A DNA stretch of 40,727 nucleotides from Clostridia bacterium (GTDB lineage: Bacteria; Bacillota; Clostridia; UMGS1883), in the NCBI GenBank assembly GCA_021202495.1, contig JAJQCX010000087.1:1-40727 (forward strand), read 5' to 3'. Under the pieces are notes generated by a model. That model was not told the DNA's origin, made no database searches, and saw only the letters and a program-made list of their open reading frames with translations. This document shows, one piece after another, positions 1 through 40,727 of this stretch (the first letter of the stretch is position 1; each line of letters opens with the position of its first letter). A program made the position numbers and the translations under genes.

Positions 1-13
1 GCGGACTTGGGGG

Positions 14-85
14 CTATTTTGCTTTTAGCGCAAATATCGCAAGAAATATTAAAGTCAAAATTATAACTCTGACAATCTGCCTCAT
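14..85 (-). CDS. Putative 23-aa hydrophobic small membrane peptide (MRQIVRVIILTLIFLAIFALKAK)
   Basis: Minus-strand ATG (83-85) to TAG (14-16), preceded by a strong Shine-Dalgarno (AAGGGGAGGTGATTATC-ATG). Single hydrophobic segment with basic ends. Too short to appear in the ORF track. Confidence 0.5.
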   Translation of the reverse strand: MRQIVRVIILTLIFLAIFALKAK

Positions 86-183
86 GATAATCACCTCCCC
101 TTAAATAGGGTCAGGTGACATAACCGCCCGGTTTTTAAGCCGGTTTGTCTTACCTTTAACATCGGAATAATCCAATGTTTTTT

Positions 184-213
184 ATTATAAGGCATTTTTT
201 TGTCGAATTGCAA
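184..213 (-). promoter_or_regulatory. Putative promoter for the small hydrophobic ORF (TTGCAA-N18-TATAAT)
   Basis: Reverse strand: -35 TTGCAA (213-208), 18-bp spacer, -10 TATAAT (189-184). Confidence 0.45.
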
Positions 214-242
214 GAACAAATGCGTAATTTTATTACAATGCG

Positions 243-271
243 TTGACAAAACCTCAAAATAAGCATATAAT
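243..271 (+). promoter_or_regulatory. Consensus sigma-A-type promoter for mscL
   Basis: TTGACA (243-248), 17-bp spacer, TATAAT (266-271); SD cggaggg just upstream of ATG 310. Confidence 0.85.
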
Positions 272-309
272 TGTCTTATCAAATTTAATTTTGTCGGAGG
301 GTATACATA

Positions 310-726
310 ATGAGCAATCTGCTTAAACAATTCAAAGAGTTTGCCTTCAAGGGCAACGTCATTGACATGGCTGTCGGCGTCATTGTCGGCGGCGCGTTCA
401 GCACCATCGTCACCTCGCTTGTCAACGACATCATCATGCCCATATTCGGCTACTTTACCGCGGGCGTAAATTTTGACAGCCTGAAGATTGTCCTCTCGGC
501 CGCAACCGAGGAAAAAGAGGAAGCCGCAATCATGTACGGCAGCTTCATTCAGAACATTGTCAATTTCTTAATTATCGCAGTCTGCATTTTCGCCGCGATA
601 ACGCTCGTCAATAAGGCAATGCACAAGGACAAAAAGGAAGAAGCGCCCGCCGCTCCTCCCGCCCCCACCGAAGCCGAGCTTTTGACGGAAATCCGCGACC
701 TTTTGAAGGAACAGAAAAACGCATAA
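310..726 (+). CDS. mscL: Large-conductance mechanosensitive channel MscL
   Basis: Translated sequence MSNLLKQFKEFAFKGNVIDMAVGVIVGGAFSTIVTSLVNDIIMPIFG is the characteristic MscL N-terminus; C-terminal EAELLTEIRDLLK. Confidence 0.97.
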   Translation: MSNLLKQFKEFAFKGNVIDMAVGVIVGGAFSTIVTSLVNDIIMPIFGYFTAGVNFDSLKIVLSAATEEKEEAAIMYGSFIQNIVNFLIIAVCIFAAITLVNKAMHKDKKEEAPAAPPAPTEAELLTEIRDLLKEQKNA

Positions 727-741
727 CGATCAAGATTATCA

Positions 742-767
742 GGCTTGTCGTAAGACAAGCCCTTTTT
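742..767 (+). terminator. Rho-independent terminator of mscL
   Basis: GGCTTGTC-gtaa-GACAAGCC followed by cTTTTT. Confidence 0.85.
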
Positions 768-860
768 ACACCGTAAATTTATCGAAAAAATGTTCTGCCA
801 ATTTTCTTATTGATTTTATCTTTCCTCTATGCTATTATATCAGCACGAGGTGAACAAAAA

Positions 861-1487
861 ATGGTTGACGGAATAATATTTGATTTGGACGGAACAATGT
901 GGGACAGCTGCGACGCCGTTTTGATAGCATGGGACGAAACAAGCCGAAAATACGGCTGCGGCGCACTCACAAAAAAAGATATGCAGGGCATTATGGGCAT
1001 GGTGATAAAGGATGCCGGAGTTAAGCTTTTCGGAAAATACGTCGGCGAGGAAAAGGCAAAGGAAATTGCCGCCGAATGTGCCGAGCGCGAAATCGCTTAT
1101 CTTGAAAAAATGGGCGGCAAGCTCTACCCCAAGCTTTGCGAAACGCTCTCCGAACTCAAAAAGAAATACCCGCTTTTCATCGTCTCGAACTGCGAAAACG
1201 GCTACATCGAAGCCTTTATGAAATACCATGACACCGCGAAGTTTTTTGACGATTACGAGCACTGCGGCAGAACGGGGCTGACAAAGGACGGAAACATAAA
1301 GCTTTTGACAAAGCGCAATAACCTCAAATCCCCCGTCTATGTCGGCGACACCCAAACCGACCGCGACGCCGCAAACGCGGCAGGCGCAGCTTTCATCTAC
1401 GCCGCCTACGGCTTCGGCACAGTCGACAGCTTCGACGCCGAAATAGAAACCTTCGCCGATTTGCCTAACGCTTTGGAAACATTATAA
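861..1487 (+). CDS. HAD family hydrolase (phosphoglycolate phosphatase-like)
   Basis: MVDGIIFDLDGTMWDS (HAD motif I DxDGT), VGDTQTDRDAANAAGA (motif IV). The ORF track starts at 810; an ATG at 861 fits the family N-terminus better. Confidence 0.88.
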   Translation: MVDGIIFDLDGTMWDSCDAVLIAWDETSRKYGCGALTKKDMQGIMGMVIKDAGVKLFGKYVGEEKAKEIAAECAEREIAYLEKMGGKLYPKLCETLSELKKKYPLFIVSNCENGYIEAFMKYHDTAKFFDDYEHCGRTGLTKDGNIKLLTKRNNLKSPVYVGDTQTDRDAANAAGAAFIYAAYGFGTVDSFDAEIETFADLPNALETL

Positions 1488-1496
1488 AGCTTATAC

Positions 1497-1528
1497 AAAA
1501 GGACAGGCATCTCCGCCCGTCCTTTTAA
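1497..1528. terminator. Terminator hairpin after HAD gene
   Basis: AAAAGGAC...GTCCTTTT inverted repeat with T/A-rich flanks, between convergent genes. Confidence 0.65.
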
Positions 1529-1582
1529 AATTTATAATTCATTCAAAATGCGCCCCGCGCGTTTTTACCTCAACTCCACACT

Positions 1583-2704
1583 TCACACTCCACTCTCAAC
1601 ACTCTTCTCCGTATCTTTAGCCAACAATTTATACACCGCCGCCGCAAGCGGTACGCCTACCAACATACCCAAAATGCCCGAAACGCTGCCGCCCACGGTC
1701 ACGGCAGCGAGCACCCAAATGCCGGGAAGCCCTATGGAGCTTCCGACAACGCGCGGATATATCAAGTTTCCCTCAAGCTGCTGCAAAACGACGAGGAAAA
1801 CAAGAAATATCACAGCCTTAATCGGCGACTCCGACAGCATCATCACCGCGCCCACAGCGCCGCCTATGTACGCGCCCGCAACGGGTATCAGCGCCGTAAA
1901 GCCCACCAAAACGCCGATCATGCCCGCATACGGCAGGCGCAAAATCATCATGCCTATCGCGCAAAGCGAGCCCAAAATAACAGCCTCTATGCACTGACCG
2001 ACAATGTATTTGTGAAAGCTTTCGTTCAAAACGCCCAAAACATAATATATCTTGTCATTTGCCTTCTGCGGCAGGTATCTTGTCATAAGCTTTTTAAACT
2101 GCCTCTGCACCCTCTCGCGGTCAGCCAAAAGGTACAGCGCAAACACAAACCCAATCACCCACGAAACAATGCTCGACACAACGCGCGAAACAATGCTTAT
2201 CACGGTTCCCGCCGTGCCGCTGATGCCCGAGGCGAGCGCCTTTGCCGCGCTTTCAAGCGCCGTCTTCCAATCAATTGACGATAAATATTCCTCGATATTC
2301 TCCGGCATATGGCTTTGAACAATGTCGCTCGCCATAAATTCCTGCACCATCGGCGGCACCTTTTCAACAAGCAGCTTCACGCATGATGCAAGCTCGGGAA
2401 TGACAATTCCCACCACAAGGCACAACGCCGCGGCAAGCGTTATTATAGCCAATACCATGCACACTGCTCTGCGGCTTTTTATAACAGCCTTCGCCTTCGA
2501 TTTGGGAAAGTAGTGCCGCTCGTAAAACGAAACGATTATATTTAACACATACGCTATAACGCACCCAATCAAAAGCGGCATTGCCGCACTCGCGAGCGTC
2601 GCCAAAATCCCCGACGCCCAATCCCAATAATATATCACCAAAAAGAGTGCGAATACACATCCCAAAATTCTTAAAAGCCGCTTATTTTCAGCCTTCAATT
2701 TCAA
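1583..2704 (-). CDS. AI-2E family transporter (YdiK/PerM-like permease)
   Basis: Multi-TM protein with the typical C-terminal pattern 'LEGNLIYPRVVGSSIGLPGIWVLAAVTVGGSVSGILGMLVGVPLAAAVYKL'. Confidence 0.9.
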   Translation of the reverse strand: MKLKAENKRLLRILGCVFALFLVIYYWDWASGILATLASAAMPLLIGCVIAYVLNIIVSFYERHYFPKSKAKAVIKSRRAVCMVLAIITLAAALCLVVGIVIPELASCVKLLVEKVPPMVQEFMASDIVQSHMPENIEEYLSSIDWKTALESAAKALASGISGTAGTVISIVSRVVSSIVSWVIGFVFALYLLADRERVQRQFKKLMTRYLPQKANDKIYYVLGVLNESFHKYIVGQCIEAVILGSLCAIGMMILRLPYAGMIGVLVGFTALIPVAGAYIGGAVGAVMMLSESPIKAVIFLVFLVVLQQLEGNLIYPRVVGSSIGLPGIWVLAAVTVGGSVSGILGMLVGVPLAAAVYKLLAKDTEKSVESGV

Positions 2705-2738
2705 TTCCTCCCGCTCTGAAAATACATAAGTAAATTAT

Positions 2739-2767
2739 TTGACTTTTGTTACGCTAACTATTATAAT
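2739..2767 (+). promoter_or_regulatory. Putative promoter of TetR-family gene
   Basis: TTGACT (2739-2744), 17-bp spacer, TATAAT (2762-2767). Confidence 0.6.
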
Positions 2768-2859
2768 ATATTTATATATTTCTTTCAAGACATAATTTTA
2801 AAATTCTGTCACTTAATTGACACTTTTTCAATTTTGTTTCCGTATTGGGGGGATTGACC

Positions 2860-3417
2860 ATGCAGGAAAAAACCGATTTGAGAATTATCAAAACATACGC
2901 CGCGCTCACAAACGCTTTTCACAAGCTTCTTTCCGAAAAGGCGTTTGAGGAAATTACCGTAAATGAGCTTTGTAACCGCGCCGTCATTCGCCGCGCCACC
3001 TTTTACAAGCATTTTGCCGACAAATACGAATTTTTAACCTTTGTTCTCCGCCAAATGAAGCGTGATTTTGCCGAAAGCTTAAATTTAAACCCTCAGGCTG
3101 CGCTTACCGAGGATGATATTTCAAAAATCATATCCTCCGTTTTGGATTATGCCGAAAAAAATATGTCCGCACTGCGCTCCCTTTTGGGCGGCAGCACATC
3201 CGCCGCCGTCACCGAAGCGCTGACGGAACAGATGTCGTCGGACATAAAAACATACATTAAATTTTCTTCCCCCGTCTCCGACGAACTGCAAAGCCGCCTT
3301 TTGGCGGGCGCGCTCATCCAGGGAGTGGAATGGTGGCTTTTCCGCCGCGGTCAAATTTCAAAATCCGAAATGGCACGTCAGTTAAATCTCTTTGTCTGTA
3401 AATGTATTTTTGGCTGA
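2860..3417 (+). CDS. TetR/AcrR family transcriptional regulator
   Basis: Helix-turn-helix N-terminus 'AFHKLLSEKAFEEITVNELCNRAVIRRATFYKHFADKYEFL'. ATG at 2860 (MQEKTD) preferred over the track start at 2845. Confidence 0.88.
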   Translation: MQEKTDLRIIKTYAALTNAFHKLLSEKAFEEITVNELCNRAVIRRATFYKHFADKYEFLTFVLRQMKRDFAESLNLNPQAALTEDDISKIISSVLDYAEKNMSALRSLLGGSTSAAVTEALTEQMSSDIKTYIKFSSPVSDELQSRLLAGALIQGVEWWLFRRGQISKSEMARQLNLFVCKCIFG

Positions 3418-3420
3418 CTT

Positions 3421-3444
3421 GCGCGGCGCAAGCCGCGCTTTTTT
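3421..3444 (+). terminator. Terminator of TetR gene
   Basis: GCGCGGC-gcaa-GCCGCGC followed by TTTTTT. Confidence 0.85.
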
Positions 3445-5021
3445 CAACTCATTTTTACAATAACAACGCCGTTTACAATCTTTGTGCTTCCCTCTGCGGG
3501 GTACGCCGGCATTTCCCGAACCTCTTCCAGCTCCGAAAATTCATCTACAACCTCTGTTCCGTCGCCGTATATCTGATCCTCCCAACCGCAGTAACGCTGC
3601 AAAAACAGGTTATAGCCATAGCTTCTTATAAAATCGCTCATGTTAAAGCTTCCCGTCACGCCCACGTCCTCCAGCTCCGGCGTGCTGTTGTAGTCGGAGA
3701 TTGAATTTCCTATCAAGAGCGTCGTCATTCCCGGCTCATAGCCTTCCGTCTGCTGCACCGCCATGAGTAAGCGGTTTCCGAACGCAACCGACTGCTGCTC
3801 CACAATGTCCGACTTAAAATATGCCTCATTGTCACGCAGCGCGTAATTTGCCGAAAGGATAACCGCGCCCAAGATAACGCACCACACGCAAACTGTCGCC
3901 GCTATCCTGCCCGCCTTTGAGCCTTGTTCCCGCACGCTGTAAGCGTAATCTCCCATCGCCACCGCTGCCACGGGCAGCATACACAAGCCGAAAATCATCA
4001 GCGTGTGTATTTGTTCCGCCGGTATCGCCGCCATAATGAGCGTGAGATTTGCCGCCAAGGGGAAAACAATAACGAGCGCCGCAAGGAGTAAAATTTGCTG
4101 CCAATGAAGCTTGCGGCGGAAAAGAATAAACATCCCTACCCCTACTGCCGCTATGACCATCACACAAAACGCCGCGATTGCGGGAGCGGAATGCAATCCG
4201 AAACTGTCCGATATAAAATATTCCATGTAATATTTGTACGCCGAAACTATCAGCCACGGCAAATCCCCAAAATGAATGCCCATGTCGGCAAGACCCATGT
4301 AATCGACCAATCCGCTCTCCGGAGCCGCAAACTGAGCTGCAATGTAGTACGCCGCAACTCCCACTCCAAGCGCAATGACGTATTTTAACGCGTTTTTCAA
4401 AACATCCGAAAGCTTCTTGTCCCCATCGAGCAAATCAAAAATAAGAGCCCCAACCAGCATTGCGGCTGCAACGCACACATATGCCTGATATATCGACGCC
4501 GAAAGCGCAACGCAAATTCCGCCGACCACGCACCAAATCGGGTTTCTTCTCTTAATTGTCAAATACGCGCCCAAGCACGCCAAAAAGAGGCTAAACATAT
4601 ACGCGTCCGCCGAAAACATGTAAAAATTGTTCGACGCAATGCTCGGGAACGTCACCATCAGCGCCGACGCCGCAATACAGCCTATCGCGCTTCTTATCCG
4701 CATAACTGACACCGCGAGACACGCCGAGACCGAGAGCAGCAGCGCCGAAATCAACCCTATCACCCACGAAACGCTGAAGCTTCCGTCCAGCATCATCACA
4801 AGCGGCAGCAGCCATCTTCCCGACATAGCACCGTAATCCGACCCGAACATCGCCCCCACGTTGTCGTGATTTAAAAGCAGCTTGCAATATGCCTGATGAT
4901 GCACAATAAGGCAAAGCGCAAACGCCGCCGTAAACGTTATCAAAATATGTCTCGGAATTTTCTCAAAAAGCCTCCGCAGCGCTCCCTGCGGCGCGGCAAT
5001 CCCCAACGCGTTATCGTCCAT
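3444..5021 (-). CDS. Polytopic membrane protein resembling the GtrII glucosyltransferase family
   Basis: N-terminal 'HNDNVGAMFGSDYGAMSGRWLLPLVMMLDGSFSVSWVIG' and about 10 hydrophobic segments are typical of GtrII-like proteins. Family assigned by eye. Confidence 0.65.
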   Translation of the reverse strand: MDDNALGIAAPQGALRRLFEKIPRHILITFTAAFALCLIVHHQAYCKLLLNHDNVGAMFGSDYGAMSGRWLLPLVMMLDGSFSVSWVIGLISALLLSVSACLAVSVMRIRSAIGCIAASALMVTFPSIASNNFYMFSADAYMFSLFLACLGAYLTIKRRNPIWCVVGGICVALSASIYQAYVCVAAAMLVGALIFDLLDGDKKLSDVLKNALKYVIALGVGVAAYYIAAQFAAPESGLVDYMGLADMGIHFGDLPWLIVSAYKYYMEYFISDSFGLHSAPAIAAFCVMVIAAVGVGMFILFRRKLHWQQILLLAALVIVFPLAANLTLIMAAIPAEQIHTLMIFGLCMLPVAAVAMGDYAYSVREQGSKAGRIAATVCVWCVILGAVILSANYALRDNEAYFKSDIVEQQSVAFGNRLLMAVQQTEGYEPGMTTLLIGNSISDYNSTPELEDVGVTGSFNMSDFIRSYGYNLFLQRYCGWEDQIYGDGTEVVDEFSELEEVREMPAYPAEGSTKIVNGVVIVKMS

Positions 5022-5143
5022 TTCTCATTATTCCTCTTTTCTTTTAGAAATCAGCCATTCCATTGTAACACCGACCAATCTCAAAATCAAGCGGAATTAC
5101 CCAAATTTTTTAGGTTTTTGAACTGTTGCAAGTAAATGCTGTC

Positions 5144-5230
5144 ATTCTAACCTTTTTCTCTTCATCCTCTTGACAAAAAACGAAGAGAGTGGTTAGAATA
5201 TGATTAGAATGGTTAGAATGTGGTTAGAAT
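5144..5230 (+). promoter_or_regulatory. Promoter with iterated GGTTAGAAT operator-like half-sites upstream of the AlbA_2 gene
   Basis: Half-sites tggttagaat 5190-5199, tgattagaat 5201-5210, tggttagaat 5210-5219 and 5221-5230, plus inverted ATTCTAACC 5144-5152. Embedded promoter TTGACA (5170-5175)-N18-TAGAAT (5194-5199). Confidence 0.7.
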
Positions 5231-5249
5231 ATTTACAAGGTGAGATTAT

Positions 5250-6560
5250 ATGATTTTCAAAGAAAGCGAAACCGTAGAATTAAAATCCATCGTAACGGAC
5301 GACATAAAAAAAGAAATTATCGCCTTTGCCAACTGCGAGGGCGGCAGGCTGTATGTCGGCGTTCAAAACGACGGCGGCGTCATCGGAGTTGACAATCCCG
5401 ATAACACGGCTCTTCAAATCAGCAATATGATTCGCGACGCCGTCAAGCCCGATCTTACAATGTTTCTGCATTACGAAACTCTGAATGTCGAGGGCAGGCA
5501 AATTGTCGCCGTCGACGTTCAAAAAGGCTCCGACCGCCCTTATTATATCGCAAAAAAAGGGCTTCGTCCCGAAGGCGTCTATGTTCGTCAGGGATATTTC
5601 TCAGCTCCCGCCACAACCGCCGTCATTCGCCAATTGATCAAGGAAACCGACGGCGACCGCTTTGAAGATATGCGTTCGTTGGAGCAAGATTTGACCTTTG
5701 AATTTGCCGCAAAGGAATTTTCGGCAAGAAACATTCCCTTTGCCCAAGCTCAAATGAAAACCTTGGGACTTATGAGCCGCGACGGTGTTTACACCAATCT
5801 CGCACTTCTTCTCTCCGACCAATGCTCTCACACCATCAAAGCAGCCGTTTTTGAAGGCTGCGACCAAAACGAATTTAAAGACCGCCGTGAATTTTCCGGC
5901 TCGCTCTTCAAGCAAATGCATGATGTCTATGATTACATTGATTTTCGCAACCAAACCCATTCCTCGTTTGACAAGCTGCTGAGAATTGACAATCGCGACT
6001 ATCCCGAAGTCGCGCTGCGTGAAGCATTGTTCAACCTTCTTGTACACCGCGAATATTCGTTCAGCGCAAGCAGCTTTATCCGCATTTTTCAAGACAGAAT
6101 TGAATTTACATCAATCGGCGGACTTGTCGGCGGTGTAACCCTGAACGACATTTCAATGGGCATTTCCGTCTGCCGCAACGTCAAGCTCGCAAATGTCTTC
6201 TATCGCCTTGAACTTATCGAAGCCTATGGCACCGGCATTTCCAAAATCATAAAAGCGTATTCCGCATACGGCAAAGCGCCGAAAATAGAAACCTCCGACA
6301 ACGCTTTTAAAATCACTCTTCCCAATTTGAATTATCAATCCCGCGAAACTCAAAAAGCGCCCTCATATCAAAGCGCCCCCGAAGAAAAGGTAATCGCTCT
6401 CGCCGAGAGCAAAGGCATTGTAACGAGAAAAGATGTTGAGACGCTTCTCGGCACAAAACAGTCCTCCGCGGGACGCATCCTCAAAAACCTCGTTCAATCA
6501 GGACAACTCATCCGCGAAGGCGGCGGCAAAAGCACCCGCTACCGCCCGGAAAAAACCTGA
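5250..6560 (+). CDS. AlbA_2 (Schlafen)-type putative DNA-binding / ATP-binding transcriptional regulator with C-terminal winged HTH
   Basis: 'ESETVELKSIVTDDIKKEIIAFANCEGGRLYVGVQNDGGVIGVD' is the AlbA_2 signature; central 'ALREALFNLLVHREYS...IRIFQDRIEFTSIGGLVGG' resembles HATPase_c_4; the C-terminus looks like wHTH. SD aaggtgag before ATG 5250. Confidence 0.88.
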   Translation: MIFKESETVELKSIVTDDIKKEIIAFANCEGGRLYVGVQNDGGVIGVDNPDNTALQISNMIRDAVKPDLTMFLHYETLNVEGRQIVAVDVQKGSDRPYYIAKKGLRPEGVYVRQGYFSAPATTAVIRQLIKETDGDRFEDMRSLEQDLTFEFAAKEFSARNIPFAQAQMKTLGLMSRDGVYTNLALLLSDQCSHTIKAAVFEGCDQNEFKDRREFSGSLFKQMHDVYDYIDFRNQTHSSFDKLLRIDNRDYPEVALREALFNLLVHREYSFSASSFIRIFQDRIEFTSIGGLVGGVTLNDISMGISVCRNVKLANVFYRLELIEAYGTGISKIIKAYSAYGKAPKIETSDNAFKITLPNLNYQSRETQKAPSYQSAPEEKVIALAESKGIVTRKDVETLLGTKQSSAGRILKNLVQSGQLIREGGGKSTRYRPEKT

Positions 6561-6587
6561 GACAAATCTAATATCTCAAAATCCCCA

Positions 6588-6649
6588 TTGACATCCCTCC
6601 GTTTTTACGATAAAATAAATTGTAATTTACTTTATCGTAAAAACGGAGG
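6588..6649 (+). promoter_or_regulatory. Promoter/RBS region with perfect 19-bp-arm palindrome
   Basis: TTGACA (6588-6593)-N17-TAAAAT (6611-6616). Arms CCTCCGTTTTTACGATAAA (6596-6614) and TTTATCGTAAAAACGGAGG (6631-6649) are perfect reverse complements; GGAGG is the SD for ATG 6657. Confidence 0.75.
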
Positions 6650-6656
6650 CTTCCAT

Positions 6657-7883
6657 ATGCAATATATTCATCGTACACCGGAGCGCAAATTTCTCAGAAT
6701 GAGCTCTTTTTTCAAAGCCGTCCTTGTGACGGGCGCAAGGCAGGTCGGCAAAACAACAATGCTTAAGCATCTTGCGAAGGACACCGAGCGCACCTATGTT
6801 TCCATGGATAATATTATGGTGCGCACGCTCGCCAAATCCGATCCCGTCCTTTTTTTCCAAACCTACAAGCCGCCCATCATTATCGATGAAATTCAAAAGG
6901 CGCCCGAGCTTTTTGAGCAAATCAAAATCATCTGTGACGAAAGCGAGGAAACGGGGCTTTTTTGGCTCACGGGCTCTCAGCAATATAATATGATGAAAAA
7001 CGTCCGCGAAACGCTTGCCGGCAGGGTCGGCATTTTAGAGCTGTACAGCCTTACCGCAAACGAAATCGAAGGGCGCGCGTTTCAAAACGAGCTTGATTTT
7101 TCCTTTCAATGCCTTAGAGAGAGAATGCCCTTCGCCCCAAAAAACAATATCCTCGATGTCTTTGAGCATATATGGTGCGGCGGTATGCCTGCCGCCCTCA
7201 CTGCTGACGGCGAGCTGCACCGGGAATATTTCAATTCATACATCGAAACATATCTCATGCGCGACGTTTCAGAGGACGGCGGCGTCACCGACACTGTCAA
7301 ATTCAGCAGGTTTCTCATCGCCTGCGCCGCGCTTTGCGCCGAGCAGGTCAATTACAAAACATTAGCCGATGCCGCCGATATTTCACAGCCGCTCGCCAAG
7401 GATTGGCTTCGTCTTTTGCAAAGCTTGGGCATCATTTATCTTTTGCAGCCCTTTGCGAACAACGCTCTCAAGCGCCTTGTGAAAACTCCCAAGCTTTATT
7501 TTTGCGACACCGCTTTAGCCGCCCATCTCTCCGGCTGGCTCACACGGGACACGCTGATGAACGGCGCGGCAAGCGGGCACTATTTTGAAAATCATGTCGT
7601 CATCGAGCTCGTGAAAAACTTTGCCTATTCTCCCTCAAAAGTTAATTTAAGCTATTACCGCGACTCCAATGCTAAAGAAATAGACCTGTTTATCGAAGAA
7701 AACGGGCTAATTCACCCTTTGGAAATAAAGAAATCCGCCAATCCCGACCGCCGGGAGGTCAAAAAATACGAAATTCTTGACAAAACCAACCTCTCACGCG
7801 GCAGCGGCGGCATAATATGTATGTGTGAGGAGCCCATCCCCATCGACGACAAAAACTCATTTATCCCCTGCAATTTAATCTAA
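6657..7883 (+). CDS. ATP-binding protein, AAA_14 + DUF4143 type
   Basis: 'VLVTGARQVGKTTMLKHL' (Walker A), 'PPIIIDEIQKAPELFEQIK' (Walker B), 'FWLTGSQQYNMMKNVRETLAGRVGILELYSLT', C-terminal 'FENHVVIELVKNF...YYRDSNAKEIDLFIEENGLIHPLEIKKS'. Start moved from the track's 6588 to ATG 6657. Confidence 0.9.
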   Translation: MQYIHRTPERKFLRMSSFFKAVLVTGARQVGKTTMLKHLAKDTERTYVSMDNIMVRTLAKSDPVLFFQTYKPPIIIDEIQKAPELFEQIKIICDESEETGLFWLTGSQQYNMMKNVRETLAGRVGILELYSLTANEIEGRAFQNELDFSFQCLRERMPFAPKNNILDVFEHIWCGGMPAALTADGELHREYFNSYIETYLMRDVSEDGGVTDTVKFSRFLIACAALCAEQVNYKTLADAADISQPLAKDWLRLLQSLGIIYLLQPFANNALKRLVKTPKLYFCDTALAAHLSGWLTRDTLMNGAASGHYFENHVVIELVKNFAYSPSKVNLSYYRDSNAKEIDLFIEENGLIHPLEIKKSANPDRREVKKYEILDKTNLSRGSGGIICMCEEPIPIDDKNSFIPCNLI

Positions 7884-7979
7884 TCACGCACACCTCACAA
7901 TTCCACAACGTGAATTTCCCTGCCGTACCGCCTCGCGAAAACGCCTCAAGCGGCACTCTTGCGCCCGCAGGCGCTTCAA

Positions 7980-8006
7980 TTCAAATTCCGCTTTGCGGAA
8001 TTTGAA
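7980..8006. repeat. Perfect 12-bp hairpin in intergenic region
   Basis: TTCAAATTCCGC-ttt-GCGGAATTTGAA. Confidence 0.7.
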
Positions 8007-8044
8007 CCTTCATTGTTAATTATACATTCTTAATTCTAATAAAC

Positions 8045-8067
8045 CGCCTCCCGCACCTCGGGAGGCG
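8045..8067 (+). terminator. Hairpin, possible terminator upstream of feoA
   Basis: CGCCTCCCG-cacct-CGGGAGGCG followed by ctttg. Confidence 0.5.
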
Positions 8068-8114
8068 CTTTGTCATATAATGTTCACAGGAAGACAATTA
8101 AAGGAGCACACCCA

Positions 8115-8345
8115 ATGGACGGCAGATTATCTCATTTAAAATGCGGCGAATGTGCCGCCGTTTCCAAAATCAATTGCGGCATTCTCACGCGCCGCCGCTT
8201 GACCGACCTCGGCATGATTTGCGGCACGCCCGTTTTCTGCCTCATGCAAAGCTTGGGCGGCGGCATATGCGCCTACCGCGTCTGTGACAGCGTGATAGCC
8301 CTTCGCCGTGAGGACGCCGATTGTATAGCAGTAAAATCAATATAA
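8115..8345 (+). CDS. feoA: FeoA-type ferrous iron transport protein
   Basis: Small SH3-like protein 'GILTRRRLTDLGMICGTPVFCLMQSLGGGICAYRVCDSVIALRREDADCIAV' directly upstream of feoB; ATG 8115 (MDGRL) preceded by aaggag. Confidence 0.85.
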   Translation: MDGRLSHLKCGECAAVSKINCGILTRRRLTDLGMICGTPVFCLMQSLGGGICAYRVCDSVIALRREDADCIAVKSI

Positions 8346-8350
8346 ATGCA

Positions 8351-8415
8351 GGGTAGGGTTTGCCCTGCCCGTGTGAGGAAGTCGCTGCACGGGTCGGGCA
8401 AGCCCGACCCCTACA
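8351..8415. repeat. Tandem G/C hairpin repeat between feoA and feoB
   Basis: GGGTAGGG-tttg-CCCTGCCC (8351-8370) and GGGTCGGG-caag-CCCGACCC (8391-8410). A similar 20-mer recurs at 13554-13573. Confidence 0.6.
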
Positions 8416-8430
8416 AAAAGAGGTGTTTCC

Positions 8431-10371
8431 ATGCTTTTTAAAAAGCCGCAAACAAAAGACGCCGACGTGAGGTTTATCTTGGTCGGCAATCCGAATGTCG
8501 GCAAAAGCACGCTTTTCAATCTTCTCACGGGCAAAAAAGTTCACACGGGCAACTGGGCGGGAAAAACCGTCTCCGTCTCCGACGGCTTAGGCATACATAA
8601 CAAAAAGCCCTACCTCATTTCGGATTTGCCCGGCATTGCCTCGCTCTCATCTCCCACTGCGGAGGAAATGGCAGCCTCGGACGAAATTGCCCGCGGGCAT
8701 TACGACTGCTGCATCATCGTGCTCGACGCAACTCAACTTGCCCGCTCGCTCACGCTCGCTTTGCGCGTACTTGAGATAACGCCCCGCTGCGTCGTCTGCG
8801 TCAACCTCTGCGACGAAGCCGAAAAGAAGGGCATAACGGTTGACAAAAACGCCCTCGAATTTATCCTGGGCACAAAGGTCGCACTCATCTCCGCCGGACG
8901 AAAAAAAGGCGTCTCATATCTAATGGACTCCGCTTTTGATGTCGCCTCGGGCACATTTTCAAAAAAGGTCTTCACCCCGCTCTATTCTCCCGCCGCCGAA
9001 GATGCGCTCAAGGGCATTTCCCCCATCCGCCGCGACGCCGTCCTCACCGTCCTCCGCGAAGGGCGCGACGATGCGCTCATTTGCGAAATGTCCGAGCGCG
9101 TCGTTTCCCTCGCCTGTAAGATAGCCCGCACCGTCACTGTGCGCAAAACCGTCCGCGAAAGTGTCGATTATAAGATTGACCGCGTGCTCTGCTCGCCGCG
9201 CTTCGGCATTCCCGCCATGCTCTGCCTTTTGGCGCTCGTCCTTTGGATAACCGTCTCCGCCGCAAACTACCCATCCGAGCTTTTGGCGCGCCTCTTTTCC
9301 CACGGCGACACGCTTCTTCTCCGCTTTTTAACAGCAGTCAACGCACCTGCCCCGCTCGTTTCGGCTCTTGTTTACGGCGTATGGCGCACGCTTTCAACCG
9401 TCGTTTCCGTCATGCTGCCGCCGATGGCGGTCTTCTTCCCGTTCTTCACTCTTCTTGAGGAAGTCGGCTACCTTCCCCGCGTCGCCTTTAATCTCGACAA
9501 CGCCTTTCACCGCTGCGGCAGCTGCGGCAAGCAGTCGCTCACCATGTGCATGGGGCTTGGATGCACATGTGTCGGCGTCACCGGATCTGCCATCATTTCC
9601 TCCCGCCGCGAAAGGCTCATCGCCGTTTTGACCAACACATTCATGCCCTGCAACGGCCGCTTCGGCGCACTTATCGCGGTTATCGGCATGTTTCTTGCGT
9701 CAGGCTCTTTTTCCTCGGGCGTCATTCTCATGCTCACGCTTGTTTTTGCCGTTCTTATGACTTTTTTAGCCTCCAAGCTTCTCTCCGCAACTATCCTGCG
9801 CGGCAACGGCGAGGGCTTCATCTTGGAGCTTCCGCCCTACCGCCGCCCCCGCGTTTTCAAAATAATCGTCTCTTCTCTCATCGAAAAGGCTCTCGCCGTG
9901 CTTCTCCGCGCCGTCTCCGTCGCCGCCCCCGCAGGGCTTGTCATTTGGCTCTTCTCAAATCTCACGTTTCACGGCGCGTCAATCATTTCGCACCTTTCCT
10001 CTCTCCTCGATCCCGTCGGTCAAATCATGGGACTTGACGGCACAATCCTTCTCGCCTTTATCTTAGGCTTCCCCGCAAACGAAATCGTCCTGCCCATAGC
10101 CCTGATGATTTACACCGGCGGCTCCGCCATGACAAGCCTCACCGCCCTTTCCTCATTAAAAATACTTCTAACCTCCAACGGCTGGAGCATCGCCACCGCC
10201 ATCTCCTTCATCATCTTCTCCACCCTCCATTGGCCCTGCGCCAGCGCAGTTTTGACAATTCATAAGGAAACAAAAAGCCTCTTTTGGACAATAGTGTCCA
10301 TCCTCCTCCCCACCGCGTTCGGGTTTATACTCTGTATAATTGTACACTTCGCATTTATTCTTTTCGCATAA
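8431..10371 (+). CDS. feoB: Ferrous iron transport protein B
   Basis: G-domain 'FILVGNPNVGKSTLFNLLTGKKVHTGNWAGKTVSVSDG', 'DLPGIASLSSPTAEE'; C-terminal gate domains 'GCSCVG'-like 'LGCTCVGVTGSAIISSRRERLIAVLTNTFMPCNGRFGAL'. Confidence 0.97.
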   Translation: MLFKKPQTKDADVRFILVGNPNVGKSTLFNLLTGKKVHTGNWAGKTVSVSDGLGIHNKKPYLISDLPGIASLSSPTAEEMAASDEIARGHYDCCIIVLDATQLARSLTLALRVLEITPRCVVCVNLCDEAEKKGITVDKNALEFILGTKVALISAGRKKGVSYLMDSAFDVASGTFSKKVFTPLYSPAAEDALKGISPIRRDAVLTVLREGRDDALICEMSERVVSLACKIARTVTVRKTVRESVDYKIDRVLCSPRFGIPAMLCLLALVLWITVSAANYPSELLARLFSHGDTLLLRFLTAVNAPAPLVSALVYGVWRTLSTVVSVMLPPMAVFFPFFTLLEEVGYLPRVAFNLDNAFHRCGSCGKQSLTMCMGLGCTCVGVTGSAIISSRRERLIAVLTNTFMPCNGRFGALIAVIGMFLASGSFSSGVILMLTLVFAVLMTFLASKLLSATILRGNGEGFILELPPYRRPRVFKIIVSSLIEKALAVLLRAVSVAAPAGLVIWLFSNLTFHGASIISHLSSLLDPVGQIMGLDGTILLAFILGFPANEIVLPIALMIYTGGSAMTSLTALSSLKILLTSNGWSIATAISFIIFSTLHWPCASAVLTIHKETKSLFWTIVSILLPTAFGFILCIIVHFAFILFA

Positions 10372-10378
10372 TCAAAAG

Positions 10379-10415
10379 GGACTGATTTTCCGCCATTTCA
10401 GCGTAAAATCAGTCC
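10379..10415 (+). terminator. Hairpin after feoB
   Basis: GGACTGATTTT ... AAAATCAGTCC perfect 11-bp arms immediately downstream of the feoB stop. Confidence 0.55.
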
Positions 10416-10677
10416 GACTCACCACAATTACCGCCCCGTGCGGCTTCCCTTTTCTCTGCATTTTTCCGCATCATCAATGCGGAGCTCATCCCAGCCCGCC
10501 ACGTCCGCAGGCGCTTAAATTTATATTTTGCGCAGTTTATATATAAAACTCGGGATTGTCTGCATAAATGGCACCGCCACCGCTTAAAAATATAGTTTAT
10601 TGTGTAAGCGTTTATCCAAATTATGTTTCCGAATATTTCTCGCTTTCCGGATGCCCTACATAATTAGCGAAATTCTG

Positions 10678-11397
10678 CTAATTATTGTAATGTATATTCG
10701 CGTCCGATATTTCACTGTTGAAGCGATACATATCCATATTTTTATTCCAGCCTTCTTCTGTACCGCTGTAATATACATCTGCAATATTTGAACAGCCATC
10801 AAAAGCGTTGGATTGAATCGTCAATCTTCCTGTATTTTTTATTGTTACACTTTTTAAAGCAGAACACGTATCAAAGGCATACTCATAAATATGACTTACG
10901 CTCTCAGGCAGAACAATGTCAGTCAGGCTTGTACATTCACAAAAAGCTCCTTTTCCAATGCTGAAAACCCCACTTCCTATTGATACGTTTTTTAGATTAT
11001 GGCAGTAAGAAAAGGCAGCATATCCTATACTTGTTACCTCGTTTCCAATCTCAACAGAAACTATGTCTTCTTTAAATTCCTTCCAAGGTTTTTCTACGCC
11101 AAAAGCTGCTCCGTAATTGGTCATGGTTCCACTCCCGGAAATAGTCAGTACTCCTTCACCATCCAAAGTCCACAGTAGATTTTCCCCGCATGTACCGGAT
11201 CCCACGATATATGACGCAGAATGTGTTTGTGTATCCTGATCATTTGTTGCTGTAGCCGTCTCACCATCAGATACACCGAGTGATTCGTTTAACACATCGT
11301 CCGTGGAGCTTTCCTTCAAAGAACCACATGCTGTTATGTTGAAAATGAATGCCCCTAACATTAGAAATGCAACGCTGTTTCTGATTTTTTTGCACAA
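10678..11397 (-). CDS. BspA-type leucine-rich-repeat lipoprotein
   Basis: Lipobox-like 'FIFNITACGS'; LRR_5 pattern 'VTSIGYAAFSYCHNLKNVSIGSGVFSIGKGAFCECTSLTDIVLPESVSHIYEYAFDTCSALKSVTI'. Confidence 0.85.
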   Translation of the reverse strand: MCKKIRNSVAFLMLGAFIFNITACGSLKESSTDDVLNESLGVSDGETATATNDQDTQTHSASYIVGSGTCGENLLWTLDGEGVLTISGSGTMTNYGAAFGVEKPWKEFKEDIVSVEIGNEVTSIGYAAFSYCHNLKNVSIGSGVFSIGKGAFCECTSLTDIVLPESVSHIYEYAFDTCSALKSVTIKNTGRLTIQSNAFDGCSNIADVYYSGTEEGWNKNMDMYRFNSEISDANIHYNN

Positions 11398-11553
11398 TTC
11401 ATAAATCTTCCTCCATTAATTATAATAATCGTTTTTCACACAGTTAGACATATGTCTGATTTTGTAGTCTCTCCCGCATAACCTTCAAGCAAACAATAAG
11501 TTTAAATATGCTTTTCTGTATATCATAAGTATATCTTCTTTTCAATACAATAT

Positions 11554-12066
11554 TTATTTCTTTATCAGCGCAACAATCTGCCCGATTACGCCTATATACA
11601 AAAAATAGAACCCCGCACCGAACGTGTAATTATACACAAATTTGCTGCTTACTATGCAAAATGCACAGCTTACAAACAATGTCCATATCCATATTCCTAC
11701 CAATCCGATAATGGATAACCTTCCGTGATTTGTAAACTGAAACGCGAGGAAAATTACCGTACATATAACTAATATTACCATTATCGGCGTAAAGTCAAAG
11801 TATTCGCTACACGCCAAATATATGGAATATGAGCCGAGGAACACCGAAAAGAACGGTAAATAAATGCTTATTAAAAATACGACCGACGACACTGCCGCTA
11901 TTATCTTACTGACCGTGCTTATCTTTTGTCCTCCCCTTGTATCAACCGGCTGCATGCTTGCTGTTTCCGCCGGCGTAATTTGATTGGTCTTCTCAATCTT
12001 TCCCCCGCAAAAAGGGTAAAACGCTACACCGTCTTTTATTTCCCTTCCGCAATTACCACAAAACAT
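11554..12066 (-). CDS. Zinc-ribbon-containing membrane protein
   Basis: N-terminal 'MFCGNCGREIKDGVAFYPFCGGKI' zinc ribbon followed by four or so hydrophobic segments. Confidence 0.75.
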   Translation of the reverse strand: MFCGNCGREIKDGVAFYPFCGGKIEKTNQITPAETASMQPVDTRGGQKISTVSKIIAAVSSVVFLISIYLPFFSVFLGSYSIYLACSEYFDFTPIMVILVICTVIFLAFQFTNHGRLSIIGLVGIWIWTLFVSCAFCIVSSKFVYNYTFGAGFYFLYIGVIGQIVALIKK

Positions 12067-12165
12067 GATTATCTCCTCCCAGCTTTTTGATAATTTTATT
12101 CATACCCTGACAAAACGCCGATTCCCGTGCCGATAAATCCGACCTGAAATATCATTCCGATTTTA

Positions 12166-12849
12166 TCACTTCACTGTTATGTTGCCTAAGCCGATGGCAG
12201 ACCTATATTTTGAGCTCCCAACACTAACCTTAAGCTGAAGTCCGTATTCCACGTTAAGGGAAACTTTTTTCGGCAAAGCCCCCGCCTCCACATCAAATTC
12301 TTTTATCAACTCACCGTCAAGGAAAAAATACACAGTTCTATCAGTCATATCACTTCCGTCAACGTGTCCCAATGTAAATTCTATTTGTGAATATTTGCTG
12401 TCCAAATTAAATATTGCGTATCCGTTATCATAGTAAATAGTGAACCCGTGGCTGTACTTTGTTCCGCCCATGTTAAAGCTATTTGTGCTGCTATAGGCTG
12501 TGTAATTGCGTGTCTCATACGGCGGGCAAACATCCAACAAATACGTTCCGTCCGCAACCTGCTCATCCCAAAGGTATATACTCTTCTCCGCGCCGTCCCA
12601 TGTTACCTCCATGTCCGCCAAATTTGCCGCGCCGCGCACGGGAACATATGTCGTTCCGTTGTAGATGAACGGTTCAATCGTATTTCCGTTCGCGTCCTTC
12701 AGTTCGCACAGCACATTGTCCTTATAGACCTTGATGTCGTCATACGTCACCTCAATCGTCTCGACCCTGCTTTTCGCAAATGCCGCGCCGCCGGTTATCA
12801 TTGTGCCGATAAGAACGCCCGCGATCAATCCCTGTAATTTCTGTTTCAT
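12166..12849 (-). CDS. Secreted protein with copper-amine-oxidase-N-like (stalk) domain and NPCBM-like C-terminal domain
   Basis: Signal peptide 'LQGLIAGVLIGTMITGGAAFA', 'IEPFIYNGTTYVPVRGAANLADMEVTWDGAEKSIYL', then 'GGTKYSHGFTIYYDNGYAIFNLDSKYSQIEFTLGHVDG...'. Confidence 0.75.
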   Translation of the reverse strand: MKQKLQGLIAGVLIGTMITGGAAFAKSRVETIEVTYDDIKVYKDNVLCELKDANGNTIEPFIYNGTTYVPVRGAANLADMEVTWDGAEKSIYLWDEQVADGTYLLDVCPPYETRNYTAYSSTNSFNMGGTKYSHGFTIYYDNGYAIFNLDSKYSQIEFTLGHVDGSDMTDRTVYFFLDGELIKEFDVEAGALPKKVSLNVEYGLQLKVSVGSSKYRSAIGLGNITVK

Positions 12850-12887
12850 AAAATCACTTCTCCTTTATCTTCTAATTCTATAGCTAA

Positions 12888-12916
12888 ATTATACGCTATT
12901 AGCTTAATTTTGTCAA
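12888..12916 (-). promoter_or_regulatory. Consensus promoter of the stalk-domain gene
   Basis: Reverse strand TTGACA (12916-12911), 17-bp spacer, TATAAT (12893-12888); flanking inverted AGCTAA (12882-12887) / TTAGCT (12899-12904). Confidence 0.7.
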
Positions 12917-12983
12917 TAGCTTTCCGCTTATTTTATATTCTATCAGCATATATTAAAATAATACTGTCAGTTTAGAATCGGAA

Positions 12984-13331
12984 GTGATTATAATGGAAAG
13001 CAAAAATATTAACATCGAAATCGGTTTCCGCGTCAAGGAGAAGCGCAAAGCAATGAAATATACCCGCGAAGCTCTCTCCGAGCTTTTGGATATTTCCCCA
13101 CAGTTTTTAGCTCAAATCGAAAGCGGCAAGCGCGGTATGTCCTTCACCACCCTCGCCAAAGTCAGCGCCGTTTTGGGCGTATCGTGCGACTACCTCATCT
13201 TGGGCAAATCCGACTCCCCCGACCGCTCCCGTATATATGAGCTTGCCTCCAACATCGACGAAAAATATCTCCCCGTCGCCGAAGACCTCCTCTCCTCCCT
13301 CCTCCGCGCAATCGCCCTCGCTTCGGAATAA
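12984..13331 (+). CDS. XRE-family helix-turn-helix regulator
   Basis: 'VKEKRKAMKYTREALSELLDISPQFLAQIESGKRGMSFTTLAKVSAVLGVSCDYLI'. Confidence 0.9.
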   Translation: MIIMESKNINIEIGFRVKEKRKAMKYTREALSELLDISPQFLAQIESGKRGMSFTTLAKVSAVLGVSCDYLILGKSDSPDRSRIYELASNIDEKYLPVAEDLLSSLLRAIALASE

Positions 13332-13333
13332 AA

Positions 13334-13379
13334 ACCGCGCCTTGAAACACAAAAGCCTCATGTTTCAAAGCGCGGTTTA
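13334..13379 (+). terminator. Terminator hairpin after XRE gene
   Basis: AACCGCGCcTTGAAAC ... GTTTCAAaGCGCGGTT then tattt. Confidence 0.7.
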
Positions 13380-13612
13380 TTTATAATCTAAAAATGTCTC
13401 CCCATGGGACACATTACTTTCGTAAGAGGTGCGGGGAGTCCTGTTGATACAATTATATTCTCTCAATTCGTGAAAGTCAATCCCCAATTTGCACAAGCAT
13501 CCGTGCCACGTTCTACGCTCTTTTCCGTTTTTTCCACTCTGCAACGCCGCTCCTGTAGAGGTGGGGCTTGCCCATCAGCGGCAATATTTGCACCAAACTA
13601 ATCTATCACTCA

Positions 13613-13954
13613 TCATCTATCTTCTCCCCAAACCCATTCCGATTTTTTATCCGCACTCTTCGCACTCACTCTCTGCCGCTGCGGCTTTTGCTCATACAGT
13701 TCTTTAAAGCTCGGCTTTTTTTCGGGAATTAACATGTCCATGTTCTGCGCCAACCCCAAATTTCGCAAAATCTTTATATAATTTGAAAATTTTGCGTCAA
13801 CCCCGCTTTCAATTCTAACAACCGTGCTCGAAGAAAGTCCGCATTTTTCCGCCAGCTCCGCCTGCGTTATATTGAGCGCAATCCTATGCTGCTTAATTCT
13901 TGCACCGATCTCTTTTAAAAGAGTAATCTCACTTTCATTCCCCGTTATTTTCAT
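13613..13954 (-). CDS. XRE-family helix-turn-helix regulator
   Basis: 'IGARIKQHRIALNITQAELAEKCGLSSSTVVRIESGVDAKFSNYIKILRNLGL'. Confidence 0.9.
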   Translation of the reverse strand: MKITGNESEITLLKEIGARIKQHRIALNITQAELAEKCGLSSSTVVRIESGVDAKFSNYIKILRNLGLAQNMDMLIPEKKPSFKELYEQKPQRQRVSAKSADKKSEWVWGEDR

Positions 13955-13994
13955 TCCGCCGCCTCGCTTTTTAATTTATCATATTTGCACAATT

Positions 13995-14036
13995 AGCATA
14001 TCATATCACCACTAATTTGTCAAGTGTGACAAATTA
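13995..14036 (-). promoter_or_regulatory. Promoter with palindromic operator of XRE gene
   Basis: TAATTTGTCA-agtg-TGACAAATTA (14013-14036). Reverse-strand TTGACA (14023-14018)-N17-TATGCT (14000-13995) overlaps it. Confidence 0.6.
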
Positions 14037-14092
14037 AATCGTTCGCATAATTTTCCCTCCTCCCGCACAAAATAACTTTGGGAGATGATACA

Positions 14093-14536
14093 ATGGAAAA
14101 TACCGAAAACGGCGATACAATCGAGCTTCTGAAAGAATGCAACGCCGGAGTGAAAATGGGCGTCGATTCAATCGACGATGTGTTGGGCAATGTTGCGGAC
14201 GACAAAATGCGCAAGCTCCTTGCCGACTGCAAGGATAAGCATCAGGAGTTAGGCAGCGAAACACATACGCTTTTAAACCGGCTGCACAACGGCGGCAAAA
14301 GCCCCAGCGCAATGGCGTGCGGCATGGCACACATCAAAACAAACGTAATGATAACATTTTCCGGCACAGACCACACCATAGCGGATTTAATGACCGACGG
14401 CTGCAACATGGGCGTGAAAAGCCTTCACCGCTATATGAATAAATACAAAGCCGCCTCCGACGAATCGCGCGACATTGCCCGCCGCCTTATCGCTTTAGAA
14501 TCAAAGCTCGCGCAGGATCTAAGCTGCTATTTGTAA
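14093..14536 (+). CDS. Conserved hypothetical protein, all-helical (possibly DUF2383/ferritin-like)
   Basis: Complete ORF with SD and terminator; helical sequence 'IELLKECNAGVKMGVDSIDDVLGNVADDKMRKLLADCKDKHQELG'. Family not confidently assigned. Confidence 0.6.
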   Translation: MENTENGDTIELLKECNAGVKMGVDSIDDVLGNVADDKMRKLLADCKDKHQELGSETHTLLNRLHNGGKSPSAMACGMAHIKTNVMITFSGTDHTIADLMTDGCNMGVKSLHRYMNKYKAASDESRDIARRLIALESKLAQDLSCYL

Positions 14537-14540
14537 ACCA

Positions 14541-14570
14541 TGTCGGAGGCTTTCCTCCGACACATTTTTT
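14541..14570 (+). terminator. Rho-independent terminator
   Basis: TGTCGGAGG-cttt-CCTCCGACA followed by catTTTTTT. Confidence 0.88.
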
Positions 14571-14600
14571 CCTCGATTGTCGCTTTCGTCAAAAAACATC

Positions 14601-14629
14601 TTGATTTTTCCCCGCTGTTGTTATATAAT
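14601..14629 (+). promoter_or_regulatory. Promoter of phosphohexomutase gene
   Basis: TTGATT (14601-14606), 17-bp spacer, TATAAT (14624-14629); about 100-nt leader to ATG 14736. Confidence 0.6.
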
Positions 14630-14735
14630 CATCTTCACTGAGGTTTGCGCCTTGTAGAGAATTATACATAAAATCGAATTGAAGAGGGCAATCATCAGTA
14701 TTTCTTGATTGTTTCATGTTAGGAGATGCGTAATA

Positions 14736-16403
14736 ATGAATAAAAATTATGAAAAATGGCTCAATTCCGAATATATTGACGAAAATACGCGTCAAGAGCT
14801 TCTCGCCATGAGCGAAAAAGAAATAGAAGAATCCTTCCACAGCGAAATGAAATTCGGCACCGCCGGTCTTCGCGGCATTATCGGCTGGGGCACTAACAGA
14901 ATTAACATCTACACCGTCCGCAAGGCAACTCAGGGCTTTGCCGACTATATCAAAGCTGAAGGCGCCGATGCAGTTTCGCGCGGCGTTGCGATAGCCTACG
15001 ACAACCGCCGCAAATCTATTGAATTTGCACAGAACACCGCAGGAGTCTTGGCTGCAAACGGAATCAAGGCATTTCTTTTTGAAAGCCTCCGTCCCACGCC
15101 GGAGCTCAGCTTTGCTGTGCGCCATCTTCACTGCTTCGGCGGCGTTGTCATCACCGCTTCGCACAATCCTGCGGAATATAACGGCTACAAGCTCTACGAT
15201 TCGCACGGCTGCCAGCTCGTTCCGCGCTATTTAGACCGCGTGACTGAGTTTGTCTCTGCCGTTCCCGACGAGCTTGCGGTTAAGTGCCTTTCCCTTGAAG
15301 AAGCGGGCGATTTGATTGAAATTATCGGAAGCGAAGTTGACGAGGCTTATTACGAAGCTGTAAAGACAATCTGCGTCACACCCGACGTTGACAAGAGCAA
15401 TTTCAAAGTTGTCTATTCCCCGCAGCACGGCACGGGCAACGTTCCGGTAAGACACGTTCTTACCACATTGGGCTACAACGTTATCCCCGTTTTGGAGCAG
15501 TGCGACCCCGACACGGAATTTTCAAACACGAAAAATCCCAACCCCGAGCGCCCCGAGGCATATGAGCTCGCGCTTGAAAAGGCAAAAGAGGTTGACGCCG
15601 ACATCGTTATCACAACCGACCCCGACTGCGACCGTCTCGGCGTTGCCGTAAAGCAAAACGGCGAATACATTCTCATGACCGGCAACCAGGGCGGCGCCGT
15701 TTTGTTGGAATACATTTTGAGCCGCCGCACCGCAAACGGAACGCTTCCCAAAAACGGTGTCATGTTCAACACTGTTGTCACGAGCGACCTCGGTGACCGC
15801 GTTGCAGCAAAATACGGCATCGAAACCGAAAAGACGCTCACCGGCTTCAAATTCATCGGCGATAAGATAAGAACGCACCACAACACCGACAAAAAGCAGT
15901 TCGTTTTCGGCTATGAGGAAAGCTACGGCTATCTCATTTCCGACTTTGTACGTGACAAGGACGCCGTTCAGTCCTCGCTCATGCTCTGCGAAGCCGCGGC
16001 ATATTACAAGACAATGGGCAAAACCCTCTACGACGTTCTCACCGATTTGTATAAGGAATACGGCTATTTCAAGGATCACCTCACAAGCCTCACCCTCCCC
16101 GGGCTTGACGGCGCAAAGCAGATTGAAAAAATTATGTCCGATTTACGCGCCAACCCCAAGAGCGAGGTTTACGAGAGAAAGGTTGTCAAAATCTATGACT
16201 TCATGTCTGACGAAATGACGGCACAGGGCTACCCCAAGTCGAACGTTATCAAGTACGTTCTTGAGGACGGCACTTGGATTGCCATTCGCCCCTCCGGCAC
16301 CGAGCCCAAGTGCAAATTCTACTACAGCATCGTCAGCCGCGACATCAACCGCATTCCCTCAAAGCTCGAAATAATCAGAAAAGAATTTGAGCCGCAACTT
16401 TAA
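14736..16403 (+). CDS. pgcA: Phospho-sugar mutase (phosphoglucomutase/phosphomannomutase family)
   Basis: 'FGTAGLRGIIGWGTNRIN', catalytic 'GGVVITASHNPAEYNGYK', metal loop 'TTDPDCDRLGVAV', 'IAIRPSGTEPKCKFY'. ATG 14736 preferred. Confidence 0.93.
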   Translation: MNKNYEKWLNSEYIDENTRQELLAMSEKEIEESFHSEMKFGTAGLRGIIGWGTNRINIYTVRKATQGFADYIKAEGADAVSRGVAIAYDNRRKSIEFAQNTAGVLAANGIKAFLFESLRPTPELSFAVRHLHCFGGVVITASHNPAEYNGYKLYDSHGCQLVPRYLDRVTEFVSAVPDELAVKCLSLEEAGDLIEIIGSEVDEAYYEAVKTICVTPDVDKSNFKVVYSPQHGTGNVPVRHVLTTLGYNVIPVLEQCDPDTEFSNTKNPNPERPEAYELALEKAKEVDADIVITTDPDCDRLGVAVKQNGEYILMTGNQGGAVLLEYILSRRTANGTLPKNGVMFNTVVTSDLGDRVAAKYGIETEKTLTGFKFIGDKIRTHHNTDKKQFVFGYEESYGYLISDFVRDKDAVQSSLMLCEAAAYYKTMGKTLYDVLTDLYKEYGYFKDHLTSLTLPGLDGAKQIEKIMSDLRANPKSEVYERKVVKIYDFMSDEMTAQGYPKSNVIKYVLEDGTWIAIRPSGTEPKCKFYYSIVSRDINRIPSKLEIIRKEFEPQL

Positions 16404-16410
16404 AAAACAC

Positions 16411-16450
16411 AATTCCCGAAAGCACGTTTGAAATGCTTTCGGGAATTTTT
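16411..16450. terminator. Bidirectional terminator between convergent genes
   Basis: AATTCCCGAAAGCA...TGCTTTCGGGAATT followed by TTT. Confidence 0.85.
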
Positions 16451-17052
16451 TATTTTATCAATTCCCTTATTCTCAGCTTCACGCCGATTTTTTCCGTTAT
16501 CTCGCGGCATTTTTCCTTGTCCTCATCGTTCATTATATCAACTATGCTGAGCACGACCTCCGGCACATACTCCTTTGCCTTCCGGGCAAAATCAAGCATC
16601 GCGTCAAAGCCGTCCGCACCGTATACCGATCGGCATATTTCATTGTATTTTTCTCTGTCCGGCGCGTTCAGGCTTATCGAAATAACGTCAATCAGCCCCG
16701 CCATTTCTCCCGTCACATCGCGCCCCGCAATTAAATTCGCGTGCCCGTTCGTGTTGAGCCGCACCTTTATATCGCACTTTTCCTTGACCCGCCTTATTGT
16801 TTCAAGCATGTCCTCAAAGCGCTCCGTCGGCTCTCCGTATCCGCAAAAAACAAGCTCGTCAAATTTCTCAACACCCTTTGCGAAAATGTCCTCCACCGCC
16901 TCCTCAACCGTCGGCTCCCGGTCAAGCCATAAGTCATACCCCATGCCAAAGTCCGTCTCCGTCCTCGCGCAGAACACGCACGCGTTTGTGCACTTGTTCG
17001 TCAAATTGACATAAAGCCCCCGCCCGATGGGGTAAGCAATAATATTTCCCAC
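16450..17052 (-). CDS. TatD-family-associated radical SAM protein
   Basis: 'GRGLYVNLTNKCTNACVFCART' (CxxxCxxC radical SAM motif), 'DELVFCGYGEPTERFEDMLETI', 'VRLNTNGHANLIAGRDV'. Confidence 0.88.
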   Translation of the reverse strand: MGNIIAYPIGRGLYVNLTNKCTNACVFCARTETDFGMGYDLWLDREPTVEEAVEDIFAKGVEKFDELVFCGYGEPTERFEDMLETIRRVKEKCDIKVRLNTNGHANLIAGRDVTGEMAGLIDVISISLNAPDREKYNEICRSVYGADGFDAMLDFARKAKEYVPEVVLSIVDIMNDEDKEKCREITEKIGVKLRIRELIK

Positions 17053-17072
17053 TTCAATCTACCTTTCGCTGT

Positions 17073-18059
17073 TTATTTGCCGCAGCAATGCTTATATTTC
17101 TTCCCGCTCCCGCACGGACACGGGTCGTTTCGCCCGACCTTTTTGTTTTTAACCGGCGCCGCACCCTGCGTCGCCGCATAAAGCTGACTTAAAAGCGAAA
17201 ACCTCAGCTCTTCGTTCGGAAGTTCCATCTCCAAAATATTTTTCCGCATTTCATCGACACTAAGCGTTCCGTCCGCAAGTGCACGTTTCACGTTCTCTCC
17301 AAACGTCAGCTTACGAGGCACATCGGGCAAATACATAGCGCTCATTTCATGCGGCGTGTACCCTCTGTTGCACTGCATTCTCGTATGATTGTTGAGATCT
17401 GCGTAAAGCTTTACAAATGTATGTAAATCCCTCTCGGTTATCCGCGCTCCGTATCCTTCTATGAACTCCAGCGCGTCCTCCATCTCGTCGGTCATCATTT
17501 GAATTCCGTAGAGAATATAACAGTACGCATCTTCCACATAGGGCTCATCCATTCCGACTTTACGCAAAAAATCCATCATATCCGTCGCTTGCTCTGTCAT
17601 TTCGATATAGCCTGTATCGGCATAATTCAAAAGCTCGTTTTTGGACGGAATATAATACGGCTTTCCCTGCTGCGCTTCAAAAATATCATAAAATTCCTCC
17701 GCACCGTCATCCATATAAACGGCATTTACGAGATAATATTTCAACAAATCGGTCTTTTTCCCGTCAGAAAACAGCTCATGCTCGCCGAATATATAATACC
17801 ATCCGCGCTCATGCTTCGCGATTTCGGAAAAAGCGCGAAATTCGTCCTCCGTCACCGGATTTCTGTTCTGTGACACAATAATCTCATACAGCTTCTCCAA
17901 CGGTATAATTCCGTACAGCTCCGCCGCCGCGTCAAAATATTTCCGCAGCAGGCGCGACTTTGCATCCGTCAGCGGGATTTCCCTGTACAATGCGTTAAGC
18001 TTTCTCCTGCTATACTCTTCCGGCCACTCAAAATATCCATCGTTTTCTTCCATCTTCAA
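17073..18059 (-). CDS. SEC-C metal-binding domain protein
   Basis: C-terminal '[23 protein letters not shown]' SEC-C motif. Confidence 0.88.
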
Positions 18060-18158
18060 TCCCGCCTCCGTTATTTTTTTATCATTTCATTACGCTGAAA
18101 ATATAATATCACATCTCCCGCCCGAATTCAACCCCACAATATATCCTTTTAAAAACCG

Positions 18159-18187
18159 TTGCAAAATTTTATTACATATGCTATCAT
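18159..18187 (+). promoter_or_regulatory. Putative promoter of BspA-like gene
   Basis: TTGCAA (18159-18164), 17-bp spacer, TATCAT (18182-18187). Confidence 0.5.
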
Positions 18188-18215
18188 ATTTCAAAAGAGA
18201 GGGAGTGCATATCAA

Positions 18216-19559
18216 ATGAAATTGTCAAAAAGATTTCTGCCGCTTATCATATGTCTCATTTTTACCGCCGCGTTTGTTCCGCACGTCGGCGCCGCCACCT
18301 CCGGCTCATGCGGCTCCAACGTTTCGTGGACGCTTGACACAGTCGGCGGCGTGCTTACAATCTCCGGCTCCGGCAGCATGAACGACTATATAAATTCCTT
18401 CAATCCGTGGTCGTCAAACAGGCTTGTCAAATCCGTCGTGATTGAGGACGGTATAACTCACATCGGTGCCTCCGCATTTTCCGGCTGTACGGCGCTTTCC
18501 TTCGTCACAATATCCGACAGCGTCACAAGCATAGGCGCAAGCGCGTTCAGCGCCTGTTCGTCATTGACCGAAATAACCATTCCCGAAAATGTTACAGCCA
18601 TTGAAGATTATACCTTTAACGGCTGCTCTTCCATAACAAGCATTATTATCCCCGATAAGGTAAAGAGCATCGGCCGAGGTGCATTCAGCTATTGCTCATC
18701 ACTCGCAAGCGTCTCAATTCCCAAAAGCGTGATTACTTTTATGCCCGACGTCTTTTCCTACTGCCCGCTCCTGACAAGCGCAGGCGAGACGGGAAGCGGC
18801 TGCGACATTGAATTTGCCTGGACGACAATCCCCAACAACGCTTTTTACGGCTGCACCTCGCTTCAAAGCATAGATTTCCCCTCCTACATTACAAGCATAG
18901 GCTACAGTGCATTTTATAACTGCACCTCCCTTTCCTCAATCACCATTCCCGACAGCGTGATAAGCATAGGTGATTCTGCGTTTTGCTATTGCAGTTCCTT
19001 GAGCGAGGTTAATATGAGCGGCAATATGAACGGGTTCGGCGAAAGTGCATTTTTTGAATGCAGCTCACTGAAGGAGATTACCGTCCCCGACGGTATAACA
19101 TCTATTCTGACCTACACCTTTTATAACTGCAAATCCCTTACTAGCATAAATCTTCCCCGCACAATCACCTCAATTGCGGATTCCGCGTTTTCAAGCTGCC
19201 GCTCCCTGACCGACGTTTTCTACGGCGGCAGCCGCTCCGAATGGGCCGGCATAACCATTTCGGATAACAACGCATACTTAACCGATGCAACGATTCATTA
19301 CGCCGTCAGGGAAACCGCAATAATTTCCCTCTCTGCCGAAAAATCAGCCGACGGCGTCGCTGTCTTAGCCGAGATTGACAACCCCGATAACGGCACAGTC
19401 TTTGCGGCAGGCTACAGCAACAATGCCGCCCTCGCCGCCGTTACGGTTCAAAACGGCACCGCAATTCTTCCCGCAGAAACCGAAACGGTAAAAATATTCA
19501 TATGGGGCAAAAATTCTCTTCTCCCCCTCTGCCAATCCGCTTCGGCAGTTGTCAAATAA
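18216..19559 (+). CDS. Secreted BspA-type leucine-rich-repeat protein
   Basis: Signal peptide 'LPLIICLIFTAAFVPHVGAA' and tandem LRR_5 repeats 'ITIPDSVISIGDSAFCYCSSLSEV...'. ATG 18216 with gagagggagtg SD. Confidence 0.92.
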   Translation: MKLSKRFLPLIICLIFTAAFVPHVGAATSGSCGSNVSWTLDTVGGVLTISGSGSMNDYINSFNPWSSNRLVKSVVIEDGITHIGASAFSGCTALSFVTISDSVTSIGASAFSACSSLTEITIPENVTAIEDYTFNGCSSITSIIIPDKVKSIGRGAFSYCSSLASVSIPKSVITFMPDVFSYCPLLTSAGETGSGCDIEFAWTTIPNNAFYGCTSLQSIDFPSYITSIGYSAFYNCTSLSSITIPDSVISIGDSAFCYCSSLSEVNMSGNMNGFGESAFFECSSLKEITVPDGITSILTYTFYNCKSLTSINLPRTITSIADSAFSSCRSLTDVFYGGSRSEWAGITISDNNAYLTDATIHYAVRETAIISLSAEKSADGVAVLAEIDNPDNGTVFAAGYSNNAALAAVTVQNGTAILPAETETVKIFIWGKNSLLPLCQSASAVVK

Positions 19560-19564
19560 ACATC

Positions 19565-19602
19565 ACGGCGGGCAGATCCCCTTTCGGATTTGCCCGCCGC
19601 TT
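19565..19602. terminator. Bidirectional terminator between BspA-like gene and tatD
   Basis: CGGCGGGCAGATCC...GGATTTGCCCGCCG near-perfect inverted repeat followed by CTTTTT. Confidence 0.85.
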
Positions 19603-19603
19603 T

Positions 19604-20374
19604 TTAATCTTTGATATTATAAAATTCCATCGCCGTTTTTTCCGTCACCGCGATTACCTCGTCTAAGTCAAGCCCCTTTATCTCGGCTATTTTTCTCGCC
19701 GTTTCAATCATATAAAGTGACGAATTGCGCTTGCCGCGATACGGCACCGGTGCAAGATACGGCGCGTCGGTTTCGAGCATTATTTCCTCCAAGGGAACGT
19801 ATTTTACAACCTCAACGGTTTTGACATTATTTTTAAATGTCAGCGTTCCCCCGACTGAAATTTTCATGCCTAACCGCAATATCTCCCGCGCGGTCTCCTT
19901 CGAGCCCGAAAAGCAGTGCATCATTCCGCGCCGATCGCCCGGCTTTGCGGATTTCAAAATTTCCAGGCAGTCGCCCGTAGCTTCGCGGTCATGCACCTGA
20001 AACGGCAGATTGACCGCCTTTGCCAGCTCTATCTGCTCAAAAAACCGCTTTTTTTGTATCTCAGCTGTTTCCTTCGTGTAGTGATATTCCAAGCCAATCT
20101 CGCCAATCGCAACGACCTTTTCATTCTCCGCCATCTTTCCGAGCGTGTCAAAATCACTGTCCTTCATTTTCTCCGCCTCCGACGGGTGAAAACCCACCGC
20201 CGCATATATAAAGGGATATTTTTCGGCAAGCTCAATTGATTTTTCGCTCGACTCAATGTCGCAGCCGACGTTTATAATGTGCCCCACGCCGCCCGAGGGC
20301 ATTTCTGCCAACAGAGCGCCGCGGTCATCGTCGAATTTTTCATCGTCATAATGTGCATGTACGTCAAAAAGCAT
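19604..20374 (-). CDS. tatD: TatD family hydrolase
   Basis: 'MLFDVHAHYDDEKFDDDR', 'GFHPSEAEKM', 'AIGEIGLEYHY', 'MMHCFSGS', 'ETDAPYLAPVPYRGKRN'. Start near 20374 rather than 20419. Confidence 0.95.
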   Translation of the reverse strand: MLFDVHAHYDDEKFDDDRGALLAEMPSGGVGHIINVGCDIESSEKSIELAEKYPFIYAAVGFHPSEAEKMKDSDFDTLGKMAENEKVVAIGEIGLEYHYTKETAEIQKKRFFEQIELAKAVNLPFQVHDREATGDCLEILKSAKPGDRRGMMHCFSGSKETAREILRLGMKISVGGTLTFKNNVKTVEVVKYVPLEEIMLETDAPYLAPVPYRGKRNSSLYMIETARKIAEIKGLDLDEVIAVTEKTAMEFYNIKD

Positions 20375-20441
20375 TTTAATCTCCATTCCGCCGCTTAATC
20401 GTAACGCGAATAAGGGCAAGATGCGCCGCTTATTTTTCGCG

Positions 20442-22391
20442 TTACCTTACCTCGCTGCCGTTTCTCATGAGCGCAATCGGCGCAATAAGGCTCAATTCCT
20501 CACCGTTCGCCGTATTCACAGCCGCGCTCAGTATCATTCCGTTCGACTCCTCGCCGCAGAGCTTGACCGGCGCAAGGTTCACAACCGCAACGACCTGCTT
20601 TCCTATCAAATCCTCGGGCTTATAGAATTTCGCAATTCCCGACACAATCTGCCGCTGTTCATAGCCGAAATCAATCTGGAATTTCAAAAGCTTGCTCGAT
20701 TTCTTTATCTTTTCGCACGCCAAAACCGTGCCGACCCTCAAATCGAGCTTGCCGAAGTCGTCAATCGTTATCTCGTCCTTCGGCTCGGGCTTTTCAATCG
20801 GTTCCTCGGCGGGCTTTTCCGGCTCGGGCTTTGCCGCTTCGAGCCTTGCAAGCTCCTTTTCAACGTCGATGCGCGGGAAAAGCGCCTCGCCCTTTTTAAC
20901 CTTCACATTTTTAAGTACTCCGAACTCTTTCGCGCTGTCCCAACCGTGCTCTTCGCAGCCCAGCTGCTCCATTATCTTCGGCGTCGTGTTCGGCATAACG
21001 GGGCGTATCAGCTCGCCCACAATTCTCAAAACCTCCGCAAGATTATACAAAACAGCCGCCAAACGCGCTTTTTTGCTCTCATCCTTGATGAGCTTCCACG
21101 GCATTGTTTCATCGATGTACTTGTTCGCGCGCGAAATGAGCTTCCAAATCTCCGCCAACGCGTTTGAAAAGTCAAACGCGTCCATCAGCTTTTCAACCTT
21201 TTCGGCGGTATGGCTTGCCAAATCAATCAGGTCGTCGTCAAATTCGCCTGTTTCTCTTTCCTCGGGGAGTTCTCCTCCGAAATACTTTTCAATCATCGCC
21301 ACCGTACGGCTCAAGAGATTACCCAAATCGTTTGCCAAATCGGCGTTTATTCTGTTAATGAGCATTTCATTTGTGAAATCGCCGTCCGATCCGAACGGAA
21401 CCTCGCGCATCAAGAAATACCTCACCGCGTCCACGCCGTAATTGTTGACCAGCACAACCGGGTCAACAACGTTGCCCTTCGACTTACTCATCTTGTCGCC
21501 GCCTATTTTGAGCCATCCGTGCCCAAATACCTGCTTTGGCAGCGGCAAATCAAGCGCCATCAGCATTGCCGGCCAAATTATCGAGTGAAATCTCACAATT
21601 TCCTTGCCCACAATGTGTACGTCGCACGGCCAATACTTCTTAAAATCACTGTCATCATCCGAAAACGCGCCCATCGCCGTAATGTAGTTTGTCAGCGCGT
21701 CGAGCCACACGTAAACGACGTGCTTTGGATCAAACGTCACCGGAATGCCCCAGTCAAACGACGTTCTCGAAACGCACAAATCCTCAAGCCCCGGACGCAG
21801 GAAATTGTTCAGCATTTCGTTCTGTCTCGATGCCGGCTGCAAAAAGTCGGGGTTATTTTCTATCAAATTGATTATTTTGTCGCGGTATTTTGAAAGACGG
21901 AAGAAATAGCTCTCCTCCTTTGTCATTTCAACCTCGCGTCCGCAGTCGGGGCATTTGCCGTCCTTGAGCTGTGTCGGCGTCCAGAACGACTCGCACGGCG
22001 TGCAGTACCAGCCCTCGTACTCGCTCTTGTAAATGTCGCCCTTTTCGTAGAGCGTGTTAAATATCTTCTGCACAGCCTTCACATGCTGCTCGTCCGTCGT
22101 CCTGATAAAACGGTCGTAGGATATGTCCATCAGCTTCCACAAATCCTTTATCCCGCTCACAATTTCGTCGACATATTGCTGAGGCGTCACGCCCTTTGCC
22201 TCCGCCTTGCGCTGTATCTTCTGCCCGTGCTCGTCCGTGCCCGTCAAAAACATCACGTCATAGCCCTGCGCCCTCTTGTAACGCGCAATGCTGTCAGACG
22301 CAACAGTACAATAAGCGTGCCCGATGTGCAGATTGTCGCTCGGATAATATATCGGCGTAGTAATGTAAAACTTTCCCTTACTCAACTTCAT
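20442..22391 (-). CDS. metG: Methionyl-tRNA synthetase with C-terminal tRNA-binding domain
   Basis: 'ITTPIYYPSDNLHIGHAYCTVASD', 'KMSKSKGNVVDPV', C-terminal 'FGKLDLRVGTVLACEKIKKSSKLLKFQIDFG'. Confidence 0.97.
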   Translation of the reverse strand: MKLSKGKFYITTPIYYPSDNLHIGHAYCTVASDSIARYKRAQGYDVMFLTGTDEHGQKIQRKAEAKGVTPQQYVDEIVSGIKDLWKLMDISYDRFIRTTDEQHVKAVQKIFNTLYEKGDIYKSEYEGWYCTPCESFWTPTQLKDGKCPDCGREVEMTKEESYFFRLSKYRDKIINLIENNPDFLQPASRQNEMLNNFLRPGLEDLCVSRTSFDWGIPVTFDPKHVVYVWLDALTNYITAMGAFSDDDSDFKKYWPCDVHIVGKEIVRFHSIIWPAMLMALDLPLPKQVFGHGWLKIGGDKMSKSKGNVVDPVVLVNNYGVDAVRYFLMREVPFGSDGDFTNEMLINRINADLANDLGNLLSRTVAMIEKYFGGELPEERETGEFDDDLIDLASHTAEKVEKLMDAFDFSNALAEIWKLISRANKYIDETMPWKLIKDESKKARLAAVLYNLAEVLRIVGELIRPVMPNTTPKIMEQLGCEEHGWDSAKEFGVLKNVKVKKGEALFPRIDVEKELARLEAAKPEPEKPAEEPIEKPEPKDEITIDDFGKLDLRVGTVLACEKIKKSSKLLKFQIDFGYEQRQIVSGIAKFYKPEDLIGKQVVAVVNLAPVKLCGEESNGMILSAAVNTANGEELSLIAPIALMRNGSEVR

Positions 22392-22408
22392 TCACCTTGT
22401 TTTCAATT

Positions 22409-22990
22409 TTATTTCGTAAAATTTCTGCTGCCGGGCTTCACGATGGGGATGCCTGCCTTGCAAAGCGGGCACTCATCCTCCTCGTAGGACACAACCTCCA
22501 TCGAGATGACCGCCTTGAACGGTACTCCAAAATCAATCTTTCCGCCCGTTCTGTCAACAATCGATCCAACTCCCGCGACAATGCCGCCGTTTTTCTTAAC
22601 AATCTCGATAACCTCTCTCACGCTGCCGCCGGTCGTCACAACGTCCTCGACAACAAGAACCTTCTGCCCCTCTTCAATCGTAAAGCCGCGGCGCAATGTC
22701 ATAACGCCGTTTTCGCGCTCCGCAAAAATGTTCTTCACGCCGAGCGCACGGCTCACCTCATAGCTCATCTGTATTGCTCCGAGCGCGGGTCCTATTACAA
22801 CGTCAATTCCCGCATCGGCATACTTTTCAGCCAAAACGCCGCACAGCTCCTCCGAATATTTCGTATATTGAAATATCTTCGCGCACTGCAAGTACTTCGC
22901 GCTGTGTCTGCCGCTCGTCAGGCGAAAATGCCCCTCCTGCAAAACACCCGCTTCCTTCAAAATTTCAACAACTCTCTCTTCCGTTACCAT
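22409..22990 (-). CDS. pyrE: Orotate phosphoribosyltransferase
   Basis: '[23 protein letters not shown]', PRPP motif '[18 protein letters not shown]'; in pyr operon. Confidence 0.96.
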
Positions 22991-23901
22991 GGTTTCACGC
23001 CTCCTATTATTTCATTTACATCATCAATGCCGTTGTTTTTCATATATTCCTCAATCCCGTACAGCGTCTTTATCGGCGCATACGGGTCAATGAAGTTCGC
23101 CGTGCCGAGCGCCACAAGGCTCGCCCCCGCGAGCATAAATTCAACCGCGTCGTCTCCGTTCATTATGCCGCCCATGCCGATGAGCGGTATCTTGACCGCG
23201 TTTTTCACCTGCCACACCATTCTCGCCGCGATAGGCTTTACCGCAGGACCGCTCATGCCGCCCACGTTGTTGTGCAAAATCGGTCTGCGCGTCTTAATGT
23301 CAATTTTCATGCCGAGCAGCGTATTTATCAAACTCAGCGCATCCGCACCCGCGCTCTCCGCCGCCCGCGCAATTTCGCAAATATCGGTCACATTTGGCGA
23401 AAGCTTCACAACAAGCGGCTTTTTGCACTTTTCCTTAACCCGCCTTGTTATCTCCTCCGCCGTCTTCGCGTTCGTGCCGAACGCCGCGCCGCCCTGCTTT
23501 ACGTTGGGGCAGGAAATATTCATTTCAACCAAATCGACGTCAGATGAGCCCACAATTTCGCCCATCGCCACGTAATCCTCAATCGAATTTCCCGTGATGT
23601 TCGCGATTATTTTGCATTTTTTATATTTTGATTTCAAAAACGGCAAATCGTTCTGCAAAAAGTTCTCAACGCCCGGGTTTTGCAGCCCGACGCTGTTTAA
23701 AATTCCGCCGTAAATTTCCGCAATCCTCGGCGGGGGATTGCCCTCGCGCGGCTTTAACGAAAGCCCCTTCACGCTAATTCCGCCGATATTGTCCAAGTTG
23801 TAAAACTGCGAATATTCATATCCGAACCCAAACGTGCCCGACGCCGTGATTATCGGATTTTCAAATTCCACTCCGCAAAAATTCACCTTTGTGTTCATCA
23901 A
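22984..23901 (-). CDS. pyrD: Dihydroorotate dehydrogenase B, catalytic subunit
   Basis: '[25 protein letters not shown]', '[13 protein letters not shown]', '[33 protein letters not shown]'. Confidence 0.96.
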
Positions 23902-24635
23902 AATTCCACCTCGCTCGCGTCAAAAACAGGTCCCTTTTGGCAAACCTTTTCATATCCGTTTTTCGTCTTGCAAACGCACACAAGGCACGCGCCTATTCCG
24001 CAGCCCATGCGCTGCTCCATGCTTATCTCGGCTTTTATCCCCGTTTCCTCGCTCAGCGCCTTAACCGCCTTCAGCATCGGCGCGGGTCCGCATGCATAGA
24101 TAATGTCGCAGCCTTCAAGCTCCTTTTTTGCCAAATCTATCGCAAAGCCGTGATAGCCGTAGTTTCCGTCGTCTGTCGCAACAAGAGTTTTTCCGCACTT
24201 TGCAAAATCGTCCTCCATGCAGACCATGTCTTTATTTCTGAAGCCCAAGAAAATCTTCGGATTTTCAAGCCCTTTCGCGAGGTAAAGCAGCGGAAACACT
24301 CCCAGTCCCCCTCCGATGATAACGGCGTTTTTCCCCTTTTTCAAGTCAAAGCCGTTTCCCAAAGGGCCAATCACGTCAAGCACTCCGCCCTCTCTCTTTG
24401 CCAAAACAGCGGTTCCCTCGCCCTTTATTTCAAAGACAATTTTGACAACATCGCCTTCAATGTCGCATATTGAAATCGGTCTGCGCAGCAAATGCGCCTC
24501 GCTTTCGATATTTATATGCACAAACTGTCCCGGCTTCGCCTCATTTGCCAAATCCTTATTTTTAAGGAGCATCTCTATCTGATTTTTTGCAATTTCACGC
24601 TTTTGTATTATTTCACAAAGCCTTACTTGATACAA
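23898..24635 (-). CDS. pyrK: Dihydroorotate dehydrogenase B, electron transfer subunit
   Basis: 'GQFVHINIES..LLRRPISICDIEG', 'EISMEQRMGCGIGACLVCVCKT' (2Fe-2S). Start probably TTG at 24635, overlapping the pyrF stop (24623-24625), rather than 24704. Confidence 0.92.
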   Translation of the reverse strand: MYQVRLCEIIQKREIAKNQIEMLLKNKDLANEAKPGQFVHINIESEAHLLRRPISICDIEGDVVKIVFEIKGEGTAVLAKREGGVLDVIGPLGNGFDLKKGKNAVIIGGGLGVFPLLYLAKGLENPKIFLGFRNKDMVCMEDDFAKCGKTLVATDDGNYGYHGFAIDLAKKELEGCDIIYACGPAPMLKAVKALSEETGIKAEISMEQRMGCGIGACLVCVCKTKNGYEKVCQKGPVFDASEVEF

Positions 24636-25540
24636 TTTTTCAAAGCCTCCTTCATGTTTATCGCCTCGCATCTTGCCGCCGCGCCGAACTCCTCGGGCTT
24701 CCAATCGCCTTTTTTATATGCGCACATTATCCCGCGCGAGGAATTGACGATTCCGCCCAAGCCTCTCTCGTCAAACGCGAGCGCACAGTCCTCCGCCTTT
24801 CCTCCCTGTGCGCCGTAGCCGGGGATGAGGAAAAACGTGTTCGGCATGAGCGATCTTAACTCCGTCATTTGCTGCGGATATGTCGCGCCCACAACCGCGC
24901 CCACGCGGCTGTAGCCGTATTGCTCCACGTTGTCCGCGCCGAGCGCACTCACCATCGAGCCCATTTTTTCATATATCGGCATCCCGTCAACCTTCAGATC
25001 CTGGAGCTCTCCCGAGGACGGGTTCGACGTTTTGACAAGCACAAAAACGTCCTTGTCAAACCTCACCGCGTCCTTCACAAACGGTTTCAATCCGTCCGTT
25101 CCAAGGTAAGGATTCACCGTCACCGCGTCCGGCGTAAAGGAACGCGCCTTTTTGTCGCCTACAACGGTTTCGCCCAGGTATGCCGTACTGTACGCCTCAG
25201 CCGTCGCGCCGATGTCGCCGCGCTTTACGTCAAGCAGCACATAAAGTCCCTTTTTCTCCGCATAACTAATCGTCTTTTGCAGGCAAATAAGTCCTTCAAT
25301 TCCGTACATTTCGTAATACGCGCTCTGCGGCTTTACCGCCGGCACAATGTCATAGAGATTGTCAATCAGCGTTCTGTTAAATTCAAACAGCGCATCGGCC
25401 GCGCCCTTCTGCCAATCATCGCCCGCTTTCTCCATGCATTCCTTCACAATAAATTCCGGCACATAGTCAATTTTGGGGTCAAGTCCCGCAACTATCGGGG
25501 TGTTGTCCTTTTCAATTATTTTTTCTATCAGCTTATCCAT
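24623..25540 (-). CDS. pyrF: Orotidine-5'-phosphate decarboxylase
   Basis: 'TPIVAGLDPKIDYVPEF', 'VLLDVKRGDIGATAEAYS', 'GYGAQGGKAEDC'. Confidence 0.95.
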   Translation of the reverse strand: MDKLIEKIIEKDNTPIVAGLDPKIDYVPEFIVKECMEKAGDDWQKGAADALFEFNRTLIDNLYDIVPAVKPQSAYYEMYGIEGLICLQKTISYAEKKGLYVLLDVKRGDIGATAEAYSTAYLGETVVGDKKARSFTPDAVTVNPYLGTDGLKPFVKDAVRFDKDVFVLVKTSNPSSGELQDLKVDGMPIYEKMGSMVSALGADNVEQYGYSRVGAVVGATYPQQMTELRSLMPNTFFLIPGYGAQGGKAEDCALAFDERGLGGIVNSSRGIMCAYKKGDWKPEEFGAAARCEAINMKEALKNCIK

Positions 25541-26807
25541 TGTATATAATTTCCCCTCCGATCAATGTCTTATGCGCCTTTCCCTGTAATTTAAATCCGT
25601 CAAACGGCGAATTTTTGCTCTTGGAATGAAACTTGTTCACATCTACAACCCACTCTTCGTCCGGGTCAAAGATTGTCAGATCCGCAATCTTCCCCACCGC
25701 AATCTCACCCAAATCGAGATTTAATATGTGCGAGGGATTATACGTCATTTTTTCGAGCATTTCACCCAGCGTCATTCTTCCGCTCTTTACAAGATACGTT
25801 ATCGAAAGCCCCAGCGACGTTTCAAGCCCCACAATGCCGTTTAACGCCTTTTCAAATTCGACTCTCTTTTCGTCGATGTGGTGCGGCGCGTGGTCTGTTA
25901 TAATGCAGTCAATCGTTCCGTCGCACAGTCCTTCGATTATCGCCTCGCGGTCGCTCTCGTCGCGCAGCGGAGGGTTCATCTTCGCGTTCGTGTCAAACCC
26001 TTCAACCGCCTTGTCTGTCAACACAAAATAGTGCGGCGCTGTTTCGCACGTCACCTTCACGCCTCTTTTTTTCGCCTGTCTTACAAGATCGACGCTGTTT
26101 TTCGTGCTGACGTGCGCAATGTGTATCTTCTTGCCCTCGTGCTCCGCAATCAAAATGTCGCGCGCAACCATCGCTTCCTCAACCGCCGGCACTATCGGGC
26201 GCAGCCCCATCAGCGTCGCCGTGACTGAATCGTTCATCTGTCCGCCGTCAAGAAGGCTCAAATCCTCGCAGTGAGATATAACCTGCAAATCAAACCCATC
26301 GGCGTACTGCATCGCCCTTCTCATAACGCTCCCGTTTGAAACGGGTCTTCCATCGTCCGAAATTGCGACAATGCCTTCCTTTTTCATCTCGCCTATTTCA
26401 GCCAATTCTTCGCCCTTAAGCCCCTTTGTCACCGCGCCTATCGGGAAAACGCGGCAGTGCGCCGCTTCCCTTTCGCGCTCTTTAATGTAGCGCACAGTCA
26501 CCGCGTTGTCGCACACGGGGTTTGTGTTCGGCATTGGGCACACGGCAGTAAATCCGCCCGCCGCCGCTGCCGCCGTACCCGATTCGATGTCCTCTTTATA
26601 TTCATAGCCCGGCTCTCTCAAATGGACGTGCATATCAATGAGCCCCGCCGAAACATACATTCCTTCCGCGTCGATTATCTCGGCTCCCTCTTTTTCAATG
26701 TTTTCGCCAATCTTGACTATCATTCCGTCAGAGATAAGTATATCCAATTTTGCGTCAAGAGCGTTCTTTTTGTCTATAACGTGTCCGTTTTTTATTATCT
26801 TGTCCAT
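25533..26807 (-). CDS. pyrC: Dihydroorotase
   Basis: 'GLIDMHVHLREPGYEYKEDIESGTAAAAAGGFTAVCPMPNTNPV', 'IITDHAPHHIDEK'. Confidence 0.96.
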   Translation of the reverse strand: MDKIIKNGHVIDKKNALDAKLDILISDGMIVKIGENIEKEGAEIIDAEGMYVSAGLIDMHVHLREPGYEYKEDIESGTAAAAAGGFTAVCPMPNTNPVCDNAVTVRYIKEREREAAHCRVFPIGAVTKGLKGEELAEIGEMKKEGIVAISDDGRPVSNGSVMRRAMQYADGFDLQVISHCEDLSLLDGGQMNDSVTATLMGLRPIVPAVEEAMVARDILIAEHEGKKIHIAHVSTKNSVDLVRQAKKRGVKVTCETAPHYFVLTDKAVEGFDTNAKMNPPLRDESDREAIIEGLCDGTIDCIITDHAPHHIDEKRVEFEKALNGIVGLETSLGLSITYLVKSGRMTLGEMLEKMTYNPSHILNLDLGEIAVGKIADLTIFDPDEEWVVDVNKFHSKSKNSPFDGFKLQGKAHKTLIGGEIIYNG

Positions 26808-26810
26808 TGT

Positions 26811-27743
26811 TTAAGCCTCCCTGCACAAAAGATACAAAACCGCCATTCTCACGGCAACGCCGTTTGTGACCTGCCTTGTTATGTACGACTGTTCGCTGTC
26901 CGCAACGCAGCTTGTAAGCTCCACCCCGCGGTTTACGGGACCCGGATGCATTATCAGCGCGCCCGGCTTTGCAAGGCTCAGCCTCTTTTGGTCCATTCCG
27001 TAAAACTCGCTGTATTCGTGTATCGTCGGAAAGAGCGCGCTCTTTTGCCTCTCAAGCTGTATGCGCAAATTCACTATAACGTCGGCGTCAATAACCGCTT
27101 CCTCAACGCTTTTGCAAATCGTCACGTTTCCCGCGTTTTCAAAGCCGCGCGGTATCAGTGTTTCGGGGCCCGCGATAAAGACGCTTGCCCCCAGCTTTGT
27201 CAGCGCAAAGGCGTCGCTTCGCGCCACGCGCGAATGTGTTATATCGCCCACAATCGCGACCTTTAACCCCTCAAAGCCGCCCAAATTTTCTCTTATCGTC
27301 AGCATGTCGAGCAGTGCCTGCGTTGGATGCTCATTCATGCCGTCGCCCGCGTTGACAACGCTCGCCTTCACGTTCTTTGCCAAAAGATGAGGCGCACCCG
27401 CCGCGCTGTGGCGAATGATGATAACGTCGGTGCCCATGCTGTCAATCGTCTTTCCCGTGTCAATCAGCGTTTCGCCTTTTTGCACGCTCGATCCCGACGC
27501 GGTGATGTTCGCGGAAGACGATGACATATATTTGCTCGCCAATTCAAACGACAGCCTTGTCCGCGTGCTGTTCTCGTAAAAAAGCGTCACAACGCTTTTG
27601 CCCTGCAAATGATACGTCTTTTTATCCCCCGACAAAACCTTTTCCTTCATTTCGGCAGCCAAGTCCAATATTTCATATATATCCTCCGCCGAAAGCTCCT
27701 GTATCCCCAAAAGGTCTTTTCGTCCCGGCAGCATATTCATCAA
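26811..27743 (-). CDS. pyrB: Aspartate carbamoyltransferase catalytic subunit
   Basis: 'LFYENSTRTRLSFELASKYM', 'HPTQALLDMLTIRE', 'IMHPGPVNRGVEL'. Confidence 0.96.
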   Translation of the reverse strand: MMNMLPGRKDLLGIQELSAEDIYEILDLAAEMKEKVLSGDKKTYHLQGKSVVTLFYENSTRTRLSFELASKYMSSSSANITASGSSVQKGETLIDTGKTIDSMGTDVIIIRHSAAGAPHLLAKNVKASVVNAGDGMNEHPTQALLDMLTIRENLGGFEGLKVAIVGDITHSRVARSDAFALTKLGASVFIAGPETLIPRGFENAGNVTICKSVEEAVIDADVIVNLRIQLERQKSALFPTIHEYSEFYGMDQKRLSLAKPGALIMHPGPVNRGVELTSCVADSEQSYITRQVTNGVAVRMAVLYLLCREA

Positions 27744-27769
27744 TCCTTTCCGTACTAAAGTTCAGCCGC

Positions 27770-27963
27770 TTCGCGGCTGAACACGGGGACAAGCTCCGCT
27801 TTTCCCCGTAAACCTCTTTTCACATCGCGCGCTTACGCTTACGCCTGCCTACGGCAGGCTACCGCGATAGAAGAGTCAAAAACCAAAGACGCTTTGGTTT
27901 TTGACGATTTTACGCGGGGCATTTCCTCCCCCCGCCGAGACAACGCAGAGCGTTTTCTCGGCG
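27770..27963 (-). repeat. Array of consecutive hairpins in the leader upstream of pyrB
   Basis: Stems: CGCCGAGAcAACGC/GCGTTtTCTCGGCG (27933-27963), GCGGGG/CCCCGC (27914-27935), GTCAAAAACCAAAG-acg-CTTTGGTTTTTGAC (27875-27905), ATCGCG..GCCTGCC-tac-GGCAGGC..CGCGAT (27824-27868), ACGGGG/CCCCGT (about 27782-27809), TTCAGCCGC-ttc-GCGGCTGAA. Confidence 0.75.
27779..27824. repeat. 46-bp direct repeat, copy 1
   Basis: GAACACGGGGACAAGCTCCGCTTTTCCCCGTAAACCTCTTTTCACA, identical to 34078-34123. Confidence 0.92.
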
Positions 27964-27983
27964 CTCTTTTCAGTGAGTGCCAT

Positions 27984-28913
27984 TCATTTCAAGGCTGAGC
28001 TGTTACTGTTCCGCAAAATCTCCAGCACCCGTGCAAAATCTTCGGGCAAGGGAGCCTCAAAACGCATTTGTTCCTTTGTTCTCGGATGTATAAAGCCTAT
28101 TTTCCCCGCATGGAGCAGCTGCCCCGCAAGGTTAAATTCCTCTTTTTTCACGCCGTATGTCTTGTCGCCCACAATGGGATGACCTATATATTTCATGTGC
28201 ACTCTTATCTGGTGCGTTCTTCCCGTCCGCAGCTTGCAGCGCACGAGAGTGTATTTTCCAAACCTCTCCTCGACGAAAAAGTCCGTCACCGCATCACGCG
28301 CGTTTTTGTCCGTCACGCACATCTTTTTTCTGTCCGCATTATCGCGCCCTATCGACGCTTCAACCTTACCCTCGTCTTCTTTTATGTTTCCATGCACGAG
28401 CGCAAAATATTCTCTCGAAAGTGTGCGGTCGGAAAGCTGCGCCGAGAGCGCCGCGTGCGCCTCGTTCGTCTTTGCCACACACAAAAGCCCCGTCGTATCC
28501 TTGTCAATTCGGTGCACTATCCCCGGTCGCAGCGCCCCGTTTATCCCCGAAAGGTGCCCCTTCGCGTGAAAAAGCACCGCGTTTACAAGCGTTCCCGTTT
28601 CGCTTCCCGGTGCGGGATGCACCACCATCCCGCGCGGCTTATTTATCACCATCACATCGTCGTCCTCATAGACGATGTCAAGCGGTATGTCCTCCGGCTT
28701 TGCCTCAATTTCTTGGGGCTCCGGCATTTCAAATTCTATAACGTCGCCCGGTTTTAATTTATAAGAAGCGTTTTTTGCCTTTCCGTTGACAAATATCTTT
28801 CCCTCGTCAAAAAGCCGCTTTACATATGAGCGCGAAACGCCCTCTACATTTTCGGCGATGTATTTGTCGCAGCGCTCACAGCTTTCAGCTGTGAGTCTCA
28901 CCGCGTCACTCAT
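27984..28913 (-). CDS. RluD/RluA family 23S rRNA pseudouridine synthase
   Basis: S4 domain 'RCDKYIAENVEGVSRSYVKRLFDEGKIFVNGK', catalytic 'GIVHRIDKDTTGLLCVAKT'. ATG 28913 (MSDAVRL) overlaps the lspA stop; the track start at 28985 is an antisense-frame extension. Confidence 0.94.
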   Translation of the reverse strand: MSDAVRLTAESCERCDKYIAENVEGVSRSYVKRLFDEGKIFVNGKAKNASYKLKPGDVIEFEMPEPQEIEAKPEDIPLDIVYEDDDVMVINKPRGMVVHPAPGSETGTLVNAVLFHAKGHLSGINGALRPGIVHRIDKDTTGLLCVAKTNEAHAALSAQLSDRTLSREYFALVHGNIKEDEGKVEASIGRDNADRKKMCVTDKNARDAVTDFFVEERFGKYTLVRCKLRTGRTHQIRVHMKYIGHPIVGDKTYGVKKEEFNLAGQLLHAGKIGFIHPRTKEQMRFEAPLPEDFARVLEILRNSNSSALK

Positions 28914-29466
28914 TTTCCGCGCCTTCTTCCGCGCTTTCAACGTCCTTGCTTTCGTCTTCCGCACTTTCAACTTCCGCGCTTTCATCCTCCGATTTTCTCA
29001 AATCGAGCAGCGCGTAGAGCACAACAAGCCCCGCGCCGACGCATATCGCGCAGTCGGCAACGTTAAATACCGGGAAATCCATAAACGCCAAGTCGATAAA
29101 ATCGCGCACATATCCAAAGCGCAGCCTATCCGCCAAATTGCCCGCCGCGCCCGCCAAAATGAGCGCCGCCGCCGCAAATTCAAGCATGCTTTGCGGCTTG
29201 AATTTTTTAAAATACCAAATGACCGCCACAAAAACCGCAAGCGTCAGAACCGTGAACAGAACCCTCTGCCCCTGCATAATGCCAAACGCCGCGCCGGAAT
29301 TTTTAACATAAGTGAAATTCAAAATTCCCTTTATCGCGCTCACGCTTTTGCCCTCATATTGCAGCAGCAAATCCACCGCCGTTTTCGTCGCCCTGTCAAG
29401 TATAAGCACGACAAAAGCCAAAATAACGGCAAAAATATATTTTCCCTTAAGCGATTTTGTTTTCAA
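28906..29466 (-). CDS. lspA: Lipoprotein signal peptidase
   Basis: 'NFTYVKNSGAAFGIMQG', 'LILAGAAGNLADRLRFGYVRDFIDL', 'FPVFNVADCAICVG'. Likely TTG start at 29466 with GGGGG SD. Low-complexity acidic C-terminal tail. Confidence 0.92.
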   Translation of the reverse strand: MKTKSLKGKYIFAVILAFVVLILDRATKTAVDLLLQYEGKSVSAIKGILNFTYVKNSGAAFGIMQGQRVLFTVLTLAVFVAVIWYFKKFKPQSMLEFAAAALILAGAAGNLADRLRFGYVRDFIDLAFMDFPVFNVADCAICVGAGLVVLYALLDLRKSEDESAEVESAEDESKDVESAEEGAENE

Positions 29467-29484
29467 AACAGAACCCCCATAGCA

Positions 29485-29517
29485 TTTCGTCACAGGGAAA
29501 AACTCTCTGTGACGAAA
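29485..29517. repeat. Perfect 11-bp hairpin between ileS and lspA
   Basis: TTTCGTCACAG ... CTGTGACGAAA; no T-run follows on the transcribed strand. Confidence 0.7.
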
Positions 29518-29522
29518 CAAAT

Positions 29523-32282
29523 TTAATCGACTGCTATTCCCATGTTCTTTGCGCACTTTGCGCAGATTGTCGGATGCAGCTCAATCTTTCCGACCGTTTC
29601 CGAAACCGTCCAGCAGCGTTCGCACTTTGCACCTTCAGCCGGATAAACCGAAACCTTGTCCTCGCCCTTTACGACCTCGGCTTTTGAAACGATGAACACT
29701 TCCGCAAGCTCGTCTTCGACGCTCTTTAAGAAATCGTAATCCGCATCCGCTTCAATCACAACCTTTGCCTCAAGGCTCTTTCCTATCTTCTTTTCAGCTC
29801 TCGCTTCCTCAAGAGCTTTAAGCACGTTTTCACGCACGGAGAGCAGCTTATCCCACTTAGCCTCAATCGCGTCGTCGTGATATTTGTCATTCGGCTTTGC
29901 CATGTCGTTCATAACTGCCGAAAATGCCTTCGCGTCGGCAGTGTGGGGCATATAGCTCCAAATTTCGTCCGCCGTATAGCAGAGAACCGGCGCAATCATG
30001 CGTACAAGCGAATCGAGCACAATGTACATCGCGCTCTGCGCACTTCTTCTCTCCTTCGAGCCTGCCGCCGTCGTGTAAAGTCTGTCCTTTATAATATCAA
30101 GATAAATGTTGCTCATGTCAACAACGCAGAAGTTGTGCAGATTATGATAAATCATGTGGAATTCATAATCCTCATACGCCGAAACAACCTTTTCAACGAC
30201 CTTGTTCAGTCTTATCAGCGCCCACTTGTCAATCTCCTGCATCTCACCATAGTCGACCATGTCAGTCTGCGGGTCAAAATCGGCTATGTTTCCGAGTATA
30301 AACCTCGCCGTGTTTCTTATCTTTCTGTAAGCCTCGGAAAGCTGCTTCAAAATCTCCTCCGAAATTGTCATGTCGGTCTTGTAATCCGCCGAAACAACCC
30401 ACAGTCTCAAAATATCCGCGCCGTAACGCGAAATTATGTCAGCCGGGCTAATGCCGTTGCCCTTCGACTTGCTCATCTTCTGACGCTCTTTGTCGACAAT
30501 CATGCCGTGCGTGATAACAATTTTGTACGGCGCGCAGCCGCGTGCCGCAATGCTCGTCAAAAGCGATGACTGGAACCATCCTCTGTGCTGGTCGTTACCT
30601 TCAAGATAAATATCAGCCGGGAACTGCAGCGACTTTTTCACGTCAAGCACGCCGCTGTGGCTTGAGCCCGAATCGAACCAAACGTCCATGATGTCGGTTT
30701 CTTTTCTGAACTTCGCGCAGCCGCATTTGCACTTTGTCCCTTCGGGCAAAATCTCCTCCGGCGTCTCCGTCCACCATGCGTCCGATCCCTTTTCACCGAA
30801 AAGCTTTGCCACGGAATTTATCGATTCCTCCGTCGCCAGCGGCTCGCCGCACTCCTCGCAGTAGAATATCGGAATGGGCACGCCCCAAGTCCTCTGACGG
30901 GAAATGCACCAGTCGTTGCGGTCGAGCACCATCGACTTAATTCTGTCCTCGCCCCAAGCGGGAATCCATCTCACGCCCTCAATCGCCTTAACCGCTTCCT
31001 CTTTTATGTCCTCAACCGACGCAAACCACTGCTCCGTCGCGCGGAAAACAATCGGCTCATGGCATCTCCAGCAGTGCGGATACTGGTGGATAATCGGGTC
31101 AATCGCGAAAAGCATATTGTCCTTTTTCAGTCTTTCAAGTATCTTCGGGTTACTGTCCGCATAAAACAGCCCCGCAAATTCGCCCGCAAGCTCATTCATA
31201 TAGCCCTTGCTGTCAACCGGCACAACAATAGGAATGTCCTTATATCTCTGGCACGCCACATAGTCCTCAACGCCGTGTCCGGGTGCTGTGTGTACGCAGC
31301 CCGTGCCGGCTTCGAGCGTAACATGGTCGCCCGTTATAACAAGGCTCTTTCTCTCCTCGATAAACGGATGCTGACACTTGATATATTCCAAATCCGCGCC
31401 CTTGCATGCGGCAACGGTCTCATATTCCGTTATTCCGCCCGCCTTCATCGCGCTTTCAACAAGCTCCGTCGCCAAAATGTATATTTCGCCGTTAGCCTTA
31501 ACCAAGCTGTATTCAAAATCCGCATTCACCGCAATCGCCACGTTTGCCGGCAGCGTCCACGTTGTCGTCGTCCAAATAACGAAATATACGTTTTTCGGGT
31601 CAACTCCGAGCTTTGCAAGCTCCCCGTTGTCCTCGCAAACGTTGAATTTTACATAGATAGAATCCGTCTTGTCCTCGGCATATTCAATTTCCGCCTCCGC
31701 GAGCGCTGTTTCGCAGTCGGGGCACCAGTAAATGGGCTTCAATCCGCGGTATATATAGCCCTTCTTCACCATTTCTCCGAATATTTTAATCTGCTTTTCC
31801 TCAAACTTGGGATCGAGCGTAACATAAATATCGTCCCAATCGCCAATCGAGCCGAGCCTTTGTATCTGCTTTTTCTGATTTTCAACATAGCCCAGCGCAA
31901 AGTCGCGGCACGTTTCGCGGAACTTCACAACGCCCACCGCGTCGCGGTTGATGCCCAGCTTCTTTATCGCCTGACGCTCAATCGGAAGCCCGTGAGTGTC
32001 CCATCCGTGTATATACGGCGCTTTATAGCCGCTCATGTTCTTATATCTTGTGATAATGTCCTTGAGGGTCTTATTTAACGCATGCCCCATGTGCATATCG
32101 CCGTTAGCATACGGCGGGCCGTCATGCAGCACAAGCAAGGGCTTGCCCTCGTTTGACTCCATTAGCTTTCCGTACAAGTCCTCGTCAAGCCATTTTTTCA
32201 GGATTTCAGGTTCTCTCTGCGGAAGCGACGCCCTCATCGGGAACTGTGTCTTCGGCAGGTTCAACGTCTGACTGTAATCCAT
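29523..32282 (-). CDS. ileS: Isoleucyl-tRNA synthetase
   Basis: 'HDGPPYANGDMHMGHALNKTLKDII', 'KMSKSKGNGISPADIISRYGADILRLW', C-terminal zinc 'CERCWTVSETVGKIELHPTICAKCAKN'. ATG 32282 (MDYSQTL) preferred. Confidence 0.97.
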   Translation of the reverse strand: MDYSQTLNLPKTQFPMRASLPQREPEILKKWLDEDLYGKLMESNEGKPLLVLHDGPPYANGDMHMGHALNKTLKDIITRYKNMSGYKAPYIHGWDTHGLPIERQAIKKLGINRDAVGVVKFRETCRDFALGYVENQKKQIQRLGSIGDWDDIYVTLDPKFEEKQIKIFGEMVKKGYIYRGLKPIYWCPDCETALAEAEIEYAEDKTDSIYVKFNVCEDNGELAKLGVDPKNVYFVIWTTTTWTLPANVAIAVNADFEYSLVKANGEIYILATELVESAMKAGGITEYETVAACKGADLEYIKCQHPFIEERKSLVITGDHVTLEAGTGCVHTAPGHGVEDYVACQRYKDIPIVVPVDSKGYMNELAGEFAGLFYADSNPKILERLKKDNMLFAIDPIIHQYPHCWRCHEPIVFRATEQWFASVEDIKEEAVKAIEGVRWIPAWGEDRIKSMVLDRNDWCISRQRTWGVPIPIFYCEECGEPLATEESINSVAKLFGEKGSDAWWTETPEEILPEGTKCKCGCAKFRKETDIMDVWFDSGSSHSGVLDVKKSLQFPADIYLEGNDQHRGWFQSSLLTSIAARGCAPYKIVITHGMIVDKERQKMSKSKGNGISPADIISRYGADILRLWVVSADYKTDMTISEEILKQLSEAYRKIRNTARFILGNIADFDPQTDMVDYGEMQEIDKWALIRLNKVVEKVVSAYEDYEFHMIYHNLHNFCVVDMSNIYLDIIKDRLYTTAAGSKERRSAQSAMYIVLDSLVRMIAPVLCYTADEIWSYMPHTADAKAFSAVMNDMAKPNDKYHDDAIEAKWDKLLSVRENVLKALEEARAEKKIGKSLEAKVVIEADADYDFLKSVEDELAEVFIVSKAEVVKGEDKVSVYPAEGAKCERCWTVSETVGKIELHPTICAKCAKNMGIAVD

Positions 32283-32739
32283 CCTTATCACTCCTCAAAT
32301 TTATTAATTTAGCTGTAAGCTCTTTTTGCACATTTAAAATTGAATCTATCTGTAAACCGTAAGAAAGAATATCTCTCTCGGTCTGTTCCTTCATCCTCAG
32401 TGTCTGCGCCGCGTCGGCTCTTGCCGCCTCGCGTATCAGCGTCGCCTCGTTTTCGGCTCTTTCCAATATGACCTGCGCCTTCTGCTCCGCGCCCTTTGCC
32501 AAATCGTCCGCAGCCTTTTGCGCCACAACAAGCGTCTCGCGCATGGTGTCCTCCATGCTCTTATATTTATTCACCAAATCCTCCAAAACCTCAAGTCTGT
32601 CCTTGAGCTTTATGTTCTCCTTGTAAAGCGCCTCATAGTCGCCTTGAATTACAGGCATCATTTCGTCGATGTCCGCTCTTTTATATCCTCCGATCGATTT
32701 GCGAAACTCAATCTTCTGAATTTCAAGAGGTGTCAGCAT
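32206..32739 (-). CDS. divIVA: DivIVA domain protein
   Basis: 'MLTPLEIQKIEFRKSIGGYKRADIDEMM' DivIVA N-terminus followed by coiled coil. The 3' end overlaps ileS by 77 nt. Confidence 0.92.
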   Translation of the reverse strand: MLTPLEIQKIEFRKSIGGYKRADIDEMMPVIQGDYEALYKENIKLKDRLEVLEDLVNKYKSMEDTMRETLVVAQKAADDLAKGAEQKAQVILERAENEATLIREAARADAAQTLRMKEQTERDILSYGLQIDSILNVQKELTAKLINLRSDKDGLQSDVEPAEDTVPDEGVASAERT

Positions 32740-32766
32740 AAAACAATCAACTCCCTTAGATGTACT

Positions 32767-33537
32767 TCAAATGTACTTCTTTATCGTCACATAAATGCGT
32801 CCCTTTTTCGAAAGACCCGACGTTGACGCAACAATGCCTTTTCCGTGGCGGCGCACCGAAATTATGTCCCCTTCTTTTATTTCCCTGTCGCATTTTACGC
32901 AAAGGCGCTGATTTAAGAAAAACATTTGATTTTCAATCATCTCCGCCGCCTTTGAGCGCGACGTCGAAAGCATCACCGAAACGACGCTGTCGGCTCGAAG
33001 GCTTGCAACCGTCCCCGTCACCTCTTCAAACCGCGCCTCAACGTGAAGCTCACAAGGCTCGGTAATCTCCGAGCGCACACTGACGCCTCCGACCGCGGTA
33101 AGGCTCTGCGCAACATATTTCGCCGTTTTTTCCTCGGCAAATAAAACCGCGTCCTCACCACGCACCAAAATGTCGCCCACACGGCAGCGCTCAATTCCGA
33201 GCGACAAAACGCTGCCCAAAAAATCGGGAGGCTTTAATCTTACAATCCCGCTCCACGTTATCCTCACGGCTTTTATCGGAAAATAAATCTCCTCATCCGC
33301 GACAGATGAAAACGCCAGCATAACACGCGCCGCGCCCTCATAGCCGCCGCCTGCGCTCCGGAATGTTTCACCGATGTACTTTTCGCGGTTTAAAAATTCG
33401 CCGTATTCTCTTTCCGACAAAAACTGCGTGAACATTACTCTGCCGCTCTTTTCCGCGGCGGCAGCCTTGTCAAAAACCTTTTCCAGCGCCTCTCGGTCTT
33501 CCGCCGTCAACGCCGCCAAAAATTTTTCTCTGTCCAT
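32767..33537 (-). CDS. ylmH: YlmH-like S4-domain RNA-binding protein
   Basis: C-terminal S4 domain 'SRSKAAEMIENQMFFLNQRLCVKCDREIKEGDIISVRRHGKG'; position between sepF and divIVA. Confidence 0.9.
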   Translation of the reverse strand: MDREKFLAALTAEDREALEKVFDKAAAAEKSGRVMFTQFLSEREYGEFLNREKYIGETFRSAGGGYEGAARVMLAFSSVADEEIYFPIKAVRITWSGIVRLKPPDFLGSVLSLGIERCRVGDILVRGEDAVLFAEEKTAKYVAQSLTAVGGVSVRSEITEPCELHVEARFEEVTGTVASLRADSVVSVMLSTSRSKAAEMIENQMFFLNQRLCVKCDREIKEGDIISVRRHGKGIVASTSGLSKKGRIYVTIKKYI

Positions 33538-34029
33538 TTATATATCCAACGAAAAGTCGTTCGAGCCGTAAAGACTCTCCTTAATGTCGCCGGTAATCTT
33601 CACGCCGTTGGGCGTCACTATAAATATTTCCTTCGACGCTTTTTCCACCGAGCCGTCAAGTGCATACGATGCGCCGCAAACCATGTCAACTACGCGCACG
33701 GCATCGCTGTGGTCAAGCCTTGCAAGGTTAAACACCACAGGGATTCTCTGCTTCATATGATCGACTATCGTCCTTGCGCCCTCAAACGTGTCAAGCTTCA
33801 AAAGGGCAATCTCCTGCGCACCGCCGGAATTAAGCGTCACAACCTTGCCTTTCTTCACTCCCGGAGCCGAAAAATCCTCCGACGTGCGAGTTGTCTGCAC
33901 CGTCTGTGTTGTCTGACGTGTCTTTGTTCGCTTTTCCTCCTTAGGCGTTACCTCTTCCTCTTCGCCTTCATCGTCTTCCAGTGTAAACAGCATGTTCTTA
34001 AATTGTTTCATTGCGTCTGAAAGTGCCAA
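33538..34029 (-). CDS. sepF: Cell division protein SepF
   Basis: 'VTLNSGGAQEIALLKLDTFEGARTIVDHMKQRIPVVFNLARLDHSDAVRVVDMVCGASYALDGSVEKASKEIFIVTPNGV'. Confidence 0.93.
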   Translation of the reverse strand: MALSDAMKQFKNMLFTLEDDEGEEEEVTPKEEKRTKTRQTTQTVQTTRTSEDFSAPGVKKGKVVTLNSGGAQEIALLKLDTFEGARTIVDHMKQRIPVVFNLARLDHSDAVRVVDMVCGASYALDGSVEKASKEIFIVTPNGVKITGDIKESLYGSNDFSLDI

Positions 34030-34077
34030 TTTGTTCTCCCCCTATCTTTTTGTATATGGTTCGGCGGCTGCGCCGCC

Positions 34078-34123
34078 GAACACGGGGACAAGCTCCGCTT
34101 TTCCCCGTAAACCTCTTTTCACA
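34078..34123. repeat. 46-bp direct repeat, copy 2
   Basis: Identical to 27779-27824; also preceded by a hairpin (TTCGGCGGC-tgc-GCCGCCGAA). Confidence 0.92.
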
Positions 34124-34125
34124 GT

Positions 34126-34788
34126 TTAATCGCGCTTCCCGAAAATTGCCGAACCTACCCGAACGTGCGTCGCACCTTCTTCGACGGCAGCGGTATAATC
34201 CCCGCTCATGCCCATCGAAAGAATGTCAAAGCCGTCGTACTCTTCAAACAATTCTCTTGCGCGTCTGAAAATCGGACGCGCCTCGTCGCTATTTTCGCAT
34301 TTGGGAGCCATTGTCATCAGCCCGCGCACCCGCACGTGCCCCAACTCCCCTATCTTATTCATTATATCGGGTATTTCCTCAATTGTCAAACCATATTTGC
34401 TTTTTTCTCCCGATATATTTATTTCAAGCAGCACATTTTGCACAATATTTTGCATTGCGGTGCGTCTTTCCGTTTCGCTCAAAAGCTCCCACGAATCGAT
34501 AGAATGAATGAGCTCGGTTTTCCCCGCAATGTATTTCACCTTGTTTTTCTGCAAATGACCTATCAAGTGCCACCTTGCGCCCTTGACCTTCTCCATCTTG
34601 TCGACCATTTCCTGCACTCTGTTTTCGCCCAATATCACGCAGCCCGCGTCAACCGCCTCCCGCACTCTTTCGGGCGGCATCGTCTTTGAAACGGCAATCA
34701 GCGTCACGTCGTTTTTTCGCCCCGCTCTTTCGCACGCCTTTTCAATATTCTCGCGCACCCGCTCAATATTTTCCGCAATTTCGCTCAT
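34126..34788 (-). CDS. YggS family PLP-binding homeostasis protein
   Basis: 'VTLIAVSKTMPPERVREAVDAGCVILGENRVQEMVDKME', 'WHLIGHLQKNKVKYI', 'LSMGMSGDYTAAVEEGATHVRVGSAIFG'. ATG 34788 overlaps the aroE-aroK TGA. Confidence 0.94.
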   Translation of the reverse strand: MSEIAENIERVRENIEKACERAGRKNDVTLIAVSKTMPPERVREAVDAGCVILGENRVQEMVDKMEKVKGARWHLIGHLQKNKVKYIAGKTELIHSIDSWELLSETERRTAMQNIVQNVLLEINISGEKSKYGLTIEEIPDIMNKIGELGHVRVRGLMTMAPKCENSDEARPIFRRARELFEEYDGFDILSMGMSGDYTAAVEEGATHVRVGSAIFGKRD

Positions 34789-36143
34789 TCCAAAGCCCCC
34801 TTTAAGCAATGCTCATAGTAAAGGTCAAGTATCGCTCCCGCGCTTTCTTCCTTCTCCGCGTCGGTCACGTCAAGCGCGGCGTCGCAGTTTTGATAAAACG
34901 GCTCTCTTTCCTCCAAAAGCTTTGCCGCCTCCTCCTTCGTCTTTCCCGAAAGAAGCGGGCGAGAGTCGGTATTGTCTCCGATGTTTTTGTAAACTCTGTC
35001 AATGTCCGCCTTAAGCCTCACAATAAATCCGTTCTGCCGCAAAATATCTATGTTTTCCTTTCGCAGCACGGCTCCGCCGCCAAGCGAAATCACGGCTCCC
35101 TGCTCCTTCGCCGCCCGCTTTATCGTCTCACTCTCAAGGTCGCGGAAATATTTTTCGCCCTTTTCCTTAAATATATCCGTTATCTTCCCATGCTCGCGCT
35201 CTATCACGTCATCCGTGTCGATAAACCGCATGCCGACTCTTGACGCAATCTCGCGCCCGACCGCGCTTTTCCCCGTGCCCATAAAGCCCGTCAGCACGAT
35301 GTTCTTTTTCATCGCCGTCATGGCGTAAAGCGCGTCAACTATAGTTTCGTCAACTTTTTTTCCCGTAAAGCGTTCAAACGCCGCCACCGCCTGATAAATG
35401 AGCATCCCAATCCCGCCGACGCATTTCAGCCCCACCGAGCCCGCCATTTTCAAAAACATCGTCCTTCGCGGACAATACACAATGTCCGCCGCCACGGCGC
35501 TCTTTTTCATTTTTTTAAACACTCTCATGTCGTCAATCGGGCTCAAATCGCTGTTCATGCCGACGCTCGTCGCGTTTATCAGTATGTCCGCATCGTAAAC
35601 GTCCTCAACCCTTTTTGCCTTTTTGGGGTAATATTTGTTTATCCTTTCGCACAGCGCGTCCGCCTTGTCAGCCGTCCTGTTTTTTATCTCAATTTCCTTC
35701 GCGCCCGCCTCCGCCAACGCCATCGCAACGCCCATCGCCGCGCCGCCCGCGCCCAATATAACGCAAGTTTTGCCCTTAACGTCAACTCCCTCGCGCTTAA
35801 GGCTTCGTATAAATCCCTCGCCGTCGGTGTTATAACCTTTAATTTTTCCGTTTTCGTTCACGAGAGTGTTGCACGCGCCCATTCTCTTTGCCGCTCCGTC
35901 AACCTCATCCGCCAATCGGAACGCCTCCGTTTTGTGCGGAATTGTCACGTTCAATCCGCGGATATTCAGCGCCTTCATGCCGCGCAGCGCATTTTCCATC
36001 TCGCCCTTTTCGACCCTGTAGGCGCAGTATGTATAATCAAGCCCCGTCAAACGCGCCATAGTGTTGTGCAAAAGAGGCGACAAGCTGTGCTCCACCGGGC
36101 AGCCCACAACACCCAAGCTCACCGTTTTTCCGTTAATACCCAT
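34785..36143 (-). CDS. Bifunctional shikimate dehydrogenase / shikimate kinase (AroE-AroK fusion)
   Basis: AroE: 'GVVGCPVEHSLSPLLHNTM', 'LNVTIPHKTEAFRLADEV', 'GYNTDGEGFIRSL', 'VILGAGGAAMGVAMAL'. AroK: 'NIVLTGFMGTGKSAVGREIASRVGMRFIDTDDVIE', 'ISLGGGAVL', in one continuous ORF. Confidence 0.95.
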   Translation of the reverse strand: MGINGKTVSLGVVGCPVEHSLSPLLHNTMARLTGLDYTYCAYRVEKGEMENALRGMKALNIRGLNVTIPHKTEAFRLADEVDGAAKRMGACNTLVNENGKIKGYNTDGEGFIRSLKREGVDVKGKTCVILGAGGAAMGVAMALAEAGAKEIEIKNRTADKADALCERINKYYPKKAKRVEDVYDADILINATSVGMNSDLSPIDDMRVFKKMKKSAVAADIVYCPRRTMFLKMAGSVGLKCVGGIGMLIYQAVAAFERFTGKKVDETIVDALYAMTAMKKNIVLTGFMGTGKSAVGREIASRVGMRFIDTDDVIEREHGKITDIFKEKGEKYFRDLESETIKRAAKEQGAVISLGGGAVLRKENIDILRQNGFIVRLKADIDRVYKNIGDNTDSRPLLSGKTKEEAAKLLEEREPFYQNCDAALDVTDAEKEESAGAILDLYYEHCLKGALE

Positions 36144-36221
36144 ACCTTTTACCCCCTTCGTACCTTTCCGCGCGAGCCGCGCGTCAATTTAAATTTTGCA
36201 CAGCAAAATTCTTCCTCAACT

Positions 36222-37322
36222 TCACGCTTCAAACTCCAAACTGCTGTTCTGCTGCTGCAGCAAAAACATAGCCTTTTGCGTTTCTATTTCCGCTCTCAAT
36301 TCTTCCTCGGTCGGCAAATATAATTTATATTTTGAAGCAAAAAGCTGCTCGCTGCCGTGCATTACCGAATATCGCGCTATGTCCTCATCGGTATCGGAGC
36401 AAAGCACAATTCCAATCGTTGGGTTGTCGCCCTCGCTGCGTTTCATCTCGTCGTACATTCTAATATACATATCCATTTGCCCGACATCCTGATGTGTGAT
36501 TTTCTGCGTTTTCAAATCTATCAATACAAAGCATTTCAAAATGTAATTATAAAACACAAGGTCAATATAGTAATCCTGCTTTTCCGTATGAATGTGCTGC
36601 TGACGCGCGACAAAAGCATATCCTTTGCCAAGCTCCATGAGAAATTTTTGCAAATTCGACAAAATACTTGTCTCAAGCTCGCTTTCCGTGAAATCCGCAT
36701 CGGACGACATTCCCAAAAATTCCGCTATGACAGGATTTTTGATAAATTCAAGCTTGTCTGACCGATACTCCGCCGTCAAATTTTTCATTTCCTTTTCAAC
36801 TGTCTCCCGATTTTGAGATCGGAGCATACGATAATAATACTGTGACGAAACATTGCGCTGCAGCGTCCTCACGCTCCAACCTTCCGACGCTGCTTCCTTT
36901 TCATACCAAGCGCGGGCATTTTCGTCTTTAACCTGCAACAGAATTGCATAGTGTGACCATGACAGCAGCCCTGCAGATTTTCCAGACACCGTCTGGAAAA
37001 TCTCCGGATAGGCTTTATAAAACGAATAAAAATTATATAAATTTGATTTTGTAAATCCTTTGCCAAACTCCGCGGTAAGCTCCTTTGACAGCTTTTTTAT
37101 AACCTCCGCACCGTATTCGGCGCGGTTTTCGCCCTGCATTTCTTCGCTCGCAATCCTAAACCCAAGAAGCCAATTTCTGCGCACAAGCAAAGTGTTGACC
37201 GCTTGATAAGCCGATTTTTGCGCAGACTCGATTATCCCGCACATATCCTTCAAAATGTCGTCTGTTTTGACAAAATCATTCATAATGTTGTTTGCGCCAA
37301 TGTTTGCCGGCTTTGTATCCAT
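36222..37322 (-). CDS. YhcG-type PDDEXK nuclease family protein (DUF1016)
   Basis: N-terminal 'LVRRNWLLGFRIASEEMQGENRAEYGAEVIKKLSKELTAEFGKGFTKSNLYNFYSFYKAYPEIFQT'; C-terminal 'DYYIDLVFYNYILKCFVLIDLKTQKITHQDVGQMDMYIRMYDE'. Confidence 0.93.
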   Translation of the reverse strand: MDTKPANIGANNIMNDFVKTDDILKDMCGIIESAQKSAYQAVNTLLVRRNWLLGFRIASEEMQGENRAEYGAEVIKKLSKELTAEFGKGFTKSNLYNFYSFYKAYPEIFQTVSGKSAGLLSWSHYAILLQVKDENARAWYEKEAASEGWSVRTLQRNVSSQYYYRMLRSQNRETVEKEMKNLTAEYRSDKLEFIKNPVIAEFLGMSSDADFTESELETSILSNLQKFLMELGKGYAFVARQQHIHTEKQDYYIDLVFYNYILKCFVLIDLKTQKITHQDVGQMDMYIRMYDEMKRSEGDNPTIGIVLCSDTDEDIARYSVMHGSEQLFASKYKLYLPTEEELRAEIETQKAMFLLQQQNSSLEFEA

Positions 37323-37444
37323 AATGCTTCTCTCCCCGTTTTGTAAAATGAAACGCTTTAAAGCCCCATGCCGGTATCAATATTACACCGCGCAAAGCGC
37401 CGGTGTGGTCAAAAAACCTTGTTTCATTCTCCTTGCTCTTCCTT

Positions 37445-37621
37445 GGGAAGCACTGATTAATTAACGCCTAACGGCTTGGCACACATCTCGCTTGCGTATT
37501 TTCCGTCATTGGGGCACAAGAAATCCCTCGTGAATACACAAAGTATTCACTCGAAATTTTTGCACAATCTGACGAAAAATCCGACGGCGCGATACACCGC
37601 CTACATCAATCAGCGCTTCCC
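37445..37621. mobile_element. MITE-like element with imperfect terminal inverted repeats
   Basis: Left end GGGAAGCACTGATTAAT (37445-37461) versus reverse complement of the right end (37605-37621) GGGAAGCGCTGATTGAT: 15/17 identity; internal hairpin GAATAC-acaaa-GTATTC. Confidence 0.6.
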
Positions 37622-38112
37622 CTTATCCGCCGCAAAAACGGCTTTTCCAAGATTCGTTTGAATTTTATGAATTTCCCCTCGCCCTCGGGCGTTATCGGCT
37701 CCACAAGCACGCTCAAGCACCCCGCACGGTTCGCGCCCCAAACGTCGGTAAATATCTGATCGCCTATCGCGGCGATTTTACTTTTTTGCACACTCATGCA
37801 CTCCGCCGCTTTTTCATAGCCCAACACCCGCGGCTTTAACGCCTTTGAAACGTGGTATTCAATCCCAATCCTTTCGCAAAACGGCGCAACCCTTTTCTCC
37901 GAATTGTTCGACACAACGCAGAGCTTTATGCCGTTTTGCCGCATGTCCTCCAAAAAGAGCTTCACCCTCTCCGTCGGATTAGGGTCGTCGTGCGGCACAA
38001 GAGTGTTGTCTATATCAAGCACCACAGCCTCCATGCCTTTTTCAAGGAGCATGGAGGCAGTGATGCACGATATTGATTTCGCATATATATCGGGAAAAAA
38101 ATTTTTCATCAC
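37606..38112 (-). CDS. YqeG family HAD IIIA-type phosphatase
   Basis: '[67 protein letters not shown]', '[25 protein letters not shown]'. Confidence 0.93.
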
Positions 38113-39167
38113 AATCTTGCGACAACGGCGTCGCCCATTTCCTTCGTTCCGAGCGCGTCCTTTCCGCCCGCAATGTCGCCGGTTCTGAGCCCATCGGAGA
38201 GAGCCTTCTGCACCGCGTTTTCAATGCAGTCCGCCTCGTCCTTCATCGCAAAGGAGTAGCGCAGCATCATCGCAACCGAAAGTATTGTCGCCAAGGGGTT
38301 CGCGATGTTCTTACCCGCAATGTCGGGCGCCGAGCCGTGTACGGGCTCGTACATTCCGAACGTCCCCTCGCCCAAAGACGCCGACGGCAGCATACCGATT
38401 GAACCCGTTATTTGGCTTGCCTCATCGGAGAGTATGTCGCCGAAAATGTTTGATGTCGCAATAACGTCAAACTGCAGCGGATTTCTCACAAGCTGCATCG
38501 AAGCGTTGTCAACGTAGAGATAATCAACCTTAACCTCCGGGTATTTCGGCATTATATCACGCGTTACCTCGCGCCACATTCTCGACGTTTCGAGAATGTT
38601 TGCCTTGTCGACTACCGTAACGTGCTTATTTCTCTTCATCGCAATTTCAAACGCCTGAATCAAAAGACGCTCGATTTCCTTCTTTGAATAGCTCTCCGTG
38701 TCATACGCCGAGTTTCCGTCCTCGCTTCTTCCGCTCTCGCCAAAGTAAATGCCGCCCGTCAGCTCGCGCACAATCATAATGTCTATTCCGTCGCCCGTTA
38801 TCTCGCTCTTGAGCGGGCAAGCCGACGCAAGCTCCTTATACATTACCGCCGGACGCAAATTCGCATACAAGCCCAATCCTCCGCGCAAGCCCAACAGCGC
38901 CTGTTCGGGGCGAATGCCCGGGATATTGTCCCACTTGGGACCGCCGACCGCGCCCAAAAGCACGCTGTCAGCCTGCTTTGCCTTTTCAAGCGTCTCTTCG
39001 GGGAGCGGCTTTCCCGTCGCGTCAATCGCGCAGCCGCCCGCCAAAAGATATTCATAGCTGAACGTGTGACCGAACTTTTCGCCCACAGCGTCAAGCACCT
39101 TTATCGCTTCTTTTACAACCTCAACCCCGATTCCGTCTCCGGGAATAACGGCAATTTTCTTGTTCAT
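38109..39167 (-). CDS. leuB: 3-isopropylmalate dehydrogenase
   Basis: '[31 protein letters not shown]', '[15 protein letters not shown]', '[27 protein letters not shown]', '[19 protein letters not shown]'. Confidence 0.97.
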
Positions 39168-39191
39168 TTCAAAACAGTCCTTCCGAATATA

Positions 39192-39680
39192 TTAAAGTTT
39201 TTCCTTTGCGTATTTCACAAGTCCGCCCGCCGAGATTATTTCTTGAATGAATTCCGGAAACGGCGTCGTTGTATACTCTTTTCCCTTTGTCACATTCTTT
39301 ATCACGCCCGCCGAAAGGTCGGCTTCAATAATGTCGCCCGCCTCCGCGTCGTCGACGCATTCCGGCGACTCCAAAATCGGAAGTCCGATGTTTATCGAAT
39401 TGCGGTAGAAAATACGCGCGAAGCTCTTTGCTATTATCAGCGAAATGCCGCTCGCCTTTATCGCAATCGGCGCGTGCTCGCGCGACGAGCCGCAGCCGAA
39501 GTTAAAGCCGCCGACCATTATGTCGCCCTCGCTCACCTTTTCGACAAAGCTCGTGTCGATGTCCTCCATGCAGTGCGCCGCAAGCTCCTTTTCAACAGTT
39601 GTATTCAAATATCTCGCCGGTATGATAACATCTGTGTCGATGTTGTCGCCGTATTTAAAAACATTGCCCTTTACATTCAT
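39192..39680 (-). CDS. leuD: 3-isopropylmalate dehydratase small subunit
   Basis: '[21 protein letters not shown]', '[46 protein letters not shown]'. Confidence 0.97.
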
Positions 39681-39699
39681 GACCTTTATCCTCCTTCAC

Positions 39700-40727
39700 T
39701 CATTCCGCCGGTGCGGTTATATAGCCTGTCAGCGCGCTCGTTGCCGCAACAAGCGGACTTGCAAGGTAAACCTCACTGTCAACATGACCCATTCTTCCCA
39801 CAAAGTTGCGGTTCGTCGTCGCAATCGCGCGCTCACCGTCAGCCAAAATCCCCATGTGACCGCCCAAGCACGGCCCGCAGGTCGGCGGCGAAACAATGCA
39901 TCCCGCGTCAAGAAATACCGTGAACAGTCCCTCGTCCATCGCCTCGCGGTAAATCTTCGGCGTCGCCGGAATGATGATAACTCTCAAATTCTCCGCAACC
40001 TTTTTCCCGCGCATAACGTCGGCAGCGATTCTCAAATCCGAAAGTCTGCCGTTCGTACATGAGCCTATGACAACCTGGTCAAGCTTAACCTTAAGCTCCT
40101 CCGCCTCCTTCGCGGTCTTACCGTTCGAGGGCAAATGCGGGAACGCAACCATGTAGGGCACGTCCGCCAAATCAATCTTCATAACGCTGTCGTATTCCGC
40201 ATCGGCATCCGGCTCATACGTCTTAAATTCCTGCACTCCGACGCTTTCCATATATTCAACCGTCTTATCGTCCGAAATAAATATTCCGTTCTTCGCGCCG
40301 GCTTCAATCGCCATGTTCGCAACCGTAAATCTTTCATCCATCGAAAGCGCGCCCACGCCGTCGCCGACAAATTCCATCGACTTATAGAGCGCACCGTCAA
40401 CGCCTATTTTGGAAATAATATAAAGTATCAAATCCTTGCCGCTTACGCCCTTCTTGAATTTACCCGTAAGCTCAAACTTGATTGCCGACGGCACCTTCAT
40501 CCACGCCTTTCCCTTCGCCATGCCGATAGCCATGTCCGAGCTGCCGACGCCACATTACAACTAGATCACCGCGCACTAAGTAAAATTATACGAATCCGCG
40601 CCGATTATGGCGTCGCCCGCCTTGACAATGCCTTTCTCCGGCAAAATCGCGTGCTCAACGCCCGCGCAGCCGCCCTCAAAAAACTTCTTTATCCCGTGCT
40701 TTTGTGCAAATTCACGCACTCTCTTAC
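39700..40727 (-). pseudogene. leuC: 3-isopropylmalate dehydratase large subunit, interrupted by three in-frame stops; 5' end beyond window
   Basis: C-terminal part 39700-40533 (...[24 protein letters not shown]...[10 protein letters not shown]). The upstream frame 40591-40725 also reads as LeuC (VREFAQKHGIKKFFEGGCAGVEHAILPEKGIVKAGDAIIGADS). The codons between contain TAA (40555-40557), TAG (40561-40563) and TAG (40576-40578). Either a true pseudogene or sequence error. Confidence 0.75.

What the first reader, a model, noticed from the sequence alone, without database searches (positions are those of the whole stretch)
5144..5230. Iterated GGTTAGAAT operator array overlapping the promoter of an AlbA_2/Schlafen-type regulator
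Four copies of TGRTTAGAAT start at 5190, 5201, 5210 and 5221 (spacing 11/9/11; a 20-bp unit repeated twice), i.e. about one per helical turn on the same DNA face. The first copy contains the -10 (TTGACA 5170-5175, N18, TAGAAT 5194-5199). An inverted copy ATTCTAACC lies upstream at 5144-5152, which could allow looping. The encoded protein has an AlbA_2 domain, a HATPase-like centre and a C-terminal wHTH, so self-binding is a natural hypothesis. Same-strand iterated sites resemble iteron/multimeric regulator logic more than a classic palindromic operator.
Basis: partly seen in the sequence, partly recalled or inferred. Interest (0 to 1): 0.7.

Follow-up and report, generated by a model that had tools for sequence, protein, structure and literature searches.

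The report
Self-regulating Schlafen gene's iterated operator
A bacterial gene related to antiviral Schlafen proteins carries, over its own start signal, a row of short repeated DNA sites that is kept in its relatives and changes in step with the protein's DNA-reading helix, which points to a gene that switches itself off until needed.

Summary
In detail: four TGRTTAGAAT copies (starts 5190, 5201, 5210, 5221), an inverted copy (5144-5152) and TTGACA-N18-TAGAAT. Half of the eight GGTTAGAAT words in the 2.4-Mb genome lie here. Orthologues at about 70% identity carry the same layout: inverted sites upstream of the -35, a site over the -35, and direct sites at -49/-40/-29. At 50-65% identity the layout persists but the word changes (GACCCGATT, GACGAGATT, GATTAGAAT, GTTAGAAA). 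Word divergence tracks the C-terminal wHTH recognition helix (r=0.72; partial r=0.62 given the rest of the protein), not the AlbA_2 domain. No second regulated gene was found in its own genome or in 20 others. The protein is a Schlafen-core/GHKL-ATPase/wHTH protein, an architecture reported as a BREX-linked RNase; here it stands alone with its own promoter. Best reading: cooperative autorepression by wHTH binding, with the promoter buried inside the operator, in a one-gene self-regulated effector. Binding, sign and trigger are inferred, not shown. No published DNA target for this architecture was found in the open-access library searched.

The parts
5144..5152 (-). inverted operator site (GGTTAGAAT on the minus strand); counterpart of the two inverted sites upstream of the -35 in orthologues
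   Evidence: position relative to the -35 kept within about 1 bp in orthologues
5170..5175 (+). -35 hexamer TTGACA
   Evidence: conserved in orthologues, where it overlaps a degenerate operator site TTGACAAGAAT
5190..5199 (+). direct operator copy 1, TGGTTAGAAT; contains the -10 TAGAAT (5194-5199)
5201..5210 (+). direct operator copy 2, TGATTAGAAT; offset -49 from the ATG, as in orthologues
5210..5219 (+). direct operator copy 3, TGGTTAGAAT; offset -40, as in orthologues
5221..5230 (+). direct operator copy 4, TGGTTAGAAT; offset -29, as in orthologues
5237..5244 (+). probable ribosome-binding site AAGGTGAG
   Evidence: read from the sequence; aligned with the AGGAGG of orthologues
5250..6560 (+). 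gene of the Schlafen-core / GHKL-ATPase / wHTH protein, 436 aa; proposed binder of the array
5262..5597 (+). SLFN_AlbA_2 domain (residues 5-116)
   Evidence: Pfam PF04326 E 4e-21; Foldseek to human Schlafens and SAMD9
6078..6320 (+). HATPase_c_4 (GHKL-like) domain (residues 277-357)
   Evidence: Pfam PF13749 E 2.4e-18; Foldseek to PDK and VanS ATPase domains
6375..6548 (+). C-terminal winged helix-turn-helix (residues 376-433)
   Evidence: AlphaFold2 secondary structure H376-388, H393-400, H404-416, E420-423, E430-433
6459..6497 (+). recognition helix (residues 404-416); its divergence tracks the operator word

Best explanation
The array is the autoregulatory operator of the gene it precedes. 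The protein's C-terminal winged helix reads a 9-10 bp asymmetric site (general form TGRNNNGAWT) that is iterated about once per helical turn over the -10, with an inverted arm upstream of the -35. Several protomers would bind side by side and cooperatively, covering -35, -10 and start site and shutting off the promoter. Repression would be relieved when protein level falls or when the Schlafen/GHKL part is engaged by a nucleotide or by a stress or phage signal. Since no other target gene was found, the protein is best seen as a one-gene, self-limited effector (probable Schlafen-type RNase) with a private operator. In this window the array has one extra site, and the -35 and inverted site lie about 21 bp further upstream, as a 20-bp duplication would produce. 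Shown by computation: the array, its conservation, its coupling to the wHTH, and the lack of a wider regulon in the genomes scanned. Inferred: binding, cooperativity, repression, inducer and RNase activity.
For: Same layout at the same offsets from the ATG in orthologues at about 70% identity (1.57-1.69 bits per base over the -35 and first two direct sites, 0.29 in the flank). The word changes between clades while the layout stays. Word distance correlates with recognition-helix distance, r=0.72; partial r=0.62 given the rest of the protein, permutation p=0.001; AlbA_2 r=0.26. Q404 in 34 of 35 TTAGAA-type and 0 of 28 GACCCGATT-type proteins. Four or more copies of a 9-mer in 76% of 78 orthologue promoters against 3.4% of 263 control upstream regions. 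Held-out homologues: a chain of at least 3 sites in 12 of 23 against 7 of 268 controls. Promoter hexamers lie inside the operator. No other cluster in own genome or in 20 orthologue genomes. Unrelated neighbours.
Against: No binding or expression data. The two word classes separate largely along one tree branch, so co-variation rests on few independent switches; the permutation test does not fully remove relatedness. About half of the held-out homologues show no clear chain. The genome scans used exact patterns on partly draft genomes, so weak extra targets could be missed. Activation instead of repression is not excluded by sequence alone. The RNase triad is incomplete in this copy (N40 instead of D40).
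Confidence: 0.8

Rival explanations
1. The array is bound by another regulator (for example an OmpR- or LytTR-type response regulator that reads direct repeats), and the Schlafen gene is merely its target.
For: Direct repeats at about 10-11 bp steps are typical of some response regulators (discussed in PMC5859096).
Against: The array accompanies this gene across several phyla, in unrelated neighbourhoods and with no other target in the genome. Its word tracks this protein's own recognition helix.
Confidence: 0.08
2. The protein is a positive autoregulator: it binds the array to recruit RNA polymerase and gives a bistable on-switch.
For: An inverted arm lies upstream of the -35, where activators bind.
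Against: Direct sites overlap the -10, the start site and, in orthologues, the -35, the usual position of repressor sites; the promoter hexamers are already near consensus (11 of 12).
Confidence: 0.1
3. The repeats act in RNA: as a 5'-leader element bound by the Schlafen RNase domain for post-transcriptional autoregulation.
For: In the window copies 2-4 lie downstream of the -10 and are probably transcribed; the N-terminal fold is RNase-like.
Against: In orthologues most sites, including inverted ones and the one over the -35, lie upstream of the start site; the word tracks the wHTH, not AlbA_2.
Confidence: 0.04
4. A simple tandem repeat by replication slippage, without function.
For: The 20-bp unit looks like a recent duplication.
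Against: Conservation across clades, positional constancy and the controls.
Confidence: 0.02

Closest known systems
[quoted passage not shown]
   Same: Same domain order and fold classes; described as widespread, closely linked with core loci in at least 1017 taxa; a homologue lies between brxC and pglX in Azotobacter.
   Different: The window gene is solitary with its own promoter and array; the passages read describe no operator or autoregulation. The third catalytic acid is N here.
3lmm, DIP2311 of Corynebacterium diphtheriae (solved structure)
   Same: Closest solved structure of the whole architecture (Foldseek E 2.6e-23; sequence E 4.7e-16).
   Different: Named only as an uncharacterised protein in the PDB; no DNA target known from the records seen.
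BldC of Streptomyces (PMC5859096)
   Same: Works like it, by inference: a winged-helix protein binding asymmetric about 9-bp direct repeats of variable number, head-to-tail and cooperatively.
   Different: BldC is a 68-residue MerR-like protein with many targets; here the wHTH is attached to Schlafen and GHKL domains, an inverted arm is present, and only the own promoter is targeted.
RptR (PMC12255303)
   Same: Repressor of a defence-island promoter acting through three direct repeats.
   Different: Small homodimer; each repeat holds a 6-bp palindrome TAGCTA; controls restriction-modification operons, not itself alone. The sites here are asymmetric.
Plasmid iterons
   Same: Same-strand iterated sites about a helical turn apart that can also autoregulate a promoter.
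   Different: No Rep protein or origin; the array is on a promoter of a Schlafen-type gene in varied chromosomal contexts.

Membership tests
Schlafen (SLFN_AlbA_2) family | SLFN_AlbA_2 fold | tested here: met
   Pfam PF04326 E 4e-21; Foldseek to SLFN14, SLFN11, SLFN12, SLFN5 and SAMD9
Schlafen (SLFN_AlbA_2) family | three-carboxylate RNase triad (E205, E210, D248 of rat SLFN13, PMC5862951) | tested here: inconclusive
   E5 and E10 conserved in 69 of 70; third position D40 in 65 of 70 but N40 in the window, with D41 beside it
Schlafen (SLFN_AlbA_2) family | tRNA or rRNA cleavage | not testable with these tools
   needs an assay
BREX-linked Schlafen-HK-wHTH effectors | domain order Schlafen, minimal kinase-like ATPase, wHTH | tested here: met
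   E258, N262, H266, R267 and G327-T-G invariant in 70 relatives
BREX-linked Schlafen-HK-wHTH effectors | location inside or beside a BREX locus | tested here: not met
   window neighbours are GtrII, AAA_14/DUF4143 and FeoB; neighbours of orthologues are unrelated
Direct-repeat autoregulators (BldC-like mode) | asymmetric sites of about 9-10 bp repeated head-to-tail in variable number | tested here: met
Direct-repeat autoregulators (BldC-like mode) | cooperative head-to-tail binding of wHTH protomers | not testable with these tools
   needs EMSA, footprint or structure
Direct-repeat autoregulators (BldC-like mode) | BldC (MerR-like) homology | tested here: not met
   Pfam finds no MerR-type domain; works like, not a member
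Plasmid iteron systems | Rep protein and replication origin | tested here: not met
   no Rep domain in the adjacent gene; varied chromosomal contexts

The most novel reading that the evidence does not exclude
Solitary Schlafen-GHKL-wHTH genes form a widespread class of one-gene immune or stress switches. The same polypeptide holds the private autorepressor (wHTH), the sensor (GHKL ATPase) and the effector (Schlafen RNase), and each lineage has evolved its own iterated operator word in step with the recognition helix. A signal would release the operator and unleash the effector together.
Probability: 0.35. Interest if true: 0.8.

Novelty: new variant of a known kind. Interest (0 to 1): 0.62.

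Why it matters
It gives what appears to be a first DNA target, and a testable specificity code, for an abundant but uncharacterised protein architecture usually annotated 'RecG-like helicase' or 'ATP-binding protein' and recently linked to phage defence. Natural pairs of operator words and recognition helices allow direct specificity-swap tests. A private autorepressed promoter suggests that the protein is costly when overproduced, which fits an RNase effector, and makes its inducing signal searchable with a reporter.

Tried and rejected
Wider regulon: own genome and 20 orthologue genomes scanned; the other hits that were looked at lie in coding sequence or unrelated promoters. Regulation of neighbours: orthologue neighbours are unrelated; the divergent GtrII gene of the window is not a conserved partner. 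AlbA_2 as the DNA reader: disfavoured. Chance: rejected. Column-by-column mutual information is dominated by one clade split, so the partial Mantel test is relied on instead. Very distant homologues (about 25-30% identity): mixed; by eye, Butyrivibrio plasmid L175 has several TTGAAGT repeats and Chlorohelix L181 three TGGCGGATA-like repeats, while operonic or BREX-embedded ones show none. HATPase_c_4 family members drawn from the phylum at large mostly lack such arrays, so the array belongs to a subfamily. PADLOC gives only partial matches for the protein. Viral fold library: nothing informative. Literature searches (open-access PMC only) found no DNA target for this architecture.

Full report
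Observation. The steps 11/9/11 put all sites on about the same DNA face. Exact GGTTAGAAT occurs eight times in the 2.42-Mb genome and half of those are in these 87 bp; chained TTAGAA pairs elsewhere in the genome number two, with unrelated flanks.

Orthologues. A scan of GTDB representative genomes gave 80 relatives of 51-79% identity in Lachnospiraceae, Sporomusaceae, Oscillospiraceae, Veillonella, Spirochaetota, Synergistota and Chloroflexota. The upstream regions of the close clade share the consensus TTcTaacca.tTTtCtAaccA.T..TTGACAAGAATGGTTAGAATGGTTAGAATaTGG.TAGAAT.TTTT.AGGAGG. Mean information is 1.57-1.69 bits per base from the -35 through the first two direct sites and 0.29 bits in the flank. 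So there are inverted sites upstream of the -35, a degenerate site over the -35, and direct sites starting at -49, -40 and -29 from the ATG. In the window the -49/-40/-29 sites are at the same offsets; one perfect site is added at -60, and the -35 and inverted site lie about 21 bp further upstream. This looks like a 20-bp duplication that kept the -10 inside the array.

A changing word in a constant frame. More distant clades keep the architecture but use other words: TGACCCGATT or TGACGAGATT (28 proteins and L021), TGATTAGAAT (L023, L043, L059 and the Oscillospiraceae group), GTTAGAAA at exact 10-bp steps (L067), TGATAAGATA (Chloroflexota). All but L067 and its allies fit TGRNNNGAWT or nearly so. 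A Fusobacterium homologue (50% identity) has GTTAGAATATATTAGAATATGTTAAGAA.

Which domain reads it. AlphaFold2 (mean pLDDT 84) gives a wHTH at residues 376-433 with recognition helix 404-416. Across 59 loci, operator-word distance correlates with recognition-helix distance (r=0.72), wHTH (0.68), GHKL (0.57), middle (0.52) and AlbA_2 (0.26). Controlling for the rest of the protein, the helix keeps r=0.62 (p=0.001), whereas controlling for the wHTH leaves AlbA_2 at -0.34. Q404 is present in 34 of 35 TTAGAA-type proteins, which fall in several separate clades, and in none of 28 of the GACCCGATT type. This is the main evidence that the encoded protein is itself the binder. The caveat is that the large word switch happened on few branches, so the number of independent events is small.

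Controls and held-out test. A 9-mer with four or more copies in 120 bp is found in 76% of 78 orthologue promoters and 3.4% of 263 other upstream regions from the same loci. After the pattern was defined, a separate search of 398 genomes supplied 24 further homologues of 43-57% identity with a 5' end. A chain of at least three 9-mers at 9-12 bp steps is present in 12 of the 23 usable ones (one more, L152, was counted by the script from a wrongly cut region and is dropped here), in 54 of 78 orthologues and in 7 of 268 controls. The clearest held-out case, L139, has five GTATTAGAA copies at 10-bp steps.

Regulon. In 20 genomes holding close orthologues, clusters of the word were found only beside the own gene; the other hits examined lie in coding sequence or unrelated promoters. 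Neighbour genes are unrelated from locus to locus, apart from a conserved Sir2-like gene upstream in part of the GACCCGATT clade. The protein therefore appears to regulate mainly itself. The scan used exact word patterns on partly draft genomes, so weak extra targets are not excluded.

What the protein is. Pfam finds SLFN_AlbA_2 and HATPase_c_4. The model matches 3lmm over its length, 2kyy, human Schlafens and SAMD9 at the N-terminus, and GHKL kinases such as PDK and VanS. Two of three Schlafen catalytic acids (E5, E10) are conserved; the third is D40 in 65 of 70 relatives but N40 here, so the RNase activity of this copy is uncertain. GHKL-type E258, N262, H266, R267 and G327-T-G are invariant. 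PMC12839542 reports this architecture as a BREX-linked effector in over 1000 taxa and cites a 2025 preprint on bacterial Schlafens in phage defence. An Azotobacter homologue lies between brxC and pglX with 11 bp before it, no room for an array. The window gene is instead solitary with its own promoter. No strong orthologue (E below 1e-20) was found in 20 other genomes of its family, which suggests horizontal acquisition.

Mechanism and limits. The promoter lies inside the operator in the clades examined, so occupancy should block RNA polymerase: autorepression, most likely cooperative and side by side as in BldC (PMC5859096), with an upstream inverted arm that may close a loop. Not shown: binding, sign, cooperativity, role of ATP, inducer, RNase activity. 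Unexplained: operator copies just after the gene in Sporomusaceae and about 170-212 bp upstream in several Lachnospiraceae, the latter followed by a TGTCACG...CGTGACA-type palindrome.

Noticed in passing
window 6588-6650: The next gene (AAA_14/DUF4143 ATPase, 6657-7880; PADLOC candidate defence family PDC-S01, E 7e-98) has a promoter TTGACA-N17-TAAAAT overlapped by a perfect 19-bp inverted repeat TTTATCGTAAAAACGGAGG (arms 6596-6614 and 6631-6649) that includes its ribosome-binding site; the exact word occurs nowhere else in the genome.
   Followed up: partly
L018 4342-4397 and L014 4363-4416: In Sporomusaceae a second operator (inverted site(s), gap, direct sites) without an evident -35 lies just downstream of the gene's stop codon.
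   Followed up: partly
L002, L010, L015, L016, L022, L070, about 170-212 bp upstream of the gene: A second operator pair (inverted site, about 14 bp, direct site) is followed by a palindrome of the type TGTCACG...CGTGACA; L069 and L011 carry the palindrome too, and in L070 and L011 GACCCGATT-type sites lie beside it although the gene is of the GGTTAGAAT type.
   Followed up: no
L028, L030, L036, L037, L048, L074 and others, gene upstream of the Schlafen-type gene: A Sir2-like protein (no Pfam match at 1e-3) is the upstream neighbour in many GACCCGATT-clade loci.
   Followed up: partly
L175 upstream of 365 (Butyrivibrio plasmid pCY360): A 26%-identical homologue has several TTGAAGT direct repeats between promoter region and start codon, a possible distant version of the same operator design.
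   Followed up: no
L082 upstream of the gene: A distant homologue from the window's own family has two copies of AAACGCACGCGTGTGTT over its promoter, a different, palindromic operator style.
   Followed up: no
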